Assembly (NCBI RefSeq): GCF_005871185.1
Contig: NZ_SWKN01000006.1
Coordinates: 124,001-188,000 of the forward strand
Direction of reading: 5' to 3'
DNA length: 64,000 bases
Source: Limnobacter alexandrii
Lineage (GTDB): Bacteria; Pseudomonadota; Gammaproteobacteria; Burkholderiales; Burkholderiaceae_B
The notes beneath the pieces are model-generated. The model was given only the letters and a program-made list of their open reading frames with translations, was not told the DNA's origin and made no database searches. The stretch's first letter is position 1. Each line of letters opens with the position of its first letter. The translations under genes and the position numbers were made by a program. Shown here in pieces: positions 1 to 64,000 of this stretch.

Positions 1-1350
1 ATCGACCAGATCATTCAGACGCAAGTGAAACCGATTGAACTTTCAACACGGGAGCGGGTGGTTGATGAAGATGAAGACCGCGCTTATGCCAGTACAAGAA
101 ACGGCGTGGCGCGCCGAACGCAGCCCAACTTGAGAAGTTCCACTGCGGTGTCCACCGAGAAACGAGACATCACGACCACGCGCAAGGAAACGCGCTCCGG
201 GCGTGTTATTGCCAATCCGGAATCCGGCACTGTGTCGGTGATTGCAAAACCCAGCCAGCACCGCAGGGTGGCTCAGTGGCTGGAACAGGTTCAACGTCGG
301 GTTGACCGGCAAATTGTGATTGAAGCCGTGATTACCGAAATATCGTTGAACGACCGCTACGAGCGTGGAATTGACTGGAACGTGCTTCGGCAAAATGGCA
401 TTACGGCTGGCCTTGCAGTACAAGGACTCAATTTGGGCAATCCCGCATTCACCTTGAATGCGATTCGAAACACCAACAGCACTGACACCAGTGTCGCCCT
501 GCGCCTGCTTGAGGAGTTCGGAAAAACGGAAGTGCTGTCCTCTCCGCGCGTGGTTACCATGAACCAACAGGCCGCTGTGCTGAAGGTCATCGACAACCGG
601 GTGTATTTCACAACCGATGTTCAAACCAGCGCGCCCACTCAGAACAGCCCGGCCTTTTCAACTTTTACCACCCAGGTTCAAACCGTACCAGTGGGTTTCT
701 TGATGACGGTGACGCCGCAAATCGCGGACAACAATGCAATTCAACTGCGGGTTCGACCCACACTCAGCCGCATCGTCGGTTTTGTTCAAGACCCAAACCC
801 CGCACTGGAACAACTCAATATTATTAGCCGGGTGCCTGAAGTACAAACCCGTGAACTTGAATCCATCTTGCGTTTGAAAAGCGGCGAAATGGCACTTTTG
901 GGCGGGCTTCGGCAAAAAGAAAACAGCAGTTTGAGGCGTGGCATTCCGGGCGTGCCCAAATCCATTGACTTGATCGCCGAGAGCCAAACACAAGGAGAAA
1001 CCCACATTGAACTGGTGGTGCTGCTGAAGGCCACTGTGCTGGAGAGTGCTACGGCACAACAGGCCGAGGCCAACAAAGCCCTCGGGGAACTCGACAAGGC
1101 GCTGGCTTCCAGCCTGACCATGTACCAGGCCAATCAAACGAAAGCCCTGAACACCCTGCTTGGCTTGTTGATGGAACGCTACCCGGAAACACCTGAACCG
1201 TTTTACAACATGGCAATTCATCTAAGCAAACAAGGACAGTTCAAGGAAGCGCTTGCCAACCTTGCGCTGGCTGAAGCCCAATGCAAGCGCAACGATTGCT
1301 CGCTTCCACTGCTGACAGTGCGTTCATTGATCCTGGCCAATCTGCAATGA
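1..1350 (+). CDS. Type IV pilus / type II secretion secretin, partial (N-terminus outside window)
   Basis: The reading frame is open from base 1, so the gene begins upstream; 449 residues are visible. The central part (roughly visible residues 90-345) is a secretin channel domain: a conserved start (VIEAVITEISLNDRYERGID), the VLSSPRVVTMNQQ segment and a C-terminal gate region (EMALLGGLRQKE, IELVVLLKATVLE). Secretins form the outer-membrane pore for pilus extrusion or protein secretion. After the secretin domain there are about 95 further residues that look like tetratricopeptide repeats (PEPFYNMAIHLSKQGQFKEAL). This tail is unusual; in MSHA-type pili a separate TPR protein (MshN) is normally encoded nearby, so a fusion is possible. 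The stop codon overlaps the start of the ATPase gene (ATGA), which supports one operon. MshL-like is my best family guess. Confidence 0.85.
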   Translation: MDQIIQTQVKPIELSTRERVVDEDEDRAYASTRNGVARRTQPNLRSSTAVSTEKRDITTTRKETRSGRVIANPESGTVSVIAKPSQHRRVAQWLEQVQRRVDRQIVIEAVITEISLNDRYERGIDWNVLRQNGITAGLAVQGLNLGNPAFTLNAIRNTNSTDTSVALRLLEEFGKTEVLSSPRVVTMNQQAAVLKVIDNRVYFTTDVQTSAPTQNSPAFSTFTTQVQTVPVGFLMTVTPQIADNNAIQLRVRPTLSRIVGFVQDPNPALEQLNIISRVPEVQTRELESILRLKSGEMALLGGLRQKENSSLRRGIPGVPKSIDLIAESQTQGETHIELVVLLKATVLESATAQQAEANKALGELDKALASSLTMYQANQTKALNTLLGLLMERYPETPEPFYNMAIHLSKQGQFKEALANLALAEAQCKRNDCSLPLLTVRSLILANLQ

Positions 1351-2345
1351 CACAGCAACCCAAACCAGACAGCGCTTTTAAAAGCATCGACAACACGATT
1401 GCTTATGCTGGTGCATTGAATGCCTCCGACATTCACATCACACCAACCCCCGTTAATTTTCACGTGCGCTTGCGCATCAACGGCTCTCTCGGCCATGCGC
1501 TAGACCTCCCTAGCGACACCGGCAGGTCACTGATTCAGGCATTCAAGGCAGAAAGCAAAATGAATATTGCTGAAACGCGCCGGCCTCAAGACGCGCGGCT
1601 CACGCGAAACAACATTGACCTTCGACTGGCCACGCATCCCAGCCTGCATGGCGAAAACATGGTGATCCGGCTGCTGAATGGGCACAGGCACATGACACTG
1701 AATGGCTTGGGCTTAAGCCCTGCTGCATTGGTGCACATTCATCAACTGCTTACTGAGGTGAACGGATTAACGCTGATTGCAGGCGCCACCGGCAGCGGAA
1801 AAACAACCACGCTGCACGCCATGCTCAAGAGCCTGGGTGCGCAGGCCGGTCGAATCGCCACGCTAGAAGACCCAGTGGAAATCATCAATCCCGATGCGGT
1901 TCAAACCGACCTTTCGCGGTTGCCGCACATGAATTTTGCCTCGGGCTTGCGTTCGCTCATGCGTCAAGACCCCGACACGATTCTTGTGGGTGAGATCAGG
2001 GACGAAGAGACAGCGGAACTCACCCTGAATGCCGCACTTACAGGTCACCGGGTTTTTGCGTCAGTGCATGCACCCGATTGCCTTGGTGCAATCAGCCGAC
2101 TGACCGAACTGAATGTGCGCTTTGGAAGTTTAATGAACTGCCTGAACGGCATCGTTACCCTGAGGCTAAAACCAGCCGATCAAACCGGGCAGCGCCGATT
2201 GTGGACCGAAGCCCTTAATCTTAAAAACATCCCCCGCAGGGAACTGCTCGACTGCAAAGCCATTGGCGAGCTTGCGCACCTTCTATCGCCTTTGAACTAC
2301 CTTCCTTTTCCAACCCCGGAAAATATCCATGCGCATGAAATCTAA
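1347..2345 (+). CDS. GspE/PulE-family assembly ATPase, short form
   Basis: Hexameric ATPase expected to power assembly of the pilus or pseudopilus on the cytoplasmic side. The Walker A motif GATGSGKTT lies near residues 146-154, an Asp-box LEDPVE near 173-178 and the Walker B region ILVGEIRDEE near 212-222. The protein has 332 residues, much shorter than typical GspE/PilB (about 500-570). It lacks the N1 domain that normally docks to the inner-membrane platform, and I do not see the usual four-cysteine zinc motif. The start at 1347 is chosen because it overlaps the secretin stop as ATGA; an in-frame upstream start at 1281 would lie inside the secretin gene. In size it resembles PilT, but its position next to GspF- and pilin-like genes favours an assembly role. 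Confidence 0.85.
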   Translation: MTQQPKPDSAFKSIDNTIAYAGALNASDIHITPTPVNFHVRLRINGSLGHALDLPSDTGRSLIQAFKAESKMNIAETRRPQDARLTRNNIDLRLATHPSLHGENMVIRLLNGHRHMTLNGLGLSPAALVHIHQLLTEVNGLTLIAGATGSGKTTTLHAMLKSLGAQAGRIATLEDPVEIINPDAVQTDLSRLPHMNFASGLRSLMRQDPDTILVGEIRDEETAELTLNAALTGHRVFASVHAPDCLGAISRLTELNVRFGSLMNCLNGIVTLRLKPADQTGQRRLWTEALNLKNIPRRELLDCKAIGELAHLLSPLNYLPFPTPENIHAHEI

Positions 2346-3372
2346 GCCTCTTGGCGAAAAAATCAAGCCATCCACCTGGCGCAACTGGCTGGGACAGTGG
2401 GCCGAACTGTTGCAGTCAGGCATGCCAGCACTTGATGCATTGGCTTTGAGCAGCGAACTGCAACACGCGCACTCGCAGGCAGAACTGCTGCGCCTCGGCC
2501 TGTCCCGAACTTCCAGGTTCTTGCAGGAGGGACAAAGCCTTCAAACCGCGTTTCGCGCCTCGTTTACCAAAATACCCATGCATCTGGAAATCGCTTTGGT
2601 GTGCGCACAGGCCAGCGGCGATCTCGGCACAGCACTGCAAACACAACTGGACCGCTGGAAAATCACCAGCGATGGGCAAGATGCCTTGGGCAAAAGCCTT
2701 GTTTATCCGCTGCTGGTATTGACACTGGCCGTCGCATGCTGGGTGCTGCTGCACCAGGTGAGCGCGCCACATTTCACTCAAACCACAGCGTCATCAAGAA
2801 ACGCAATCAAATGGTCTGATGCTTTGCTTATTGCTGGCGTATTTCTCTTGTTGTTCGCCGGTTACTGCAGAATGCGACAACACAAAGCCAAACCGGAACT
2901 GCAAGCGCTGCTGCCACACAATGCCTGGCTGTCCTCGAACTTTTACCACGTGATTGCTTGTGAACTGCATGCCGGGCTGGACCTGATGCACTGTTTGCGC
3001 CACCGTACACTGCCTTCAACAAAATGGCTGGGCGTGCTTCAACTGTCTACGGGCACCCTGCTTTCCCTCAACAGTTTGATGCACCGCATTCAACAGCAGT
3101 TAAAGCAGGGTATGTCGCTTGGCCAGTCCATGAGTGTCGCGGGTGCCCCGGGCTTTCTGGTGCGCCAAAGCCAACTTGCCGAGCAAACCGGCAACCTGGC
3201 CTACTGCTTTTTTCTGGCCGCCAAGGTGTATGAAATGCAGGCGCGAGAAACACAACAACGCTTGCAAAGCACATTGCCAACCATCGCATTGGCCATTGCA
3301 GCACTGACACTAGCCCTGGCCTATCAATTCACGCTTGCACCGCTTTACGACAACCTCACGGGTTTGCAATGA
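2329..3372 (+). CDS. GspF/PilC-type inner-membrane platform protein
   Basis: Polytopic inner-membrane protein of 347 residues, expected to couple the ATPase to pseudopilin assembly. Two type II secretion F domains can be traced: one before residue 120 (LLQSGMPALDALALS, LEIALVCAQASGDLGTAL) and one near 210-310 (ACELHAGLDLMHCL, LVRQSQLAEQTGNL). Transmembrane segments are at about 123-145, 161-181 and a final one near 315-340, the usual F-family arrangement. The gene overlaps the ATPase by 17 bases; ATG at 2335 is an alternative start. The next gene starts inside its stop codon, so translation is probably coupled. Confidence 0.85.
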   Translation: MRMKSKPLGEKIKPSTWRNWLGQWAELLQSGMPALDALALSSELQHAHSQAELLRLGLSRTSRFLQEGQSLQTAFRASFTKIPMHLEIALVCAQASGDLGTALQTQLDRWKITSDGQDALGKSLVYPLLVLTLAVACWVLLHQVSAPHFTQTTASSRNAIKWSDALLIAGVFLLLFAGYCRMRQHKAKPELQALLPHNAWLSSNFYHVIACELHAGLDLMHCLRHRTLPSTKWLGVLQLSTGTLLSLNSLMHRIQQQLKQGMSLGQSMSVAGAPGFLVRQSQLAEQTGNLAYCFFLAAKVYEMQARETQQRLQSTLPTIALAIAALTLALAYQFTLAPLYDNLTGLQ

Positions 3373-4229
3373 ACTTGATCCCGATGCATGCCGACGTGTG
3401 GGTAATTGAACAGGAACATGTATTCCTGTTCCGTCAAAAAAACCAGCAATGGACAGAAGAACTCAAACTTCCCTACGAAGAATTCAGCGGAAGCGCTGTT
3501 GCACTTTCCAGTTTCAGCCTGCTGGACACAGCTGTGTACCTCAACGTTTTTCAGCAGACAAGTACCAGTAAATTTTGGTCAGAGAATCGCTGGGCGGGCA
3601 TTGCAGAAGACCCGCTCAGAATTGTCGACTCAACAGCCACCGCCTTTCATCAACAGGTGCTGGCTGAATTGAACAGCATTGGAAAAACCGTTCGGGTGAT
3701 TGCTGCACCAAAACCATCGCAATTCAATCATGGTACTGCAATGGCGTTGCTTGATCGGCAAGAGTTGAAGCTGCTGAAACGTTTCACTGATGCAAGCAAA
3801 ACAGGCAAGGGTCATTTTCGAAGCAAGCTTCTTCTTTACTTCGGCCTGTGGATGAAGCCAGGCCGAAATTACCAAGCCATTCGCGCGGCGGCGCTCGCCT
3901 GCACAGTCTGTACTGTTCTCGTGATGAATTGGCACACCCAACAACAGCAGGCCAAATACGAGAAAATCAGTTTGCAGCGATTTCAAAATTCAGTGAGTGC
4001 AGCCACGCGCGATGTCAAAGCGGTTCCATTTGTCGATTGGCTGGAACAAATTCGCAAGTTTGGTCAGGGTCAACGCGCAAACCTCGTATCGCTGAAAATG
4101 TCGTGGAATGAACAGGGCGAGATCCTGACTACCGCAGATTTGGCGCGCGATCGAAAACGAGTTCCCAGGGCTTGCACACTCAACCATTCAAAGCAGGCCA
4201 AATGTTCAATTGGGGCAATACGCCAATGA
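3369..4229 (+). CDS. Pilus/secretion assembly protein with one membrane segment (GspL/PilM-PilN-like position)
   Basis: 286 residues. A soluble N-terminal part of about 170 residues is followed by one probable transmembrane helix (AALACTVCTVLVMNWHT, about 175-191) and a periplasmic part. This layout matches the cytoplasm-spanning assembly proteins (GspL, or PilM plus PilN) that normally sit between the platform protein and the pilins, but I recognise no family signature, so function is inferred from position and topology. The start ATG overlaps the preceding stop (ATGA), and the stop overlaps the next start in the same way. Confidence 0.55.
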   Translation: MNLIPMHADVWVIEQEHVFLFRQKNQQWTEELKLPYEEFSGSAVALSSFSLLDTAVYLNVFQQTSTSKFWSENRWAGIAEDPLRIVDSTATAFHQQVLAELNSIGKTVRVIAAPKPSQFNHGTAMALLDRQELKLLKRFTDASKTGKGHFRSKLLLYFGLWMKPGRNYQAIRAAALACTVCTVLVMNWHTQQQQAKYEKISLQRFQNSVSAATRDVKAVPFVDWLEQIRKFGQGQRANLVSLKMSWNEQGEILTTADLARDRKRVPRACTLNHSKQAKCSIGAIRQ

Positions 4230-4771
4230 GCAGATTCAATCGCACCACCCGGCAAATGGTTCGCTTTCGCATGGTTCGCCCTCTGATTGATCTTCTTTTG
4301 CTGCTCGCTGCAATGTACGCATTCATTCAGCTGAATCATCTGGATTTTGAACAGAAGATCAAGCAGAAAACAAACCTGCGAATTCAATCGAAACCAGCCC
4401 CAACAAAAGCACTTTACGTTGAAGAAAAGTTCGACACAGAGGCCAACCTTTGGCTGAGCTGGAGTGAATGGATACAAACAAACCAACCAGGCTCTGGACA
4501 ATGCCTGATCGAGACAAAAGCCAATTCGATTGAGCAACCATTTTACCTGCTGTGTTTCGGAAACCATACTTCGGGCGACCACGCGACTCTGCCCAAAAAC
4601 TACAATGGACCAGAGCAAAACCTGTTGATTGTTCGCCAAGTTTCAAACACACCTAAGGTGAAAAAAACGCCACCAATCACTGCGGCACCTGAACACAAGA
4701 TCCAGGGTTGGATGATTACCGGTGAAGGTCAAAAAACATTTGATCCAGCCCAAGGCAAATGGCTGCCATGA
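4226..4771 (+). CDS. Small bitopic assembly protein (GspM/PilO-like position)
   Basis: 181 residues, starting at ATG 4226 (MSRFNRTTRQ), which overlaps the upstream stop as ATGA. An upstream in-frame ATG at 4172 would lie deep inside the previous gene. A short basic cytoplasmic tail is followed by one hydrophobic helix (PLIDLLLLLAAMYAFIQL, about residues 19-36) and a periplasmic region of about 140 residues without a motif I know. The arrangement fits the GspM/PilO class that pairs with the preceding GspL/PilN-like protein. This assignment rests on order and topology only. Confidence 0.5.
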   Translation: MSRFNRTTRQMVRFRMVRPLIDLLLLLAAMYAFIQLNHLDFEQKIKQKTNLRIQSKPAPTKALYVEEKFDTEANLWLSWSEWIQTNQPGSGQCLIETKANSIEQPFYLLCFGNHTSGDHATLPKNYNGPEQNLLIVRQVSNTPKVKKTPPITAAPEHKIQGWMITGEGQKTFDPAQGKWLP

Positions 4772-5883
4772 AAGCGCGCACCAACCACCAAGGCTACTCC
4801 TTACTCGCATTGTTGATCCTGGTCATCATGTTTGGTTTTGCTTCACTTGAATTTCGCAACATGGAAACTTTCAAGCAAAACCTGCTACTTCAACAACAAG
4901 CGCGAGAAACACAGACACTCGAACAAATCCGCGCAAGCTTGCTGGGTTTCGCGGCCAATCAGGGCTTACACAGTCAAAGCCATTTGGGTCACCTGCCCTG
5001 CCCTGCGCTGTTGCCAGGGGAGCATGCGCAAACGGCATGTTTAAACAAAGCATGGGGCTACCTGCCCATTCAAAGCAAGATTGCAATCAACTACCTGAAT
5101 GCCGGAATTGATGCACGCGTCAATGATCTGGAATTGTCCAGCAACTCGCAATGGCAATACGCCGTTTCAAGCCAATTGATTCAACCCAATGCCTTGGGTT
5201 GGGGGCGTTGGGTCGACTACTCACAACCAGCCATTCAAGTTCGAATTCCTGCCGAAGAAAACCTGATCAAAACAAATCTTGCAGCCGTGGTTGCCAAAAC
5301 AATTACGCCGATTGCAGAACATCAATACGACATTTCGCCGCCCTACGCTCTGATTCATGTCACCGAGCTTCAGAGGCACATGAAAAAGACACAATCACAT
5401 CAAATCAAAGCCACACTGCGCGCCTGGCAACAGCTTAATCCGCAATTCAGCATCAACACCGGCATGCCTGAAAACATGGTGCTGAGGACCCAAACTGATA
5501 CCTACCAGCCGGTTGATTCCGCTTGCCAATGCCGCTGTACCAAAACGCGTTGCAATTGCCATTGCAACAACTCAGGCCAATGGACATCGCCGGCCTCTTG
5601 CGCAGACAACAACCCCAACTGTGCAAGCAGTAATATGCAAACCGATTGCACCAGCACAGCCAATTCCGCGTGTCTGTTCGCCGGCCCGGCTGGTTTGAAA
5701 AGCGGTTGGCCAGTCAGTCACTTCGAACCCATCGCTGCAATCAACAAATCGTGTCGCCCAACGCTAAGCAATCAGTGCCCCCTCAGCCAGAACAACACGG
5801 CCTGTATCTGCCATTTTTCATGGCCAAACAATACCCTGCCCAGCCTTGATCAATTCAGCTTCACATTACCAAGCACACCATGA
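4768..5883 (+). CDS. Pseudopilin-like protein with cysteine-rich C-terminal part, lacking Glu5
   Basis: 371 residues from ATG 4768 (MKARTNHQGYSLLALLIL), which overlaps the previous stop. The N-terminus has the prepilin shape: a short basic leader, Gly, then a hydrophobic helix. Position +1 would be Tyr and position +5 is Ala, whereas classical type IV prepilins have Phe at +1 and Glu at +5; some minor pseudopilins that cap the filament also lack Glu5. The body contains LGHLPCPALLPGE, a short motif of the same kind as GRLPCPAAQANG in the next protein. The region around residues 250-360 is very rich in cysteine (for example CQCRCTKTRCNCHC), suggesting several disulphides or metal binding in an exposed tip. 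Function inferred: minor or tip pilin. Confidence 0.6.
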   Translation: MKARTNHQGYSLLALLILVIMFGFASLEFRNMETFKQNLLLQQQARETQTLEQIRASLLGFAANQGLHSQSHLGHLPCPALLPGEHAQTACLNKAWGYLPIQSKIAINYLNAGIDARVNDLELSSNSQWQYAVSSQLIQPNALGWGRWVDYSQPAIQVRIPAEENLIKTNLAAVVAKTITPIAEHQYDISPPYALIHVTELQRHMKKTQSHQIKATLRAWQQLNPQFSINTGMPENMVLRTQTDTYQPVDSACQCRCTKTRCNCHCNNSGQWTSPASCADNNPNCASSNMQTDCTSTANSACLFAGPAGLKSGWPVSHFEPIAAINKSCRPTLSNQCPLSQNNTACICHFSWPNNTLPSLDQFSFTLPSTP

Positions 5884-6629
5884 TCCGCCCTCCACAATTC
5901 CCTACCTTTCATGCGCGTGGTTTCATGCTGATCGAGGTCGCGCTGGTTGTTGTGCTCATGGCAATTATTCTTGGGCCTGTGCTGCACCTTCTGGCCAGTC
6001 AGCGAGAGAAAGAAAAGGTGCTTGCTCACCTGGAGTCACGACAGCGCATACTTGAATCAGTCGAAGGTTTTGTGCTAGCCACCGGCAGGTTGCCCTGCCC
6101 AGCCGCGCAAGCCAATGGCGCTGAATCACGCAGCGGTGATAGCTGCACCTACAAGGAAGGCTGGCTACCCATTGCAACACTGGCAAGCTGGGGGCTAGGT
6201 GGCCACTGGAAAATGGCAGTGGCCACGCTGGAACAAGCAGGAGAGCCTGCACAAAACGCCCTGGTGTCGGCACAGCCCTTTGCGCAACTCAGCCCACAAC
6301 AGTTGACTGAAATTGTGATGGCGCCCTACACCGCCAGCTACTCAGTGGGCACAGGGCCATTGCCAGCCATTCACCTTTGCCAGGTGGTGCAAGGCCATGC
6401 TTTGCCACACAACCTGAACGCGGGCTGCGGCGCACACACCTTGCTCAATGCGAGCACCGTGTGGCTCGCCTACCCATCTAGCGACCCAATCAATCAAAAC
6501 CGGTATCAACAGTTTTTCATCAATCCCGATCAACCCGCAGCGAACCCTGTCTGGCTCTCATTTGAACGCCTGAACTGGCTTTGGATGAAACGCGGTGCGC
6601 TCGACACACCACACATTCAGGAGAATTAA
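5880..6629 (+). CDS. Minor pseudopilin (type II/IV prepilin-like)
   Basis: 249 residues; ATG 5880 overlaps the previous stop. A leader ending in RG is followed by FMLIEVALVVVLMAIILGP, with the conserved Phe+1 and Glu+5 of a prepilin-peptidase substrate. No prepilin peptidase gene lies in this window. The body contains TGRLPCPAAQANG and several cysteines, and shares the LPCPA motif with the preceding protein. It is probably a minor pilin/pseudopilin of the same filament. Confidence 0.7.
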   Translation: MIRPPQFPTFHARGFMLIEVALVVVLMAIILGPVLHLLASQREKEKVLAHLESRQRILESVEGFVLATGRLPCPAAQANGAESRSGDSCTYKEGWLPIATLASWGLGGHWKMAVATLEQAGEPAQNALVSAQPFAQLSPQQLTEIVMAPYTASYSVGTGPLPAIHLCQVVQGHALPHNLNAGCGAHTLLNASTVWLAYPSSDPINQNRYQQFFINPDQPAANPVWLSFERLNWLWMKRGALDTPHIQEN

Positions 6630-6630
6630 A

Positions 6631-7275
6631 TTGAAACAGACAAGTAAAAATGGCCAACACGGATTTTCTCTGTTGGAACTGGCGATTGCCCTGGCTGTGC
6701 TGGCCATTCTGGCTGGCGGAGTACTGAAGGGGCGAGAGCTGTTGAACAGTGCGCGCGTGCAAGCCACCCTCACCGACATCGCCAATCTTGAAACCGCCTT
6801 GTCTGCATTCCAGGCTCGCTACTCTGCCTTGCCCGGCGACTTTATCGCTGCAAGTGCGGCGGGTCTGTCCAACAGCGGTGGCGACGGTAATGGTTTGATT
6901 GAAAACGAGGAGGCATGCCAGGTTTTCACACACCTTCAATTGTCTGGTTTCATCCAAGGCGACTTTGCCGGTGGCAGTGACGAAAATGGAAACTGCAACC
7001 CAGGCAGCACCATGAACAATCAATTCAGCGGTCAATATTTGCTGAACAACACCATGCAAGGCCCCAACTCCAGAGCAAACGCCATGGCCCTGCTGATTGG
7101 CGAAGCTGTACCTGTTGCCCAGCTTGCAGAAATTGATCGTAAACTCGACGATGGCAACGCCCTTCGCGGTGCGGTGCAGGTGCTGAGCGGCGAAGAAGAA
7201 TTGTGCACCACCGAGACTGGCCAATGGGATGAAGCGCAAGGCTCAAACTGTGCTGCGCTTTACATCATTCGTTGA
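6631..7275 (+). CDS. Prepilin-type protein, possible major pilin of the operon
   Basis: 214 residues from TTG 6631. I chose this start because AGGAGA lies just upstream (6619-6624), the protein then begins with a short basic leader (MKQTSKNGQHG), and the preceding gene ends at 6629. A GTG at 6595 would extend it by 12 residues into that gene. The N-terminus FSLLELAIALAVLAIL has Phe+1 and Glu+5 and is followed by a typical pilin helix (KGRELLNSARVQATLTDIAN), then ARYSALPGDF, a motif common in this class of short pilins. It is the last gene of the operon; the antiporter gene on the opposite strand ends 9 bases later, with no obvious terminator between. Confidence 0.75.
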   Translation: MKQTSKNGQHGFSLLELAIALAVLAILAGGVLKGRELLNSARVQATLTDIANLETALSAFQARYSALPGDFIAASAAGLSNSGGDGNGLIENEEACQVFTHLQLSGFIQGDFAGGSDENGNCNPGSTMNNQFSGQYLLNNTMQGPNSRANAMALLIGEAVPVAQLAEIDRKLDDGNALRGAVQVLSGEEELCTTETGQWDEAQGSNCAALYIIR

Positions 7276-7283
7276 TTGCAGGC

Positions 7284-9284
7284 CTACCGCCCCATGGATT
7301 TGCGGCCGAGAATAATGGCCTCGGCCAGGCTTAATGAATCGGGCTGCCCCTTCAGTACCAAAATATCGCCCGACTCCAGTTGCGTGTCGGGGGAAGGATC
7401 TCCCCCGCGAATACCGCGCCTGCGAATGGCACTCACTTCAATGTCGAGGTCGAGAATGCCCAATTCAGCCAAACTTTTGCCCACGCCACTTGCACCCGGC
7501 TCCACGAACACAGAATGCAGGCGAATCCATTGGTTCTCGGGCGTGTCTGCCTCATCATCTACACCACGAAATACACCGCGAAACATTTGATAGCGCGATT
7601 CGCGAATAGCCCGAATCTGCTTGACCACCCGGGAAACCGGCACACCCAACAACATCAAGGCCTGTGAACCCAACATCAAACTGCCCTCGAGAATTTCGGG
7701 CACCACTTCGGTGGCGCCTGCCGCGGTCAGTTTCTCCAAATCACTTTCATCGTAGGTGCGAACCACCACTGGCACATTCGGCGCCAGGGCACGGACTGCG
7801 GTCAACACCTTCTCGGCCGATTTGAATTCTGCAAAAGTAACCACCACACAAGAGGCACGCAGCAAACCTGCAGCCACCAGTGTTTCACGCTTGGCTGCAT
7901 CGCCAAACACCACCGAATCACCCGCGGCCGTCGCCTCACGAATACGGTCTGGGTCCAGGTCCAAGGCCACATAGTCGAGGTCTTCACGGTCCAGCAATCG
8001 GGCAAGGTGTTGGCCACTGCGCCCGAAGCCACAAATGAGTACATGCTTGGTCGTGGAAAGACTCTTCTGGGCAATTTGGTGCAGTTCAAGCGACTTTTGC
8101 AACCACTCCTGGCTGGAAAATCGCAACACAATTCGATCGGCATGCTGAATCATGAACGGCGCGGCCAACATGGAAAGCACCATGCTTGCCGTGATGGTTT
8201 GCAGCCAGGGATCGGGCACCAAACCAAAACCTGCCGAGCCGGTGTTGGCCAGCAACACAAAGCCAAACTCGCCCGCCTGTGCAAGGTAAATGCCGGTTCG
8301 CATGGCTGTGCCTGTATTCGCGCCGAATATACGGGCAAGCACAGCAATCAACACCAGCTTGGCCAGCACCGGAAAAACCGCCAACAAGAGAACCCAATAC
8401 CAGTTCTCCATCACCACTTGCGGGTTCAGCAACATGCCTGTGGTCACGAAGAACAGGCCAAGCAACACATCGCGGAAAGGCTTGATGTCTTCTTCCACCT
8501 GATGCTTGTATTGGGTTTCAGCAATCAGAATGCCTGCCAGAAATGCGCCAAGTGCCAGCGACAGTTCGGCAAGCTCGGTCAGCCAGGCCAAACCCAAAGT
8601 AATCAGCAGCACATTCAGCACAAACAATTCCTGTGACTTGCTGCGGGCCACAAACGTCATCCACCAATTCATCATGCGTTGGCCGAACACCAGCATCAGC
8701 CCCAACACCAGCGCGGCCTTCACCACCGCCAGGCTCAGGGTGACCGTGAGGTTCTCGGCTCCCTGCCCCAGCGCGGGAATAATGATGAGCAGAGGAACCA
8801 CCGCCAAATCCTGAAACAGCAGAATGCCCATGATTTGTCGGCCATGGGGAGAATCCAGCTCAAGTCGCTCCGAGAGCAATTTGCTGACAATTGCAGTCGA
8901 CGACATGGCGGCCGCCCCCGCCAATACAAAAGAGGTCGCCAGTGGCACATTAAGGAAATAACCTGCCAACAAACCCAGACCCATCACACCCAGCATGGTC
9001 AGCCCTACTTGCGCGAACCCCAACCCAAACACCACGCGGCGCATGGCATGCAATTTGGGCAGGCTGAATTCCAGACCGATTGAAAACATCAGAAAAACAA
9101 CGCCAAACTCGGCGAGGTGCCGGGTTTCGGGTGTGTCGGGCACGATACCCAAGGAATACGGGCCGATCAACGTGCCCGCGAACAGGTAGCCCAGCATGGC
9201 GGGCAGCTTCCAGTGACGGAAAAGCGAGACCGCCAACACGGCGGCCAGCATGAGAATCAAAGACAGCTCTAGAGCGTTAGGCAC
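7284..9284 (-). CDS. Monovalent cation:proton antiporter, CPA2 family (KefB/KefC/YbaL type)
   Basis: 666 residues. The N-terminal ~380 residues are a polytopic Na+/H+ exchanger domain with about 12 membrane segments (start LELSLILMLAAVLAVSLFRH, then GYLFAGTLIGP and FGVVFLMFSIGLEFS). A Rossmann-type TrkA-N domain follows (HVLICGFGRSGQHLARLL, near residue 415-432), then a TrkA-C domain at the C-terminus (LDLDIEVSAIRRRG, SGDILVLKG). Such proteins export K+ or Na+ in exchange for protons and are gated by nucleotide or glutathione ligands at the Rossmann domain. The start codon is GTG at 9284. It is transcribed away from kdsD, so its promoter must share the short interval 9285-9390. Confidence 0.9.
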   Translation of the reverse strand: MPNALELSLILMLAAVLAVSLFRHWKLPAMLGYLFAGTLIGPYSLGIVPDTPETRHLAEFGVVFLMFSIGLEFSLPKLHAMRRVVFGLGFAQVGLTMLGVMGLGLLAGYFLNVPLATSFVLAGAAAMSSTAIVSKLLSERLELDSPHGRQIMGILLFQDLAVVPLLIIIPALGQGAENLTVTLSLAVVKAALVLGLMLVFGQRMMNWWMTFVARSKSQELFVLNVLLITLGLAWLTELAELSLALGAFLAGILIAETQYKHQVEEDIKPFRDVLLGLFFVTTGMLLNPQVVMENWYWVLLLAVFPVLAKLVLIAVLARIFGANTGTAMRTGIYLAQAGEFGFVLLANTGSAGFGLVPDPWLQTITASMVLSMLAAPFMIQHADRIVLRFSSQEWLQKSLELHQIAQKSLSTTKHVLICGFGRSGQHLARLLDREDLDYVALDLDPDRIREATAAGDSVVFGDAAKRETLVAAGLLRASCVVVTFAEFKSAEKVLTAVRALAPNVPVVVRTYDESDLEKLTAAGATEVVPEILEGSLMLGSQALMLLGVPVSRVVKQIRAIRESRYQMFRGVFRGVDDEADTPENQWIRLHSVFVEPGASGVGKSLAELGILDLDIEVSAIRRRGIRGGDPSPDTQLESGDILVLKGQPDSLSLAEAIILGRKSMGR

Positions 9285-9310
9285 GTTTAATGCTTAAGAA
9301 GTGGAGAGAA

Positions 9311-9327
9311 TTGGCACGCGCTTTGCT
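9311..9327 (+). promoter_or_regulatory. Sigma-54 (-24/-12) promoter upstream of kdsD
   Basis: TTGGCACGCGCTTTGCT matches the sigma-54 consensus TGGCACG-N4-TTGCW. The invariant GG is at 9313-9314 and the invariant GC at 9325-9326, separated by exactly 10 bases as required. Transcription would start near 9338, about 50 bases before the kdsD start. A TATACT sequence (9327-9332) overlaps the 3' end and could be a sigma-70 -10 element, but no -35 stands at the right distance. The downstream gene block includes rpoN, which encodes sigma-54. Confidence 0.65.
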
Positions 9328-9390
9328 ATACTGCCCTGAAAAGAGCACAGCCTCAAGCACCTTTGTGGCTTAAGTCTATCAGGGTCCACC

Positions 9391-10383
9391 ATGTCAACAA
9401 CACCGTCAAATAATGACAAGCACGATTTTCTGGCCATGGCCAGAGAAGCGCTGGCCATTGAAGCCCACGCAGTTTCTGCATTGTCCGAGCGCTTGAATGA
9501 CCAGTTCAGCCAAGCCACCACGGCCATATTGAACTGCAAGGGCCGGGTCATTTTGATTGGCGTGGGCAAGTCGGGCCTGATTGCAAAAAAAATCGCAGCC
9601 ACCTTTGCCAGTACAGGCACCCCCTCTTTTTTCGTTCATGCCACCGAAGCCTCCCATGGCGACTTGGGCATGATCACCCAAGAAGACGTGGTGATTGCCC
9701 TGTCCAATTCGGGCAACACCGAAGAACTGGTGGCTGTGCTGCCGGCCATTGCACGCCGGGGCGCAAAAATAGTTGCCATGACCGGCAAACTCGACTCTGC
9801 ACTGGCCCGCCAGGCCGATTTGGTACTGGATTGCGGCGTTGAAAAAGAAGCCTGCCCCCTGAACCTAGCCCCAACAGCGAGCACAACAGCTGCTTTGGCC
9901 TTGGGCGACGCCCTTGCGGTGGTGGTTTTGAAAGCAAGGGGCTTCAGCGAAGAAGACTTCGCCTTGTCCCACCCGGGCGGCAGCCTTGGGCGCAAACTGC
10001 TGACCCATGTCAGTGATGTCATGCGCAAAGGCGACCGAATCCCCACAGTACCGCCCTCGGCCAGCATTTCCAACGCCATTCTGGAAATTACCAAAAAGGG
10101 CTTGGGCATGACTGCGGTTGTGGGTGGCAACAACAAATTGTTGGGCGTTTTTACCGACGGCGATTTGCGTCGCCTGATCGAACAAGGGCTTGATTTGCGG
10201 GGCTTGCTGGTCAGCGAGGTCATGAACAGCGCGCCAAAATGCATTTCGCCCGACAAGCTTGCCGTGGAGGCTGTTCGAATGATGGAAGTCAGTCACATTA
10301 GTCAAGTGGTGGTCACCGACGAGCAAGGGCATATTGTCGGCGCCCTGAATTTCCATGACCTGTTTGAAGCCAAGGTGGTGTGA
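9391..10383 (+). CDS. kdsD: D-arabinose-5-phosphate isomerase
   Basis: 330 residues. The enzyme converts D-ribulose 5-phosphate to D-arabinose 5-phosphate, the first step of Kdo synthesis for LPS. An N-terminal SIS sugar-isomerase domain (GVGKSGLIAKKIA near 51-63, HATEASHGDLG near 83-93, ALSNSGNTEE near 103-112) is followed by two CBS domains (from about residue 210; GVFTDGDLRRL, HISQVVVTDEQG). Length matches KdsD/KpsF (about 320-330). The gene starts a tightly overlapping series with kdsC and lptCAB, all acting in LPS biogenesis. Confidence 0.95.
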   Translation: MSTTPSNNDKHDFLAMAREALAIEAHAVSALSERLNDQFSQATTAILNCKGRVILIGVGKSGLIAKKIAATFASTGTPSFFVHATEASHGDLGMITQEDVVIALSNSGNTEELVAVLPAIARRGAKIVAMTGKLDSALARQADLVLDCGVEKEACPLNLAPTASTTAALALGDALAVVVLKARGFSEEDFALSHPGGSLGRKLLTHVSDVMRKGDRIPTVPPSASISNAILEITKKGLGMTAVVGGNNKLLGVFTDGDLRRLIEQGLDLRGLLVSEVMNSAPKCISPDKLAVEAVRMMEVSHISQVVVTDEQGHIVGALNFHDLFEAKVV

Positions 10384-10922
10384 TGGATCAATTTGCCGAG
10401 CGCCAACCCACCGCAGCCCAAGCCGCAGCGCAAATCAAACTGATGGGTTTTGATGTGGATGGAACCCTGACCGATGGTGGCCTGTACTTTGGCAATGAAG
10501 GTGAGGTCATGAAACGCTTTAGCGTGTTCGATGGCCAAGGCCTTCGATTGCTGATGGACCACGGCATCAAGGTGATCTGGATTACCGCGCGCTCAAGCAC
10601 CATTGTTGAAAAACGCGCCAAAGACCTTGGCATTTACCAACTGGTTCAAGGCTGTAAAACCAAGTTGCAGGCCTACGATGAAATTCGCCAATTGCTGGGC
10701 CTGGACTGGAGCGAGTGCGGCTTTTTCGGTGACGACTGGCCCGATTATCCCGTGCTTCAACAAGTTGCCCTGGCGGCCACCACCCAACACTCCCCTGCTG
10801 CCATGAAGAATGCAGCCAACTGGATCAACACGCGCCCGCCTGGCGATGGCGCCGCCCGCGAATTGTGCGATTTTATTTTGAGCCATCAGGCTGGCTATCA
10901 AAACCCGTGGGAAGCATCGTGA
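10383..10922 (+). CDS. kdsC: 3-deoxy-D-manno-octulosonate 8-phosphate phosphatase
   Basis: 179 residues from ATG 10383; a GTG at 10380 would add one residue, and both overlap the kdsD stop. HAD-family motif I is DVDGTLTDGG near residues 22-31, with the catalytic Asp pair; motif II is WITARSS and motif IV is FGDDWPDYPV, all standard for KdsC. The enzyme releases phosphate from Kdo 8-phosphate to give Kdo. The distal end overlaps lptC. Confidence 0.95.
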   Translation: MDQFAERQPTAAQAAAQIKLMGFDVDGTLTDGGLYFGNEGEVMKRFSVFDGQGLRLLMDHGIKVIWITARSSTIVEKRAKDLGIYQLVQGCKTKLQAYDEIRQLLGLDWSECGFFGDDWPDYPVLQQVALAATTQHSPAAMKNAANWINTRPPGDGAARELCDFILSHQAGYQNPWEAS

Positions 10923-11506
10923 AACCGGTGAGTGCTTTTTTCAATCTGATTTCGCAGTTCATTCCGCTGCTGCTCACATTTGTGCTGGCAGCAAGCTCGT
11001 ATTGGTTCGCAATTCAATCCGAACTCAGCCTGTTCAGTGCGAGCGGAAAAAGCGACCCCACCAGCAGCGACTATTACCTGCGCAATTTCTCGGTACAAAG
11101 CCATGATTTGGGCGAGAACAAATATTCCATCATTCGCAGCTCGGCGGCCGAACACATTCCTCAAGGCAATGTCTGGAATATTACCGAGCCCGAACTTGAA
11201 CAATTTGAAACCGGCAATGGCATGGTGAAAGGCAATGCCCAGAAAGGCGTTTACCTGCTCGACACGGACGAAATTTTCCTGCGCGACAATGTTGTGGTGA
11301 CCAGTCAAAACGAAGGGCTGTTGACCACCATGAAATCGGAGGAAATTCGAATCGACAACATCACCAACGAAATTTCGACCGACAAGAATGTGCTGGTCAC
11401 CCGCCCAGGCCAGCGGTTTGAGGCCCAGGGTGCCACGCTGAACAACGACACTGGTGAATTGACGGCCCAAGGGTCTGTCAAGTTTCGCCTAGAGGCAACA
11501 CGATGA
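10919..11506 (+). CDS. lptC: LPS export ABC transporter periplasmic protein LptC
   Basis: 195 residues from GTG 10919, overlapping the kdsC stop as GTGA. LptC is a bitopic inner-membrane protein that takes LPS from LptBFG and passes it to LptA. One N-terminal membrane helix is visible (LISQFIPLLLTFVLAASSYW, about residues 9-28), followed by a beta-jellyroll region (GVYLLDTDEIFLRDNVVVTS). It sits between kdsC and lptA, the usual order. The codon-10865 start that would extend the frame lies inside kdsC and is unlikely. Confidence 0.93.
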   Translation: MKPVSAFFNLISQFIPLLLTFVLAASSYWFAIQSELSLFSASGKSDPTSSDYYLRNFSVQSHDLGENKYSIIRSSAAEHIPQGNVWNITEPELEQFETGNGMVKGNAQKGVYLLDTDEIFLRDNVVVTSQNEGLLTTMKSEEIRIDNITNEISTDKNVLVTRPGQRFEAQGATLNNDTGELTAQGSVKFRLEATR

Positions 11507-12045
11507 AACGCTCCAACTGGATTTCTATTGCACTGGCTGCGCCCACCCTGGCTTTTGGAATTGGCGTGTACGCGCTTGAGGCGGACAAACGGCAACCCAC
11601 CACCATTGATGCCAACCAGATGACTTACAACGAGAAGTCCAATGTGAATGTATTCACTGGCAATGTGCTGTTAACGCGCGGAAGCCTCGTAATTCGGGGC
11701 GACAAACTGACGCTGACCGAACGCAGCGACGGCACCCAGTTCGCCACGGTGGAAGGAAAACCAGCCCGCTTCAAGCAGCAACGCGATTCCGAGAAACCCA
11801 ATGAAGTGTTGTTGATCAACGGCACAGGAAACACAATTGAATTCGACGGCAACAAATCGGTTGTGACACTGACCGGCGCCGCGAGCATTCAGAAAAGCAC
11901 CAATGGCCAACTGACCGAGTCCATTTCGGGCAGCAAAATTACGTACGAACAGAACACGGAATTCCTGAATGTGGTGGGTTCACCCAACAGCAGCGGATCC
12001 TCTCGCGTGCAGGCAGTCATCAAACCCAAAGGGGAGAGCAAGTGA
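11503..12045 (+). CDS. lptA: LPS transport periplasmic bridge protein LptA
   Basis: 180 residues. A signal peptide at about residues 1-25 ends in GVYALEA. The rest is an OstA-type jellyroll ([48 protein letters not shown]). LptA oligomers bridge the periplasm between LptC and LptD. The start overlaps the lptC stop (ATGA) and the stop overlaps the lptB start. Confidence 0.94.
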
Positions 12046-12797
12046 GCAACACCCCTGCACACACCTTGACAGGCCAAGGTCGCCTTCAAGCACTAAGCCT
12101 GCGCAAAGCCTACCGCAGCAAACGCGTCATTGAAGATGTTTCTTTGCATGTGGACACCGGTGAAGTGGTGGGCCTGCTAGGCCCCAACGGTGCTGGTAAA
12201 ACCACCTGCTTTTACATGATTGTGGGTTTGGTGAGTGCCGATGAAGGCAATATTTGCCTGGAAGGCAATGACATCACCTTGCAACCCATTCACGAACGCG
12301 CCCGGGCGGGACTGTCCTATCTTCCCCAAGAGGCATCGGTGTTTCGCAAGCTGACCGTGGAAGAAAACATTCGCGCCGTGCTTGAAATTAATCCACCCAA
12401 AGACAAAACGGTGGACCAAGCAGTCGAAGACCTGCTCAACGACCTGCAAATTTCACACATTCGAACCTCACTGGCTGCATCCCTGTCGGGTGGCGAACGT
12501 CGCCGTCTTGAAATTGCCCGCGCACTGGGCAGCCAACCCCGCTTTATTTTGCTAGACGAGCCCTTCGCAGGCGTCGACCCAATCGCAGTGCTGGAAATTC
12601 AACGCATTGTGGCCTTTCTGAAATCGAAGGGCATTGGTGTGTTGATCACCGATCACAATGTGCGTGAAACACTGGGCATTTGCGATCGCGCCTACATTAT
12701 CAGCGCGGGCCGTGTGCTGGCCTCGGGCAGCCCAGACCAAATTGTGAAGAACGACGATGTACGCCGTGTGTACCTCGGCGAACATTTCCGGATGTAA
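12042..12797 (+). CDS. lptB: LPS export ABC transporter ATP-binding protein LptB
   Basis: 251 residues from GTG 12042. Walker [10 protein letters not shown] near residues 46-54, ABC signature [15 protein letters not shown] near 148-162, Walker [14 protein letters not shown] near 169-181, and an H-loop (ITDHN). LptB drives LPS extraction from the inner membrane together with LptF and LptG, which are not encoded in this window. The gene overlaps lptA by four bases and precedes rpoN by 12 bases. Confidence 0.96.
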
Positions 12798-12809
12798 AGC
12801 TGAAACCTC

Positions 12810-14330
12810 ATGAAACAATCCCTTCAGCTTAAAGTCTCCCAGAACCTCACGCTCACGCCGCAGCTTCAGCAATCCATTCGATTGCTGCAACTGTCCACGC
12901 TCGAGTTGCAGCAGGAAATTCAACAGGCGTTGGCCGAAAACCCGCTACTCGAACTGGCCGATGAAGAGGCCGTGGAAGGCGAACGCACCTTGAGCCTGGA
13001 CAGCAGCAACGGCGAGCTACACGAGCCACAGGGCGACAGCTTCGAAGCTGAACCGGATCCACGCAAAACCAGTGAACCCGTGAGCGACCAGCAAGCTGAG
13101 CAAGACAACCAGAGCGAAGAAATTGTTCAGCGCGAAACCATCGACTCCATTCAGGACAACTGGGAAGGCGACTGGCGTGACAACAGTGGCGCAGGTGCCG
13201 ATGGCGACGAAGAAAAACCCGGCCTGCAACTGGCCGCGCCCGACAGCAGCCTGCACCAGCACCTGATTGACCAGTTGCGAATGACACAGGCCAGTGAGCG
13301 CGACAAAAACCTGGTGCTGTGGCTAATCGACTATCTCAGCGACGATGGCTACCTGACCGTTGAACTTGAAGACCTGTGGGAAACCCTGCAAGACGAACCC
13401 GACCTGGAGTTTGAAGAACTGAGTGCAGCGCTACGCCTGCTTCAAAGTTTTGACCCGCCCGGCGTAGGCGCACGCAATGCATCCGAGTGCCTGTTGCTGC
13501 AACTGGCCCAACGACGGGACATTACCTGCCAGACAAGCCTGTACAACAACTGCCAACACATTATTCGCGACCATTTGGGTTTGCTCGCCCAGCGAGACTT
13601 CACCAAACTGAAAAAAGCGTTGAATGTGGATGAAGACACACTCAAACTTTGCCATCAAATTATTCGATCGCTCGAGCCATTCCCGGGTGCACGTTTTAGA
13701 CGCATTGACGACGACCATGTCGTGCCCGATGTCATTGTGAAAAAACTCAGTGGCCAGTGGCATGTACAGCTGAACCCCGATGTCATGCCAAAAATTCGCA
13801 TCAATGAAATGTATGCATCCATTTTGCGGTCACACCGTGGTCAAAGTGCGCAACTCAGTGCCCAGTTGCAAGAGGCTCGCTGGTTGTTAAAAAACGTTCA
13901 ACAGCGATTTGACACTATTTTACGGGTGAGCCAAGCGATCGTTGAACGCCAAATCGGCTACTTCAATCACGGCGAAATCGCAATGCAGCCCTTGGTTCTG
14001 CGTGAAATTGCCGACCTTTTGGGCCTGCATGAATCGACCGTGTCAAGGGTGACCACGCAAAAATATATGTTGACGCCCTATGGGTTGGTTGAGCTAAAGT
14101 ATTTCTTCGGAAGTCATGTTTCCACCGACTCAGGTGGTCAGGCTTCCAGCACAGCAATACGTGCACTCATCAAGCAACTGATTTCTGCGGAGGACGCCAA
14201 GCAGCCGATATCTGACAGCCAAATCGCCGACCTACTCGGTCAACAGGGCATCGTGGTCGCAAGACGCACGGTCGCTAAATACCGGGAATCACTGAAAATA
14301 CCCCCGGTGAACATGCGCAAGTCGCTTTAA
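12810..14330 (+). CDS. rpoN: RNA polymerase sigma-54 factor
   Basis: 506 residues. A Gln- and Leu-rich region I ([20 protein letters not shown]) is followed by an acidic linker (about residues 50-140, many D/E), the core-binding region, and a C-terminal DNA-binding part that ends with the RpoN box [10 protein letters not shown] near residue 485-494. Length is normal for the family. Sigma-54 directs transcription from -24/-12 promoters with enhancer-binding proteins. A matching promoter (9311-9327) lies upstream of the gene block, so rpoN may be under its own sigma factor. It is followed by hpf and the nitrogen-PTS genes, the classic order. Confidence 0.96.
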
Positions 14331-14370
14331 AGTTAAAGCTTCCCCCCGCAGCAACGAAAGGAGATACCTT

Positions 14371-14700
14371 ATGAACTTGAACATCAATGGTCATCATCTG
14401 GAAGTTACCCCAGCAATTCGAAACTACGTCATCGAAAAACTGGATCGGGTGAAAAGGCATTTTGATCACGTCATTGATGCATCGGTGACCATCTCGGTGG
14501 TCAAGCTGGTTCAAAGGGCAGATGTTACGCTGCACGTTCGCGGCAAAGACATACACGCTGAAGCAACTCATGAAAACCTCTACGCAGCGATTGACGCGCT
14601 GGCCGACAAACTGGATCGTCAGGTATTGCGTCACAAAGACAAGCTGACCAACCACAACCACACCCCCATCAAACATCAGGTGGTCGAAGAAGCTGAATAA
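14371..14700 (+). CDS. hpf: Ribosome hibernation promoting factor (short form)
   Basis: 109 residues, the short HPF/YfiA class without the extra dimerisation domain of long HPF. It begins MNLNINGHHLEVTPAIRNYV and contains the central HVRGKDIHAEATHENLYAAI segment, typical of the S30AE fold that occupies the A and P sites of inactive ribosomes. A clear ribosome-binding site (AAAGGAGAT) precedes the ATG. A hairpin terminator follows. Confidence 0.93.
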   Translation: MNLNINGHHLEVTPAIRNYVIEKLDRVKRHFDHVIDASVTISVVKLVQRADVTLHVRGKDIHAEATHENLYAAIDALADKLDRQVLRHKDKLTNHNHTPIKHQVVEEAE

Positions 14701-14724
14701 ACCTCTGTAATTTCAGGGAAAATC

Positions 14725-14759
14725 AAAAGGCGGACTTCAATCCGCCTTTTCTGTTTTTA
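14725..14759 (+). terminator. Rho-independent terminator after hpf
   Basis: AAAAGGCGGA, a short loop, then TCCGCCTTTT, forming a 10-bp stem, followed by a T-rich tail to 14759. It separates the kdsD-to-hpf transcript from ptsN-hprK-rapZ. Confidence 0.85.
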
Positions 14760-14764
14760 TGGCG

Positions 14765-14770
14765 TATAAT
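14765..14770 (+). promoter_or_regulatory. -10 element of a probable promoter for ptsN
   Basis: A perfect TATAAT stands just after the hpf terminator and about 40 bases before the ptsN start. I see no good -35 at 16-18 bases upstream, because that interval is the terminator stem, so the strength of this promoter is uncertain. Confidence 0.5.
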
Positions 14771-14810
14771 CGGCCCCACGATTAGAAGCGGGTCTCAGGA
14801 ATCAACAGCG

Positions 14811-15281
14811 ATGAACTTGATCGCAAATCTACTTCCACCATCCAACATCTTGTTGGACACACAGGTCACCAGCAAAAAGCGCGTGTTTGAACAAGCCGGT
14901 TTGGTGTTCGAGAATAACCAAGGCATCGCAAGGTCCAAGGTGTTCGACAGCCTGTTTGCGCGTGAACGTTTGGGCTCCACTGGCCTTGGCCAGCAGGTGG
15001 CCGTGCCGCATGGCCGCATCAAGGGCCTGCGCGAACCTATTGCCTCGCTGGTGCGGGTGCAAGACCCCATTCCTTTCGATGCCCCTGACGGTCAACCCGT
15101 CAAGCTGCTCATGTTTTTGCTGGTGCCGGAAAGCGCAAACCAGCATCATCTGGATATACTGTCAGAACTGGCTCAAATGCTGTCTGACAAAGATTTCCGT
15201 GAGAAACTCATGACAGAATCCGATCCTGGCGCCACTCACCAACTGATCGCCAACTGGGAGCCCTACCAACCCGCGAGTTAA
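14811..15281 (+). CDS. ptsN: Nitrogen-PTS EIIA component
   Basis: 156 residues, a complete PTS EIIA type-2 domain. The phosphorylatable histidine is His67 in GQQVAVPHGRIKG. PtsN is phosphorylated through EI-Ntr and NPr and regulates K+ uptake and other processes; it does not transport sugar. It is followed by hprK and rapZ, an arrangement common in betaproteobacteria. No ptsH or ptsP is present in the window. Confidence 0.92.
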   Translation: MNLIANLLPPSNILLDTQVTSKKRVFEQAGLVFENNQGIARSKVFDSLFARERLGSTGLGQQVAVPHGRIKGLREPIASLVRVQDPIPFDAPDGQPVKLLMFLLVPESANQHHLDILSELAQMLSDKDFREKLMTESDPGATHQLIANWEPYQPAS

Positions 15282-15285
15282 GCCT

Positions 15286-16269
15286 GTGAAGCAACTGAAA
15301 GAACTGATCGAAGCCAACCGCAACAAACTCAAGCTTGACTGGCTGGCCGGTTTAAATGGTGGTGACCGCCACCTGGATCTTCAGTGTTTTGCATCTTCCG
15401 ATCTCGTAGGTCACCTCAACACCATTCACCCAGGCCGTATTCAGGTGTTTGGTCGTCAGGAAATCGAATACTTCGCCCGCATCAGTGACGAACGCAAAAA
15501 ACACCAAATTGACAAACTGATTGAAGGCGATCCACCTGCAATCATCGTGGCCGAGTCATTTCAGCCGCATGCCCTGTTAAAAGCCGCCTGCGACGAATCC
15601 AATATCCCCTTGCTGGCCACGCCGCTTTCTGCCGCCGAAATCATCGACTTTTTGCGCGTGTACATCAACAAATGGCTGGCCCCCACCACCATGATGCACG
15701 GCGTATTCATGGACGTACTGGGCATGGGGGTGCTTATTTGCGGCGAATCGGGCTTGGGCAAAAGCGAGCTAGGCTTGGAATTGATTTCGCGTGGGCACGG
15801 CCTGGTGGCCGACGACGTGGTTGAATTCTCACGCATGGCCCCCAACCTGATTGAAGGGCGCTGCCCGGAACTGATTCGCAACCTGATGGAAGTGCGCGGC
15901 GTGGGCCTGCTCGACATCAAGGCCATTTTTGGTGAAACCGCAGTGCGCCGCAAAATGCGACTGAAACTAATCGTTCACCTAGTGCGCAAAGCCTCGCTTG
16001 AATTGCACCAAGAACGCTTGGTGACTGAACAGCAATTCCAGGAAGTGCTGGGCTTGCCCATTCGCAAAGCCATTTTGCCAGTGGCCGCAGGCCGCAACCT
16101 GGCCGTGCTTCTGGAAGCCGCGGTGCGCAACACCATTTTGCAAATGCGAGGCATCAACACACTCGACGAGTTCATGGTGCGCCAACAAAAAGCCATGCTC
16201 AGTGAACTGGGGGGCATTGACCACCTGCAGGTGGACCCCGACACAGAAGCGGACATGGGTCATGATTAA
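15286..16269 (+). CDS. hprK: HPr kinase/phosphorylase
   Basis: 327 residues from GTG 15286, four bases after ptsN. The P-loop GESGLGKSELGLEL lies near residues 153-166 and the family signature EVRGVGLLDIKAIFGE near 204-219. The enzyme phosphorylates and dephosphorylates HPr on serine, linking the PTS to metabolic state. Length (about 310-330) is normal. The end overlaps or abuts rapZ. Confidence 0.95.
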   Translation: MKQLKELIEANRNKLKLDWLAGLNGGDRHLDLQCFASSDLVGHLNTIHPGRIQVFGRQEIEYFARISDERKKHQIDKLIEGDPPAIIVAESFQPHALLKAACDESNIPLLATPLSAAEIIDFLRVYINKWLAPTTMMHGVFMDVLGMGVLICGESGLGKSELGLELISRGHGLVADDVVEFSRMAPNLIEGRCPELIRNLMEVRGVGLLDIKAIFGETAVRRKMRLKLIVHLVRKASLELHQERLVTEQQFQEVLGLPIRKAILPVAAGRNLAVLLEAAVRNTILQMRGINTLDEFMVRQQKAMLSELGGIDHLQVDPDTEADMGHD

Positions 16270-16270
16270 C

Positions 16271-17131
16271 ATGAAAGTGGTTTTGGTCACCGGCCTTTCT
16301 GGCTCGGGTAAATCAGTTGCAATTCGCGCGCTCGAGGATTCGCACTTCTACTGTGTCGACAACCTGCCCCCCTCCTTCATACCGCAAGTCATCCAGCGGC
16401 TGTCCGCCGAAGGCATCACGCAAATTGCGATTGCGGCCGACGCCCGCACAGGGCGCGACATTGTGGATGTGCCCCAAATTGTTCAAACCCTGAAAGCCAA
16501 CGGCACCGATGTGCGCATTCTGTTTCTGGATGCCGATGATGAAACCCTGATTACCCGTTACTCGGAAAGCCGCAGACGCCACCCCATGAGCGCACGTCTG
16601 GGTGAACAAGCCACCGTGCAAGAATGCGTGGATGCGGAACGTGAAGCACTCGAGCCACTGAGAAACATTGCCAGTTGTATCGACACTTCAGCGCTACAGC
16701 CCAATGTGTTGCGAAGGTGGGTGCTTGAAACCGTGGAGGAAGAATCGGCCAAGCTTACTCTGGTGTTCGAAACCTTCGGTTTTAAAAAAGGCCTGCCCAG
16801 CGATGCCGACCTGGTGTTCGATGTGCGCTGCCTGAGCAACCCCTACTACGACAAAAACCTTCGCCCGCTGACCGGGAAAGACACGGAAGTTCAGCGCTAC
16901 ATTCAGGCCGACAATCGCAGTGACCCGCTAATCAGCGACATTGAAACCTATCTGAGAAAATGGTTGCCATCGTATCTGAATGAACAACGCAGCTATGTGA
17001 CCGTGGCCATTGGTTGCACTGGCGGGCAGCACCGCTCGGTGTATGTGGCCGAGACGCTGGCCAAGCGCTTTACCAGCGAACCCTTACCCGAGATCGAGAG
17101 TGTTTTGTTGCGGCACCGAACCCTGGGCTAG
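16271..17131 (+). CDS. rapZ: RNase adapter / nucleotide-binding protein RapZ
   Basis: 286 residues from ATG 16271; an ATG at 16262 would add MIN and overlap the hprK stop. Walker A is [11 protein letters not shown] near residues 8-18, and the C-terminal signature [14 protein letters not shown] is near 252-265, both typical of RapZ/YvcJ. In enterobacteria RapZ targets the sRNA GlmZ for cleavage to control amino-sugar synthesis; the role in betaproteobacteria is less clear. Its last 48 bases overlap the 3' end of mutY on the other strand. Confidence 0.93.
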
Positions 17132-18205
17132 AACCCGCACCTGATCCAGCAGCTTGTGCACAATTTTGGGCACAGGCTTGTCGCCAACCGCATGGCAGCC
17201 CGGCCATACGCCAGGCACCTTCACAAGCAACACCTTGAAATGCATTTTGCGATGGGTTAATTCATGCACCAGCCAGGGCTGGTCAGGCAGCCCAGCCAAC
17301 TGCTGTTCAATCTCGGTGCTCAGCGCCTGCAAGCCGAATTGCTCAATCCAGGCAGTCGCGATACGGCTTAAATCGGCCAGGTCTGCCTGGCTACTGCAAG
17401 CCTTAAAAGGCATGGCCCACAAGCCCTGCCAAACACCTTTCTCGGTTTGAGGCTCCAACAGCAAGGCACCACGCGCATCCTCCAGAAGCAAACTGATGAA
17501 GTGCAATTCAGGCCGTGCTTTTTTGGGTTTCGGTGTGGGCCACAAACCCACCGTGCCCTTTCGCAAAGCCACACAAGTGTGCATCACGGGGCAAGCCGAG
17601 CATGCCGGGTTGCGTGGCATGCAGCAGGTGGCCCCAAGGTCCATCAAGGCCTGGTTGTAAACACCGGGCTGTTCTTTGGGCACGTTGGCCTCTGCAATGT
17701 CCCACAGGCTTTTCTTGATCGCCGTTTGTTCCGGGTAGCCCTCAATACCGTAGTACCTGCAAAACACGCGTTTCACATTGCCATCCAGAATTGGGGCCTG
17801 CACACCATAAGCCAGTGACGCAATTGCACCTGCAGTGGACTGGCCTATGCCAGGCAAACTTTCAAGCTCGGCCACGGTGCGCGGAAATTGCCCGCCAAAA
17901 CGGGCCACCACTTGTTTGGCGCAGGCGTGCAAATTGCGCGCACGGGTGTAGTAGCCCAAGCCAGCCCACAACTGCATTACATCTTGCTCCGGTGCGGCGG
18001 CCAAATCGGACACGGTGGGGTAGGCCTGCAAAAAACGGGCGTAATACGCCAGCACGGTTCTCACCTGGGTTTGTTGCAACATCACTTCGCTCAGCCACAC
18101 TTTGTAGGCATCGCCTGTGTGCTGCCAGGGCAAGGTTTGCCGGCCATGTTGCTTTTGCCAATTCACCAGTACCTGGGCAAAAGTTTCGCCTGTTAAAGGG
18201 TTCAT
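17084..18205 (-). CDS. mutY: A/G-specific adenine DNA glycosylase
   Basis: 373 residues from ATG 18205, which overlaps the mutM stop as ATGA; a longer frame up to 18283 would lie within mutM. The enzyme removes adenine mispaired with 8-oxoguanine. Visible are the catalytic Glu region ([12 protein letters not shown]), a helix-hairpin-helix ([12 protein letters not shown]), and the iron-sulphur ligands in the spacing C-x6-C-x2-C-x5-C ([17 protein letters not shown]). A NUDIX-like C-terminal domain follows. The 3' end overlaps rapZ by 48 bases in convergent orientation. mutM upstream acts in the same 8-oxoguanine repair pathway. Confidence 0.95.
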
Positions 18206-19020
18206 TGCTGGCACCCGGCGCAATAAAACGTACTTCGCTGGTTCATCACTCGGCGCTTCACGGTGGCGCCGCAGCGCTTGCAAGGCTGCCCCTCGCGACC
18301 GTACACATCACAATGCAACTGAAAATGTCCCAACTCGCCGTCAATGGCCTGAAAATTACGCAGCGTTGAACCACCACGCTCAATCGCCTCGGTCAACACC
18401 GCCACAACAGCCGCATGCAACGCCTGCACATTGGCTTTGCTCAAGCGCCCCGCTGCCTTGCCAGGTCGAATTGCACTGCGAAACAGGGCCTCGCAGGCGT
18501 AAATATTGCCCACGCCCACCACCGCAAGACCGCTTAACAACAGGGCTTTGATCGGCACCTTCTTGCCGCGTGTTGCTTTAAAAAAAGCCTCGGGCGTGAA
18601 TGCAGCACTAAATGGCTCGGGCCCCAGTTTTGTAAACCGAACGAAACTGTTTTCCCAGCCTGGCGCTTTTTCAACATACTCCACACTGCCGAAGCGGCGC
18701 GGGTCGTTGTAGCGCAGCACCTTGTCGCCAAAATTCCATTCAATGTGATCGTGTTTGTCCCAGGGGGTGCTGGCGTTCACAATTTTCATGGAACCCGACA
18801 TGCCCAAATGCACCACCAACACCTGCCCACCAAAATCCATCAACATGTATTTCGAGCGGCGCTCAACACCCTGCAATATCTGCTTTACACAACTTTGCAC
18901 TTCTGCAGGCACGGGCCAGCGCAAACGCGGTTGTCGCACAGTGCAAGCCAGCAGGCGTTGCCCTGTGAAATGAAGGTCTACGCCTCTTTTGGTGATTTCT
19001 ACCTCGGGTAATTCAGGCAT
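18202..19020 (-). CDS. mutM: Formamidopyrimidine-DNA glycosylase
   Basis: 272 residues. The N-terminus PELPEVE provides the catalytic Pro2 and Glu3. The C-terminus has a zinc finger with spacing C-x2-C-x16-C-x2-C (CKRCGATVKR to CAGC). It excises 8-oxoguanine opposite cytosine and cleaves the strand. It forms a two-gene operon with mutY. Confidence 0.96.
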   Translation of the reverse strand: MPELPEVEITKRGVDLHFTGQRLLACTVRQPRLRWPVPAEVQSCVKQILQGVERRSKYMLMDFGGQVLVVHLGMSGSMKIVNASTPWDKHDHIEWNFGDKVLRYNDPRRFGSVEYVEKAPGWENSFVRFTKLGPEPFSAAFTPEAFFKATRGKKVPIKALLLSGLAVVGVGNIYACEALFRSAIRPGKAAGRLSKANVQALHAAVVAVLTEAIERGGSTLRNFQAIDGELGHFQLHCDVYGREGQPCKRCGATVKRRVMNQRSTFYCAGCQQ

Positions 19021-19099
19021 AAGCTAAAGCGCGCACGCGCATCTGTTAATGTGATAAAAATAAAAGTGGATTCACCAGTTTTTCATTGGGTTCAACAGT

Positions 19100-20878
19100 A
19101 TGACTTGTTTTAAATGGACCATCACAGGCCCGGTCTTCATTCTGGCTGCCAGCCTGACCACCGGTTGCGCCACCGTGCCCGCCGAACAGGGCGAACCGGC
19201 ACAACAGCAAATGTCTGCCGAGCAAAAAGCCTACGAAGCCCGCGTGGCCGAGATGGTCAAGCAAGATCCCCTGTTTGCCCTGCTGACCGCTGAAATTGCC
19301 AGTCAGCGCGGCGACACGTATTCTGCCACGCTGGCCTACACCGAAGCCGCCAAACAACAGCGCGACCCCGACCTTGCAAAACGTGCCGTAGAAATCAGCC
19401 TGGCCGAGGGCCAATTGGACCTGGCCTTGAATGCAGCCCAGGTGTGGTCTGAACTTTCGCCCGATGACAAACAAGCCAGCCGGTCCATCATGCTGCTGCA
19501 ACTGGGCACCAACCGCGTCGACGAAGCCATGCCCGCACTCAAGGCATTTCTGGCCGACGTAAAAGCCGCTGAGACCGCCAACCCGGGGCTGGGCGCTTCC
19601 GGCACCGAGAAAGTGGCGTTGGACATGCTGCAACGCATTCCCGACAAAAACAAGGCCTACCAAACCGGCATTGATCTGTTTGGCAACAATGCAGACGACC
19701 TTGAAGCACAAACCCTGTTGGCGCAACTCGCCAACAACTCCGAGCTGTACCCGCAAGCTGTGGGGCACATGGAAAATGTGTTGCGCCAGTCGCCACAAGA
19801 ACGTTTTTATGTGTTGACCGCCCAGTTCATGGAAAAACGGGATGGCAACGCGGATGCGGCCATGCAACTGGTGAACGAGCAAGCCCAATTGCACCCCAAC
19901 TGGTTTGGTGCTCGCCTGTACCTGGCCCGCAACCACACCCAGCTTGGTCAATGGCCGCAGGCGCGACAGCGTTTTGCGGAAATGATCGAACTTCAACCCG
20001 ACAACATTCCTTTGTACTCTAGCCAGGGCTTTGTGCTTACCCAACTGAAGGACTACAAAGCAGCCGAACAGCACTTCAAAATTTACCTGGACAAAACTGC
20101 ACCAGCCGAGCGCCAGAACGAGTCGTTGATTCACGCCACACTGTCAGACATGGCGCTAGAACGAAAAGACTATGTGGCCGCCCTGAAGTGGCTGGACACC
20201 ACACCAAATGCGGCAGACAACCTGGATGTTCAGTTGAAAAAATCAGCCTTGTTCGAAAAACAGGGCAATGCCCTTTCGGCCAAGCGGGTACTGAACCAGT
20301 TCAAACCCAAAAACGAAGATGAGTCTGTGCGCCTGGCACTGGCGAAATCACAACTGGCTGAATCGCAAAAGGCACCTGCCGAGGCAGCCACCGAACTCGA
20401 ATTGGCTTTGCTAAGCTTTCCGGACCAACCCGACCTGCTTTACGAGCGCGCCATGGTGGCTGAACGCCAGGACGACCTGCCCCGCGTTGAGCAGTTCCTC
20501 AAGCGCCTGATTGCGGTTCGGCCTGACAACCCGCATGGCTACAACGCTCTGGGCTACACTTGGGCCGAGAACAATGTTCGGCTGGAAGAAGCCTATGAGT
20601 TGATTAAAAAGGCTGTTGAACTTGCCCCAAACGACCCCTTCATTCTCGATTCACTGGGTTGGGTACATTACCGCCTGGGCAAAATGGACAGTGCAGAAGC
20701 AACCCTGAAAAAAGCATACGACTTGCGCCAAGACGAGGAAATTGGCCTGCACTTGCTGGAAGTGTTGCTTAAATCGGGCAAGAAAGAAGAGGCACGTCAA
20801 CTGGGCAAGCAGCTAACCGTTCGTTATCCTGACAGCAAAACATTGAAACAACTGCTTTTACAGGTTGAGGAAATTTAA
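19100..20878 (+). CDS. Tetratricopeptide-repeat lipoprotein
   Basis: 592 residues. A lipoprotein signal with lipobox LTTGC places the acylated cysteine at residue 23. The rest is a series of TPR-like helices (for example NPHGYNALGYTWAENNVRLEEAYELIKKAVEL and DSLGWVHYRLGKMDSAEATLKKA shapes, cited here in part). In betaproteobacteria such a protein is commonly encoded before lolB and ispE; its role is not established. Probably attached to the outer membrane, as a scaffold. The gene ends four bases before lolB. Confidence 0.8.
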   Translation: MTCFKWTITGPVFILAASLTTGCATVPAEQGEPAQQQMSAEQKAYEARVAEMVKQDPLFALLTAEIASQRGDTYSATLAYTEAAKQQRDPDLAKRAVEISLAEGQLDLALNAAQVWSELSPDDKQASRSIMLLQLGTNRVDEAMPALKAFLADVKAAETANPGLGASGTEKVALDMLQRIPDKNKAYQTGIDLFGNNADDLEAQTLLAQLANNSELYPQAVGHMENVLRQSPQERFYVLTAQFMEKRDGNADAAMQLVNEQAQLHPNWFGARLYLARNHTQLGQWPQARQRFAEMIELQPDNIPLYSSQGFVLTQLKDYKAAEQHFKIYLDKTAPAERQNESLIHATLSDMALERKDYVAALKWLDTTPNAADNLDVQLKKSALFEKQGNALSAKRVLNQFKPKNEDESVRLALAKSQLAESQKAPAEAATELELALLSFPDQPDLLYERAMVAERQDDLPRVEQFLKRLIAVRPDNPHGYNALGYTWAENNVRLEEAYELIKKAVELAPNDPFILDSLGWVHYRLGKMDSAEATLKKAYDLRQDEEIGLHLLEVLLKSGKKEEARQLGKQLTVRYPDSKTLKQLLLQVEEI

Positions 20879-20882
20879 GTTC

Positions 20883-21452
20883 ATGGCTTTTCCAACATTG
20901 CGCCTGGCTTGCATCGCTTTGATCAGCGCCAGCCTGGGCGCTTGCAGCACCGTGGGCCAAGACCCGTCCACAGAAGTGGATTGCAAGTCCATTCAATCAA
21001 GCTGCCATTACGGGCGTTTCGGGCTGATCTGGAAAGTTGAACAGGCCGACGGCAAAGTTGAGGCAGATTCCATTTCAGGCACTTATGAATGGCGCTCCGG
21101 CCGCACCGGTCCCAGCCAGGCTCCAAAAATTGCCTATCTGGAAGTGAATTCCACACTTGGCCCTTCACTGGGCAGCGCAAAACGCTTGGGTAATTTTTAT
21201 GAAGTGCGGGCAGCCGATGGCCGCGTGTATTTGGCCAAAGACTGGCAAAGCCTGTTTGACCTGATGTTTCCAGTTGAACTGCCTGCCGAAGCCTTGGTGC
21301 AATGGATGGAAAATCCAAACCCCAATGAATTGCCCACACTGCCGGCCAACTGGGCCTGGGAAAACCAGAACGGCCGTTACCGCGTGGTGTTTGTCGAAAA
21401 CAGCACTTCGGGCCGCATCGACCTGATCCCGCAAGGCACCTTGGGCAAATAA
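20883..21452 (+). CDS. lolB: Outer-membrane lipoprotein insertase LolB
   Basis: 189 residues from ATG 20883, with a GAGGAAA ribosome site about 10 bases upstream; an upstream GTG/TTG-type start at 20865 lies inside the TPR gene. Lipobox SLGAC puts the acylated cysteine at residue 21. The body matches LolB (FGLIWKVEQADGKVEADSIS, TYEWRSGRTGPSQ, ALVQWMENPNPNELP, NGRYRVVF). LolB receives lipoproteins from LolA and inserts them in the outer membrane. Confidence 0.88.
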   Translation: MAFPTLRLACIALISASLGACSTVGQDPSTEVDCKSIQSSCHYGRFGLIWKVEQADGKVEADSISGTYEWRSGRTGPSQAPKIAYLEVNSTLGPSLGSAKRLGNFYEVRAADGRVYLAKDWQSLFDLMFPVELPAEALVQWMENPNPNELPTLPANWAWENQNGRYRVVFVENSTSGRIDLIPQGTLGK

Positions 21453-21455
21453 AGC

Positions 21456-22373
21456 GTGAACGCCTCTGACGCGGTGAAGCTGTCCGCCTTCTCTCCGGCA
21501 AAAATCAACCTGTTCCTGCACATCACCGGCCGCAGGGCCGATGGTTATCATCTGCTTCAAAGTGTGTTCTGCCCAATTACCTTGGGTGACGAACTTTCAA
21601 TGTCGGTGCAAGCCAATTCAAGCAAGGAGTTGACAGTTCACCGAAGCGGCGACCTTGTTCACATTCCTGAAGATGTCGACCTCACTGTTCGCGCCTGCAA
21701 GGCTTTCTATGCCAATGCCGGGGTGGGTATGGCGTATCAAGTGTCTGTCCATGTCAACAAAAAGGTGCCCGAGCAGGCAGGCCTGGGTGGCGGCAGCAGC
21801 AATGCCGCCACGGTGCTGCGCCTGCTGCAACATCACCACCAACACCCGCTTAGCGCTGGGCAATTGGCTGCAATTGGCCTTGCACTCGGTGCTGATGTGC
21901 CCTTTTTTCTTCAAGACAACAGTGCATTTGTGGAGGGCATTGGCGAGGTCATCACCCCGATTCATGGTATTTCAGGGCATTTAATTGTCTACAAACCGCC
22001 ACTTTCGTGTCCCACACCCAAAATATTTAGCGATCCGCAATTGACACGCAACTCAAGTGACGTCAAAATAGCGGTCTTCGATTCGGCCCGCCGAATGAAT
22101 AGTGAGTTGATGGCTTGCCTGCAAGCCAACACACAGAATGCTTTGCAAGCTGTTGTGTCTCGCAACTACCCCGATTGGGAACAGCAGTTTGGTGTTTTTT
22201 CAAACTGTGTTGCAAAGTTCAACCCGCAATTGATTCGAATGTCAGGTTCCGGCTCCGCCATGTTTGCTTTGTTTGCCAGCCCAAGCCAGCTTAGCAATGC
22301 AGTGGTAGCAGTCGCCGATGCGCCTGAATTACAGCGTGGGCAGTGGTTTGAATGCAAAATCAAATCAAGCTGA
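21456..22373 (+). CDS. ispE: 4-diphosphocytidyl-2-C-methyl-D-erythritol kinase
   Basis: 305 residues from GTG 21456. GHMP-kinase motifs are visible: AFSPAKINLFLHITGRR near the N-terminus and GLGGGSSNAATVLRLL (ATP loop) near residue 109-124, then SGSGSAMFALF near the C-terminus. It phosphorylates CDP-ME in the MEP isoprenoid pathway. The order lolB-ispE-tRNA-Gln-prs is conserved in betaproteobacteria. Confidence 0.95.
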   Translation: MNASDAVKLSAFSPAKINLFLHITGRRADGYHLLQSVFCPITLGDELSMSVQANSSKELTVHRSGDLVHIPEDVDLTVRACKAFYANAGVGMAYQVSVHVNKKVPEQAGLGGGSSNAATVLRLLQHHHQHPLSAGQLAAIGLALGADVPFFLQDNSAFVEGIGEVITPIHGISGHLIVYKPPLSCPTPKIFSDPQLTRNSSDVKIAVFDSARRMNSELMACLQANTQNALQAVVSRNYPDWEQQFGVFSNCVAKFNPQLIRMSGSGSAMFALFASPSQLSNAVVAVADAPELQRGQWFECKIKSS

Positions 22374-22389
22374 ATCGATAAAAGTTTTT

Positions 22390-22466
22390 AGGGGAGTCGC
22401 CAAGTTGGTTAAGGCACCGGATTTTGATTCCGGCATGCGAGGGTTCGAGTCCTTCCTCCCCTGCCA
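22390..22466 (+). tRNA. tRNA-Gln (anticodon TTG)
   Basis: A 77-base cloverleaf. Acceptor AGGGGAG pairs with CTCCCCT; the anticodon stem CCGGA/TCCGG encloses TTTTGAT with anticodon TTG; the T arm is GAGGG-TTCGAGT-CCTTC; discriminator G and an encoded CCA end at 22466. It lies between ispE and prs. Confidence 0.97.
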
Positions 22467-22471
22467 AAACC

Positions 22472-22503
22472 AAAGGGCCAGCCACAGGTTGGCCCTTTTT
22501 TTA
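22472..22503 (+). terminator. Rho-independent terminator after tRNA-Gln
   Basis: AAAGGGCCA and TGGCCCTTT form the stem, with a loop GCCACAGGT-like between, followed by a run of seven or more T. It ends the tRNA transcript just before prs. Confidence 0.88.
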
Positions 22504-22539
22504 TTTCGCCAACGCACACGTCAAGCCCTGGGGTAAACA

Positions 22540-23493
22540 ATGGCAACCGACAGCAGTCTAATGATCTTCACCGGCAATGCGAACCCTGCATTGGCCGAAT
22601 CAGTGGCCAAGCAGCTGAATATTCCGCTGGGCAAAGCCACCGTAGGTCGTTTCTCAGACGGTGAAGTCATGGTCGAGATCAACGAAAACGTGCGCGGCAA
22701 AGACGTGTTTGTGCTGCAGTCCACTTGCGCACCTACCAACGACAACCTCATGGAAATGATGGTCATGATCGACGCGCTCAAGCGCGCATCAGCAGGCCGC
22801 ATTACCGCAGCGATCCCCTACTTCGGCTATGCCCGTCAAGACCGCCGAGTGCGTTCCTCTCGAGTGGCCATTACCGCCAAAGTAGTCGCCAATATGCTTC
22901 AGGTTGTGGGCGTTGACCGCGTGTTGACCATGGACCTGCACGCCGACCAAATTCAGGGTTTCTTCGACATTCCCGTGGACAACATTTATGCATCGCCCGT
23001 GTTGTTGGGCGACGTGTGGAAACAAAACCTGGACAACCTGATGGTTGTTTCACCCGACGTGGGTGGTGTGGTTCGAGCCCGTGCGCTGGCCAAGCGCCTG
23101 AATTGCGATTTGGCGATTATCGACAAACGTCGCCCCCGCGCCAACGTAGCGGAAGTGATGAACATCATCGGCGACGTGAAAGACCGCACTTGCGTGATCA
23201 TGGACGACATGGTCGACACCGCCAACACACTGTGCAAAGCCGCTGCAGCCCTGAAAGCAAACGGTGCGAAGAAAGTGGTGGCGTACTGTACCCACCCCGT
23301 GTTGTCGGGCGGTGCCATTCAGCGCGTTGAAGAATCGGATCTGGATGAATTGGTGGTTACCGACACCATCCCTTTGTCTGAAGAAGCACACAACAGCAAC
23401 ACCATTCGTGTACTGAGTGTTGATGAACTGCTGGCTGAAACCATTCGCCGCATTGTTCGTTCCGACTCAGTCAGTTCGCTGTTCATTGACTAA
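22540..23493 (+). CDS. prs: Ribose-phosphate pyrophosphokinase (PRPP synthase)
   Basis: 317 residues. It makes PRPP from ribose 5-phosphate and ATP for nucleotide, His and Trp synthesis. Diagnostic segments: [18 protein letters not shown], the flexible loop [10 protein letters not shown], and the PRPP-binding [15 protein letters not shown] near residues 215-229. Length matches class I enzymes. Confidence 0.97.
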
Positions 23494-23594
23494 GATTTAG
23501 GTAACAAGTTGTTTTGGGCTTTTTTGCGGTCGCCCTTAAGTGCCGCATAACTTGGTTTCACTGGTCGCGGTGAAGTCAAATTTGGAGAATCAAC

Positions 23595-24182
23595 ATGAAA
23601 GTAGTTGCAACATCCCGCACAGAGCAGGGTTCCGGAGCGAGCCGCCGCCTGCGTCGTGCTGGCCAGGTACCTGGCATTGTTTATGGCGCAAATCAGGAAG
23701 CTCAGGCTGTGTCAATTGAACACAACCCCCTGTGGCACGCCCTGCAAAAAGAAAAATTCCACTCCAGCATTCTGGATCTGGAAATTGATGGCAAGTCTGA
23801 GCAGGTTTTGCTGCGCGACTTCCAGTCACACCCTTACAAGCCACAGTTGCTGCACATCGATTTTCAGCGCATCGACGGTAACCAGAAAATTCACATGAAC
23901 GTGCCTTTGCACTACTCTGGTCACCTGGAAAGCCCAGCAGTCAAGTTGTATGCAGGCCAGGTTACCTTTGTTGCAAACCAGATCGAAATCGAGTGTTTGC
24001 CCAAAGACCTGCCAGAATTCATCGCCGTAGATTGCAGCGTGCTGGACGTAACCAAGCGCTCAATCCACGTGACTGATCTGCAGTTCCCTGAAGGCGTCAG
24101 CATCCCCAACCACGGTCAGCAAGACCTTTCACTGGTTACAGTGAAGATCAAGGCTGGTGCTGCGAAGGGCGGCGACGAGTAA
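23595..24182 (+). CDS. rplY: 50S ribosomal protein L25, long Ctc form
   Basis: 195 residues. The N-terminal 95 residues are the 5S rRNA-binding L25 domain (GASRRLRRAGQVPGIVYG, LLRDFQSHPYKPQLLHIDFQ). The C-terminal ~90 residues are the TL5/Ctc extension present in many bacteria but absent from E. coli L25. A ribosome site (TTTGGAGAATC) precedes the ATG. The next gene in other betaproteobacteria is usually pth, which here lies 3.8 kb further on. Confidence 0.95.
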   Translation: MKVVATSRTEQGSGASRRLRRAGQVPGIVYGANQEAQAVSIEHNPLWHALQKEKFHSSILDLEIDGKSEQVLLRDFQSHPYKPQLLHIDFQRIDGNQKIHMNVPLHYSGHLESPAVKLYAGQVTFVANQIEIECLPKDLPEFIAVDCSVLDVTKRSIHVTDLQFPEGVSIPNHGQQDLSLVTVKIKAGAAKGGDE

Positions 24183-24208
24183 ATTCTCGAAGTCCAATTA
24201 GTTCTGAA

Positions 24209-24242
24209 AAAGCCGCTGCGCTCAGGTTCAGCGGCTTTTTTT
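24209..24242 (+). terminator. Rho-independent terminator after rplY
   Basis: AAGCCGCTG and CAGCGGCTT form a 9-bp stem with a 10-base loop, followed by a T tract. A-rich sequence on the 5' side could make it work in both directions. Confidence 0.88.
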
Positions 24243-24288
24243 ATGGGCACAATGTGGGCTCATTGACCAATCACGCACCCTGCTCGAA

Positions 24289-24921
24289 GTGAACAACACC
24301 CAAAATTTTGATGAATTGCCCTTGGGCGATCAAATTAAACACGTCATCGCCCAACTGCCTGCAAACACGGTCAGCCTTGGTGAAATTCTTGATTTGGTGG
24401 GCCGCGATGGCATGTTGCTGCTGGTGGCATTTCTCACATTGGTGTTCATGGTGCCGGTGTCCATTCCGGGTGTGAGTACCATTTTTGGTGCTGCCATTTT
24501 GTTGATTGGAATCAGCCGTGTTTTCGGGCGCACTTTGTGGCTGCCCAAGCGTTTCAAAGAACGCGCCCTGCCCGCTGACAAATTGCGCAATGCACTGGAA
24601 AAAGGCCTGGTGTGGATTCCACGTCTGGAGAAAATCAGCAAACCACACCGCATGGCCTGGCTTACCACGGGCCGCGGCATGAACATCATCAACGATGGCG
24701 GTTTGATACTGGGCGCCATCTTGCTCATGGCACCGTTTGGCTTTATCCCGTTTTCCAACACCGTGCCCGGAATTGCCTTGCTGTTTCTGGCAGTGGGGTT
24801 AATTCAACGCGACGGCGCTGCAGTGCTGCTGGGCCATTTGGCCAATTTGGCCTCGATCGTGTACTTCGGCGTGCTGATCGGTGGTGGCGGAATGATGATT
24901 CAAAACATGCTGCAAAACTAA
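24289..24921 (+). CDS. exoD: Exopolysaccharide synthesis ExoD-family membrane protein
   Basis: 210 residues from GTG 24289. ExoD features are visible: an N-terminal LGEILDLVGRDGMLLLVAFL segment, a hydrophobic pair VFMVPVSIPGVSTIFG and ILLIGISRVFG, and the LPKRF motif, then two further hydrophobic segments. ExoD was described from rhizobial exopolysaccharide mutants; its exact biochemical role is unclear. It lies convergent with the Lrp-type regulator. Confidence 0.8.
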   Translation: MNNTQNFDELPLGDQIKHVIAQLPANTVSLGEILDLVGRDGMLLLVAFLTLVFMVPVSIPGVSTIFGAAILLIGISRVFGRTLWLPKRFKERALPADKLRNALEKGLVWIPRLEKISKPHRMAWLTTGRGMNIINDGGLILGAILLMAPFGFIPFSNTVPGIALLFLAVGLIQRDGAAVLLGHLANLASIVYFGVLIGGGGMMIQNMLQN

Positions 24922-24932
24922 GTGCCGCCAGG

Positions 24933-25412
24933 TCAATCGACTGGCACCTCGGTTTTGTCGACCACCCTGCGCAACACAAAACTGGTGTGCACACCAGTAA
25001 CCCCTTTGATGCGGGTAATTTTATTCAGCAGCAAATTCTGGTAGCCGTCCATGTCGGCCACAATCACCTTCAGCTGGTAATCGGCCTGCTGCCCGGTAAT
25101 CAGCAGGCATTCCAGCACCTCCGGTATTGCACCAATGGCACCCTCAAAACTGGCGAAACGTTCAGGCGTGTGCTGGTCCATTGAAATGTAAATCAGCGCC
25201 ATCAGGCTGTAGCCCAGCTTTTTGGCATCCACCAAGGCCCGGTAGCCAGTAATCAAGCCCGCTTCTTCAAGCGCTTTTACACGGCGCAAACAGGGTGAAG
25301 GCGACAAACCAATCGCATCGGCCAAATCCTGGTTGCTCATTCGCCCATCGGTTTGCAACAGGGTCAAAATTCGCTTGTCATAGCGGTCAAGTTCCTGCAT
25401 TTCGTATTTCAT
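24933..25412 (-). CDS. Lrp/AsnC-family transcriptional regulator
   Basis: 159 residues from ATG 25412 (MKYEMQELDRYDKRIL); MQEL at 25400 is an alternative, and the longer frame to 25457 is unlikely for this family. An N-terminal helix-turn-helix (MSNQDLADAIGLSPSPCLRRVKALEEAG) is followed by the ligand-binding RAM domain (YQLKVIVADMDGYQNLL). It is transcribed divergently from leuA, so local control of leucine synthesis is plausible but inferred. Confidence 0.9.
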   Translation of the reverse strand: MKYEMQELDRYDKRILTLLQTDGRMSNQDLADAIGLSPSPCLRRVKALEEAGLITGYRALVDAKKLGYSLMALIYISMDQHTPERFASFEGAIGAIPEVLECLLITGQQADYQLKVIVADMDGYQNLLLNKITRIKGVTGVHTSFVLRRVVDKTEVPVD

Positions 25413-25419
25413 GCCTATC

Positions 25420-25430
25420 AATAAATTATT
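25420..25430. promoter_or_regulatory. AT-rich palindrome in the lrp-leuA divergent region
   Basis: AATAAATTATT is a perfect 5-bp inverted repeat with a single central base, inside an AT-rich stretch (25413-25500) between the divergent regulator and leuA. Lrp-type sites are AT-rich partial palindromes, so it is a candidate operator; the match is too short to be sure. Confidence 0.3.
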
Positions 25431-25540
25431 TACGCAATTATCTGCCAATAAATACAAAATTCAAAGCAATAATCGCAATCAAATGCCGCAACAAACCACT
25501 TACACTGGTCTTCATCGATAAACGTTCAGGCCAAAGCAGC

Positions 25541-27211
25541 ATGTTGAAGAACCCCGCCACCAAATATCGCCCCGCTTACAAAGTGGACCTGCCCGACAGA
25601 ACATGGCCCAACAAGGCCATTGAGAATGCGCCAATCTGGTTAAGCACCGATTTGCGCGACGGCAACCAAGCGATTTTCGAACCCATGAGTGTGGCCACCA
25701 AACTGGACTTCTTCAAAGAACTTGTGCGCATTGGCTTTAAAGAGATCGAGGTGGGCTTTCCCGCCGCCTCGCAAATCGACTTCGACGTGGTTCGGCATTT
25801 GATCGACAACGATCTGATTCCGAACGACGTGACCCCCATGGTCATGACCCAGGCTCGTGATGATCTTATCGAGCGAACAGTGGAATCGGTGATTGGCGCC
25901 AAAAGCGCAATCGTCCACATCTACAACTCCACCGCACCCGTGTGGAGAAATACGGTGTTCCGCATGACTGTGCCCGAAGTCATCGACATGGTGAAAAACC
26001 GCGTACAGAAAGTGAAAGACCTGACTGATGCGCACCCCGAGACACAGTGGGTTTTGCAGTACTCGCCCGAGTGTTTCAACATGACTGAACTGGATGTGGC
26101 TTTGCAGGCCTGCAACACTGCCATTGAAACCTGGGAAGCCGGCCCCAATCGCAAGATCATCATCAACCTGCCCACCACCGTGGAGTGGAGTTCGCCCAAT
26201 GTATTCGCCGACCAAATTGAATGGATGAACAGGCACTTGGCGCGCCGCGAGCATGTGGTGCTTTCCGTGCACCCACACAATGATCGCGGCACCGGCGTGG
26301 CCACCGCTGAATTGGCAATGATGGCGGGCGCACAACGTGTAGAGGGTTGTTTGTTTGGCAACGGCGAACGATGCGGCAATGTGGACATTGTTACGCTCGC
26401 CTTGAACATGTACACCCAGGGCGTGCACCCCAATCTTGATTTTTCTGACATCAACGCCGTGGCCCGCGTGGTGGAAAGTTGCACGCAGCTGCCCATTCAC
26501 CCCCGCCACCCGTATGTGGGCGATTTGGTGTACACCGCGTTTTCAGGTTCGCATCAGGATGCAATCAAAAAAGGTTTCGACATTCAAAAGCCCGATGCCA
26601 TTTGGGAAGTGCCTTACCTGCCCATCGACCCGGTCGATGTAGGCCGCACCTATGACAGCGTGATCCGCGTGAACAGCCAATCGGGCAAAGGTGGAATCGC
26701 TTACATTCTTGAACGCGAGCACGGTGTGGTGATGCCACGCCGCATGCAAGTGGAGTTTTCAGGCGTGGTGCAAAAGGTGAGTGACAACACGGCTGCGGAA
26801 ATGACATCGCCTGCCCTGTGGGCTTTGTTTGAACAAACCTATTTGCAGAACGACGACAGTCAACCGCGCTACATCAGCCACAAGGTATTTGATGCAGAAG
26901 GTGGACAGGGTATTGAAATTACCGTGCAGCAACACGGCGAAATCACAAGGCTTGAAGGCGTGGGCAACGGCCCACTGGATGCCGCAGTACAAGCCCTTGG
27001 TGTACCCATGGACATTGTTGGGTTTGAAGAACGCAGTGTAGGCCAAGGTGCCAAATCAAAGGCCATGGCCATTATTGAAGTGAGTGTGCCCAACATGCCC
27101 GGCAGCAAATTTGGTGTGGGTTTTCACGACAACATCACCACCGCCAGTTTGATGGCCTTGGTGAGTGCGTGGCGACGGGTGGATAATCAAATTTCAGCTT
27201 CCGTCGTGTAA
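25541..27211 (+). CDS. leuA: 2-isopropylmalate synthase
   Basis: 556 residues from ATG 25541. An upstream in-frame extension back to 25295 overlaps the regulator gene and has no protein-like character, so I reject it. The catalytic TIM-barrel has STDLRDGNQAIFEPM near residues 36-50 and HPHNDRGTGVATAELA near 243-258; the C-terminal allosteric domain (EGVGNGPLDAAVQAL) follows. Length and sequence fit the longer LeuA type 2 class (about 550-570). It commits 2-oxoisovalerate to leucine synthesis. Confidence 0.94.
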   Translation: MLKNPATKYRPAYKVDLPDRTWPNKAIENAPIWLSTDLRDGNQAIFEPMSVATKLDFFKELVRIGFKEIEVGFPAASQIDFDVVRHLIDNDLIPNDVTPMVMTQARDDLIERTVESVIGAKSAIVHIYNSTAPVWRNTVFRMTVPEVIDMVKNRVQKVKDLTDAHPETQWVLQYSPECFNMTELDVALQACNTAIETWEAGPNRKIIINLPTTVEWSSPNVFADQIEWMNRHLARREHVVLSVHPHNDRGTGVATAELAMMAGAQRVEGCLFGNGERCGNVDIVTLALNMYTQGVHPNLDFSDINAVARVVESCTQLPIHPRHPYVGDLVYTAFSGSHQDAIKKGFDIQKPDAIWEVPYLPIDPVDVGRTYDSVIRVNSQSGKGGIAYILEREHGVVMPRRMQVEFSGVVQKVSDNTAAEMTSPALWALFEQTYLQNDDSQPRYISHKVFDAEGGQGIEITVQQHGEITRLEGVGNGPLDAAVQALGVPMDIVGFEERSVGQGAKSKAMAIIEVSVPNMPGSKFGVGFHDNITTASLMALVSAWRRVDNQISASVV

Positions 27212-27258
27212 ACCATGCTTTATCAAAAAGTGAGGTCGACAAGTCAAACATAGAAAGC

Positions 27259-27281
27259 ATAAACTCGCGGTTTATCTTTTT
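27259..27281 (+). terminator. Weak terminator-like hairpin after leuA
   Basis: ATAAAC, loop TCGCG, GTTTAT, then CTTTTT. The 6-bp stem is AT-rich, so termination would be weak. It separates leuA from the AT-rich methyltransferase gene. Confidence 0.4.
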
Positions 27282-27303
27282 AAAAATAATAAACGGCGAA
27301 ACT

Positions 27304-27987
27304 ATGAGACGTGTTTTAAATAAATGGCTTTACAAGAAAGGATATAAGATTCAAAAGATTGGGAAAACACCCTATTTGCTGGAAGACTTAATCAAAAAAC
27401 GTGGCCCACTGACATTCCTTCAAATTGGCGCAAACGACGGAATAAGTTTCGATAATCTATATCCGATCGTTACAAAACATAGATGCAAGGGAGTGGTAGT
27501 GGAACCCTTGCCTGATATGTTTGAACGGCTAAGCCTAAACTTCAAGCATCACGCACAGATTAAACCGGTGAGAGTCGCTGTCCATCCATCTGAAACAACG
27601 GCCTTTATCTATCGCGTTTCGAAAAATCGACTTGATCAATATGACGACTGGTGTTCCGGCATAGCGTCCTTCAGCAAGGATCATCTGTTGAAACACAACA
27701 TCAAGTTAGAGGACATCGAATACGAAGTGGTTCCATGTCAACCCTTAATGACTTTGATACAAGAACAAGGCCTTACAAATATTGACTACCTTCAGATCGA
27801 TACAGAAGGCTTCGATCACGAGGTTTTAAATATGTTGGATCTAGAACAGGTAAAACCAGCAATAATCAAATTTGAGAAAGTTCATACTCCAGCTAATGAA
27901 TTTAAGAAAATTCAGAGAAAACTGGAACATCATGGCTATGAGATCATTGACGACACTCGCGATGCAATCGCAGTTTTAGAATCGTGA
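27304..27987 (+). CDS. FkbM-family methyltransferase, AT-rich, probably acquired
   Basis: 227 residues. SAM-dependent methyltransferase of the FkbM class: FLQIGANDGISFD near residue 38-50 (SAM loop), GVVVEPLPDMFERL near 62-75, and the family hallmark IDYLQIDTEGFDHEVLNML near 160-178. Such enzymes often O-methylate sugars of glycans or natural products. The gene is clearly more AT-rich than its neighbours (16 of the first 60 bases of the line from 27301 are G or C) and uses many AAA/ATA/AGA codons. It sits between leuA and pth, where the conserved order has neither. Its stop nevertheless overlaps the GTG start of pth by four bases. Substrate unknown. Confidence 0.82.
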   Translation: MRRVLNKWLYKKGYKIQKIGKTPYLLEDLIKKRGPLTFLQIGANDGISFDNLYPIVTKHRCKGVVVEPLPDMFERLSLNFKHHAQIKPVRVAVHPSETTAFIYRVSKNRLDQYDDWCSGIASFSKDHLLKHNIKLEDIEYEVVPCQPLMTLIQEQGLTNIDYLQIDTEGFDHEVLNMLDLEQVKPAIIKFEKVHTPANEFKKIQRKLEHHGYEIIDDTRDAIAVLES

Positions 27988-28577
27988 ACACCCCAGTCAA
28001 ACTGATCGTAGGCTTGGGTAACCCCGGCCCCCAGTATGCAGACACGCGCCACAATGCAGGCGTGTGGTATCTGGAAGCACTGGCCCGCAAGCACAATGTG
28101 TTTTTGCAAAGCGATAAGCGTTTCTTTGGCGACATGGCGCGCATTAAATTTGCGGGTGAAGACGTGTGGCTGTTGTTCCCCACCACGTTCATGAACAGGT
28201 CCGGGCAAGCGGTGGGCGCACTCGCCAAATTCTTCAAAATCAAGCCCGAAGAAATTCTGGTTGCGCACGATGAACTGGATTTGCTGCCCGGCCAAATCAA
28301 AATGAAAAAGGGTGGCGGGCACGCAGGCCACAATGGCTTGAAAGACATTCACGCCCACATGGGCAGCAATGAATTCTGGCGCGCACGCATTGGTATTGGG
28401 CACCCGCGTAGTCTGAACTTGCAGCAAGGCGTGGCTGATTTTGTGCTGCATCGCCCCGGCCATGAACACCAGCAAGCGATCGACAAGTCAATCGACGTAT
28501 TATTGAACAACACCGAGCTGATTTTAAAAGGTCAAATTGGCCAGGCCACCACGCACATTCACACGGAGTGCGCATGA
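27984..28577 (+). CDS. pth: Peptidyl-tRNA hydrolase
   Basis: 197 residues from GTG 27984, overlapping the methyltransferase stop. GLGNPGPQYADTRHNAGVW near residues 9-27 carries the catalytic His (in RHNAG); further motifs are PTTFMNRSGQAV and GGGHAGHNGLKDI. It recycles peptidyl-tRNA. The overlap means its translation is now probably coupled to an acquired upstream gene; an own promoter may lie within that gene. Confidence 0.95.
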   Translation: MNTPVKLIVGLGNPGPQYADTRHNAGVWYLEALARKHNVFLQSDKRFFGDMARIKFAGEDVWLLFPTTFMNRSGQAVGALAKFFKIKPEEILVAHDELDLLPGQIKMKKGGGHAGHNGLKDIHAHMGSNEFWRARIGIGHPRSLNLQQGVADFVLHRPGHEHQQAIDKSIDVLLNNTELILKGQIGQATTHIHTECA

Positions 28578-29686
28578 GAAGCAGCATACAAATTATTTTG
28601 GGCGATCGCGCCAAAGCGCACATTGCCAACAAGGGCTTAAAGCCTGAAGACATTTGCGCCATCCCTGCGGCGGCAGGTGGCCCAAAAGGTTTGATTCTGC
28701 ATGGGCTTGACCAGTATTTGTTCAACGACTGGCTGGGCGCTGATCATTTAAAAACACGCGCTGAACTGGGCGTGAAGCCCCTGCAATTGATCGGCGCATC
28801 GATTGGTGCATGGCGCATGGCCGCGGCAGCCAGCAGCAACCCATCAGCTACGCTGAAGCGGCTCGCCCAGCAATATGTTGAAGCGCAAGACTACAGCAAA
28901 GGTGTCGATCGCCACGAAATAAGCCGAGTGTGTCAATCCATGGTGCAGGCCGTGGTGGCGGAAGAAGCCCAGCACATGGTAAAACCGGCAGGAAAAGAAT
29001 TGCTGGTGTGGGTGAACAAGGGTCTAACACCGCTGCACCATGCCCAGCAGCAACGAGCACGCAAACGCGGCTTTGCCAGTGCCGTGCTGGCCAACAGCGT
29101 GAACCGCAACAAACTTTCCAGCTACTTCGAGCGCTGGGTGTTTCAAAGCCCAGGCGCACACACGGACTGGCTTAAAAAACCCTTTGACCGCATTCCAACC
29201 CGAATCGAAGCGCTGGATGCCCTGAACATTCACGATGCCCTGCTGGCCAGCGGCAGCATTCCATTTGTGCTGAACCCTGTGCACAAAATTGCGCAGGCTT
29301 TGCGTGAAGATCACCCGGAGGTCAAATACCACGAGGGCCCCTTCTGGGACGGTGGCCTCACCGACTACCACCTTGCCCTGCCCTACCACCGCCTGGACGG
29401 CCTGGTGCTTTACCCGCACTTTGCCCCCACAGTCACCCCGGGTTGGCTGGATAAATTTTTAAAGGTTCGCAAAGCCAACCCGGAATGGATGAGCAATGTC
29501 ATTTTGGTGTGCCCTTCACCAGAATTTGTGAAACGACTACCCGCCAAAAAAATCCCGGACCGAAGCGACTTTAAACGGTACAACTTTGATCACCGTATTC
29601 GCATACCGCTTTGGCAGGCAGCAATTCGCGAAAGCGAACGCATGGCAGAGGACTTTTCAACCTGGCTTGCCAACGTGAATCGCTAG
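28574..29686 (+). CDS. Patatin-like acyl hydrolase family protein
   Basis: 370 residues from ATG 28574, overlapping the pth stop as ATGA. A serine-hydrolase nucleophile elbow G-x-S-x-G is present as GASIGAWR near residue 70-77, an oxyanion-type GGPKG loop near 33-37, and the second catalytic element as FWDGGLTDYH near 253-262 (Asp of the Ser-Asp dyad). These are patatin features. Substrate unknown; a lipid acyl hydrolase role is inferred. No signal peptide, so probably cytoplasmic. It separates pth from ychF. Confidence 0.7.
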   Translation: MRSSIQIILGDRAKAHIANKGLKPEDICAIPAAAGGPKGLILHGLDQYLFNDWLGADHLKTRAELGVKPLQLIGASIGAWRMAAAASSNPSATLKRLAQQYVEAQDYSKGVDRHEISRVCQSMVQAVVAEEAQHMVKPAGKELLVWVNKGLTPLHHAQQQRARKRGFASAVLANSVNRNKLSSYFERWVFQSPGAHTDWLKKPFDRIPTRIEALDALNIHDALLASGSIPFVLNPVHKIAQALREDHPEVKYHEGPFWDGGLTDYHLALPYHRLDGLVLYPHFAPTVTPGWLDKFLKVRKANPEWMSNVILVCPSPEFVKRLPAKKIPDRSDFKRYNFDHRIRIPLWQAAIRESERMAEDFSTWLANVNR

Positions 29687-29732
29687 GCGCGGTACAATTC
29701 ACCCCATTCTATTAAGCACTTAGCGAATTCTC

Positions 29733-30824
29733 ATGACCCTCAAATGCGGCATCGTTGGCCTTCCCAACGTCGGTAAATCCACCCTGTTCAACGCGCTGAC
29801 CAAAGCGGGCATTGCTGCTGAAAACTATCCCTTCTGCACCATCGAGCCCAATGTGGGCGTGGTTGAAGTTCCTGACGAGCGTCTGCAGAAACTGGCCGAT
29901 ATTGTGAAGCCGGAAAGAATTTTGCCAGCCACCGTCGAGTTTGTTGACATTGCGGGCTTGGTAGCCGGCGCATCGAAAGGTGAAGGCTTGGGCAACCAGT
30001 TTTTGGCCCACATCCGCGAAACCGATGCCATCGTGAACGTGGTTCGGTGTTTTGAAGACGACAATGTGATCCACGTGAACGGCAAAGTCGATCCACTTTC
30101 CGACATTGAAACCATTGAAACCGAGCTGTGCCTGGCCGACATGGGTACGGTTGAAAAAGCGGTGCACCGCTATGCCAAACAAGCCCGTGCGAACGACAAA
30201 GAGGCTGCCAAGCTTCTGGCCATTTTGCAGCGTTGCGAAGCGCAGTTGAACGAGGCCAAACCCGTGCGTGCACTGGGTCTGGACGAAGAAGAATTGTTCG
30301 CCATCAAAAGCTTCGGATTGATCACCGCAAAACCAGCCATGTATGTGGCCAACGTGGCTGAAGACGGCTTTGAGAACAACCCCTTGGTTGAACGCCTGGA
30401 AGCATATGCCGCCAAGCAAAATGCACCTGTGGTGGCAGTGTGCGCTGCCATTGAAGCGGAAGTTGCTGATCTGGACGACGCCGATAAAATGGAGTTTCTG
30501 GAAAGCATCGGCATGAAGGAGCCCGGCCTGAACCGTGTCATTCGTGCCGGCTTCAAGCTGTTGGGCCTGCAAACTTACTTCACTGCGGGCCCGAAAGAAG
30601 TGCGCGCCTGGACCATTCACATCGGTGACACAGCCCCTCAGGCGGCCGGTGTTATTCACACCGACTTCGAGCGCGGCTTTATTCGCGCTCAAACCATTGC
30701 GTTCGAAGACTACGTTCAGTTCAAAGGCGAAAACGGTGCCAAAGAGGCAGGTAAAATGCGTGCCGAGGGCAAGGAATACGTGGTGAAAGACGGCGACGTA
30801 CTCAACTTCTTGTTCAACGTTTAA
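29733..30824 (+). CDS. ychF: Redox-regulated ATPase/GTPase YchF
   Basis: 363 residues. OBG-family P-loop protein: G1 [15 protein letters not shown] near residues 8-22, the G3 region [15 protein letters not shown] near 69-83, and a C-terminal TGS domain ([20 protein letters not shown]). YchF binds ATP in preference to GTP and associates with ribosomes. Convergent with the OmpA-type gene. Confidence 0.95.
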
Positions 30825-30831
30825 TTGGGTG

Positions 30832-30848
30832 GTAGCAGCTGATGCTAC
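30832..30848. repeat. Inverted repeat between convergent ychF and ompA-like genes
   Basis: GTAGCA, loop GCTGA, TGCTAC form a 6-bp hairpin; flanking GGT/ACC bases could extend it. No T tract follows on either strand, so I do not call it a rho-independent terminator. Confidence 0.4.
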
Positions 30849-30857
30849 AAATACCAC

Positions 30858-31487
30858 TTAGAACGCCACAAAAACCACTCGCCGGTTGTCGCCACTCTCT
30901 GGTTCAGCCAAATTCAACAGCTGTGATTCGCCTTTACCGATGGTGTAAAGGCGACTTGCAGGTACCTTCAGTTGTTTAACCAAAGCAAGTTTTACTGCCT
31001 CCGCCCTTCTCTTGGACAGCTCTAGATTGTAGCTATCTGTGCCCTTTGCATCGGTATGCCCTTCGATTGTGAACTTTTGTCCCTCAAGCGCCGCAGATTG
31101 CATTGCTTTTGATACTTGTATTAAAACCGACCAAGCTTCGGGCTTGATTTGGTCCGAATCAAATTCGAATTCAATCATGTCCAGGCTGGCCTTGGATAAA
31201 TTAACATCAGCCGGCTTTGCAGGAAGGTCCAATCCACGTTCTTCCAGGCTGTCACTGTACTGTGCAAGCTGCTGACGGTCTTCTTCACTTAGAAGCGACA
31301 AATCGAGCGAACGGGTTTTTGTTCGGCCAACAGGCCGAGGGGACAAAGCCTTGATCAATTCGTCAACAGTTGGCTCCTTTCCCGAAAATACGGTGGTGTC
31401 ACTCTCATTACTGTCCGCGATTGCCGGGCGCAGCACCCCTATTGCACCCAAGCCACACAGCATTAAAAGCAGGTATTTCGCAATCAT
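30858..31487 (-). CDS. OmpA-family peptidoglycan-associated protein
   Basis: 209 residues. A signal peptide (about 1-24, ending in AIADS) is followed by a linker and a C-terminal OmpA domain: IEFEFDSDQIKPEAWSVL near residues 104-121 and FTIEGHTDAKGTDSYNLELS near 138-157, with the conserved Asp and Arg for diaminopimelate binding (KRRAEAVK). No beta-barrel is present, so it is a periplasmic wall-binding protein. It is the last gene of the ECF-sigma cluster, 15 bases after the caspase gene. Confidence 0.88.
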   Translation of the reverse strand: MIAKYLLLMLCGLGAIGVLRPAIADSNESDTTVFSGKEPTVDELIKALSPRPVGRTKTRSLDLSLLSEEDRQQLAQYSDSLEERGLDLPAKPADVNLSKASLDMIEFEFDSDQIKPEAWSVLIQVSKAMQSAALEGQKFTIEGHTDAKGTDSYNLELSKRRAEAVKLALVKQLKVPASRLYTIGKGESQLLNLAEPESGDNRRVVFVAF

Positions 31488-31502
31488 GATCTCTCCGTTC
31501 GA

Positions 31503-32324
31503 TTAAAGACAACGGCCCCGGTGGCCTGGAGTGAAGCAAAAATCACCAATGAGGTTGTTACTCTCCCAAGGTGTTTGGGCACCATCGGTGGCCTTCAATA
31601 CATCCACACGAATTCGCTTGAACATTTGTTCCACATGCAAACCAGGCGTTTGAATGTGTTTGCTTAAGGCCTGAGCATAGGGGCTGACGGCTTCTTTTCC
31701 GTCAAAAGCCAACTCGCCAGGCGCGGTGGAATAGGCGATCAGCGTGCCTTGAGGTGCTGTTTGGGCAGCCAAACCGCCAGGCTTGTCGAACAGTGAACGC
31801 TTTTTCGTTCCGCCAATTCGTCCCAATCCGGGGTCTATGTTTTTCGGTATGGGATACGCCCGGCATGCATCCACCATCAAGATATTGACCCCGGTTTTGT
31901 AGCTGCCCAGGCGTTGCAAGAGGTCGTCTACCGAAACCGATCTGGGAGATATTTCATGTTCGTAATTGATGACTGCATCCACGGGAATGAGGTAATTTTT
32001 TCCGTGATATTGCAGGCCATGGCCTGCGAAGAAAAACACACGTACATCTGCATCGCGACCCATGCGCCAGAAGTCCTCCATACCCACGATCATTTCACGC
32101 TGGTTCTTGTTCTCCAGCAACTTGACCTGATAGCCCAGGCTTTGCAGCGAACTGGCAATTAACCGTGCATCTTGCAAGGCATTGCGCAAGGGTGCGGACG
32201 CATACTGCGAATTGCCAATCACCAGTGCAACCTTACGCTCGGAGGCCTCTGCATTGCCGTTGACAGCAAACCAAACCAACACGGCCAGGCAACACTTGAA
32301 TACCACGCCTTTCACGCTGTTCAT
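31503..32324 (-). CDS. Secreted caspase-like (peptidase C14) protein
   Basis: 273 residues. A signal peptide at about 1-28 (CCLAVLVWFAVNGNAEAS) sends it to the periplasm. The caspase fold starts with VALVIGNSQYASAPLRNALQDA. The catalytic pair is complete: His102 in FFFAGHGLQ and Cys154 in ILMVDACRAYP. The chain is essentially one p20-like domain plus a short tail. Its substrate and the need for activation are unknown. It lies in the operon of the ECF sigma factor and anti-sigma factor, which suggests a role in envelope sensing or in processing of cluster proteins (inference). Confidence 0.88.
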   Translation of the reverse strand: MNSVKGVVFKCCLAVLVWFAVNGNAEASERKVALVIGNSQYASAPLRNALQDARLIASSLQSLGYQVKLLENKNQREMIVGMEDFWRMGRDADVRVFFFAGHGLQYHGKNYLIPVDAVINYEHEISPRSVSVDDLLQRLGSYKTGVNILMVDACRAYPIPKNIDPGLGRIGGTKKRSLFDKPGGLAAQTAPQGTLIAYSTAPGELAFDGKEAVSPYAQALSKHIQTPGLHVEQMFKRIRVDVLKATDGAQTPWESNNLIGDFCFTPGHRGRCL

Positions 32325-32341
32325 GGATATCGTCCTGCCTG

Positions 32342-33001
32342 TTAATGTGGGTACTGAATCGACGAAACCGACTCAATTACATCCAGTGAATTCAACAGGT
32401 CTGCGTTGCTTTCCAGCATGCGGCGAGGAACCTTCACGGTGTACTCGCCCATGTGCGTCGGGCCCGCTACAATCGAGATATTGTTTTGTATCAAGACAAG
32501 CCGAATTTGCTGCTCGCCAATATTCGGCTTGAAACCGACCTGGAAGTATGCGTAGTCACGGTCTTCGGAAAAAACACCGCAACTTCTAAAATCGGAATAC
32601 GGTGCAGACATTTCCGGCTGGACCATGTACCCCATCAGAACTGCGGTACCTGCCGCAAAAAGTACCAACGATGTTGCAAATGAGCCAACACGCACGGGTG
32701 TGGAAAACCACGCCATGAAACGTGCATAGGTCTCCTTGAAAAATGACAGCGAATCAGACTTGGCCAAGTGCTCTTGAATATCAGCCCACCCAAGGTCTGC
32801 GGGTGCCTGCAATTGCGCGTTTTCCTCTTGAAGTACAACTTCCCTCATCAAGGCTTGGTGCCAGCGCAGCTGTTCATGCAACTCGGGGTTCGCACCCAAG
32901 GTAAAGTGCATCCAGCGTTGCTGCTCGGTATCCAACGTGCCGCTTACAAAAAAAGGCAATTGCTCGGCAAAGCGCCTTAAATCCAGTTCATTGACGGTCA
33001 T
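32342..33001 (-). CDS. Membrane-bound anti-sigma factor
   Basis: 219 residues. The N-terminal part (about 1-95) resembles an anti-sigma domain (LPFFVSGTLDTEQQRWMHFT) but lacks the zinc-binding His/Cys set. One membrane helix follows (about residues 103-124, FATSLVLFAAGTAVLMGYMV), and the last ~90 residues are periplasmic (GVFSEDRDYAYFQVGFKPNI, GEYTVKVPRRM). The gene overlaps the ECF sigma gene by four bases, the usual arrangement of a sigma/anti-sigma pair. Assignment by topology and context. Confidence 0.75.
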   Translation of the reverse strand: MTVNELDLRRFAEQLPFFVSGTLDTEQQRWMHFTLGANPELHEQLRWHQALMREVVLQEENAQLQAPADLGWADIQEHLAKSDSLSFFKETYARFMAWFSTPVRVGSFATSLVLFAAGTAVLMGYMVQPEMSAPYSDFRSCGVFSEDRDYAYFQVGFKPNIGEQQIRLVLIQNNISIVAGPTHMGEYTVKVPRRMLESNADLLNSLDVIESVSSIQYPH

Positions 33002-33564
33002 AGCAAACCTTTCAGTTTATTGACGCAGTTTTTCAGCTTCTGCTTGGCATGAAAAAGGCGTGTTTTGATCGTGCCCTCTGGCACCCCGGTGACTTCCGAA
33101 GCTTGCGCCACGGTCAGCTGGTCGAAATAGACCAGTGTCAACGACTCACGGTGCTGAATTCCCAGTTTGTCCATGCACAACCTGACGCCCTCGCCAAGGT
33201 CTTGCCGCATGCGCTCCTGCTCGCAGTCATCACAACTACCCAACAATGACTGCCAGTCGCCCAGGTCTTCGAGATAGTCCGCTTGATGGCGACGTTCCTT
33301 GTCCAAGCGGTCCAGCAATTTGTTGTGAGCAATACCCAACAACCAAACCTCGGGCTTGGAACGCCCACCAAAGGTACCGGCTGAACGCCACACTGCAAGC
33401 ATGGTGTCCACCACCACCTCCTTGGCCATTTCATCGCAATGCAAATGGTTTTTCACAAAAGAAAAAATGCGTCGGGAAAACGCGGTGTACAGGCTCTGAA
33501 AAGCATCCTGGTCTTGCAAAGCAATTTTCTGAATCAAGTCAGCAATGGATTCGCGGGTGGTCAT
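32998..33564 (-). CDS. ECF-family RNA polymerase sigma factor
   Basis: 188 residues. Sigma region 2 spans about residues 20-90 (FQSLYTAFSRRIFSFVKNHL, EVVVDTMLAVWRSA, KPEVWLLGIAHNKLLDRL) and region 4 about 130-185 (RESLTLVYFDQLTVAQASEV, GVPEGTIKTRLFHAKQKL). No region 3, as expected for ECF. Start ATG 33564. A promoter-like sequence upstream (33622-33653) is repeated in front of the repeat-protein gene at 41430, so it probably controls itself and the rest of the cluster. Confidence 0.92.
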   Translation of the reverse strand: MTTRESIADLIQKIALQDQDAFQSLYTAFSRRIFSFVKNHLHCDEMAKEVVVDTMLAVWRSAGTFGGRSKPEVWLLGIAHNKLLDRLDKERRHQADYLEDLGDWQSLLGSCDDCEQERMRQDLGEGVRLCMDKLGIQHRESLTLVYFDQLTVAQASEVTGVPEGTIKTRLFHAKQKLKNCVNKLKGLL

Positions 33565-33621
33565 GGCGCAATCAGCACGAAAAAAATCAGCATGAAAATT
33601 TGTGAATCAATTGAATACAAC

Positions 33622-33653
33622 AGGTGAGTCGGCGCGCAGGCATTTCCGGTTCA
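33622..33653 (-). promoter_or_regulatory. Candidate ECF promoter in front of the sigma gene
   Basis: On the minus strand: TGAACCGG, 12 bases, GCCGACTCACCT. The GAACC -35 core is typical of ECF promoters. The same sequence with the same spacing (TGAACCGG, 12 bases, GCCGACTTACCT) occurs at 41460-41491 before another gene of this cluster. The site lies about 60-90 bases upstream of the sigma start. Confidence 0.7.
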
Positions 33654-33659
33654 ATAAAT

Positions 33660-36599
33660 TTATTGCCCCAGAATTTGCCAGTTGCGCATTTCAGACGTGG
33701 CAATTAGCTGCGGCGTTTGCTGCCCAATGGTTTGGTCGCGCAACTGGGTAACCAAGGGCACCGCTTGATCAAACCAGCTTTGCACGGTCAAGGTGCGCCC
33801 ACTGGCAGTGGTTTGCTGCAGCCCCTCAAGCAACCCATGTGTAAACAGGCCGCGACCTGCTGGCGCATATTCCTGTGAATCCTCATCTTTGGCGGAAGCC
33901 AGCAACATGGGAAACAATGAGGAAACCGAGCGTTTGATCAAGGAGGCCGGGTTCAAACGCCCCTCAATGCCCTGCGCGTGGCAAGTGTCCACAATCAGTA
34001 TTCGACGCCCCGCCGTGTTGCGCAAGGCTTCGAAAAACACCTCCCAGGAAATCAGGCTTTCTCGTTTGGTGCGTGAATTGGGACTCAGATCGTTCAGGCT
34101 TTTCAGGTCGGCCACAGTAACATCGGCGGGCACAAAGTAATAATTTTTGTGCACGTCCTGCACGGCATGGGAAGCTAGAAACATCATCACCGTGTCTTGC
34201 GCGCGGGCTTGAGAAAGAAACTTCAAGGCATCTTCAATATTGTTCTTGGTGGGGCCTTGCTCAGCCTGATCGGCCAGCAAACGAATATTCACCTTGCGAT
34301 AATTGGAACTGCCAAACTGTTGCATGGCCTGCGAAAACTGCACGGCATCACTGGCTGCGAAATCAAGTTGGTGTTCAGCTGACAGGTTTTTAAACCCGCT
34401 AACGCCCACAGCAAATACGTACAGGTTACCTAGATCCCGTTGCTGACGTATAGGGCTGGAATTTTTCTCTGGCAAAGGAATTGTGGTCTGCGCAAGCCCA
34501 AGGGAATGATCAGTCATGGCCTCAACCCGAAGCTCATTGAAACGGTCGCGCAGCACAAGTTGAATTTCACGCTCAAAACCACTTCTGTCTCGCCAACCCA
34601 AACGCCGCTCGGAAGGTGCAGTAACAGGAATCTGATTCACAAATACAATAAAGTCGTTTGGCCTTGGGCCCAGGGTTTCACCCTTGATCCGCAATGTAAG
34701 CGCCCATTCCCCCGAGGCGCGTTGAACCAGTTTTTCAGTGCGAATGCTAACCCGTGGTGGCAACACATTTTGTAAAACAAGGTTGTCGGGCGTGGCACTG
34801 TTTTCCAACAAAGTTTTTTGAACCCGCTCGGGTTTGTACAAGGTTCTCTCGAACTGGGCTGCCAGAAAAAAGTCGGGAGCTTGGTTCATGCCTCTGTTAA
34901 TGTGCCAACCTAGAAATTGATCACCCGCCGGAGAAGACATGTACAAACCATTGGGCTGCCAGGCTATCCAGTCACTGCGGTTAGCATGTTGAAAATAAGC
35001 GAGGTGCTCACGCCCTGTTGCGGTGGAAAACCAGCGAATGGTGCCATCAGACAATGCGGCCACAGCCCATTTTCCATCTTCACTTAAGTTAACTGCCCAT
35101 GCTGAGGCAGACAGTCGAGCGATCCAGTGTTGCTTGCCCTGATGATCGAGGTGCCGCAAAGCCCAGCTAGTGCCCAGCAACAAAGCATTGCCATCTGTAG
35201 ACCAGGCATGGCTTTCAACTCGCTCAAACGCCTCCAGCTGCAAAGCCTGCTGATTCAATGTGGGCTTGTAGCGGTCGGCCAGGTCGAACTGCTGGCCTGG
35301 CACAGTTTGCCGAGGGGGTATCAGCTTCACACCACGTTGAGAGACACTTTTCTTTTTGGTATCCAGTTGCCCATGCGCCACGTCGAACAACATGGGCTCA
35401 AGCAATTCGCCAGCCCCGTTGTCAGCAGTGAACTGAACACGTTGCGCATCATCAGACAACGCAAGAAGCTTCGATGTACCCTCAAAATTCAACACGGATG
35501 AACGGGCTGAATATTCAATTTTCCCGGCCTTGTTCATCACATGCAAAGCGGGCTCGCCAGTCAACAGTACAAGCCAGTCATTCTTCCAGCGCACAATGCC
35601 ATTGATGCTGGAGTGTGCTACTGAATAACTTTGCGCGTCGCTGATTTGAACAGAATTATTTGCCCCATGCGTAACCTGAAAACAGGCTGTTTTCACCAGC
35701 TTTGCTTTCAAGGCCTCGCCGGCAACACACAGCCTGTCTATGGTTTGCTCGGCACGGTGATCGCCCTTCAACCATTCAAGTGAATGAACATTTTTACCCA
35801 AGGTCAGGTGGTTTGCCTTGATTTTCAAATCCACCTGTAAGGTGTCAGAGTTCAACAAATGAACGTCAGCATGCTCGAAATAACCCACAGCAAGCTGGCG
35901 ATTGTTTGGTGAATACCTAACAGTGAGGGGCGTTGCATTTGGATCGGGCTTGACTCGACCCAGCAAGGTGTAATCAGCGCCATACAAACGAACAAATTTA
36001 TCAAGGCTGGCCACCGCAAGTTCACCCTGCTTGTTCATCACAATGTCTCGAATATCGGCCCCGTATTCAGTGTCCTCCAGCAACACCTGTTGAGTACGTA
36101 CATCAACAACCCGTAAACCTGCATTGCCCATTAATCCAATGGCCAAGTAATTCGAAGTACCCAAAAAGCGAAGCGCAGAAACACCTTGCGGCAAATTCTT
36201 GATGCGCCCCAGAAATGCACCGCTTTGCGCATCAATCAAGAATACCGATGCAGTGCGTTCCTTGTCCCAGCCTGTCCAGCCCGCAGCGGCAATTACTGTG
36301 CCATCTACAGACAACGCCAAACCAAACAGCTGCCCTTCATGACCAGCAGAAACAGGCACCCGAAACACTTTGAGTGATTTCAATTCAGGCAACTGCCAAA
36401 CGCGAATGGTTTTGTCGTCGGCTGCGGTGTACAGTAAATCTCGCGACTGATCCACCTCTGCGCGTCGAATCAAGCTGGTGTGCTGCGCAACCTCAATTCG
36501 GGGAAAAGGGTTTGTATCAATTAAACCGGGTTTTGCAAGAGCACTGCCTGCAAAAAACAAGGCAGTCAAAAAAACCCAGGGCAAGGCCAACAATTTCAT
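33660..36599 (-). CDS. Secreted WD40-repeat protein with C-terminal caspase-like domain
   Basis: 979 residues. A signal peptide (about 1-22) is followed by roughly 550 residues of WD40-like beta-propeller repeats (for example DLLYTAADDKTIRVWQLPEL near 54-73, GKWAVAALSDGTIRWFSTAT in the later part). Then comes an Ig-like stretch and, from about residue 735, a caspase-fold domain (YVFAVGVSGFKNL). The catalytic positions are His ~811 in MFLASHAVQ and Cys ~873 in ILIVDTCHAQG. The usual GHG around His is replaced by SHA, so activity is uncertain though both residues remain. ATGA overlap with the preceding gene at 36596-36599. WD40 domains would provide protein docking. Role within the export-like cluster is unknown. 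Confidence 0.85.
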   Translation of the reverse strand: MKLLALPWVFLTALFFAGSALAKPGLIDTNPFPRIEVAQHTSLIRRAEVDQSRDLLYTAADDKTIRVWQLPELKSLKVFRVPVSAGHEGQLFGLALSVDGTVIAAAGWTGWDKERTASVFLIDAQSGAFLGRIKNLPQGVSALRFLGTSNYLAIGLMGNAGLRVVDVRTQQVLLEDTEYGADIRDIVMNKQGELAVASLDKFVRLYGADYTLLGRVKPDPNATPLTVRYSPNNRQLAVGYFEHADVHLLNSDTLQVDLKIKANHLTLGKNVHSLEWLKGDHRAEQTIDRLCVAGEALKAKLVKTACFQVTHGANNSVQISDAQSYSVAHSSINGIVRWKNDWLVLLTGEPALHVMNKAGKIEYSARSSVLNFEGTSKLLALSDDAQRVQFTADNGAGELLEPMLFDVAHGQLDTKKKSVSQRGVKLIPPRQTVPGQQFDLADRYKPTLNQQALQLEAFERVESHAWSTDGNALLLGTSWALRHLDHQGKQHWIARLSASAWAVNLSEDGKWAVAALSDGTIRWFSTATGREHLAYFQHANRSDWIAWQPNGLYMSSPAGDQFLGWHINRGMNQAPDFFLAAQFERTLYKPERVQKTLLENSATPDNLVLQNVLPPRVSIRTEKLVQRASGEWALTLRIKGETLGPRPNDFIVFVNQIPVTAPSERRLGWRDRSGFEREIQLVLRDRFNELRVEAMTDHSLGLAQTTIPLPEKNSSPIRQQRDLGNLYVFAVGVSGFKNLSAEHQLDFAASDAVQFSQAMQQFGSSNYRKVNIRLLADQAEQGPTKNNIEDALKFLSQARAQDTVMMFLASHAVQDVHKNYYFVPADVTVADLKSLNDLSPNSRTKRESLISWEVFFEALRNTAGRRILIVDTCHAQGIEGRLNPASLIKRSVSSLFPMLLASAKDEDSQEYAPAGRGLFTHGLLEGLQQTTASGRTLTVQSWFDQAVPLVTQLRDQTIGQQTPQLIATSEMRNWQILGQ

Positions 36600-37507
36600 T
36601 TGTCGGAATCACTTTGAAAACTGGAAACAATACGCACCACCCCATCGGGCAACTTGACCAGGCCCACGCCTTCATCTGCCTTCGCAATGGCTTGCGAGGA
36701 AGTAGCCATCAATTCCTGATGAAGGTTGGGTGACATGGAAACACCCACCAGAGTATCTGGCTGAACATTCAGTAATTGAAACCCGGCCACCCGTTCAAAC
36801 TCCTCGGCTGGCAGCGCCCTGAACAACAAACCTTCATTGAGTTGTTGATCAACAAGGTAAAACGCTTTTCCTTGCGCTTGCTGAAGTATCAAGTAAACGG
36901 TGGGGTCAGCAAGGGGCTCGGCAGGTGTCTCAATATCGCCTGTATTCAGGGCCAACAGGCTGCTTAAGGAAACTCGCGTTTCAGAATCGATACCGGCATT
37001 TGCGGGTGAAGCAATTGAACTGATTGCGCTGGCTGGTTCGGTTTGCTGGGGCAAGGACGGTGCTGAAAATGATTGCACCGAAAGCATGGGCTGCTGCACA
37101 GGTGCCGACAAAGAAGTTGCCGAGCTTGATGCTGACACGCGAGCGGCCATGGGGGCAGCAACTACAGGCACCGCAGCAACAGCAGGTGCAGCCACTGGCA
37201 CCACCTTGCTGGGCGCAATTCGGGCTGCTGGTGCGGGTGTTGAAGCGCGGGAAGTGCGAGCCGGGGCACGGGGTGCCCGTGTCGGCTGTGGGTTTAGCTC
37301 CCGGATGAATACTGCCTGAGCGCCAGCGGACGAGGCTGTAGTAGGACCAATTTCATTTCCTTTACCAATATGACTTTCTGCTGCTGCAGCCACGTTATTT
37401 CGAACGATCTCACGCAACCGATCCAGTGGTGCAGTTTGAGCATACACGGCACCAACCGCAACAACACATGCAACACCAAAAGCCACCTGTTGATAAATTT
37501 TACTCAT
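36596..37507 (-). CDS. Secreted protein of unknown function, paralogue of the next gene upstream
   Basis: 303 residues. A signal peptide (about 1-23, ending VYAQT) is followed by a low-complexity Ala/Pro/Ser-rich linker (about 50-140) and a C-terminal domain of about 100 residues (VYLILQQAQGKAFYLVDQQL, EGLLFRALPAEEFERVAGFQ). This domain is clearly related to the C-terminus of the protein at 37539-38198 (VFLKFGYAQGSPVYLIDERS, EGLVFFSVPVQEFQRITKM). I know no family for it. Its stop overlaps the WD40-caspase start as ATGA, so the two are co-translated and probably work together. Confidence 0.75.
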   Translation of the reverse strand: MSKIYQQVAFGVACVVAVGAVYAQTAPLDRLREIVRNNVAAAAESHIGKGNEIGPTTASSAGAQAVFIRELNPQPTRAPRAPARTSRASTPAPAARIAPSKVVPVAAPAVAAVPVVAAPMAARVSASSSATSLSAPVQQPMLSVQSFSAPSLPQQTEPASAISSIASPANAGIDSETRVSLSSLLALNTGDIETPAEPLADPTVYLILQQAQGKAFYLVDQQLNEGLLFRALPAEEFERVAGFQLLNVQPDTLVGVSMSPNLHQELMATSSQAIAKADEGVGLVKLPDGVVRIVSSFQSDSDK

Positions 37508-37538
37508 CTGATTCCCGATTAATTAAGTTTGAAGAGAT

Positions 37539-38198
37539 TTATTTCGACTCAAGCGTGGTGACTACTCGGACCCCGCCATCTGATGAATTTTCAAGTCCTG
37601 TTGGCAATTCAATTTGAAACAGTGAGCCAGCAAACGACTGTTTCAACGCAAAATGTAATTCAGGCCGAATCGGCACCTGGGTTAACAAGCCGGGCTCAAG
37701 TTCAGGCAACACCATCTTTGTAATTCGCTGAAACTCTTGGACGGGTACCGAGAAAAAAACAAGTCCCTCGCGGCTGCGTTCATCAATCAGGTAAACCGGG
37801 CTTCCCTGCGCATATCCAAACTTCAGGAACACCATATTTGCCGCTTCCGTGGCTGCGTTTTCCGCGTTACTTGAATTGCTGGAGCCCAGCAAACTGCTCA
37901 GCGAAGGTTGCACCGCGGAACTCGAATTCCCTTTTGCAGCCACCCCGGGCACACCGGCAGGGGGAGGCAAAGCTGTTGGGCTAATTTCCGGAATATCAAA
38001 AGACGAAGGATCGGGCACTGCTCCTTCCCTGCCCGTAGACGGAGAGGGAGGGCCACTTCCCGGCCTGGCATCAATCGTTGACGGAGACACCCTGCCACTG
38101 TGAGGAGGAACAGTCACCGAACCGTTTTGCGCAACCGCCTGGCCGAGAAAGCCTGCACAGTAAATACCCATGCAAACAAAATGTGTAAACCATTTCAT
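37539..38198 (-). CDS. Secreted protein of unknown function, paralogue of 36596-37507
   Basis: 219 residues. A signal peptide (about 1-24, ending AVAQN) is followed by a Pro/Gly/Ser-rich linker and a C-terminal domain of about 95 residues that aligns with that of the following gene: a shared AQG-x3-YLxD, EGL-x-F, EF-R core and a similar C-terminal V-R-V/I-V strand. Function unknown; conserved core and tandem position suggest a heteromeric pair in the periplasm. It follows the CsgG-like gene by 16 bases. Confidence 0.72.
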   Translation of the reverse strand: MKWFTHFVCMGIYCAGFLGQAVAQNGSVTVPPHSGRVSPSTIDARPGSGPPSPSTGREGAVPDPSSFDIPEISPTALPPPAGVPGVAAKGNSSSAVQPSLSSLLGSSNSSNAENAATEAANMVFLKFGYAQGSPVYLIDERSREGLVFFSVPVQEFQRITKMVLPELEPGLLTQVPIRPELHFALKQSFAGSLFQIELPTGLENSSDGGVRVVTTLESK

Positions 38199-38214
38199 GT
38201 TGATTCCGCTTCAA

Positions 38215-39774
38215 TTAATTGTTACCAAGCACGGTCCAGCGCAGTACCTGTACATCGGCCTCATCAGGACCAAATATTGAAAACGCCCGCTGAATCTCTG
38301 CCATGCTGTCAACATGTTGCATGGGCAAAAGCGGTTTTGCTTTTAATGCCGGTGGAAAACGACTGGCCAACTGATTAGGTGACGCCGCACACAACAAAGT
38401 TTCAACACCTGGTCGGTTCAGGGTGATCAAAAAGTTTTTTTCGAGGGTTTGGTCAGGAATGACAATCGCCTTGTTGCCTGCCACGGGTTGCAGGTTCTGA
38501 AACATATTGGGATAAACCTGCGAAATTACACCTGCTGAGTCCTGGTAATAACAGTACACATAGGCACGCCGACTGGTATTGAAAGTCCAGGTTAAATTCT
38601 CGCCAGGGTAGTACACCCTGTCGTCCTTGTTCAGCCGAACGGTCAAGGTCGGCTTGGCTGGTGCTGCCGGTTTTGCAGTGGCTGGCCAGCCAATTTGGGT
38701 CAAATTGCCGGCCTCATCGAACACCACCAGCTTTCTCATGAATTGGGCGTAGGTTTCGAAATTGATTCGCCCCGTTTCAATCAGGTTTTGGTCTGCCTGG
38801 TAAGCCAAAATAGCCTTTTCAAGCGTAGCGCTCGGTTTGCCGTCTAGCTGCCCAGCGAAATAGCCCTGCTTGCTCAAACTGGTTTGAAAAAATCGCACCC
38901 GCTGTTCTGTGGTCATTTTCTCCCACCACGCCAGCATTTGGGCCATGTACTCGGGGTGGCTTGAATCAAGCGCCAAGCACTGCCAATAAGGCAATTGTGC
39001 CCATTTGCCAATCAACTCGATCATGCCCAGGTCAACCAACGACCTTACAGCGGGGCCAACACCCTGAGACACTTCTGCACCCAAGTTGAATTGCACCCCG
39101 GTTTTGTTAATTCGCCCACCAGCATCCGTACCCATACCCGCATTGGCCACTACAATTTCATTGGCGGATGCAATGCCCTGAATCAGCGTGCGGGTTGTAA
39201 AATCGCCCAAGTGCAGGTCCATGCCGAACACACTGGAATTTTTATCCCGGCTTGCACCGAAATCGAACAAAGGTGTTGCCAGCCCGGCACCCTGGCGCTC
39301 ACTGCGAATGTTCTGGTCCATAAAACTGATGGACCCCGATACATAAATTCTGGGCATTTGCAATTGCACATAACCTTTGCTCATGGCCCAATTGGTCATG
39401 CCCTGCACAGAATCCTGAGAAAGCTGGTTCAACTCAAAATCGACAAACCGAAAAGCATTGCTGGTTCTGGACATGGCATGTAAAGCAGTTACAACCATGT
39501 CTTTGGTGCCCACAAACAGGCGCCCCGAGGCATCGGGAATTGCTTTGCTGGTGACCAAGGTGGGCCCGCGCCCTGAATCAGCAAGAAGCTTGTCCATGCA
39601 AGCCAGTGCCTCGTTGAAATTGGACACAGATCGTATGGGCGCAACAACTGGCTTGTTGTAGGTGTATGCTGACTCGTAAAAATCGGCATCATTGCGGGGA
39701 TTGACTGCACATCCCGAGATCGCAATCAGAAGCATGGCACCCAAGCCACTCCATCGCTGTTGAACTTTGTTCAT
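38215..39774 (-). CDS. CsgG/HfaB-like outer-membrane lipoprotein with peptidoglycan-binding and DUF4384-like parts
   Basis: 519 residues. Lipobox AISGC places the acylated cysteine at residue 22. Residues ~40-250 resemble the CsgG/HfaB family (VTALHAMSRTSNAFRFVDFE, IYVSGSISFMDQNI, GVQFNLGAEVSQGVGPAVRS). CsgG forms the outer-membrane pore for curli subunits; HfaB does so for holdfast anchors in Caulobacter. A peptidoglycan-binding-like segment follows (about 285-350; FFQTSLSKQGYFAGQLDGKP, ILAYQADQNL). The last ~140 residues resemble DUF4384 (DDRVYYPGENLTWTFNTSRR, YVYCYYQDSAGVISQVYPN), a domain often found with bacterial caspases. Probably the export channel of the cluster. The three-part architecture is longer than CsgG (about 280). 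Confidence 0.75.
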   Translation of the reverse strand: MNKVQQRWSGLGAMLLIAISGCAVNPRNDADFYESAYTYNKPVVAPIRSVSNFNEALACMDKLLADSGRGPTLVTSKAIPDASGRLFVGTKDMVVTALHAMSRTSNAFRFVDFELNQLSQDSVQGMTNWAMSKGYVQLQMPRIYVSGSISFMDQNIRSERQGAGLATPLFDFGASRDKNSSVFGMDLHLGDFTTRTLIQGIASANEIVVANAGMGTDAGGRINKTGVQFNLGAEVSQGVGPAVRSLVDLGMIELIGKWAQLPYWQCLALDSSHPEYMAQMLAWWEKMTTEQRVRFFQTSLSKQGYFAGQLDGKPSATLEKAILAYQADQNLIETGRINFETYAQFMRKLVVFDEAGNLTQIGWPATAKPAAPAKPTLTVRLNKDDRVYYPGENLTWTFNTSRRAYVYCYYQDSAGVISQVYPNMFQNLQPVAGNKAIVIPDQTLEKNFLITLNRPGVETLLCAASPNQLASRFPPALKAKPLLPMQHVDSMAEIQRAFSIFGPDEADVQVLRWTVLGNN

Positions 39775-39780
39775 TTTTTC

Positions 39781-40104
39781 TCAGTTACACACATTAATTA
39801 CACTGCCTGTTACCACCACCATTTGAGGCGTTTGGCGCGGGCCGTACTTTGGCGCGTCATTCACTGGCGGGCTGGGTTGCCCAACTTGGGTCACGCAACT
39901 TTTTTGCCCAGGTTTGTTGCCACTTTCGGTTCGGGCTATTTGTTGCGCTTGCCCAAATGTGGTCCAGCGTTTGGCCTGAATACTTGTCACCGTAGCTGCA
40001 TCCTTGGGGCTCATTTCCCGCCGGGGTGTGGGGTCTTCCTGTTTGGCTTGCACAGAAAAACTGCATAAAAAAATCAAGGCACTGCACATCAACTTGTTCA
40101 TCAA
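39781..40104 (-). CDS. Small secreted protein, possible fibre component
   Basis: 107 residues. Signal peptide of about 21 residues (CSALIFLCSFSVQAK). The mature part is short and polar, with two cysteines (SCVTQ and the C-terminal NVCN). The last residues MVVVTGSVINVCN resemble the G-x-V-x-N strand found in the repeats of the two following secreted proteins. No family recognised. It lies seven bases before the CsgG-like gene, as substrate genes often do. Confidence 0.65.
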   Translation of the reverse strand: MMNKLMCSALIFLCSFSVQAKQEDPTPRREMSPKDAATVTSIQAKRWTTFGQAQQIARTESGNKPGQKSCVTQVGQPSPPVNDAPKYGPRQTPQMVVVTGSVINVCN

Positions 40105-40161
40105 ACCGCTCCTGAAAAAACAAATGCCCCGTGGTTAAATACCCAGGGGCCACATGAAAAA

Positions 40162-40464
40162 TCAAAGGCTGCGGTTGGAAGATATGTTTTGCATGGCCTT
40201 GGATTTGCTGCCAATTGCAATATTGGTTACCGCCCCCTCAATCTCAGTGACCTGCTTGTTGTCACCACCGATAGAAACGGTACCCACATTCGACGACAGG
40301 TTTTGCTCGGCCTCGGTTTCAGAACCAATTGCAATATTGGTAACCGCGCCATCAACACGCGTTTGCTGATCATTCTTACCTTTGATTGTGATTTCAGCAG
40401 ATGCGGTACCTGCAATTGCAAAAGACATCAACAAAGCAACTGCACAAGAAACAGACTTCAACAT
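40162..40464 (-). CDS. Small secreted protein with two amyloid-like repeats
   Basis: 100 residues. A signal peptide (about 1-23, ending TASAE) is followed by two copies of a repeat about 37 residues apart, each containing GAVTNIAIGS and then AEQNLSSN or AMQNISSN. The alternating hydrophobic pattern with conserved Gly, Asn and Gln suits a beta-solenoid or curli-like strand-turn-strand fold. The GAV-x-N core is shared with the larger repeat protein upstream. I infer a minor fibre subunit or nucleator; no family known to me. Confidence 0.7.
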   Translation of the reverse strand: MLKSVSCAVALLMSFAIAGTASAEITIKGKNDQQTRVDGAVTNIAIGSETEAEQNLSSNVGTVSIGGDNKQVTEIEGAVTNIAIGSKSKAMQNISSNRSL

Positions 40465-40530
40465 AATTTTCTCCAGAATTTAAAAACGTTCGTCTTTGTA
40501 AAACCTGAAAGCGGGCCGAACGCATGCCCA

Positions 40531-41430
40531 CTAATTTCCAATTTCAACCGTTGAGCTTTGGCCATATGCAGCAACATTCACCACGCCACCACCCACAAAT
40601 GCCGACTGCGCATTGCCCCCCACACTGCCGGGCCTGGAAGCCACCAACACAGATGCTTTTGCAGCCAATGCGGCCAGGTTCACAATGCCACCAGCAACCA
40701 CTGCGCTTTGTGAATTTGCACCATTTACCGAGCCGCCCACTGAAGCCACACGCACATCTGCCAATGCAGCTGCACCTGCCAAATTCACAATGGCACCACG
40801 CATTACAACCACTTGCGTATTTGCGCCTTTGACGTTCTTGCCAACCGAAGCCAACTGGGTATCTGCTTTCGCAACCAGTGCTGCACCATTGACAACCGCA
40901 CCTTTTACATCGGCTATTTGCAGGTTTGATCCTTTTGAATTGCCACCCACACTGGCAATTTGAACCGTCGATTTCGCGGCCAGCGCAGCTGCATTCACCA
41001 CAGCCCCACTTACATTTGCAATTTGCGTATTGCTTCCACTGACATCGCCTGCCACACTCGCAACTTGCACACTGGCCTTGGCCACCAGTGCCGAGCCATT
41101 CACTAGCGCACCCTTAAATGAACTCAATTGAATATTGCTACCGCGCACCTTGTGAGCGGACGAGAGAAAAACCGAAGAATGACTTCCCGGGCCTATGGCA
41201 CCATTGATTACTACGCCAGTGACATATGAAGACTGTGTAGAGTTGCCTTGCTGTAATCCCGCTCCGCTCGACATGCTGGAAACTGCCTCGCCACCCATGA
41301 CAGCCACGTTGGACGCAACACCGCGGATGGAAGTGCGCTGCTGCACCTCAGCAGTTGCCAAAGCAGGCAGGCTTGACAGCAAGGCCACCAGTGCCAGCCA
41401 CTTGCATGTTTCCGGGGTATAAACGGCCAT
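40531..41430 (-). CDS. Secreted 35-residue-repeat protein, candidate amyloid-like fibre subunit
   Basis: 299 residues from ATG 41430, chosen because GAAGG lies 7-12 bases upstream; a TTG at 41451 would add seven residues. A signal peptide (about 1-27, ending LATAE) is followed by six to seven tandem repeats with a period of exactly 35 residues (last one 34). Consensus: G-A-V-V-N-x-A-A-L-x-A-K-x-x-V-Q-x-A-S-V-G-G, then G-x-N-x-Q. The invariant Asn and the N-x-Q pair stack at the same position in every repeat. No cysteines in the repeat part. This is the pattern of curlin-type amyloid subunits, though the motif is not the curlin repeat itself. First gene of the long transcript, behind a candidate ECF promoter. 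Confidence 0.78.
   Translation of the reverse strand: MAVYTPETCKWLALVALLSSLPALATAEVQQRTSIRGVASNVAVMGGEAVSSMSSGAGLQQGNSTQSSYVTGVVINGAIGPGSHSSVFLSSAHKVRGSNIQLSSFKGALVNGSALVAKASVQVASVAGDVSGSNTQIANVSGAVVNAAALAAKSTVQIASVGGNSKGSNLQIADVKGAVVNGAALVAKADTQLASVGKNVKGANTQVVVMRGAIVNLAGAAALADVRVASVGGSVNGANSQSAVVAGGIVNLAALAAKASVLVASRPGSVGGNAQSAFVGGGVVNVAAYGQSSTVEIGN
40534..41217 (-). repeat. Tandem coding repeat with 105-base period
   Basis: Seven repeat starts (the Gly before the A/V-V-N motif) fall at residue intervals 35, 35, 35, 35, 35 and 34. At DNA level the copies have diverged and share codons rather than long identical runs, so it is an old repeat held by selection on the protein, not a recent expansion. 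Confidence 0.8.
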
Positions 41431-41459
41431 GTTGTTTACCTTCAAAGTCAATCAGTGAG

Positions 41460-41491
41460 AGGTAAGTCGGCGTCATTCAAAAACCGGTTCA
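41460..41491 (-). promoter_or_regulatory. Candidate ECF promoter in front of the repeat-protein operon
   Basis: On the minus strand: TGAACCGG, 12 bases, GCCGACTTACCT, identical in layout to 33622-33653. It lies 30-60 bases upstream of the start at 41430, at a suitable distance for a short leader. Confidence 0.7.
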
Positions 41492-41509
41492 AATTATTTT
41501 CAAAATTTT

Positions 41510-41541
41510 CAATACCGCAGCGGCGTTGTGATACGGTATTG
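41510..41541. repeat. Inverted repeat between divergent repeat-protein and membrane-protein genes
   Basis: CAATACCG and CGGTATTG, 8-bp perfect arms with a 16-base spacer, lie 27-58 bases before the start at 41568 and just upstream of the candidate ECF promoter. It is a possible regulator-binding site or the promoter region of the plus-strand gene. Confidence 0.4.
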
Positions 41542-41567
41542 CTTTGCACAAACCACGTTGACTCTTT

Positions 41568-44266
<2,699 letters not shown>

Positions 44267-44286
<20 letters not shown>

Positions 44287-45616
44287 CCACCACGGTCACC
44301 AACTTGTCAGCGTTCACATGTTTGGCAAAAGCTTCGCGGGCACTTTGTACCGTCACCTTGTCAATTTCAGCGGTCCAGTTGTCAAGGTAATCCAGCGGCA
44401 AACCATGCAAACCCATCATGGAAATATTGCCCAGCAACTTGCCATTGCTGTCGATCCGCAATGGGAAGCCACCAATCAGATTTTGCTTGGCTGCATTCAG
44501 TTCAGCCTGTGTGGGGCCTTTCTCGATAAAGTCCAAAATGGTTTTGCGCATAATTTGCACGGCTTCTGCGGTGGACTCTTTCTTGGTTTGCACACCCGCC
44601 TGGAACGGACCGGCATCGCCGGCTGGCATGAAGTAAGAATAGGCACTGTAAGCAAGCCCGCGCTTTTCGCGAATTTCATCCATGAGGCGGGACACAAAAC
44701 CACCTCCCCCAAGAATGTGATTGGCTACGAGCAAGTCAAAGTAATCCGGTGCGCCACGGCGCATGGCGGGCAAGCCCATCAAAATATGGCTTTGCGCAGC
44801 CGGGTGATCAATTTGAATGGTTTGGCCTGTCATGGCCGCCTGCAATTCCTGAAAATCAGTGCCGCCCAAGGGGTTGCCTTGCAGCTCTCCTTTCGGCAAG
44901 CCAGCCGTTAATTCATTGGCCAGTTGTTCTGCCTGTGCGCGGGTAATATTGCCCACCAGCGACACCACCGCTTTGTTGCCCAGGTAGCGGGTTTTGTAAA
45001 ACTGCTCTACATCAGCCAATGTTATTGCCTTCAGGCTGGCTTCGGTTGTGTGCGTGCCATAAGGGTGATTGGGGTACAAGGCACTGGCAAATGCACGGTC
45101 GGCCAGGGTGTCGGGTTTGGTCAAAGCCTCTTTCAGGCCAGCCACACTGCGAGCCATTTCACGCGACAATATATCGCCATTGAACACCGGCTTTTGAAGC
45201 ACGGTTTTCATCAATGCAATTGCTTTGGAAAACTCGGGCTCGGACGTGAGCGTGCGCAATTGTACACCTGCGGAATCGCTGCTGGCACCCCCTGAAAACT
45301 GTGCGCCAGTGTCAGCAAAACCATCGGCAATGTCGTTTTCAGACAAGCCCTCAGCCCCGCGACCAATCATGTCGCCTGTGGCACTGGCCAAGCCCTCTTT
45401 GCCCTTGGGGTCAGCGCGGCTGCCTGCGGGAAAGTCCACACGTACATCCAGCATGGGCAATGCTTCGGCGCGCATGAACATCACTTTCGCACCACTGGCT
45501 GCAGTCCAGCTTTCAATGGGCAATGCGGCGTTGGCGGGCGCGGCAAACACTGCAGCAGCCGTGGCACCTGCGGCAAACAGGCCGCGAATAAATACTTTGT
45601 TCTTGCTACTCAACAT
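44267..45616 (-). CDS. M16-family peptidase-like protein, non-catalytic subunit
   Basis: 449 residues from ATG 45616 (MLSSKNKVFIRGLFAAG), with AGGGA upstream; ATG 45634 would add six residues. A signal peptide ends near PANAALP. The M16 fold is recognisable (LPMLDVRVDFPAGSRADPKG, GGGGFVSRLMDEIREKRGLAY), but the zinc motif HxxEH is absent. The following catalytic partner has it. In M16B pairs one subunit is active and the other helps bind peptides. Periplasmic. Confidence 0.88.
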
Positions 45617-45655
45617 GGTTGTAAATCCCTGCATAACTTGTTGGTGCTCAATTGC

Positions 45656-47068
45656 TTAATGAGTCAAACCCTTGGGCGGCGCGTCTTTCTTGTTCGGGTC
45701 AATTGGCAAGGGGAACAAGGTGCCCACAGTCAATTGATCCTGGTCGAAAAATGTTTGCGCGGCATACTGCACTTCCTGCGCGGTCACGGTTTTAATCTGC
45801 TCAATCATTCGGTCGATGTCACCCACTTCAAAGCCAATGGTCAGGTTCTGGCCAATTTCAACAGCCTGCCCGTACACGGAATCGCGCTTGTACACCTGGC
45901 TGGCAATCAGCTGCGCTTTCACGCGGGCCAGTTCAGCCTCGCTAACACCTTCATCAGCCACCTTCTTCACTTGGGCCAGCAAAGCTTTTTCCAGGGCCTC
46001 TACGGTTAGGCCCGGGGCCGGTGCACCGTCCAAGTAAAACAGCGAAGGGCCACGGCCTGTCATGTCGTAACTGGCACCCGCTTGCAAAGCCACTTTCTGG
46101 TTTTGTACCAGCTCGCGATTCAAACGCGCACCGGAATATCCATCGAGCACAGCGCTCAGCACAGCGAGAGAATAGGCATCGCGGTCTTTCAACACATCCA
46201 CCAACTTGGGCACCTTGAAACCCATAATCAGGTAGGGGTTTTCTGCCGGGGCTTTCACCTGCACGCGGCGTATGCCTTCCTGCTTGGGCTCCTCCTGCGG
46301 CTTGCGCTCTTCCAGCTTCTTGGGTTTCACCTTGCCGTAGGTTTTTTCAGCCATGGCCTTCACTTGGGCGGGCTGCACATCGCCCACCACCACCAAAACC
46401 GCATTTTGTGGGGTGTACCAGGTGTCGTACCACTTACGCGCGTCCTTGTAGGTCATGGCTTCAAGGTCGCTCATCCAGCCGATGACCGGGGTGCGCGTGG
46501 GGTTGGCCTGAAAAGCCGTGGCCATGAAAGCCTCGTACAGCTTGCCAGTGGCCTGGTCGTCGGTGCGGTAACGGCGCTCCTCCATCACCACTTTGATCTC
46601 CTTCTCAAACTCGCTTTCACTGAGAATCAAATTGGCCATGCGGTCGGCTTCGAGGGCCATCACCTTGCCAAGGTCTTTGGCCTGCAACTGCTGAAAATAA
46701 GCCGTGTAGTCGCGGCTGGTGAATGCATTGTCGCGCCCACCCAAAGCAGCCACGGTTTCGGAAAACTCGCCAACCTTCAGGTTTTTGGTTTCCTTGAACA
46801 TCATGTGCTCAAGCACGTGGGCCACACCTGTGGTGCCGTTGTACTCGTCGATCGAGCCGGCCTTGTACCACACCATGTGCGCCACGGTGGGCGAACGGTG
46901 GTCTTCCTTCACCACCACACGCAAACCGTTGTTCAGCGTGTATTCAGTCACATCGCCATCGGCGGCCTGGGCCGCGCTGGTCATCAGCAATTGAGAACTT
47001 GCAATCAGCAAAGCGCCCGCAGCCGAAGCCGCCCAACGCCAATTCAGTTGAAAACCTGTTTTTATCAT
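45656..47068 (-). CDS. M16-family zinc peptidase, catalytic subunit
   Basis: 470 residues. Signal peptide (about 1-35, ending AAQAAD). The inverted zinc motif is HVLEH near residue 84-88 in GVAHVLEHMMF, and the downstream Glu lies in the EFEKEIKVVMEERR stretch. The C-terminal half repeats the fold without the motif. It probably degrades or processes peptides in the periplasm together with the gene 21 bases downstream. Divergent from ftsY. Confidence 0.92.
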   Translation of the reverse strand: MIKTGFQLNWRWAASAAGALLIASSQLLMTSAAQAADGDVTEYTLNNGLRVVVKEDHRSPTVAHMVWYKAGSIDEYNGTTGVAHVLEHMMFKETKNLKVGEFSETVAALGGRDNAFTSRDYTAYFQQLQAKDLGKVMALEADRMANLILSESEFEKEIKVVMEERRYRTDDQATGKLYEAFMATAFQANPTRTPVIGWMSDLEAMTYKDARKWYDTWYTPQNAVLVVVGDVQPAQVKAMAEKTYGKVKPKKLEERKPQEEPKQEGIRRVQVKAPAENPYLIMGFKVPKLVDVLKDRDAYSLAVLSAVLDGYSGARLNRELVQNQKVALQAGASYDMTGRGPSLFYLDGAPAPGLTVEALEKALLAQVKKVADEGVSEAELARVKAQLIASQVYKRDSVYGQAVEIGQNLTIGFEVGDIDRMIEQIKTVTAQEVQYAAQTFFDQDQLTVGTLFPLPIDPNKKDAPPKGLTH

Positions 47069-47184
47069 TCAAGACACCTTTTACAGCAAACGTCCGTTTT
47101 AAGCTCAATGGTAGAATAAGTCATTCAACATCTCGCTGTGTGACAGTCGTTCACACCGCTTAGTTTCCTCAATTGGAGTTTTAC

Positions 47185-48126
47185 ATGCAGATTCCTGGGC
47201 AGAGACAGGACTGGCTAGGTCGTTTGAAATCGGGCTTGACCAAAACCCGTTCCGGCCTTTCCTCCATGTTCACTGGCGAAAAGGTCGACGAAGCCTTTTT
47301 CGAAGAAATGGAAGAACGCCTGTTGCTGGCCGATTGCGGCTTGCCCGCCACTGAACTGCTGATGCAAAAGGTGCGCGACACGGTGTACCAAAAGGGCCTG
47401 ACCAGCCCTGAGCAAGTTCGCCTGGTGCTGCGCGATGCGGTGTTTGATTTGCTGCGCCCGCTTGAAACCAGCATGGGTGTAGACCGTGCCCGCCCCCTGG
47501 TCATGATGGTGGTGGGTGTGAATGGTGCCGGCAAAACCACCAGCATTGGCAAACTGGCCAACCACTATGCTGAAATTGGCTACTCCGTTCTGTTGGCCGC
47601 TGGCGACACCTTTCGTGCGGCCGCGCGCGAGCAGCTGGATGTGTGGGCCAACCGCAGCAGCGTGGATGTCATTTCCGCACAGGGTGGCGACCCCGCAGCC
47701 GTGGCATTTGATTCAGTACAGTCGGGCATTTCCCGCAACAGTCACATTGTGATCGTAGACACCGCAGGCCGCCTGCCCACGCAAATTCACCTGATGGAAG
47801 AGTTGAAAAAAGTGAAGAAAGTGCTGGGCAAAGCCAAGATGGATGCACCGCATGAAATTGTGTTGGTGGTCGATGCCACCAATGGTCAAAACGCCCTGCA
47901 ACAAATCAAGGCTTTCAACGATGCACTTACACTGACCGCACTGGTGGTCACCAAGCTGGATGGCACCGCCAAAGGTGGCATTCTGGCGGCCATGAGCATG
48001 AGCACACGCGTGCCTGTCGCCTTTATTGGCGTGGGTGAAAAAATGGGCGACTTGCGCCCCTTCAGCCCCCGAGAATTTGCCAACGCGTTGGTTGGCATCG
48101 ACACCGACGGAAATCAAACCGCATGA
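47185..48126 (+). CDS. ftsY: Signal recognition particle receptor FtsY
   Basis: 313 residues from ATG 47185; a TTG at 47173 would add four residues. It has the NG domain only, with no long acidic A domain as in E. coli. G motifs: GVNGAGKTTSIGKLA near residue 111-125, DTAGRLPTQ near 193-201, TKLDGTAKGG near 254-263. It targets SRP-ribosome complexes to SecYEG. The stop overlaps the ftsE start. Confidence 0.96.
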   Translation: MQIPGQRQDWLGRLKSGLTKTRSGLSSMFTGEKVDEAFFEEMEERLLLADCGLPATELLMQKVRDTVYQKGLTSPEQVRLVLRDAVFDLLRPLETSMGVDRARPLVMMVVGVNGAGKTTSIGKLANHYAEIGYSVLLAAGDTFRAAAREQLDVWANRSSVDVISAQGGDPAAVAFDSVQSGISRNSHIVIVDTAGRLPTQIHLMEELKKVKKVLGKAKMDAPHEIVLVVDATNGQNALQQIKAFNDALTLTALVVTKLDGTAKGGILAAMSMSTRVPVAFIGVGEKMGDLRPFSPREFANALVGIDTDGNQTA

Positions 48127-48857
48127 TCCAATTCAAAAACGTCACCTTGAAGTACGGCACACACGCCGCCTTGAAGGGCGTGAATTTCCAACTGCCCAAG
48201 GGCTCGTTCACCCTGCTGGAAGGCCACTCGGGTGCTGGCAAAAGCTCCATTCTTCGCCTGCTGGCCACATTCGAACAACCCAGCACAGGCGACATTCTGG
48301 TGGGCAAAAGCTCGATTGCGCGACTGAACCGCCGCGAACGCGCACACTACCGTCGCAATGTGGGCTACACCGGCATGGACGTTGAACTGCTGCACAACCG
48401 CAGTTGCTTTGACAACGTGGCCCTGCCCCTGCGCGTGGTGGGTCTTTCTGAGGCCGATATTCAAAGCCGCGTGAAGGCCGCCCTGGCCCGCGTGGGCCTA
48501 AGCCACACCGACCGCATGTTGCCCAGTGAATTGTCGGGCGGGCAACAATTGCGTTTGCAAATTGCACGTGCGGTTGTTAATCGACCAGCCCTGGTGTTGG
48601 CCGACGAACCCACGGCCCAGCTTGATGATGAATCTGCTGCACGCGTGGTGGGCCTGCTGGAAGAATTCAACCGCGCGGGCGTGACAATTATTGTGGCCAC
48701 CCACGAGGCACACCGCTTTAACCGCGTAACCCATCGTTTAAAACTGGGTGAAGGTGCGGTGCTTCCAGCGCCCGCCGATTTGTCGCACAACGGTGGTCGC
48801 GAAGCAGGCGTACAAACTTTTTCCAAAGACTTTCTGAACAAGGCCTACGGGGCTTGA
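48123..48857 (+). CDS. ftsE: Cell-division ABC transporter ATP-binding protein FtsE
   Basis: 244 residues; ATG overlaps the ftsY stop. Walker A GHSGAGKSS near residues 37-45, signature LSGGQQLRLQIARA near 139-152, Walker B LVLADEPTAQLDDE near 158-171. With FtsX it controls peptidoglycan hydrolases at the septum. The C-terminal ~20 residues (THRLKLGEGAVLPAPADLSH onward) are longer than in E. coli FtsE (222 residues). Confidence 0.93.
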   Translation: MIQFKNVTLKYGTHAALKGVNFQLPKGSFTLLEGHSGAGKSSILRLLATFEQPSTGDILVGKSSIARLNRRERAHYRRNVGYTGMDVELLHNRSCFDNVALPLRVVGLSEADIQSRVKAALARVGLSHTDRMLPSELSGGQQLRLQIARAVVNRPALVLADEPTAQLDDESAARVVGLLEEFNRAGVTIIVATHEAHRFNRVTHRLKLGEGAVLPAPADLSHNGGREAGVQTFSKDFLNKAYGA

Positions 48858-48878
48858 TCCACTTTTAAGAGACAACAC

Positions 48879-49787
48879 ATGCGTTGGTTACGTTTGCAGT
48901 GGTTTTCAATTTCCGCTGGTTTGAAATTGTGGCTTGATGAGCCACTGGGCCACCTGTTCAATGCCCTGGTGCTGGCCATTGCCTTGGCCATGCCCTGGAC
49001 CATTGCACAGGGCCTCAGCGCCATTGTGCCCAGCATGGACCGTTGGGTGGGCGACCCCGAAATCAGCCTGTACTTCAAGCCTGATGCCACGCTTGATTCC
49101 GTGAAAAGCGCAGCCGCGCAATTGAAGCGCGACTTCGACTTGGACAGCGTGAATATTGTGACACCTGAACAAGCCATGGAGCGTTTGCGCACCCAAAGCC
49201 AAACACCCGATTTGGCACAGGCCCTGCCAGAAAACCCGTTGCCCTACACCGTGGTGGTGGTGCTGGAAGTGGACGCAACCACCGACACACAAGCCATCGA
49301 AAATAAAATTACGCAGTGGCAAAACTTCACGGGCGTGGAGCATGTGCAGTACGACGCGCAATGGGTTCGCAGGCTTCAGTCGGTGCTGAACGGCACACAA
49401 ATTATTGCCATGGCTTTGGCGGTGTTAATTGCAGGCATGGTGCTGGTGGTGACATTCAACACTGTGCGCCTGCAGTTGATTCGCAACCAGGCTGAAGTGC
49501 ATGTGTTGAAATCGCTGGGCGCAACCGACACTGAAGTGGGCCGCCCTACCCTGTGGTGGTCGGTCAGCCTGGCGCTGGTGGCTTTTGGTTTGGCCTATGC
49601 CGTGGTTAGCGGTGCCATGGGCTTGGCCGACGATGCCGCCGGTACCTTCATTCGCGAATTTGATCGCGATTTCCGCTTCGAGCAACCCAGCGGCATTACC
49701 GCGCTGGGGCTGATTCTGGTGTGGGTGGTATTGGTGATGGTGGGTGCCTGGGCCTCGGTAAAAAGCACGGTGTTGCGCATTCACTGA
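48879..49787 (+). CDS. ftsX: Cell-division protein FtsX
   Basis: 302 residues. Four membrane segments are visible: one near 24-46 and three in the last 130 residues (ALAVLIAGMVLVVTFNTVRL, SVSLALVAFGLAYAVVSGAM, LGLILVWVVLVMVGAWASV). A periplasmic loop of about 110 residues between the first and second interacts in E. coli with EnvC. It lies 21 bases after ftsE. Confidence 0.93.
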   Translation: MRWLRLQWFSISAGLKLWLDEPLGHLFNALVLAIALAMPWTIAQGLSAIVPSMDRWVGDPEISLYFKPDATLDSVKSAAAQLKRDFDLDSVNIVTPEQAMERLRTQSQTPDLAQALPENPLPYTVVVVLEVDATTDTQAIENKITQWQNFTGVEHVQYDAQWVRRLQSVLNGTQIIAMALAVLIAGMVLVVTFNTVRLQLIRNQAEVHVLKSLGATDTEVGRPTLWWSVSLALVAFGLAYAVVSGAMGLADDAAGTFIREFDRDFRFEQPSGITALGLILVWVVLVMVGAWASVKSTVLRIH

Positions 49788-49802
49788 AACAGGTTTTAGC
49801 GC

Positions 49803-50750
49803 CTAGTAATTCAGTACAAAATTGCGCACACCTTTCGTCCACTCCGGTGGGTTGACGCGGAAGGTGTTCATCAACTTCGTGTTGTCCAGCACCGAATACG
49901 CCGGGCGCTGTGCAGCGAAATTCATGCTCTCGGTTTTTACACGTTCAATGTTGGGCATGCGCTGAACAATGCCTTGCTTGTGGGCATGTTCAATGGCCAA
50001 ACAAGCATAGTCGAACCACGTGGTCACGCCCGCCGCACTGGCGTGGAAAATTTCACCGCTGGGAATCTCGGAAGGAAAATCGGGCAGAAAAGTGGGGGCC
50101 AGTTTGCCCATGGTTTTGTAGCGGTGCATGGCCACAACACCAGCCACACTCAAGCCCAATTCAGCCAACCAGTTTGCGGGTGTGGGCGCACCGGTTTGAT
50201 CATCCACCACTTTCAAGTTATCGCGCTCTTGCGCAAGCTTAATCATGGTTCTGCAAAAATTATTGCCACGTTGGCCGTACACCCAGCCCGTGCGAAACAC
50301 CACCCAGTTGCCACCCACTTCCTTCAGGTATTTCTCGCCTTCCAGTTTCGACTTTCCGTAGGCGCTCAATGGGTTGGTGGCATCGGTTTCTGTGTAGGGC
50401 TTGCTGGCTTTTCCGTCGAACACGTAGTCGGTGCTGTAATGCACCAGCGCCACGCCCTGCTTCTTGCATTGCTCGGCCAAAATACCAACAGCCTTTGCGT
50501 TAATGGCGTGTGCAAGTTCGGGTTCGGTTTCTGCTTTTTCTACGTTGGTGTAGGCCGCAGCGTTGATGACCACGTCGGGACGAACATCTTTCAGTGCGTT
50601 GATCAGGGTGTCGGGTTTGGACAGGTCGGCTTTGTCGCGACCGTAGCTGATGCAGGCGTCCATGGTTTCCATCAAGGCTGGCTTGGCGTGTTGACCGATG
50701 GTGTGGCCCAGCTGGCCTTGTGCGCCGAGCACGAGTACGCGAATTCCCAA
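49803..50750 (-). CDS. rfbD: dTDP-4-dehydrorhamnose reductase
   Basis: 315 residues from TTG 50750, chosen for its AGGAG nine bases upstream; the frame is open further up but not protein-like. Rossmann motif VLVLGAQGQLGHTI at the N-terminus, the NAAAYTNVEKAETEPELAHA segment, STDYVFDG, and YGKSKLEGE with the catalytic Tyr-x3-Lys. It performs the last step of dTDP-L-rhamnose synthesis. Unlike usual rfb clusters it is separated from rfbB by 700 bases of repeat-rich DNA. Confidence 0.92.
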   Translation of the reverse strand: MGIRVLVLGAQGQLGHTIGQHAKPALMETMDACISYGRDKADLSKPDTLINALKDVRPDVVINAAAYTNVEKAETEPELAHAINAKAVGILAEQCKKQGVALVHYSTDYVFDGKASKPYTETDATNPLSAYGKSKLEGEKYLKEVGGNWVVFRTGWVYGQRGNNFCRTMIKLAQERDNLKVVDDQTGAPTPANWLAELGLSVAGVVAMHRYKTMGKLAPTFLPDFPSEIPSGEIFHASAAGVTTWFDYACLAIEHAHKQGIVQRMPNIERVKTESMNFAAQRPAYSVLDNTKLMNTFRVNPPEWTKGVRNFVLNY

Positions 50751-50816
50751 AGCGAAGTTCTCCTGAAAACTGTTGCGATAGTTTAACCGCAATGATCGCA
50801 GGTTTGCGTGGCTCAC

Positions 50817-50920
50817 TCGGCTTGGGTTCCGCTTTCTCGACTGCTCGTTAACTGTCCGATCGGCTTGGGTTCCGATAACGCGCCACTCCTTAACAGCCCG
50901 ATCGGCTTGGGTTTCAATCT
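50817..50920. repeat. Short direct repeats TCGGCTTGGGTT, three copies
   Basis: Copies start at about 50817, 50859 and 50901, spaced about 42 bases apart; the second and third share the longer GATCGGCTTGGGTT. Confidence 0.75.
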
Positions 50921-51202
50921 ATCGCCTGAAAACCTGGTTTTCCCTTTTTGAGATTCACCCTGACTCACCTCGCTCGGCAAAAGGGCGGGCCGAGTCTCGG
51001 TGCCGGCCTTTGGCCGACCGTGACGGATGAATTCAAACGGGCAGGTTTTCTTGAAGGCGAGGCGATCGAAACACCGCCGCCGATTGGGCTGTAAATTCAG
51101 CCGCCGGTGACGCTGAGCTGAACTTGCAAGTGGTCGCACGATGACCAGTCAGAAAACTTGCCGGCTTGGCGCGCAGAGACAAACGATCGCGCCCTGGAGC
51201 GA

Positions 51203-51241
51203 AAGCCAAGACCCGACCGTTTCTTTTGGAGGGCTTGGCTT
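51203..51241. repeat. Inverted repeat AAGCCAAG / CTTGGCTT
   Basis: AAGCCAAGACCC pairs with GGGCTTGGCTT, giving an 8-bp arm, one bulged A and 3 more pairs, with a 16-17-base loop. No T tract follows. Could be part of a structured RNA or of an old mobile element. Confidence 0.6.
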
Positions 51242-51284
51242 AGTGCAGGCTCAAGCAGACAAGACGATATGCCAAGTTTTCGGG

Positions 51285-51460
51285 CAGCGGTGACCCTTCA
51301 AGTTCAGATCAAGAGTCGCCATTGACATGCGGCACAAGTAACACACGCTGAGTTGGCAGAAGCTACAGCGGTGACCCTTCAAGTTCAGATCAAAAGTCAC
51401 CCACGCCACGTTGGCAGAAGCTACAACCGTGACCGTTCAAGTTCAGCTCACAAATCACCG
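51285..51460. repeat. Direct repeats with core CGGTGACCCTTCAAGTTCAG
   Basis: Three copies of a core of about 30 bases (beginning at about 51285, 51366 and 51424; the third is diverged). The last two copies belong to a 58-base unit that begins GTTGGCAGAAGCTACA (51352 and 51410). The third copy runs into the 3' end of rfbB. Confidence 0.75.
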
Positions 51461-52483
51461 TTCTGCGGTCACTTCAGCAACCCAAGCCTGGTTCGCCAAA
51501 TACCACTGCACGGTTTTCCGAATTCCCGTCTCGAAAGTTTCAACCGGCCTCCAACCCAACTCGCGTTCTATTTTTCGCGCATCAATGGCGTAACGGCGAT
51601 CATGCCCCGGGCGGTCGGTCACAAACGCAATTTGCGTTGAATAAGAAATGCCATCGGTACGCGGCTTCAGTTCATCCAGCAAAGTACAAATCAGCTTCAC
51701 CACATCCAGATTGGCTTTTTCGTTCCAGCCACCAATGTTGTAGGTTTCGCCAAGCTTGCCCTGCTCAAGCACGGTGCGTATGCCACGGGTGTGGTCCTCC
51801 ACAAACAGCCAGTCACGAATTTGTTGGCCGTCGCCATAAACCGGCAGTTGCTTGCCATTCAACGCATTCATGATGCACAAGGGAATCAACTTTTCGGGAA
51901 AGTGATAAGGCCCGTAGTTGTTGCTGCAATTGGTGGTCAACACAGGCAAGCCATAGGTGTGGTGCCAGGCGCGCACCAGGTGGTCGCTGGCCGCCTTGCT
52001 GGCTGAATAGGGGCTGTTGGGCTCGTAGCGCGTGGTTTCAGAAAACGGCGCATCGTTTGGCGCCAGGGTGCCGTATACCTCATCGGTGCTTACATGCAGA
52101 AAGCGAAACCTGGCCTTGGCCTCACCTTCCAAACCATTCCAGTATTCGCGTGCGCATTCCAGCAAGCGGTAGGTGCCCACCACATTGGTTTCAATAAATT
52201 CGCCCGGCCCAAGAATGGATCGGTCCACATGGCTTTCAGCAGCAAAGTTCAACACTGCTCGGGGTTTGTGCTGCGAAAAAATTTCACGCACACTATTTAC
52301 ATCCCCAATCGACGCATGCACAAAGCTGTGTTCAGGCCGGCTCAACACCGAACCCAAGGTGCTCAAGTGGCCTGCATACGTTAGGGCATCCAGGCTTACA
52401 ACAGGCTCACTGCTGTGCTCGAAATGTTGCCGCACATAACACGAGCCAATAAAACCTGCGGATCCTGTAACAAGTAAAGTCAT
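51455..52483 (-). CDS. rfbB: dTDP-glucose 4,6-dehydratase
   Basis: 342 residues. NAD-binding [14 protein letters not shown] at the N-terminus, the active-site pair STDEVYG and [10 protein letters not shown] (Tyr-x3-Lys), and [15 protein letters not shown]. It catalyses the second step of dTDP-L-rhamnose synthesis. The rfbA enzyme that should precede it in the pathway is present in this window only as a relic (57532-57651). Confidence 0.95.
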
Positions 52484-52538
52484 GATTGGTCAGTAAATTG
52501 CTTAGAATGGGGGCTGAACAAAAAAATACACAATAAGT

Positions 52539-52554
52539 CACAATACCAATTGTG
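52539..52554. repeat. Inverted repeat CACAAT-ACCA-ATTGTG
   Basis: A perfect 6-bp palindrome with a 4-base centre in the divergent region between rfbB and the small lipoprotein gene. Possible operator; nothing more can be said. Confidence 0.35.
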
Positions 52555-52617
52555 CATTTCGAAGCATTTTCAATTATCACAGGCATCAGCCAGCTTTTAG
52601 TTTATTAGGGACAGAAC

Positions 52618-53016
52618 ATGACGATCAATGTGAATCTATTCGCACGCCTTGGCTTGATTGCCGCGGCCTCTTCTCTTGCAGCAGCTTGCGTGGCAGTCGC
52701 GCCGCTGCCCAACAACGACAAACCTGCCGAGAACAGCGGTACCTCCGCCACCATGTGCAATATCGAAGGCAAGCAAGAACAAGACCTTTCCGATGGCACT
52801 ACCAAAGCCAACGTCACGCAGTCTTGTGAAGAAACCGTGATCTACATTGAAAACCAGCACAAAGAGCACCCCAAGCGTTGCCGCGTGCTGGTGGGTGCAC
52901 AAATGACCGAGCTGTACATCATGCCCGGCGAAAACCGCACCTTGACGCAAACCGGCCCGGTGGCTCGCAACACGGTGCAAGTGGGTTGCATCAACGACTG
53001 GAACCGCACCAAGTAA
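52618..53016 (+). CDS. Small lipoprotein of unknown function
   Basis: 132 residues. Lipobox SLAAAC places the acylated cysteine at residue 24. The mature part holds four more cysteines (MCNIEG, SCEETV, RCRVLV, GCINDW) and no motif I know. Likely envelope-bound, with disulphides. Confidence 0.75.
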   Translation: MTINVNLFARLGLIAAASSLAAACVAVAPLPNNDKPAENSGTSATMCNIEGKQEQDLSDGTTKANVTQSCEETVIYIENQHKEHPKRCRVLVGAQMTELYIMPGENRTLTQTGPVARNTVQVGCINDWNRTK

Positions 53017-53064
53017 GCCCGGCGTAAGGCCATGGTTAACTATGGTTAAAAGTTGTCTTTAAAA

Positions 53065-53121
53065 TTTCATGTTGATTTAACATTCCATCTCGATAAGGTG
53101 AAATGGAAAATCAACATGAAA
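53065..53121 (+). promoter_or_regulatory. 14-bp inverted repeat that covers the start codon of the response regulator
   Basis: TTTCATGTTGATTT (53065-53078) is exactly complementary to AAATCAACATGAAA (53108-53121), with 29 bases between. The second arm contains the ATG at 53116. In an mRNA starting upstream, the hairpin would hide the start codon while the purine-rich AAGGTG stays in the loop, so translation control or a temperature-sensitive structure is possible. It could also be a DNA-binding site. Confidence 0.5.
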
Positions 53122-53496
53122 ACTGTCTTGTTGCTTGATGATGCCCGGTCCATTCGCAGTGTGTATGCGGAAGTGATCCGCCAGGCCGGGTTTGAAGCAC
53201 AAACCGCATCCAGCGCAGAAGAAGGTTTGCAACACATTGTTGACCATGGCACCCCCGACCTCATTGTCACCGACGTCAACATGCCAGGCATGAGCGGCCT
53301 CGAATTCTGCAAGCGCGTTCGGCTGGTATCCAGGCACACGCCCATTATTGTGATGAGCGCGTTGTCAGACAAAGGCCTGGTCGCCGAAGCAAGGCTGGTG
53401 GGTGTACAGGCCTGGATGCTCAAACCCGTTGAACCTGAATACTTTCTGAACAAACTGAAATCATGTCTGGGTGAAGCTCAGGCCCTGTCAAGCTGA
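53116..53496 (+). CDS. Single-domain response regulator (CheY-like)
   Basis: 126 residues from ATG 53116. A receiver domain only: acidic pair LLLDDARS at the N-terminus, phospho-acceptor Asp in LIVTDVNMPGMSG near residue 55, conserved Thr/Ser in IVMSAL, Lys in LKPVEPEY. No output domain, so it acts through protein contacts or phosphotransfer. No kinase is adjacent. A longer frame from 53053 is not conserved-looking. Its 3' end overlaps the RfaH-like gene by 19 bases. Confidence 0.9.
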   Translation: MKTVLLLDDARSIRSVYAEVIRQAGFEAQTASSAEEGLQHIVDHGTPDLIVTDVNMPGMSGLEFCKRVRLVSRHTPIIVMSALSDKGLVAEARLVGVQAWMLKPVEPEYFLNKLKSCLGEAQALSS

Positions 53497-53981
53497 CTGC
53501 GGGCCAGCTCTACGCTGCGTTCGGCCCCCAACACATTGAGCAACACGATCACCCTTTGATCGCTTTTCTGTGCGGCAATTTTGCCCATCATTCCTTCAAA
53601 CGGGCCTTCGGCCACCCGCACCGCTCCACCCACTTCCAAGCTGTCAAGCGTAAGCAAGTCGAGTACAAAATCATCATCGACCTGCGCTTGAATCAGCTCG
53701 ATCAATTCCGGCGGCACAATGGCCGGCTTGCCACCAAATTTCACCAAATCCATGCATCCCTTGGTTGAACGCAGCTTGGAAAAATCGCTTACCCCAACCT
53801 CGAGGTGAACAAACATATAGCGGGGAAACAAGGGCTCAACCACTTGCACCGTACCCAGCCCCGCCTTGCGTTTTTGCACGCGGGCTTGCGGAAAAAACAC
53901 CTCGTAACTTTGGCGTTGCAGGTTTTCCAGCGCCACACATTCCTGGCGAGGCTTGGTGTACATCACATACCACTGGGCCAT
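53478..53981 (-). CDS. rfaH: Transcription antiterminator RfaH (NusG-family)
   Basis: 167 residues from ATG 53981 (MAQWYVMYTKPRQECVALEN). NGN domain: PLFPRYMFVHLE and KLRSTKGCMDLVKFGGKPAI; the C-terminal KOW part has RVAEGPFEGMMGKIAAQKSD. RfaH-type paralogues suppress polarity in long operons such as those for surface polysaccharides. The nearby dTDP-rhamnose genes are possible targets, but I see no ops element. Confidence 0.85.
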   Translation of the reverse strand: MAQWYVMYTKPRQECVALENLQRQSYEVFFPQARVQKRKAGLGTVQVVEPLFPRYMFVHLEVGVSDFSKLRSTKGCMDLVKFGGKPAIVPPELIELIQAQVDDDFVLDLLTLDSLEVGGAVRVAEGPFEGMMGKIAAQKSDQRVIVLLNVLGAERSVELARSQLDRA

Positions 53982-54068
53982 GGTGTTGCATTCTTCAAAA
54001 TAAGGCACAGGCCGCATTCTAAACCCTGCAAAGCGCCTGATAAACAACAGTTTTGTTTTTTGCTATTA

Positions 54069-54090
54069 GAAATACGAGTCATTATCGTTT
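54069..54090 (+). promoter_or_regulatory. Candidate Fur box upstream of the TonB-dependent receptor
   Basis: GAAATACGAGTCATTATCGTTT resembles the Fur consensus GATAATGATAATCATTATC, best in its right half (TCATTATC). It lies about 45-65 bases before the receptor start. Iron repression is expected for a siderophore receptor. Confidence 0.5.
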
Positions 54091-54135
54091 AGTATCTCAT
54101 CTTCATAAAATACAAACTCCAACACAGCAATCCAC

Positions 54136-56268
54136 ATGAAACTCAAACCAATCGCATTGGCCCTGCTCAGCCTGGGCCTGCCAGCCGCCGCACTGGCGCA
54201 AAACAACACCGAACTTCAAGAAGTGGAAGTCCAAGCCCGCGAACAAGGCAGCTACTCCAGCAATGCAGTACAGGTGGGCACATTCCGCGACACAGCACCC
54301 ATTGATGTGCCACTGACCGTGAATTCGGTCACCCGTGAAGTGCTGGACGCACAATCGGCCACCACCCTGTTTGGCGCATTGCGCAACACCGCTGGTGTAA
54401 CCCGTTCCCAGTTGAATGGCTCCACTTACGACAACATTGCCATTCGCGGCATTCTGGTTGAAAACCGTGGCAACTACCGCTTGAATGGCTCGCTGCCCAT
54501 TATCAACCTGGTCGACGTACCGCTTGAAAACAAGCAACAGGTTGAGGTACTCAAGGGTGCCTCATCGTTGTACTACGGTTTTATTCCACCTTCGGGCGTG
54601 GTGAATTTGGTCACCAAACGCGCTGGCAACAAGCCCGTGTTAAGCCTTAGCCAAAGTGTGAATGAGCATGGTGCAGCCATGACGCACATTGACTGGGGCC
54701 GCAAGTTCGGCGAGAACAACAACCAGGGCCTGCGCGTTAATTTGGCCAAGGGTTCAGAAGACATCGGCGTGAACAACTACAGCGGCGAACGCGAATTGGC
54801 CAGCATCGCGTACGACTGGAAAATCACCGACCGCTTAAGCTTCAAGCTTGACATTGAGCATTACGAAAAATCAGTCAGCGAACAGGCTGCCATCCGTTTG
54901 CTGCCCGCAGTCAACGGCCGCGTAAGCCTGCCCCCTGTGCCAGACAACAAAACAAACCTGGCTGGTGAATGGCAACAATATGACGCCAACGCACAAAACT
55001 ATCTAGCCCGAATCGACTATGTACTCAGCGATTCCTGGGGTGTTTTGTTTGAAGCCGGTTACGCCGAAACCACCCGCGACCGCGCGTTCTCGCGCTTTCA
55101 AAACTACGACCTGAACACCGGTGAAGGCCAGCTTCAAATTTTCTACAGCCGCGACCAACAATTCGACAACACCAACTACCGTGGCGAAATTTACGGCGAA
55201 GTAGTTACCGGCCCAATCACGCACAACCTGTCATTTGGCTACACCACCAACACCCGCGCCAGCAACACGCCAGGCGTGGTGGGCAGCCAAACACTGTTCA
55301 ACCAAAACCTGTATAACCCGCGTGAAATTGCGCCGCAAAATGTCACCTTCACAGGCGCCTACTCGGCGGTCACCATTGATGACCAAGGCCTGTATGTGTT
55401 CGATCGCATGCAGTTAAATGAACAGTGGCAAGTGCTGGCGGGCCTTCGTCGGGGTGACTACCGCTCCGAAGACCTGAGAGTTGCCGCCGATGGCACGCGC
55501 ACGGTAGGCCTTTACAACGCACAGGAAACCACACCTTCACTGGCGGTGATGTACAAGCCACGGCAGGATTTGTCGCTGTATGCCAGCTATGTTGAAGGGC
55601 TGGAAGAATCGGGCCAGGCACCGGCCAACGCAGCCAATGCATTTCAGTTGATCGACCCTGCCCAATCCGAACAGCGAGAGGTGGGCGCAAAATTCAATAT
55701 TGGCCAAAACAGCCTGGCGCAAATTGCGTATTTCGACATTGAGCGCGCATCGACATTTTTACAACCTGCCCCGGCTGGGTCGCCGCCCGGAACACCCGGC
55801 GTGTTCGGCTTGAACGGCAAAGCCAACTACAGTGGTTTCGAAATGGCCTGGACAGGCGAATTGAACAAGCAACTGTCCGTTGCCGCCTCGGCCTTGCTGA
55901 TGGACGCTGAACTACAAAACGACGGCAACCCCGCCACAGTTGGCCGGGTACCTGAAAACACCGCCGAGAAAACTGCCAGCCTGTTTGCAGAATACCGCTT
56001 GGTCAGCGTACCCGGCTTAAGCTTCAGCGGTGGTTTGTACTACACCGGCGAGCGCGCCGTAAACGATCAAAACCAGGCGTTTATTGGCGGCTACACCGTG
56101 GCCTCGCTGGGCGTGCGTTATGCCACTGTAATTGGCAGCACACCCACGCAGTTCCAGTTGGTGGTGGACAACCCCACCGACAAAAACTATTACAGCACTG
56201 CAGGCAACGACCTGATTGGCGTGGGCACACCGCGAACCATCAAAGCCATTGTCAGCGTCGATTTGTAA
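54136..56268 (+). CDS. TonB-dependent siderophore receptor
   Basis: 710 residues. A signal peptide (about 1-22, ending AALAQN) is followed by the plug domain (VPLTVNSVTREVLDAQSATT, NIAIRGILVENRGNYRLNG, VEVLKGASSLYYGFIPPSGV, VNLVTKR) and a 22-strand barrel ending with an aromatic-rich C-terminus and the final strand KAIVSVDL. It imports a ferric siderophore using TonB energy; substrate unknown. A Fur-like site lies upstream. It sits between polysaccharide genes without other iron genes nearby. Confidence 0.9.
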   Translation: MKLKPIALALLSLGLPAAALAQNNTELQEVEVQAREQGSYSSNAVQVGTFRDTAPIDVPLTVNSVTREVLDAQSATTLFGALRNTAGVTRSQLNGSTYDNIAIRGILVENRGNYRLNGSLPIINLVDVPLENKQQVEVLKGASSLYYGFIPPSGVVNLVTKRAGNKPVLSLSQSVNEHGAAMTHIDWGRKFGENNNQGLRVNLAKGSEDIGVNNYSGERELASIAYDWKITDRLSFKLDIEHYEKSVSEQAAIRLLPAVNGRVSLPPVPDNKTNLAGEWQQYDANAQNYLARIDYVLSDSWGVLFEAGYAETTRDRAFSRFQNYDLNTGEGQLQIFYSRDQQFDNTNYRGEIYGEVVTGPITHNLSFGYTTNTRASNTPGVVGSQTLFNQNLYNPREIAPQNVTFTGAYSAVTIDDQGLYVFDRMQLNEQWQVLAGLRRGDYRSEDLRVAADGTRTVGLYNAQETTPSLAVMYKPRQDLSLYASYVEGLEESGQAPANAANAFQLIDPAQSEQREVGAKFNIGQNSLAQIAYFDIERASTFLQPAPAGSPPGTPGVFGLNGKANYSGFEMAWTGELNKQLSVAASALLMDAELQNDGNPATVGRVPENTAEKTASLFAEYRLVSVPGLSFSGGLYYTGERAVNDQNQAFIGGYTVASLGVRYATVIGSTPTQFQLVVDNPTDKNYYSTAGNDLIGVGTPRTIKAIVSVDL

Positions 56269-56820
56269 TCAACTCAAGCTGGTGAACGCCACACCCTGTT
56301 CGTCCTTGGGCGACAGGGTTGGCTTTGCCACCCCGGCCCGCTTCAAGGGCCACTCAATGTTCAACACCGGGTCGTTCCATGCCAGGCAGTATTCATGCTC
56401 AGGGCTGTGGTGCTCGGTCACCTGATAACTGGTAATTGCGGTATCGCTCAGCGTTAAAAAACCATGCGCAAAACCGGGAGGAATCCACAACTGCATATGG
56501 TTGGTATCGCTTAACTCACAGCCATACCACTGCCCGAATGTTTCCGAGTTTTCACGCAGGTCCACGGCCACATCAAACACTGCACCGTGCACCACCCGCA
56601 CCAGTTTGCCTTGCGCCTTGGGTGCTGTTTGCCAATGCAGGCCACGCAACACACCGCGTTTGGAAAGCGACTCGTTGGTTTGAACAAACTCGGGTTGAAT
56701 ACCCGCCACCCGCTTGAATGTTTTCGCATTGAAACTTTCGAAAAAATGGCCGCGTGCGTCGCGGTACACCGCAGGGGTTAAAAGCAGCAAACCATTTAAA
56801 GGAGTAAGGTTACAATTCAT
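56269..56820 (-). CDS. rfbC: dTDP-4-dehydrorhamnose 3,5-epimerase
   Basis: 183 residues from ATG 56820 (MNCNLTPLNGLLLLTP). Cupin-fold signature: RGHFFESFNAKTF, QTNESLSKRGVLRGLHWQ (catalytic His), KLVRVVHGAVFDVAVDLRE, LWIPPGFAHGFLTLSD. It precedes rfbD in the pathway. Its stop follows directly on the end of the receptor gene, convergent. Confidence 0.94.
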   Translation of the reverse strand: MNCNLTPLNGLLLLTPAVYRDARGHFFESFNAKTFKRVAGIQPEFVQTNESLSKRGVLRGLHWQTAPKAQGKLVRVVHGAVFDVAVDLRENSETFGQWYGCELSDTNHMQLWIPPGFAHGFLTLSDTAITSYQVTEHHSPEHEYCLAWNDPVLNIEWPLKRAGVAKPTLSPKDEQGVAFTSLS

Positions 56821-56846
56821 GAATACCACCAATAATTAATTCCAGA

Positions 56847-57251
56847 ATGATCCTAGAACTCAGCTCCTTCGACAATGCCATACTTCGACTCGATGAAGGC
56901 ATTCAGCGCTATGAGAAAGACATCACTGACATTCAAATTCGGGATGGATTAATTCAACGTTTCGAATTCACCTATGAACTGAGTCACAAAATGCTGAAGC
57001 GCTTTCTGGAATCGACCTCTCCCAGCCCCGCCGAGATTGATGAATTGGCGTTTCAAGACCTGATCCGCACCGGCAATGAGCAAGGCTTGCTTTTGAGCGA
57101 CTGGGCACATTGGAAAAAGTATAGGGAAATGCGCGCAAGAACCAGCCACACCTATGATGAATCGGTGGCTTTGCAAGTGGTGTCCGAAATACCCACATTT
57201 TTGAAAGAAGCACAATTTCTTAATGCGCAACTTCACTCGAGAAACAAGTGA
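56847..57251 (+). CDS. HEPN-type protein of the HI0074 family (putative toxin of a HEPN/MNT pair)
   Basis: 134 residues. A four-helix protein with the family hallmark WAHWKKYREMRARTSHTYDE near residues 88-107; the R-x4-H arrangement (RARTSH) resembles the HEPN RNase motif. The pattern RFEFTYELSHKMLKRFLE near 36-53 is also typical. The MNT gene follows with a four-base overlap (GTGA). In well studied pairs of this type the nucleotidyltransferase inactivates the HEPN protein by adding AMP residues. It stands next to the rfbA relic. Confidence 0.85.
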   Translation: MILELSSFDNAILRLDEGIQRYEKDITDIQIRDGLIQRFEFTYELSHKMLKRFLESTSPSPAEIDELAFQDLIRTGNEQGLLLSDWAHWKKYREMRARTSHTYDESVALQVVSEIPTFLKEAQFLNAQLHSRNK

Positions 57252-57565
57252 AGCTACAAAGCAAAGAACTCGTCTTGGTTCAAAAGATTCTCAGTGAAAT
57301 AGTGCCGCACTGTGAAGTGTGGGCGTTTGGCTCAAGGGTTCATGGGAATCCAAAGCCGTTCTCAGACCTCGACCTGGCTTTGATTGATCGCCACGCAATA
57401 TCTTTGGAGACTCGCGCCAACCTGGCTGAAGCCTTTTCTGAATCTGACTTGCCTTGGAAAGTAGATCTGGTTGACTGGCACAGCATTTCGCCCGAATTTC
57501 AAAAAATCATTCAAGCAAGTTACGAAGTTATTCAAACTCCCGCCTCCAGCAAGCCCAACAAGTAA
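57248..57565 (+). CDS. MNT-type minimal nucleotidyltransferase (putative antitoxin)
   Basis: 105 residues from GTG 57248. Active-site pattern GSRVHGNPKPFSDLDLAL near residues 28-45: a GS followed by D-x-D. A third Asp lies in KVDLVDW. Its last ten codons overlap the 3' end of the rfbA relic on the other strand, so its C-terminus (PASSKPNK) is made from former rfbA sequence. The pair probably inserted here or its 3' end was formed by the rearrangement. Confidence 0.85.
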   Translation: MKLQSKELVLVQKILSEIVPHCEVWAFGSRVHGNPKPFSDLDLALIDRHAISLETRANLAEAFSESDLPWKVDLVDWHSISPEFQKIIQASYEVIQTPASSKPNK

Positions 57566-57651
57566 TCACCATAGCCGCTGTTGCGCAGTGGCTTGGGCTG
57601 TACAGCATACTCAATGCGCATGCCTGCCAACACAATGCCTTTGCGATTCAT
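57532..57651 (-). pseudogene. rfbA: rfbA relic (glucose-1-phosphate thymidylyltransferase) reduced to 39 codons
   Basis: The minus strand reads MNRKGIVLAG, then MRIEYAVQPKP, then LRNSGYGDYLLGLLE and a short tail before TGA. These are three separate parts of RfbA: the first ten residues before the GGSGTRL loop, the internal YAVQPSP segment near residue 80, and the C-terminal GYGxYLLxLLE end. About 85-90% of the gene has been lost by two in-frame deletions; the joints fall on short shared words (G, KP). The frame is still open. It is the enzyme missing from the local rfbB-rfbC-rfbD set. Confidence 0.8.
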
Positions 57652-57705
57652 GTTTTCACCTTGAACAACCTTGCATATTTAATATTTTATGTTAAATTTG
57701 CACAC

Positions 57706-58875
57706 ATGTACAAACGAAAGATTGAACCCAAAGTTCACGCCTTGCTGGCCAGCCATGCAGCAGTTGCACTCACCGGCCCAAGACAAGTGGGCAAAACAAC
57801 GCTTGCGCTCGAAATTGCCGGGCAACAACCCTCAATTTACCTCGACCTTGAAAGCCCGCGCGACCTGAGCAAACTGGACGACATTGAAGCCTTCTGCGAC
57901 TTTCACCCAGACAAGTTGATCGTACTCGATGAAGTACAGCGATTGCCAGGTTTGTTTGCCCCACTTCGCAGCATTATTGACAAACGTCGACGTCAGGGAC
58001 AAAAGTATGGCCAGTTCCTGCTTCTTGGCTCGGCATCCATGTCGTTGCTTCAGCAAAGCAGTGAGAGCCTTGCAGGCAGAATTGCCTACGCAGAGATGGT
58101 GCCTTTGGGTGTCGACGAAACCGTTGGCGCTGTCAACATTAACGAGCTTCACTTGCGTGGCGGTTTTCCAGAAAGTATTCTGGCCAAAACCGAATCAACA
58201 AGTCTTCACTGGCGCGAGAACTTCATTCGCACTTACCTTGAACGCGACATCGCGTCTCTTGGTCCGCGTATTCCAGCCGAAACACTGCGCCGTTTCTGGA
58301 CCATGCTTGCGCACACACAAGGCGACACCTTCAATGCATCATCACTGGCCAGGGGGCTCGATGTCAGCGGCGTGACTATTGCACGCTATCTCGACTTGTT
58401 GGTCGATTTGTTGTTGGTTCGTCGCTTGCCTGCATGGCACAGCAATATCGGCAAACGGATGATCAAGGCCCCAAAAGTTTACATTCGCGATTCTGGAATT
58501 TGCCACGCCTTGCTGGGCATTCAAACCCAGGACGAATTACTGGGCCACCCCGTGATTGGTGGAAGTTGGGAGGGATTCGTTCTCGAGCAAATCTTGAACC
58601 AGTTACCCATGCGCGCACAAACCGGTTTTTACAGAAGCAGTGGTGGCGCAGAAATTGACCTGGTCATCGAACTTTCACAAAAGGAACGCTGGGCCATTGA
58701 AATTAAATGCAGCAGTAGCCCGGTGGTGTCCAAAGGTTTTCACCTCGCTTGCGAAGATATTTCCCCTACTCGCAAAATTGTTGTTCATGGCGGCAGCACC
58801 GCTTTCCCGATGAAACATCAGATTGAAGCCCTGCCTCTGGCAGACTTGCTAACCCAACTACAGCAGTTTTTCTAA
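57706..58875 (+). CDS. AAA+ ATPase with DUF4143 domain
   Basis: 389 residues from ATG 57706 (MYKRKIEPKVHALLASHAAV). N-terminal P-loop: Walker A ALTGPRQVGKTTLAL near residue 20-34, Walker B KLIVLDEVQRLPGLF near 74-88. The C-terminal DUF4143 domain includes YLERDIASLGPRIPAE and a nuclease-like end FYRSSGGAEIDLVIEL with a D/E-x-K pattern in AIEIKCS. Function of this common family is unknown; links to mobile and defence regions are frequent. A second member lies at 63002-64000. Convergent overlap of 18 bases with the next gene. Confidence 0.85.
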   Translation: MYKRKIEPKVHALLASHAAVALTGPRQVGKTTLALEIAGQQPSIYLDLESPRDLSKLDDIEAFCDFHPDKLIVLDEVQRLPGLFAPLRSIIDKRRRQGQKYGQFLLLGSASMSLLQQSSESLAGRIAYAEMVPLGVDETVGAVNINELHLRGGFPESILAKTESTSLHWRENFIRTYLERDIASLGPRIPAETLRRFWTMLAHTQGDTFNASSLARGLDVSGVTIARYLDLLVDLLLVRRLPAWHSNIGKRMIKAPKVYIRDSGICHALLGIQTQDELLGHPVIGGSWEGFVLEQILNQLPMRAQTGFYRSSGGAEIDLVIELSQKERWAIEIKCSSSPVVSKGFHLACEDISPTRKIVVHGGSTAFPMKHQIEALPLADLLTQLQQFF

Positions 58876-59196
58876 CCGCGCCAGCGCATCCAGCCCCTTG
58901 GCCAACACGCCCAGTTTGTCAGTGGGTGTAGCCAAGCCAGCCACACCCTCGCGCATGGTTTGCACGTGCCCGCTCAATTCGGCCAGCTCGCTTTTTGCGC
59001 TGCCGCTTAATTCTTCAAACCTTGCATTCTCTGCATTCACATAAGCCAGGTAAGCAGCGGCCAAGGCATGCTGGTGCTGTTTGCGTTCATCAGTAGTCAA
59101 ATGGTCAACATCGATCAGGTACAAAGCTGAAAACACGGCATGCACATTGGCTTGCAACAACTTGAAATCACTTGGGGTCATGGGTGTTGGGCTCAT
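58858..59196 (-). CDS. Small helical protein of unknown function
   Basis: 112 residues from ATG 59196 (MSPTPMTPSDFKLLQANVHA); ATG 59181 is possible. Mostly charged helices (DERKQHQHALAAAYLAYVNA), a probable coiled coil near 50-80, no signal peptide. It overlaps the lipoprotein gene upstream by about 29 bases, so the two form an operon. No family recognised. Confidence 0.6.
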   Translation of the reverse strand: MSPTPMTPSDFKLLQANVHAVFSALYLIDVDHLTTDERKQHQHALAAAYLAYVNAENARFEELSGSAKSELAELSGHVQTMREGVAGLATPTDKLGVLAKGLDALARLEKLL

Positions 59197-60028
59197 GGTT
59201 GGTAGCTGCCTGAATATTTGAATTAAGTTGATCAAAAACGCCCTGCAAATGCGCAAAGCTTCCCTCACCCCGCAGCACATTCACCCAGGCCTGCTGCATG
59301 TCAATGCTGGCGGCCCGGGCCTGTTCAAGCAGTTCAATGCTGGGCTGTTGCTTAATATCGGCAATCCAGGCTTTCTTCCAGGTCTCGCCCAGCTTTTTAT
59401 CGCCCACAAAAGGCTTCAATACTTTCTCGCGGTATTCCACCTGGCGCGCCAAGGCCTCGCGCTGCGTAATCCACTGTATTTGTTCCTCCAAAACCAGCTG
59501 GTTCATCAACAGCGCTTGCGCCACGGGTTCGGCACTGCGTAGCAATTCCTCGCGCACTTGCGCACTGTGTTTCCAGCTGGCCACATGGCCTGCCAAACCC
59601 GCCAATGCTTCCTTGGTGGTTCGGGGTATTCCGCCCAGGTCGGGCGATTTGTTCAGGGCCTCCACCAGTTTCTTCAGTGCACGGGTGGTGCCTGTGCTGG
59701 TGTCGCCTTTGGCCAGCGCGCTTAGCTCGGCAAAGTAAAGTGCCTGCATGTCCAAATAATTGGCCGTGCTTTGCAACATGGCAGCCCTTTGGCGCATGGC
59801 CTCGGTGTGTTGCATCAGGGTGTTGTTGTCGCGGGGCAAGTTGGGCAATAAATCGGCTGTAAATTCAAGTGTGTGGTCCAGTGCAAAACTGTTCACTTTT
59901 TTCAACGTGCTGGTGTACTGCTTGCCCGTGGTGGCCAGGCCCTCGGTTTGAAGGGGTGTTTTGCTGGCGCAGGCTGCTGTCATCAGCAAAGCCATGCACA
60001 CCGCAATGCGTGGAATCAATTGAAGCAA
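59168..60028 (-). CDS. Helical lipoprotein of unknown function
   Basis: 286 residues from TTG 60028, chosen for GGAGG six bases upstream (60034-60038 on the minus strand) and because the lipobox MTAAC then stands at residue 20. The mature part is rich in long helices (LRSAEPVAQALLMNQLVLEE, REALARQVEYREKVLKPFVG). No known domain. It is divergent from the hybrid kinase gene. Confidence 0.7.
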   Translation of the reverse strand: MLQLIPRIAVCMALLMTAACASKTPLQTEGLATTGKQYTSTLKKVNSFALDHTLEFTADLLPNLPRDNNTLMQHTEAMRQRAAMLQSTANYLDMQALYFAELSALAKGDTSTGTTRALKKLVEALNKSPDLGGIPRTTKEALAGLAGHVASWKHSAQVREELLRSAEPVAQALLMNQLVLEEQIQWITQREALARQVEYREKVLKPFVGDKKLGETWKKAWIADIKQQPSIELLEQARAASIDMQQAWVNVLRGEGSFAHLQGVFDQLNSNIQAATNHEPNTHDPK

Positions 60029-60207
60029 ATAAACCTCCGGTGCAGGCAGTGAAAGTGAAAGTTCTGTTTGGGCAACAACATACGTGGAAACCCCTGCGGG
60101 TGAGAAGCCACAATTCGGGTTACAAAAACTGGGGGCCACCCATTTAGACATTGCACGCCGCGCGCTTCACCACTTATGCTTAGTGCAATCTACTTATTGC
60201 CTTATTT

Positions 60208-61941
60208 ATGAGATCCGAAGACCCGCACCAACTCACTATTCTGCGTGAGCAAACCAAACTGTTATTTGAACACCTGCCCTTCGTGCTGTATGGCGTGATG
60301 GCCTCCTCGGCAGGCCTGGTTGCAGTGCTTTGGCACACTGGCCAGGGCACCGCCTTGCTGTTGTGGTTGCTGGCCGTGTACATGCTGACAGGTTTGCGCT
60401 GGTGGGTGCGCAGGCACTTCAACAAACTGGGCACGCATTTCGACCCCAAACACTGGATACAGGTGGCCATTCAGTTCACAGCGGCCTCGGGTATTTTGTG
60501 GGGGTTTGCGGGTATTGTATTTTTTTCAACCGACCCCACTGTGCTGGCAACACTCACCATTTTCATTGCCGCCATGGTGGCTGGTGCCGTGTCTTCCCAT
60601 GCCTGCCACACGCCCGCATACATTGCATTTGCACTGCCTGCATCGCTGCCCTTCATCGCGCGTTGCTTTTGGGAAAACACCCCCTTCTTCTGGGTACTCG
60701 GCAGCGTGGCATTTGTGTATGTGCTCATTAATATTCACTACGGGCGCAACCTGCAAAACATGGTGGTCCAGTCCATTCGCCTGCGGTTTCAAAATGCAGA
60801 ACTGATCAGCGAACTCACCTTGCAAAAACGCGTGGCGGAACAAGCAAGCATCGCCAAAACCCGTTTTCTTGCAGCCGCCAGTCACGACCTTCGGCAACCC
60901 GTTCAAGCCATTGAACTGTTGGTGGATGCACTTGGTGAAGACCTGGCCAACCACCCCAGCAAAGGTTTGCTGGATAGAATTCAAGAGGCGGGCCATGGCC
61001 TGCGTCACCTGCTGAATGCGCTGCTCGATTCTGCAAAAATAAATGCAGCAGCCATTACCGCCAAGCCACGCCACATTCAATTGGCCCCCTTGCTCAAACG
61101 CATTTGCCAGGAACTGTCCGCCCAAGCCCAACACAAAGGGCTGGACATTCGCGTGGCAAAAACAAAAGCCTGCGCCTACACCGACCCCACCCTGCTTGAA
61201 TTGATCGTGCGCAACTATGTTGAAAATGCAATCAAATACACACCCGAGGGGCGCGTGTTGCTGGGTTGCCGCAAAAAAGGAAAGCACATTCGCATTGAAG
61301 TACACGACACTGGCATTGGCATACCCGCCAGTGCGCAAGAAACCGTGTTTCAAGAGTTCTATCAGTTGGGCAACCCCGAGCGCGACAAAGCCAAAGGCCT
61401 GGGGCTGGGCCTGTACATTGCGCACAGCCTGGGCAAATTGCTGAACCACGACATCGGCGTAAACTCTACGGTGGGCAAAGGTTCGATGTTTTATGTCACC
61501 GTGCCCGAAGGCGATATCAGCCACCTGCTGGACGAACCCAGCCGCATGCAGGCTGGCAACAAAACCCCGTTGACTGGCAAAACCGTGTTGCTGATTGACG
61601 ACGATGAACTGGTGCGTGCCAGTGTGACCGAAATGCTAAACCGCTGGCACTGCTCCACCATTTCAGCCGAAGACGCTGAAACCGCACTGCGCATTTTAAT
61701 GGCGCGTGGCCGAATGCCCGATGCCATTGTGGTCGACTACCGCCTGCGCAACAAAAGCAACGGCGTGCAGGCGATCAAAGCATTACAGGCACAACTTGGA
61801 AATGTACCCGCTGTAATATTGACTGGCGACACCGCACCCAGTCGAATTCAGGAGGCCCGAAGTTCAGGCTTCCAGATTCTGCACAAACCGCTGAGTGGGG
61901 TTCAACTGCGCACTACCTTGAGTGAATTGATGTCAAGTTAA
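60208..61941 (+). CDS. Hybrid sensor histidine kinase / response regulator
   Basis: 577 residues. Six or so N-terminal membrane helices (about residues 25-180; ASSAGLVAVLWHTG, GILWGFAGIVFFST, WVLGSVAFVYVLIN) are followed by the HisKA box FLAAASHDLRQPVQAIELL near 217-235, N box NYVENAIKYTPEG near 336-348, and G boxes DTGIGIP and GLGLGLYIA. The C-terminal receiver has VLLIDDDELVRAS near 463-475, phospho-acceptor Asp in AIVVDYRL, and Lys in LHKPLS. The missing periplasmic domain suggests membrane or cytoplasmic sensing. Partner unknown. Confidence 0.9.
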   Translation: MRSEDPHQLTILREQTKLLFEHLPFVLYGVMASSAGLVAVLWHTGQGTALLLWLLAVYMLTGLRWWVRRHFNKLGTHFDPKHWIQVAIQFTAASGILWGFAGIVFFSTDPTVLATLTIFIAAMVAGAVSSHACHTPAYIAFALPASLPFIARCFWENTPFFWVLGSVAFVYVLINIHYGRNLQNMVVQSIRLRFQNAELISELTLQKRVAEQASIAKTRFLAAASHDLRQPVQAIELLVDALGEDLANHPSKGLLDRIQEAGHGLRHLLNALLDSAKINAAAITAKPRHIQLAPLLKRICQELSAQAQHKGLDIRVAKTKACAYTDPTLLELIVRNYVENAIKYTPEGRVLLGCRKKGKHIRIEVHDTGIGIPASAQETVFQEFYQLGNPERDKAKGLGLGLYIAHSLGKLLNHDIGVNSTVGKGSMFYVTVPEGDISHLLDEPSRMQAGNKTPLTGKTVLLIDDDELVRASVTEMLNRWHCSTISAEDAETALRILMARGRMPDAIVVDYRLRNKSNGVQAIKALQAQLGNVPAVILTGDTAPSRIQEARSSGFQILHKPLSGVQLRTTLSELMSS

Positions 61942-61958
61942 ATACCAGGGTTAGAAAA

Positions 61959-62165
61959 TCAGGCTGGATAAAACTTAACACCGCTATCGAGAATTTTTTG
62001 TTTTAAGGCTGCATTTTCCAATTGCTCGAAGTGAATACAATCCACCTTGAAAACCAGCGGCAGCGAATCGACCTCGTTCCACAGTGCAGTGAAAGCAGAT
62101 TCAGTCATGGTAGGCGCAAGAACTGCCAAGTCTATATCGCTTCCGTCCCTGAAGTTTCCTGCCGC
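61959..62165 (-). pseudogene. MNT nucleotidyltransferase relic, N-terminal part deleted
   Basis: The minus strand, in a frame different from the HEPN gene, reads AAGNFRDGSDIDLAVLAP and continues to VKFYPA before TGA at 61961-61959 (68 residues). GNFRDGSDIDLAV is the second half of the GSR-x-G-x7-SDxDLA active site of minimal nucleotidyltransferases. The first ~40 residues, including the GS, are missing; a TGA stands just before the surviving part. The HEPN gene runs into it out of frame. Confidence 0.75.
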
Positions 62166-62533
62166 ACTTCATTGGCCAATTCCTGAAAAAGGAGATCGCC
62201 GCGATTTTTCACAAAACCATACACCTGATCAGCCAATTTTTCATCATAAGTATGGCTCGACAGATTCCTCATTCGTTGGGCTTCGCTCCATGTGTTTCCA
62301 TCATGTATCAACCCGGCCACCAAGGCCTCCTTGAATACATCACGAGGATTCAAAGCCACAATCCCCAACATCTCGAGCCGAAGCTTCAATGTTTTCCACG
62401 CAAGCTCCCAACAAAACTCGAAGCGCAGAATAACCGAGTCGCGAATAAATGAATCCAGGGGTTGCGCGCAAGCCTCAGACAACCTTTGACTGGCTTTCAG
62501 AAAATCAGCAGACCTTTCATTCAAACGTTCCAT
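62132..62533 (-). CDS. HEPN-type protein of the HI0074 family, C-terminus altered by fusion
   Basis: 133 residues from ATG 62533 (MERLNERSADFLKASQRLSE). Family hallmark WSEAQRMRNLSSHTYDEKLA near residue 89-108, and the RFEFCWELAWKTLKLRLE helix near 36-53. The last eleven residues (VRQETSGTEAI) are an out-of-frame reading of the nucleotidyltransferase relic, so the natural C-terminus has been replaced. With its partner broken, the protein is either inactive or harmless, or is controlled in trans by the intact MNT at 57248-57565 (inference). Confidence 0.75.
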   Translation of the reverse strand: MERLNERSADFLKASQRLSEACAQPLDSFIRDSVILRFEFCWELAWKTLKLRLEMLGIVALNPRDVFKEALVAGLIHDGNTWSEAQRMRNLSSHTYDEKLADQVYGFVKNRGDLLFQELANEVRQETSGTEAI

Positions 62534-62570
62534 ACGCGTTCGGTTCCCATGTGTTTCGTTTGATTGTAAT

Positions 62571-62988
62571 TCAAGCCCGCCCATACACGTCATCAAACCG
62601 AACAATGTCGTCTTCTTCCAGGTAGTCGCCGCTTTGCACCTCGATCATCACCAGGTTCAACACAACAGGCTTTACTTCAATGCGTTTAATTTTGTAGCCT
62701 GTGGAATCTTCCAGCACTGTGTAAGTGCCCCAAGGGCGGTGCACCGTAGGGTGAAAATTCACCAGTTCGCTACCCAAAAGCACGTGAGTATTGTTGCTCT
62801 CGATTGAAATCAGCTGGCCCTCGCCTTCCTGCTGCACGGTGTTACCTTGGGTGTCGGCTGTACCTTGCTGAATTTAACCAAAGCCGGTTTCAGGGGTGCC
62901 GGGCGTAATGCCAAAGCAAGTTAGCCAACCCTTGCGTGCAGCCTCCACCACACAAAACTACCGAAATTACTCGTTTGCTGTTGTTCAT
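62571..62988 (-). pseudogene. manC: manC/cpsB relic (mannose-1-phosphate guanylyltransferase)
   Basis: The minus strand holds several pieces of ManC in order. From ATG 62988: MNNSKRVISVVLCGG (the N-terminus up to the GGSGTRLWP loop). Then, after a frame change, AARKGWLTCFGITPGTPETG followed by FG-stop-IQQG, where the family has GYGYI, so a nonsense codon replaces Tyr. Then a middle piece (GQLISIESNNTHVLLGSELV), the VHRPWGTYTVLEDSTGYKIK motif and, after a further loss of the cupin core, LVMIEVQSGDYLEEDDIVRF to the end. About 418 bases remain of about 1,400. Annotated as a small protein at 62571-62837 it would be misleading. Confidence 0.82.
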
Positions 62989-63001
62989 ACTGAACCTGTA
63001 G

Positions 63002-64000
63002 TTAAAGTTTTTCCAACGCCTGCGCCCACGCCAATACTTCACCCTGGCTTCGAGTGCTGCTTTCTTCACCACCATAAATTACGGTTGACCGCACCGCCTG
63101 TGGATTTAATTTCTCGAACCTAGTTAATTGCTTGAACCAGTCAGGGCTGAATGTAGCGCCCGACTTGATTTCATAGCTTTCAAAAACTCCGTCACGTTGA
63201 GCCAACAAATCGACTTCCTGCCCGGCACTGTCGCGCCAAAAGTAAAGTTCCGCCTGCCGTCCTTTGTTCAAGGCAGCTTTGTAGGCTTCCACAACCATCA
63301 TGGTTTCAAACACCTGCCCACGCAACGGGTGTGTACTTAATACAGCGGCAGAATGAATACCCAACAACCAGCACATCAGGCCTGTGTCCAGAAAATAAAG
63401 TTTGGGGGTTTTCACCAAACGCTTGCCAAAGTTTTCAAAATACGGGGGCAGGCGCATTACCAAATAGCTGGCTTCCAACACGCCGATCCACTCCCTTGCT
63501 GTTACTGAACTAATACCCGCATCGGCGCCCAAAGCACTTAAATTCAACAATTGCCCTGAACGGGCTGCCGCCAAACGCAAAAAACGCTGAAACAGCTGTA
63601 AATCCTTGATTTGCAGCAACTGCCGCACATCACGCTCAACATAAGTGGCCACGTAATTGGCAAACCAGTCTTGCGGCAAAAGCTCCCGGCTGTACAAAGC
63701 CGGGTAATGGCCTTTCACCATCAAGTTGTCGAGGCCACTGGGCAACTGCCCAGCCTGGCGCAACTCAAACCCTTGCAATGGCAGCAATTCAACACGCCCA
63801 ACCCTGCCAGCCAACGACTGTGTAATGTGACGCACCAAATCAAACTGCTGCGAACCCGTCAATATGAAATCGCCCATGCGCTGGCGTTCGTCCACCAAAC
63901 CCTGAAGCCACGACATCAGGGAGGGCACGCGCTGTACCTCGTCAATTACCGCACCATCCGTGAACTGGGCCAGAAAGCGCTTTGGATCCTCAATTGCGAA
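63002..64000 (-). CDS. AAA+ ATPase with DUF4143 domain, partial (N-terminus outside window)
   Basis: The frame is open up to base 64000, so the Walker A part lies outside. 332 residues are visible, starting FAIEDPKRFLAQFTDGAVID and EVQRVPSLM (Walker B region), then FILTGSQQFDL (sensor 1). The DUF4143 part has YVERDVRQLLQIKDLQLFQR and a nuclease-like end YFWRDSAGQEVDLLAQ with YEIKSG. It is the same family as 57706-58875 but a different branch. Next to the manC relic, as the other copy is next to the rfbA relic. Confidence 0.85.
   Translation of the reverse strand, partial: FAIEDPKRFLAQFTDGAVIDEVQRVPSLMSWLQGLVDERQRMGDFILTGSQQFDLVRHITQSLAGRVGRVELLPLQGFELRQAGQLPSGLDNLMVKGHYPALYSRELLPQDWFANYVATYVERDVRQLLQIKDLQLFQRFLRLAAARSGQLLNLSALGADAGISSVTAREWIGVLEASYLVMRLPPYFENFGKRLVKTPKLYFLDTGLMCWLLGIHSAAVLSTHPLRGQVFETMMVVEAYKAALNKGRQAELYFWRDSAGQEVDLLAQRDGVFESYEIKSGATFSPDWFKQLTRFEKLNPQAVRSTVIYGGEESSTRSQGEVLAWAQALEKL

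Follow-up and report, generated by a model that had tools for sequence, protein, structure and literature searches.

What a caspase-like protease does in most of the bacteria that encode one is an open question, and it is raised anew by a gene block of Limnobacter alexandrii in which two such proteases are encoded alongside a lipoprotein resembling CsgG, the outer-membrane lipoprotein of the curli system. The block lies in a window of 64,000 nucleotides, the whole stretch of DNA analysed here, and comprises eleven ORFs, all on the minus strand and co-directional from 41451 to 30858, with gaps in transcription order of 66, 57, 6, 16, 31, -4, 95, -4, 17 and 15 nt. The cluster recognised in a first-pass annotation is hence real, but it has eleven genes rather than the ten stated in that annotation, which itself names eleven; its boundary at 41491 additionally takes in a promoter candidate (41460-41491). 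The reading favoured here, to which a probability of roughly 0.55 might be assigned, is that the eleven genes specify an outer-membrane machine of the CsgG type which exports and anchors small β-repeat proteins, the exported caspases being its dedicated proteases.

The component on which this reading turns is the lipoprotein encoded at 38215-39774. Absence of a CsgG fold from this protein had been named as fatal to the original proposal; a monomer structure prediction has that fold, at about residues 27-267. The DUF4384-like region (387-467) was likewise anticipated correctly, but the PG_binding_1 domain between the two (290-344) had been overlooked. At the level of sequence, the protein gives no match to the Pfam CsgG model (PF03783), which is also absent from the families listed for 57 members of A2; one distant homologue, G903, passes the cut-off of that model. 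By hhalign, the block's protein aligns only weakly with E. coli CsgG (probability 51). The alternation of strand hydropathy in the monomer model is only partial.

These features also bear on whether the protein exports anything at all. In conjunction with the OmpA-family protein and the repeat proteins, it could instead act purely as an anchor, tethering a surface layer or polysaccharide to the wall in the way that HfaB tethers the holdfast. The PG_binding_1 domain and the exported OmpA-family protein at 30858-31487 (209 aa; Pfam OmpA, 74 bits) are in keeping with such a role, as is a weak match to the NCBIfam HfaB model (16.6 bits, far below its cut-off of 300). Further, the Caulobacter HfaABD system, described as an anchor in the part of PMC6707917 drawn on here, likewise pairs a CsgG-like lipoprotein with small polymerising surface proteins, a property that the block's proteins may share. 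However, no polysaccharide gene was recognised among the eleven block proteins with Pfam or NCBIfam, and the model, though with large rmsd, attains higher Z-scores against membrane-bound CsgG structures than against the pre-pore form. Unlike HfaABD, the block also lacks any NCBIfam match to HfaA or HfaD and possesses caspases and OmpA besides. A purely anchoring role is regarded as distinctly unlikely.

The putative cargo of the favoured export machine is encoded by the first genes of the block. The first (40531-41451) specifies an exported repeat protein of 306 aa with a period of 35 residues, whose listed start is a TTG, the true start likely being the ATG at 41430; single-sequence matches to it occur in 13 of 84 loci, its own window counted. 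The second (40162-40464) encodes an exported protein of 100 aa belonging to the REP family, with two repeats of 38 residues, which is predicted to be β-rich and whose model can be read as solenoid-like. They are followed by a small exported protein of 107 aa with a pair of cysteines (39781-40104), whose CYS family was recovered by an iterated profile in 76 of 116 loci, as counted after removal of the duplicates L083 (the contig of L005) and L078 and L082 (contigs of L152 and L151). Export-type N-termini are present in the repeat proteins and the Cys protein, and equally in both caspases, the OmpA-family protein and the two proteins encoded downstream of the lipoprotein, the exported orphan paralogues A (37539-38198, 219 aa) and B (36596-37507, 303 aa). 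The paralogues match each other at 4.7e-14, and B was matched only in its own genome among 349 genomes of the order.

The repeat proteins had been called amyloid-like. They have internal repeats, predicted β-richness and export N-termini, but no link with curlins in sequence and no significant match in fold. The Pfam curlin model matched neither the 306-aa protein nor any of 36 repeat-type proteins (26 + 10), and profile comparison with CsgA and CsgB gave no match (hhalign probability 0.7). A fold search of the PDB with the repeat protein returned nothing significant, rows for FapC heading the list with E-values of 0.088 and 0.9. That these proteins pass through the channel and form fibres is an inference.

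In both proteases, the caspase dyad is represented by its His motif as well as its Cys motif. The smaller (31503-32324, 273 aa) is a clear Peptidase_C14 (135 bits against a Pfam cut-off of 21.4). The larger (33660-36599, 979 aa) combines a WD40 part matched by Pfam with a divergent caspase domain; for the latter there is no Pfam C14 match, but an iterated caspase profile recovers it, as does NCBIfam NF047832 (1.8e-8; 34 bits, the cut-off being 140). Cell death and defence are frequent associations of bacterial caspases, and an envelope complex that senses damage and deploys exported caspases to kill the cell or attack rivals might accordingly be envisaged. The small caspase indeed matches the PADLOC 'caspase' model (34.7 bits), and the patchy distribution of the block resembles that of a mobile island. 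However, judged from their sequences, both caspases look exported rather than cytoplasmic, and the only other PADLOC matches among the ten block proteins compared were to ZorB/MotB models, confined to the OmpA domain. A death or defence device is therefore considered very unlikely.

Between the two caspase genes lie those of a putative regulatory pair. The ECF sigma factor (32998-33564, 188 aa), also recognised by NCBIfam, has Sigma70_r2 and Sigma70_r4_2 domains at 48 and 45 bits, both above the Pfam cut-offs. It is overlapped by 4 nt by the gene for a putative membrane anti-sigma factor (32342-33001, 219 aa), proposed on the basis of its position, a hydrophobic segment discerned by eye and a weak NCBIfam match (18.6 bits, the cut-off being 225). 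Control by the ECF factor had been suggested earlier, and signs of it are present in a feature that was then overlooked, namely a duplicated bipartite ECF-like promoter candidate on the minus strand. It precedes both the first gene of the block (41460-41491, TGAACCGG-N11-CGCCGACTTACCT) and the sigma gene (33622-33653, TGAACCGG-N11-CGCCGACTCACCT). None of 500 shuffles did as well in shared words and spacing, and the 26-base core has only two perfect copies in the 3.49-Mb genome. At seven other ECF loci, no such duplication could be discerned.

It might still be argued that two unrelated modules, one for export and one comprising the caspases and sigma factor, came together by chance in an island. 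No caspase was found within about 10 kb in most CsgG-like loci (97 of 111, or 63 of 73 when the count is confined to those flanked by 8 kb or more on each side), so that caspases appear not to be needed for the export module as such. In its commonest form, encountered mostly in Comamonadaceae, the locus lacks a caspase but has a two-component system, and a histidine kinase or response regulator is found near the CsgG-like gene in 62 of the 111 loci. These counts are without L001 and L002 and exclude CsgG-like proteins shorter than 380 aa, L193 among them; the named loci comprise the 80 best out of 206, and counts over them favour relatives near the query.

Yet a caspase lies within 10 kb of the CsgG-like gene in 12 of 36 genomes, as against 0.6 (0.61) expected, and this enrichment largely refutes a chance association. 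The 36 were drawn from 39 matching genomes, the partial matches G298, G506 and G845 being left out, as was G051. In the one-per-genus count, g161 is represented by its caspase row, its sister G437, with the CsgG-like gene at a contig end, having been dropped. G1114, with caspases at about 12 kb, is left uncounted. Moreover, both halves would be served by one pair of matching promoter candidates, and the whole block is missing elsewhere in the genus: as a unit, it was not found at 13 loci (from a sample of 16 genomes, two of which lack the anchor gene and fall outside the comparison). A fortuitous union is highly improbable. The genes thus do co-occur elsewhere, contrary to what could have told against the first-pass annotation. 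A CsgG-like gene, OmpA and an exported caspase recur in distantly related bacteria of other genera; L155 has nearly the same set, with a WD40-caspase, a caspase, two repeat proteins, a Cys protein, a CsgG-like protein and OmpA. The REP family was detected by profile in five of the 14 caspase loci, and by eye several others hold different repeat proteins; in K+R content, the repeat proteins of caspase loci are not set apart.

The caspase loci further help to discriminate between substrates. The caspases could be signal proteases that cut the membrane anti-sigma factor to free the ECF factor, the fibre machine being the output. Caspase, ECF factor and anti-sigma adjoin one another in the window, six of the seven ECF loci among the 111 have a caspase, and L193 has all three. 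A precedent exists in type III-E CRISPR, where, in the part of PMC10028731 drawn on here, Csx29, a caspase-like protease, cleaves Csx30, an inhibitor of sigma, and protease, inhibitor and ECF factor share one locus (Csx29-Csx30-CASP-sigma); that system is however RNA-guided, unlike exported caspases with an envelope machine. In the sections of PMC3501461 (Asplund-Samuelsson 2012) used here, sigma-70 genes are noted in some metacaspase operons, a further point in favour of signalling; OmpA was counted in others, 14 out of the 217. Against signalling, no ECF gene was found nearby in eight of the 14 caspase loci and, being exported, the caspases would have access to no more of the anti-sigma than its periplasmic portion. 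OmpA is found in all 14 (where the CsgG-like gene is present by construction) and an ECF gene in six; this is hence more readily reconciled with a substrate belonging to the machine or its cargo than with one from the sigma circuit, and signal proteolysis appears fairly unlikely.

Under the favoured reading of an export and anchoring machine with its own proteases, the anti-sigma would hold the ECF factor which, once released, would turn on the whole block and its own gene. The CsgG-like ring would be fastened to the cell wall through its own domain and OmpA, and would pass or anchor the repeat proteins, which might form polymers or a surface coat. In the periplasm, either these proteins or the machine's base could then be the target of the caspases, which would mature subunits or clear misdirected ones. 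Against this reading stand the many CsgG-like loci with no caspase found nearby, the two-component genes of the commonest form, the repeat proteins' want of a sequence link to curlins or a significant fold match, the detection of the REP family in five of the 14 caspase loci, the indifferent K+R content and the promoter that no other ECF locus was seen to duplicate. A narrower version is tentative, in which the caspases belong to the working machinery of an amyloid-type surface fibre, licensing or destroying its subunits at a CsgG-type channel, with the sigma factor serving that machinery only; if true, a share of bacterial caspases would build or police the cell surface rather than act in cell death. 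The surface-fibre system first proposed thus retains its CsgG fold, signs of ECF control, β-rich exported repeats and recurrence, but its repeat proteins show no sequence link to curlins, and its envelope stress is an assumption.

With the curli system of E. coli (csgBAC-csgDEFG) the block shares a CsgG-fold outer-membrane lipoprotein beside small exported β-repeat proteins. It differs in that none of its repeat proteins is a curlin by sequence and that Pfam detects no CsgE, CsgF or CsgC among its eleven proteins. Its lipoprotein moreover has a PG_binding_1 and a DUF4384 domain, and the block adds caspases, OmpA and an ECF factor. In line with the earlier statement that no such system was described, no description of this gene combination was found in the literature searched. 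The metacaspase operons of PMC3501461 share OmpA or sigma factors with the block, and that survey, whose main text has 0 occurrences of CsgG, leaves the function of 70 of the 217 unknown. The block differs by connecting both observations with a single concrete envelope machine that has a seemingly private promoter, and the substrates of bacterial caspases thereby become directly testable. On the best reading, what is new is the joining of CsgG-type (curli- or holdfast-like) export to dedicated exported caspases. Additionally, one scan of the named genomes confirmed 206 relatives of the CsgG-like protein, a large exporter family largely missed by Pfam's CsgG model, which brings new candidate fibre subunits from environmental bacteria and one Haemophilus parainfluenzae record.

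The block consists of eleven genes on the minus strand, running from 41451 to 30858 with intergenic gaps of -4 to 95 nt; the first-pass annotation had listed all eleven while giving their number as ten. In the order of transcription the first four encode a 306-aa repeat protein (40531-41451), a 100-aa repeat protein (40162-40464), a 107-aa Cys-pair protein (39781-40104) and the 519-aa CsgG-like lipoprotein (38215-39774), and the last seven encode two exported paralogues (36596-37507 and 37539-38198), a WD40-caspase (33660-36599), an ECF sigma factor (32998-33564), a putative anti-sigma (32342-33001), a second caspase (31503-32324) and an OmpA-family protein (30858-31487). By a loose criterion, namely a hydrophobic 12-mer close to the N-terminus, export-type N-termini are present in nine of the eleven proteins, the exceptions being the ECF factor and the anti-sigma. 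Across 349 genomes of the order, the paralogues at 36596-38198 had matches in the window's own genome only.

The pairing of caspases with a CsgG-like gene, singled out in the first-pass annotation, recurs elsewhere. The 36 genomes followed up in the neighbourhood survey hold 117 caspase domains (Pfam C14) anywhere, and in 12 of them a caspase is no more than 10 kb away from the CsgG-like gene, as against 0.61 expected at random placement (P 1.6e-13), a count that excludes the divergent WD40-caspases near the CsgG-like gene in G615 (locus L155) and G962 (locus L193). With one genome per genus, the corresponding figures are 10 of 28 versus 0.49 (P 1.1e-11). Further counts, which are not independent of kinship, cover 111 loci whose CsgG-like protein is 380 aa or longer: a caspase was found in 14, in 6 of the 7 loci with an ECF gene, and in none of the 46 kinase or 60 regulator loci; at least 8 kb is available on both sides in 73 of the 111, and 10 of those 73 have a caspase. 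L155 combines a WD40-caspase, a caspase, two repeat proteins, the Cys protein, CsgG-like and OmpA genes; L146 has a caspase, two repeat proteins, the Cys protein, CsgG-like and OmpA; L182-L184 share ECF, OmpA, CsgG-like and caspase genes, and of these three L182 and L183 also yielded the Cys protein; and L193 carries anti-sigma, ECF, WD40-caspase, OmpA and CsgG-like genes. In another genome (G1114:C10:39980-41789), a separate Pfam CsgG match and a caspase gene are about 1 kb apart.

OmpA is present in all 14 caspase loci, where the CsgG-like gene is present by construction, and no ECF gene was found near 8 of them. This distribution argues that a caspase substrate belonging to the envelope machine or to its cargo would be more general than the anti-sigma. 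The alternative, in which the caspases would act via the anti-sigma to free the ECF factor, keeps a fair chance, since PMC10028731 provides a precedent for an ECF factor freed by a caspase-like protease.

Next to the CsgG-like gene, 14 loci (L153:11476-11796, L155:10143-10481, L182:6488-6820 and 11 others) encode a small protein that looks exported and has a 'CWQ.G' motif followed further on by a Cys; it is possibly another part of the machine. Its L182 version had no Pfam match, and a profile search did not find the protein in the window.

Relatives were drawn from a scan of named genomes, in which the best 80 of 206 were kept. Of the 76 tree loci from these best 80, 55 are Comamonadaceae by title, and a histidine kinase or response regulator lies near 55 and a caspase near none. 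The usual order at these loci is repeat protein, Cys protein, CsgG-like and Sel1 protein, adjoining a divergent response regulator and histidine kinase (domains checked in one member each). In whole-genome samples, matches number 8/369 for the class and 20/398 for the phylum (both E 1e-10) and 17/349 for the order (E 1e-20), each figure including the window's own genome; the class of G615 gave 10/48. In one Haemophilus parainfluenzae record (L048:8678-13162), two repeat proteins, a Cys protein, a CsgG-like, a Sel1-type and a pentapeptide-repeat protein occur together, with no caspase found; in Azospirillum lipoferum (L004:10319-24765), the record annotation places FHA, PP2C phosphatase, trypsin-like and Ser/Thr kinase genes after CsgG-like and OmpA. 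The window's genome has a second, Pfam-recognised CsgG protein far from the block (C1:1094554-1095153).

In a quick tree built from the 111 CsgG-like proteins, the window's protein stands alone on its branch within a 79-row set (SH-aLRT 99), no other row of which was found with a caspase, and the caspase label requires 12 changes on the whole tree. Either the window may have kept an older state, its relatives having lost the caspases, or caspases may have been gained anew.

Passages in Dueholm 2012 (PMC3521004) assign just two curli systems to the Betaproteobacteria, and HfaB, Comamonadaceae and Acidovorax do not occur in its main text. In Asplund-Samuelsson 2012 (PMC3501461), OmpA accompanies 14/217 metacaspase operons and sigma factors accompany others, and CsgG does not occur in the main text. 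Among the matches listed from the open-licence literature, no title or abstract describes a system of CsgG with caspase, DUF4384, metacaspase or OmpA.

The repeat period is 35 residues in the 306-aa protein and 38 in the 100-aa protein; an alignment of 26 sequences from the latter's family shows Q, N, A and G positions repeating with the 38-residue spacing, and its predicted structure is beta-rich (pLDDT 77.8). Neither a curlin match, a significant fold match nor a profile link to CsgA/CsgB was obtained for the repeat proteins, which are candidate fibre subunits and at most putative amyloids. An NNxCxxC motif near the C-terminus, seen by eye, is frequent in repeat proteins of caspase-free loci (L020, L045, L047 and other Comamonadaceae-type loci) and absent from both of the window's.

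An ECF-like promoter candidate, TGAACCGG-N11-CGCCGACT-Y-ACCT, lies both upstream of the first gene of the block (41460-41491) and upstream of the ECF gene (33622-33653); a GAAC-type -35 box is typical of ECF promoters. The paired words common to both upstream regions were equalled in 0 of 500 shuffles of the pre-ECF region against the pre-first-gene region. Genome-wide, the 26-base core has perfect copies at these two sites only and two further occurrences with two mismatches; the reversed control pattern matched 21 times with two mismatches or fewer. A sigma-70-like promoter was looked for at the head of the block and not found. The simplest reading is that the sigma factor would control the block and its own gene.

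In a sample of 200 genomes of the family, the CsgG-like gene occurs in two, the window's own and G051; the sample includes nine more genomes of the genus, and none of these has it. The right-hand flanking gene was found in 14 of 16 same-genus genomes, and the 13 same-genus loci other than the window's contain none of the eleven block proteins (E 1e-5), so the block, as a single unit, is either present or absent. Both flanking genes are directly adjacent, about 150 nt apart or less, in 12 of these 13 loci, and the thirteenth has other genes between them. In the same-genus genome G066, phage-integrase and resolvase genes lie between ychF and a patatin-like gene (L100:1317-8950), and 34 codons copied from the start of ychF stand at the far end of this stretch, so that ychF looks like an integration site. 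In G205, also of the genus, the same gap from ychF to the next gene holds a different gene set (L112:5329-11778), in which an IclR regulator, a short-chain dehydrogenase and a flavin monooxygenase were recognised by Pfam and the others by eye.
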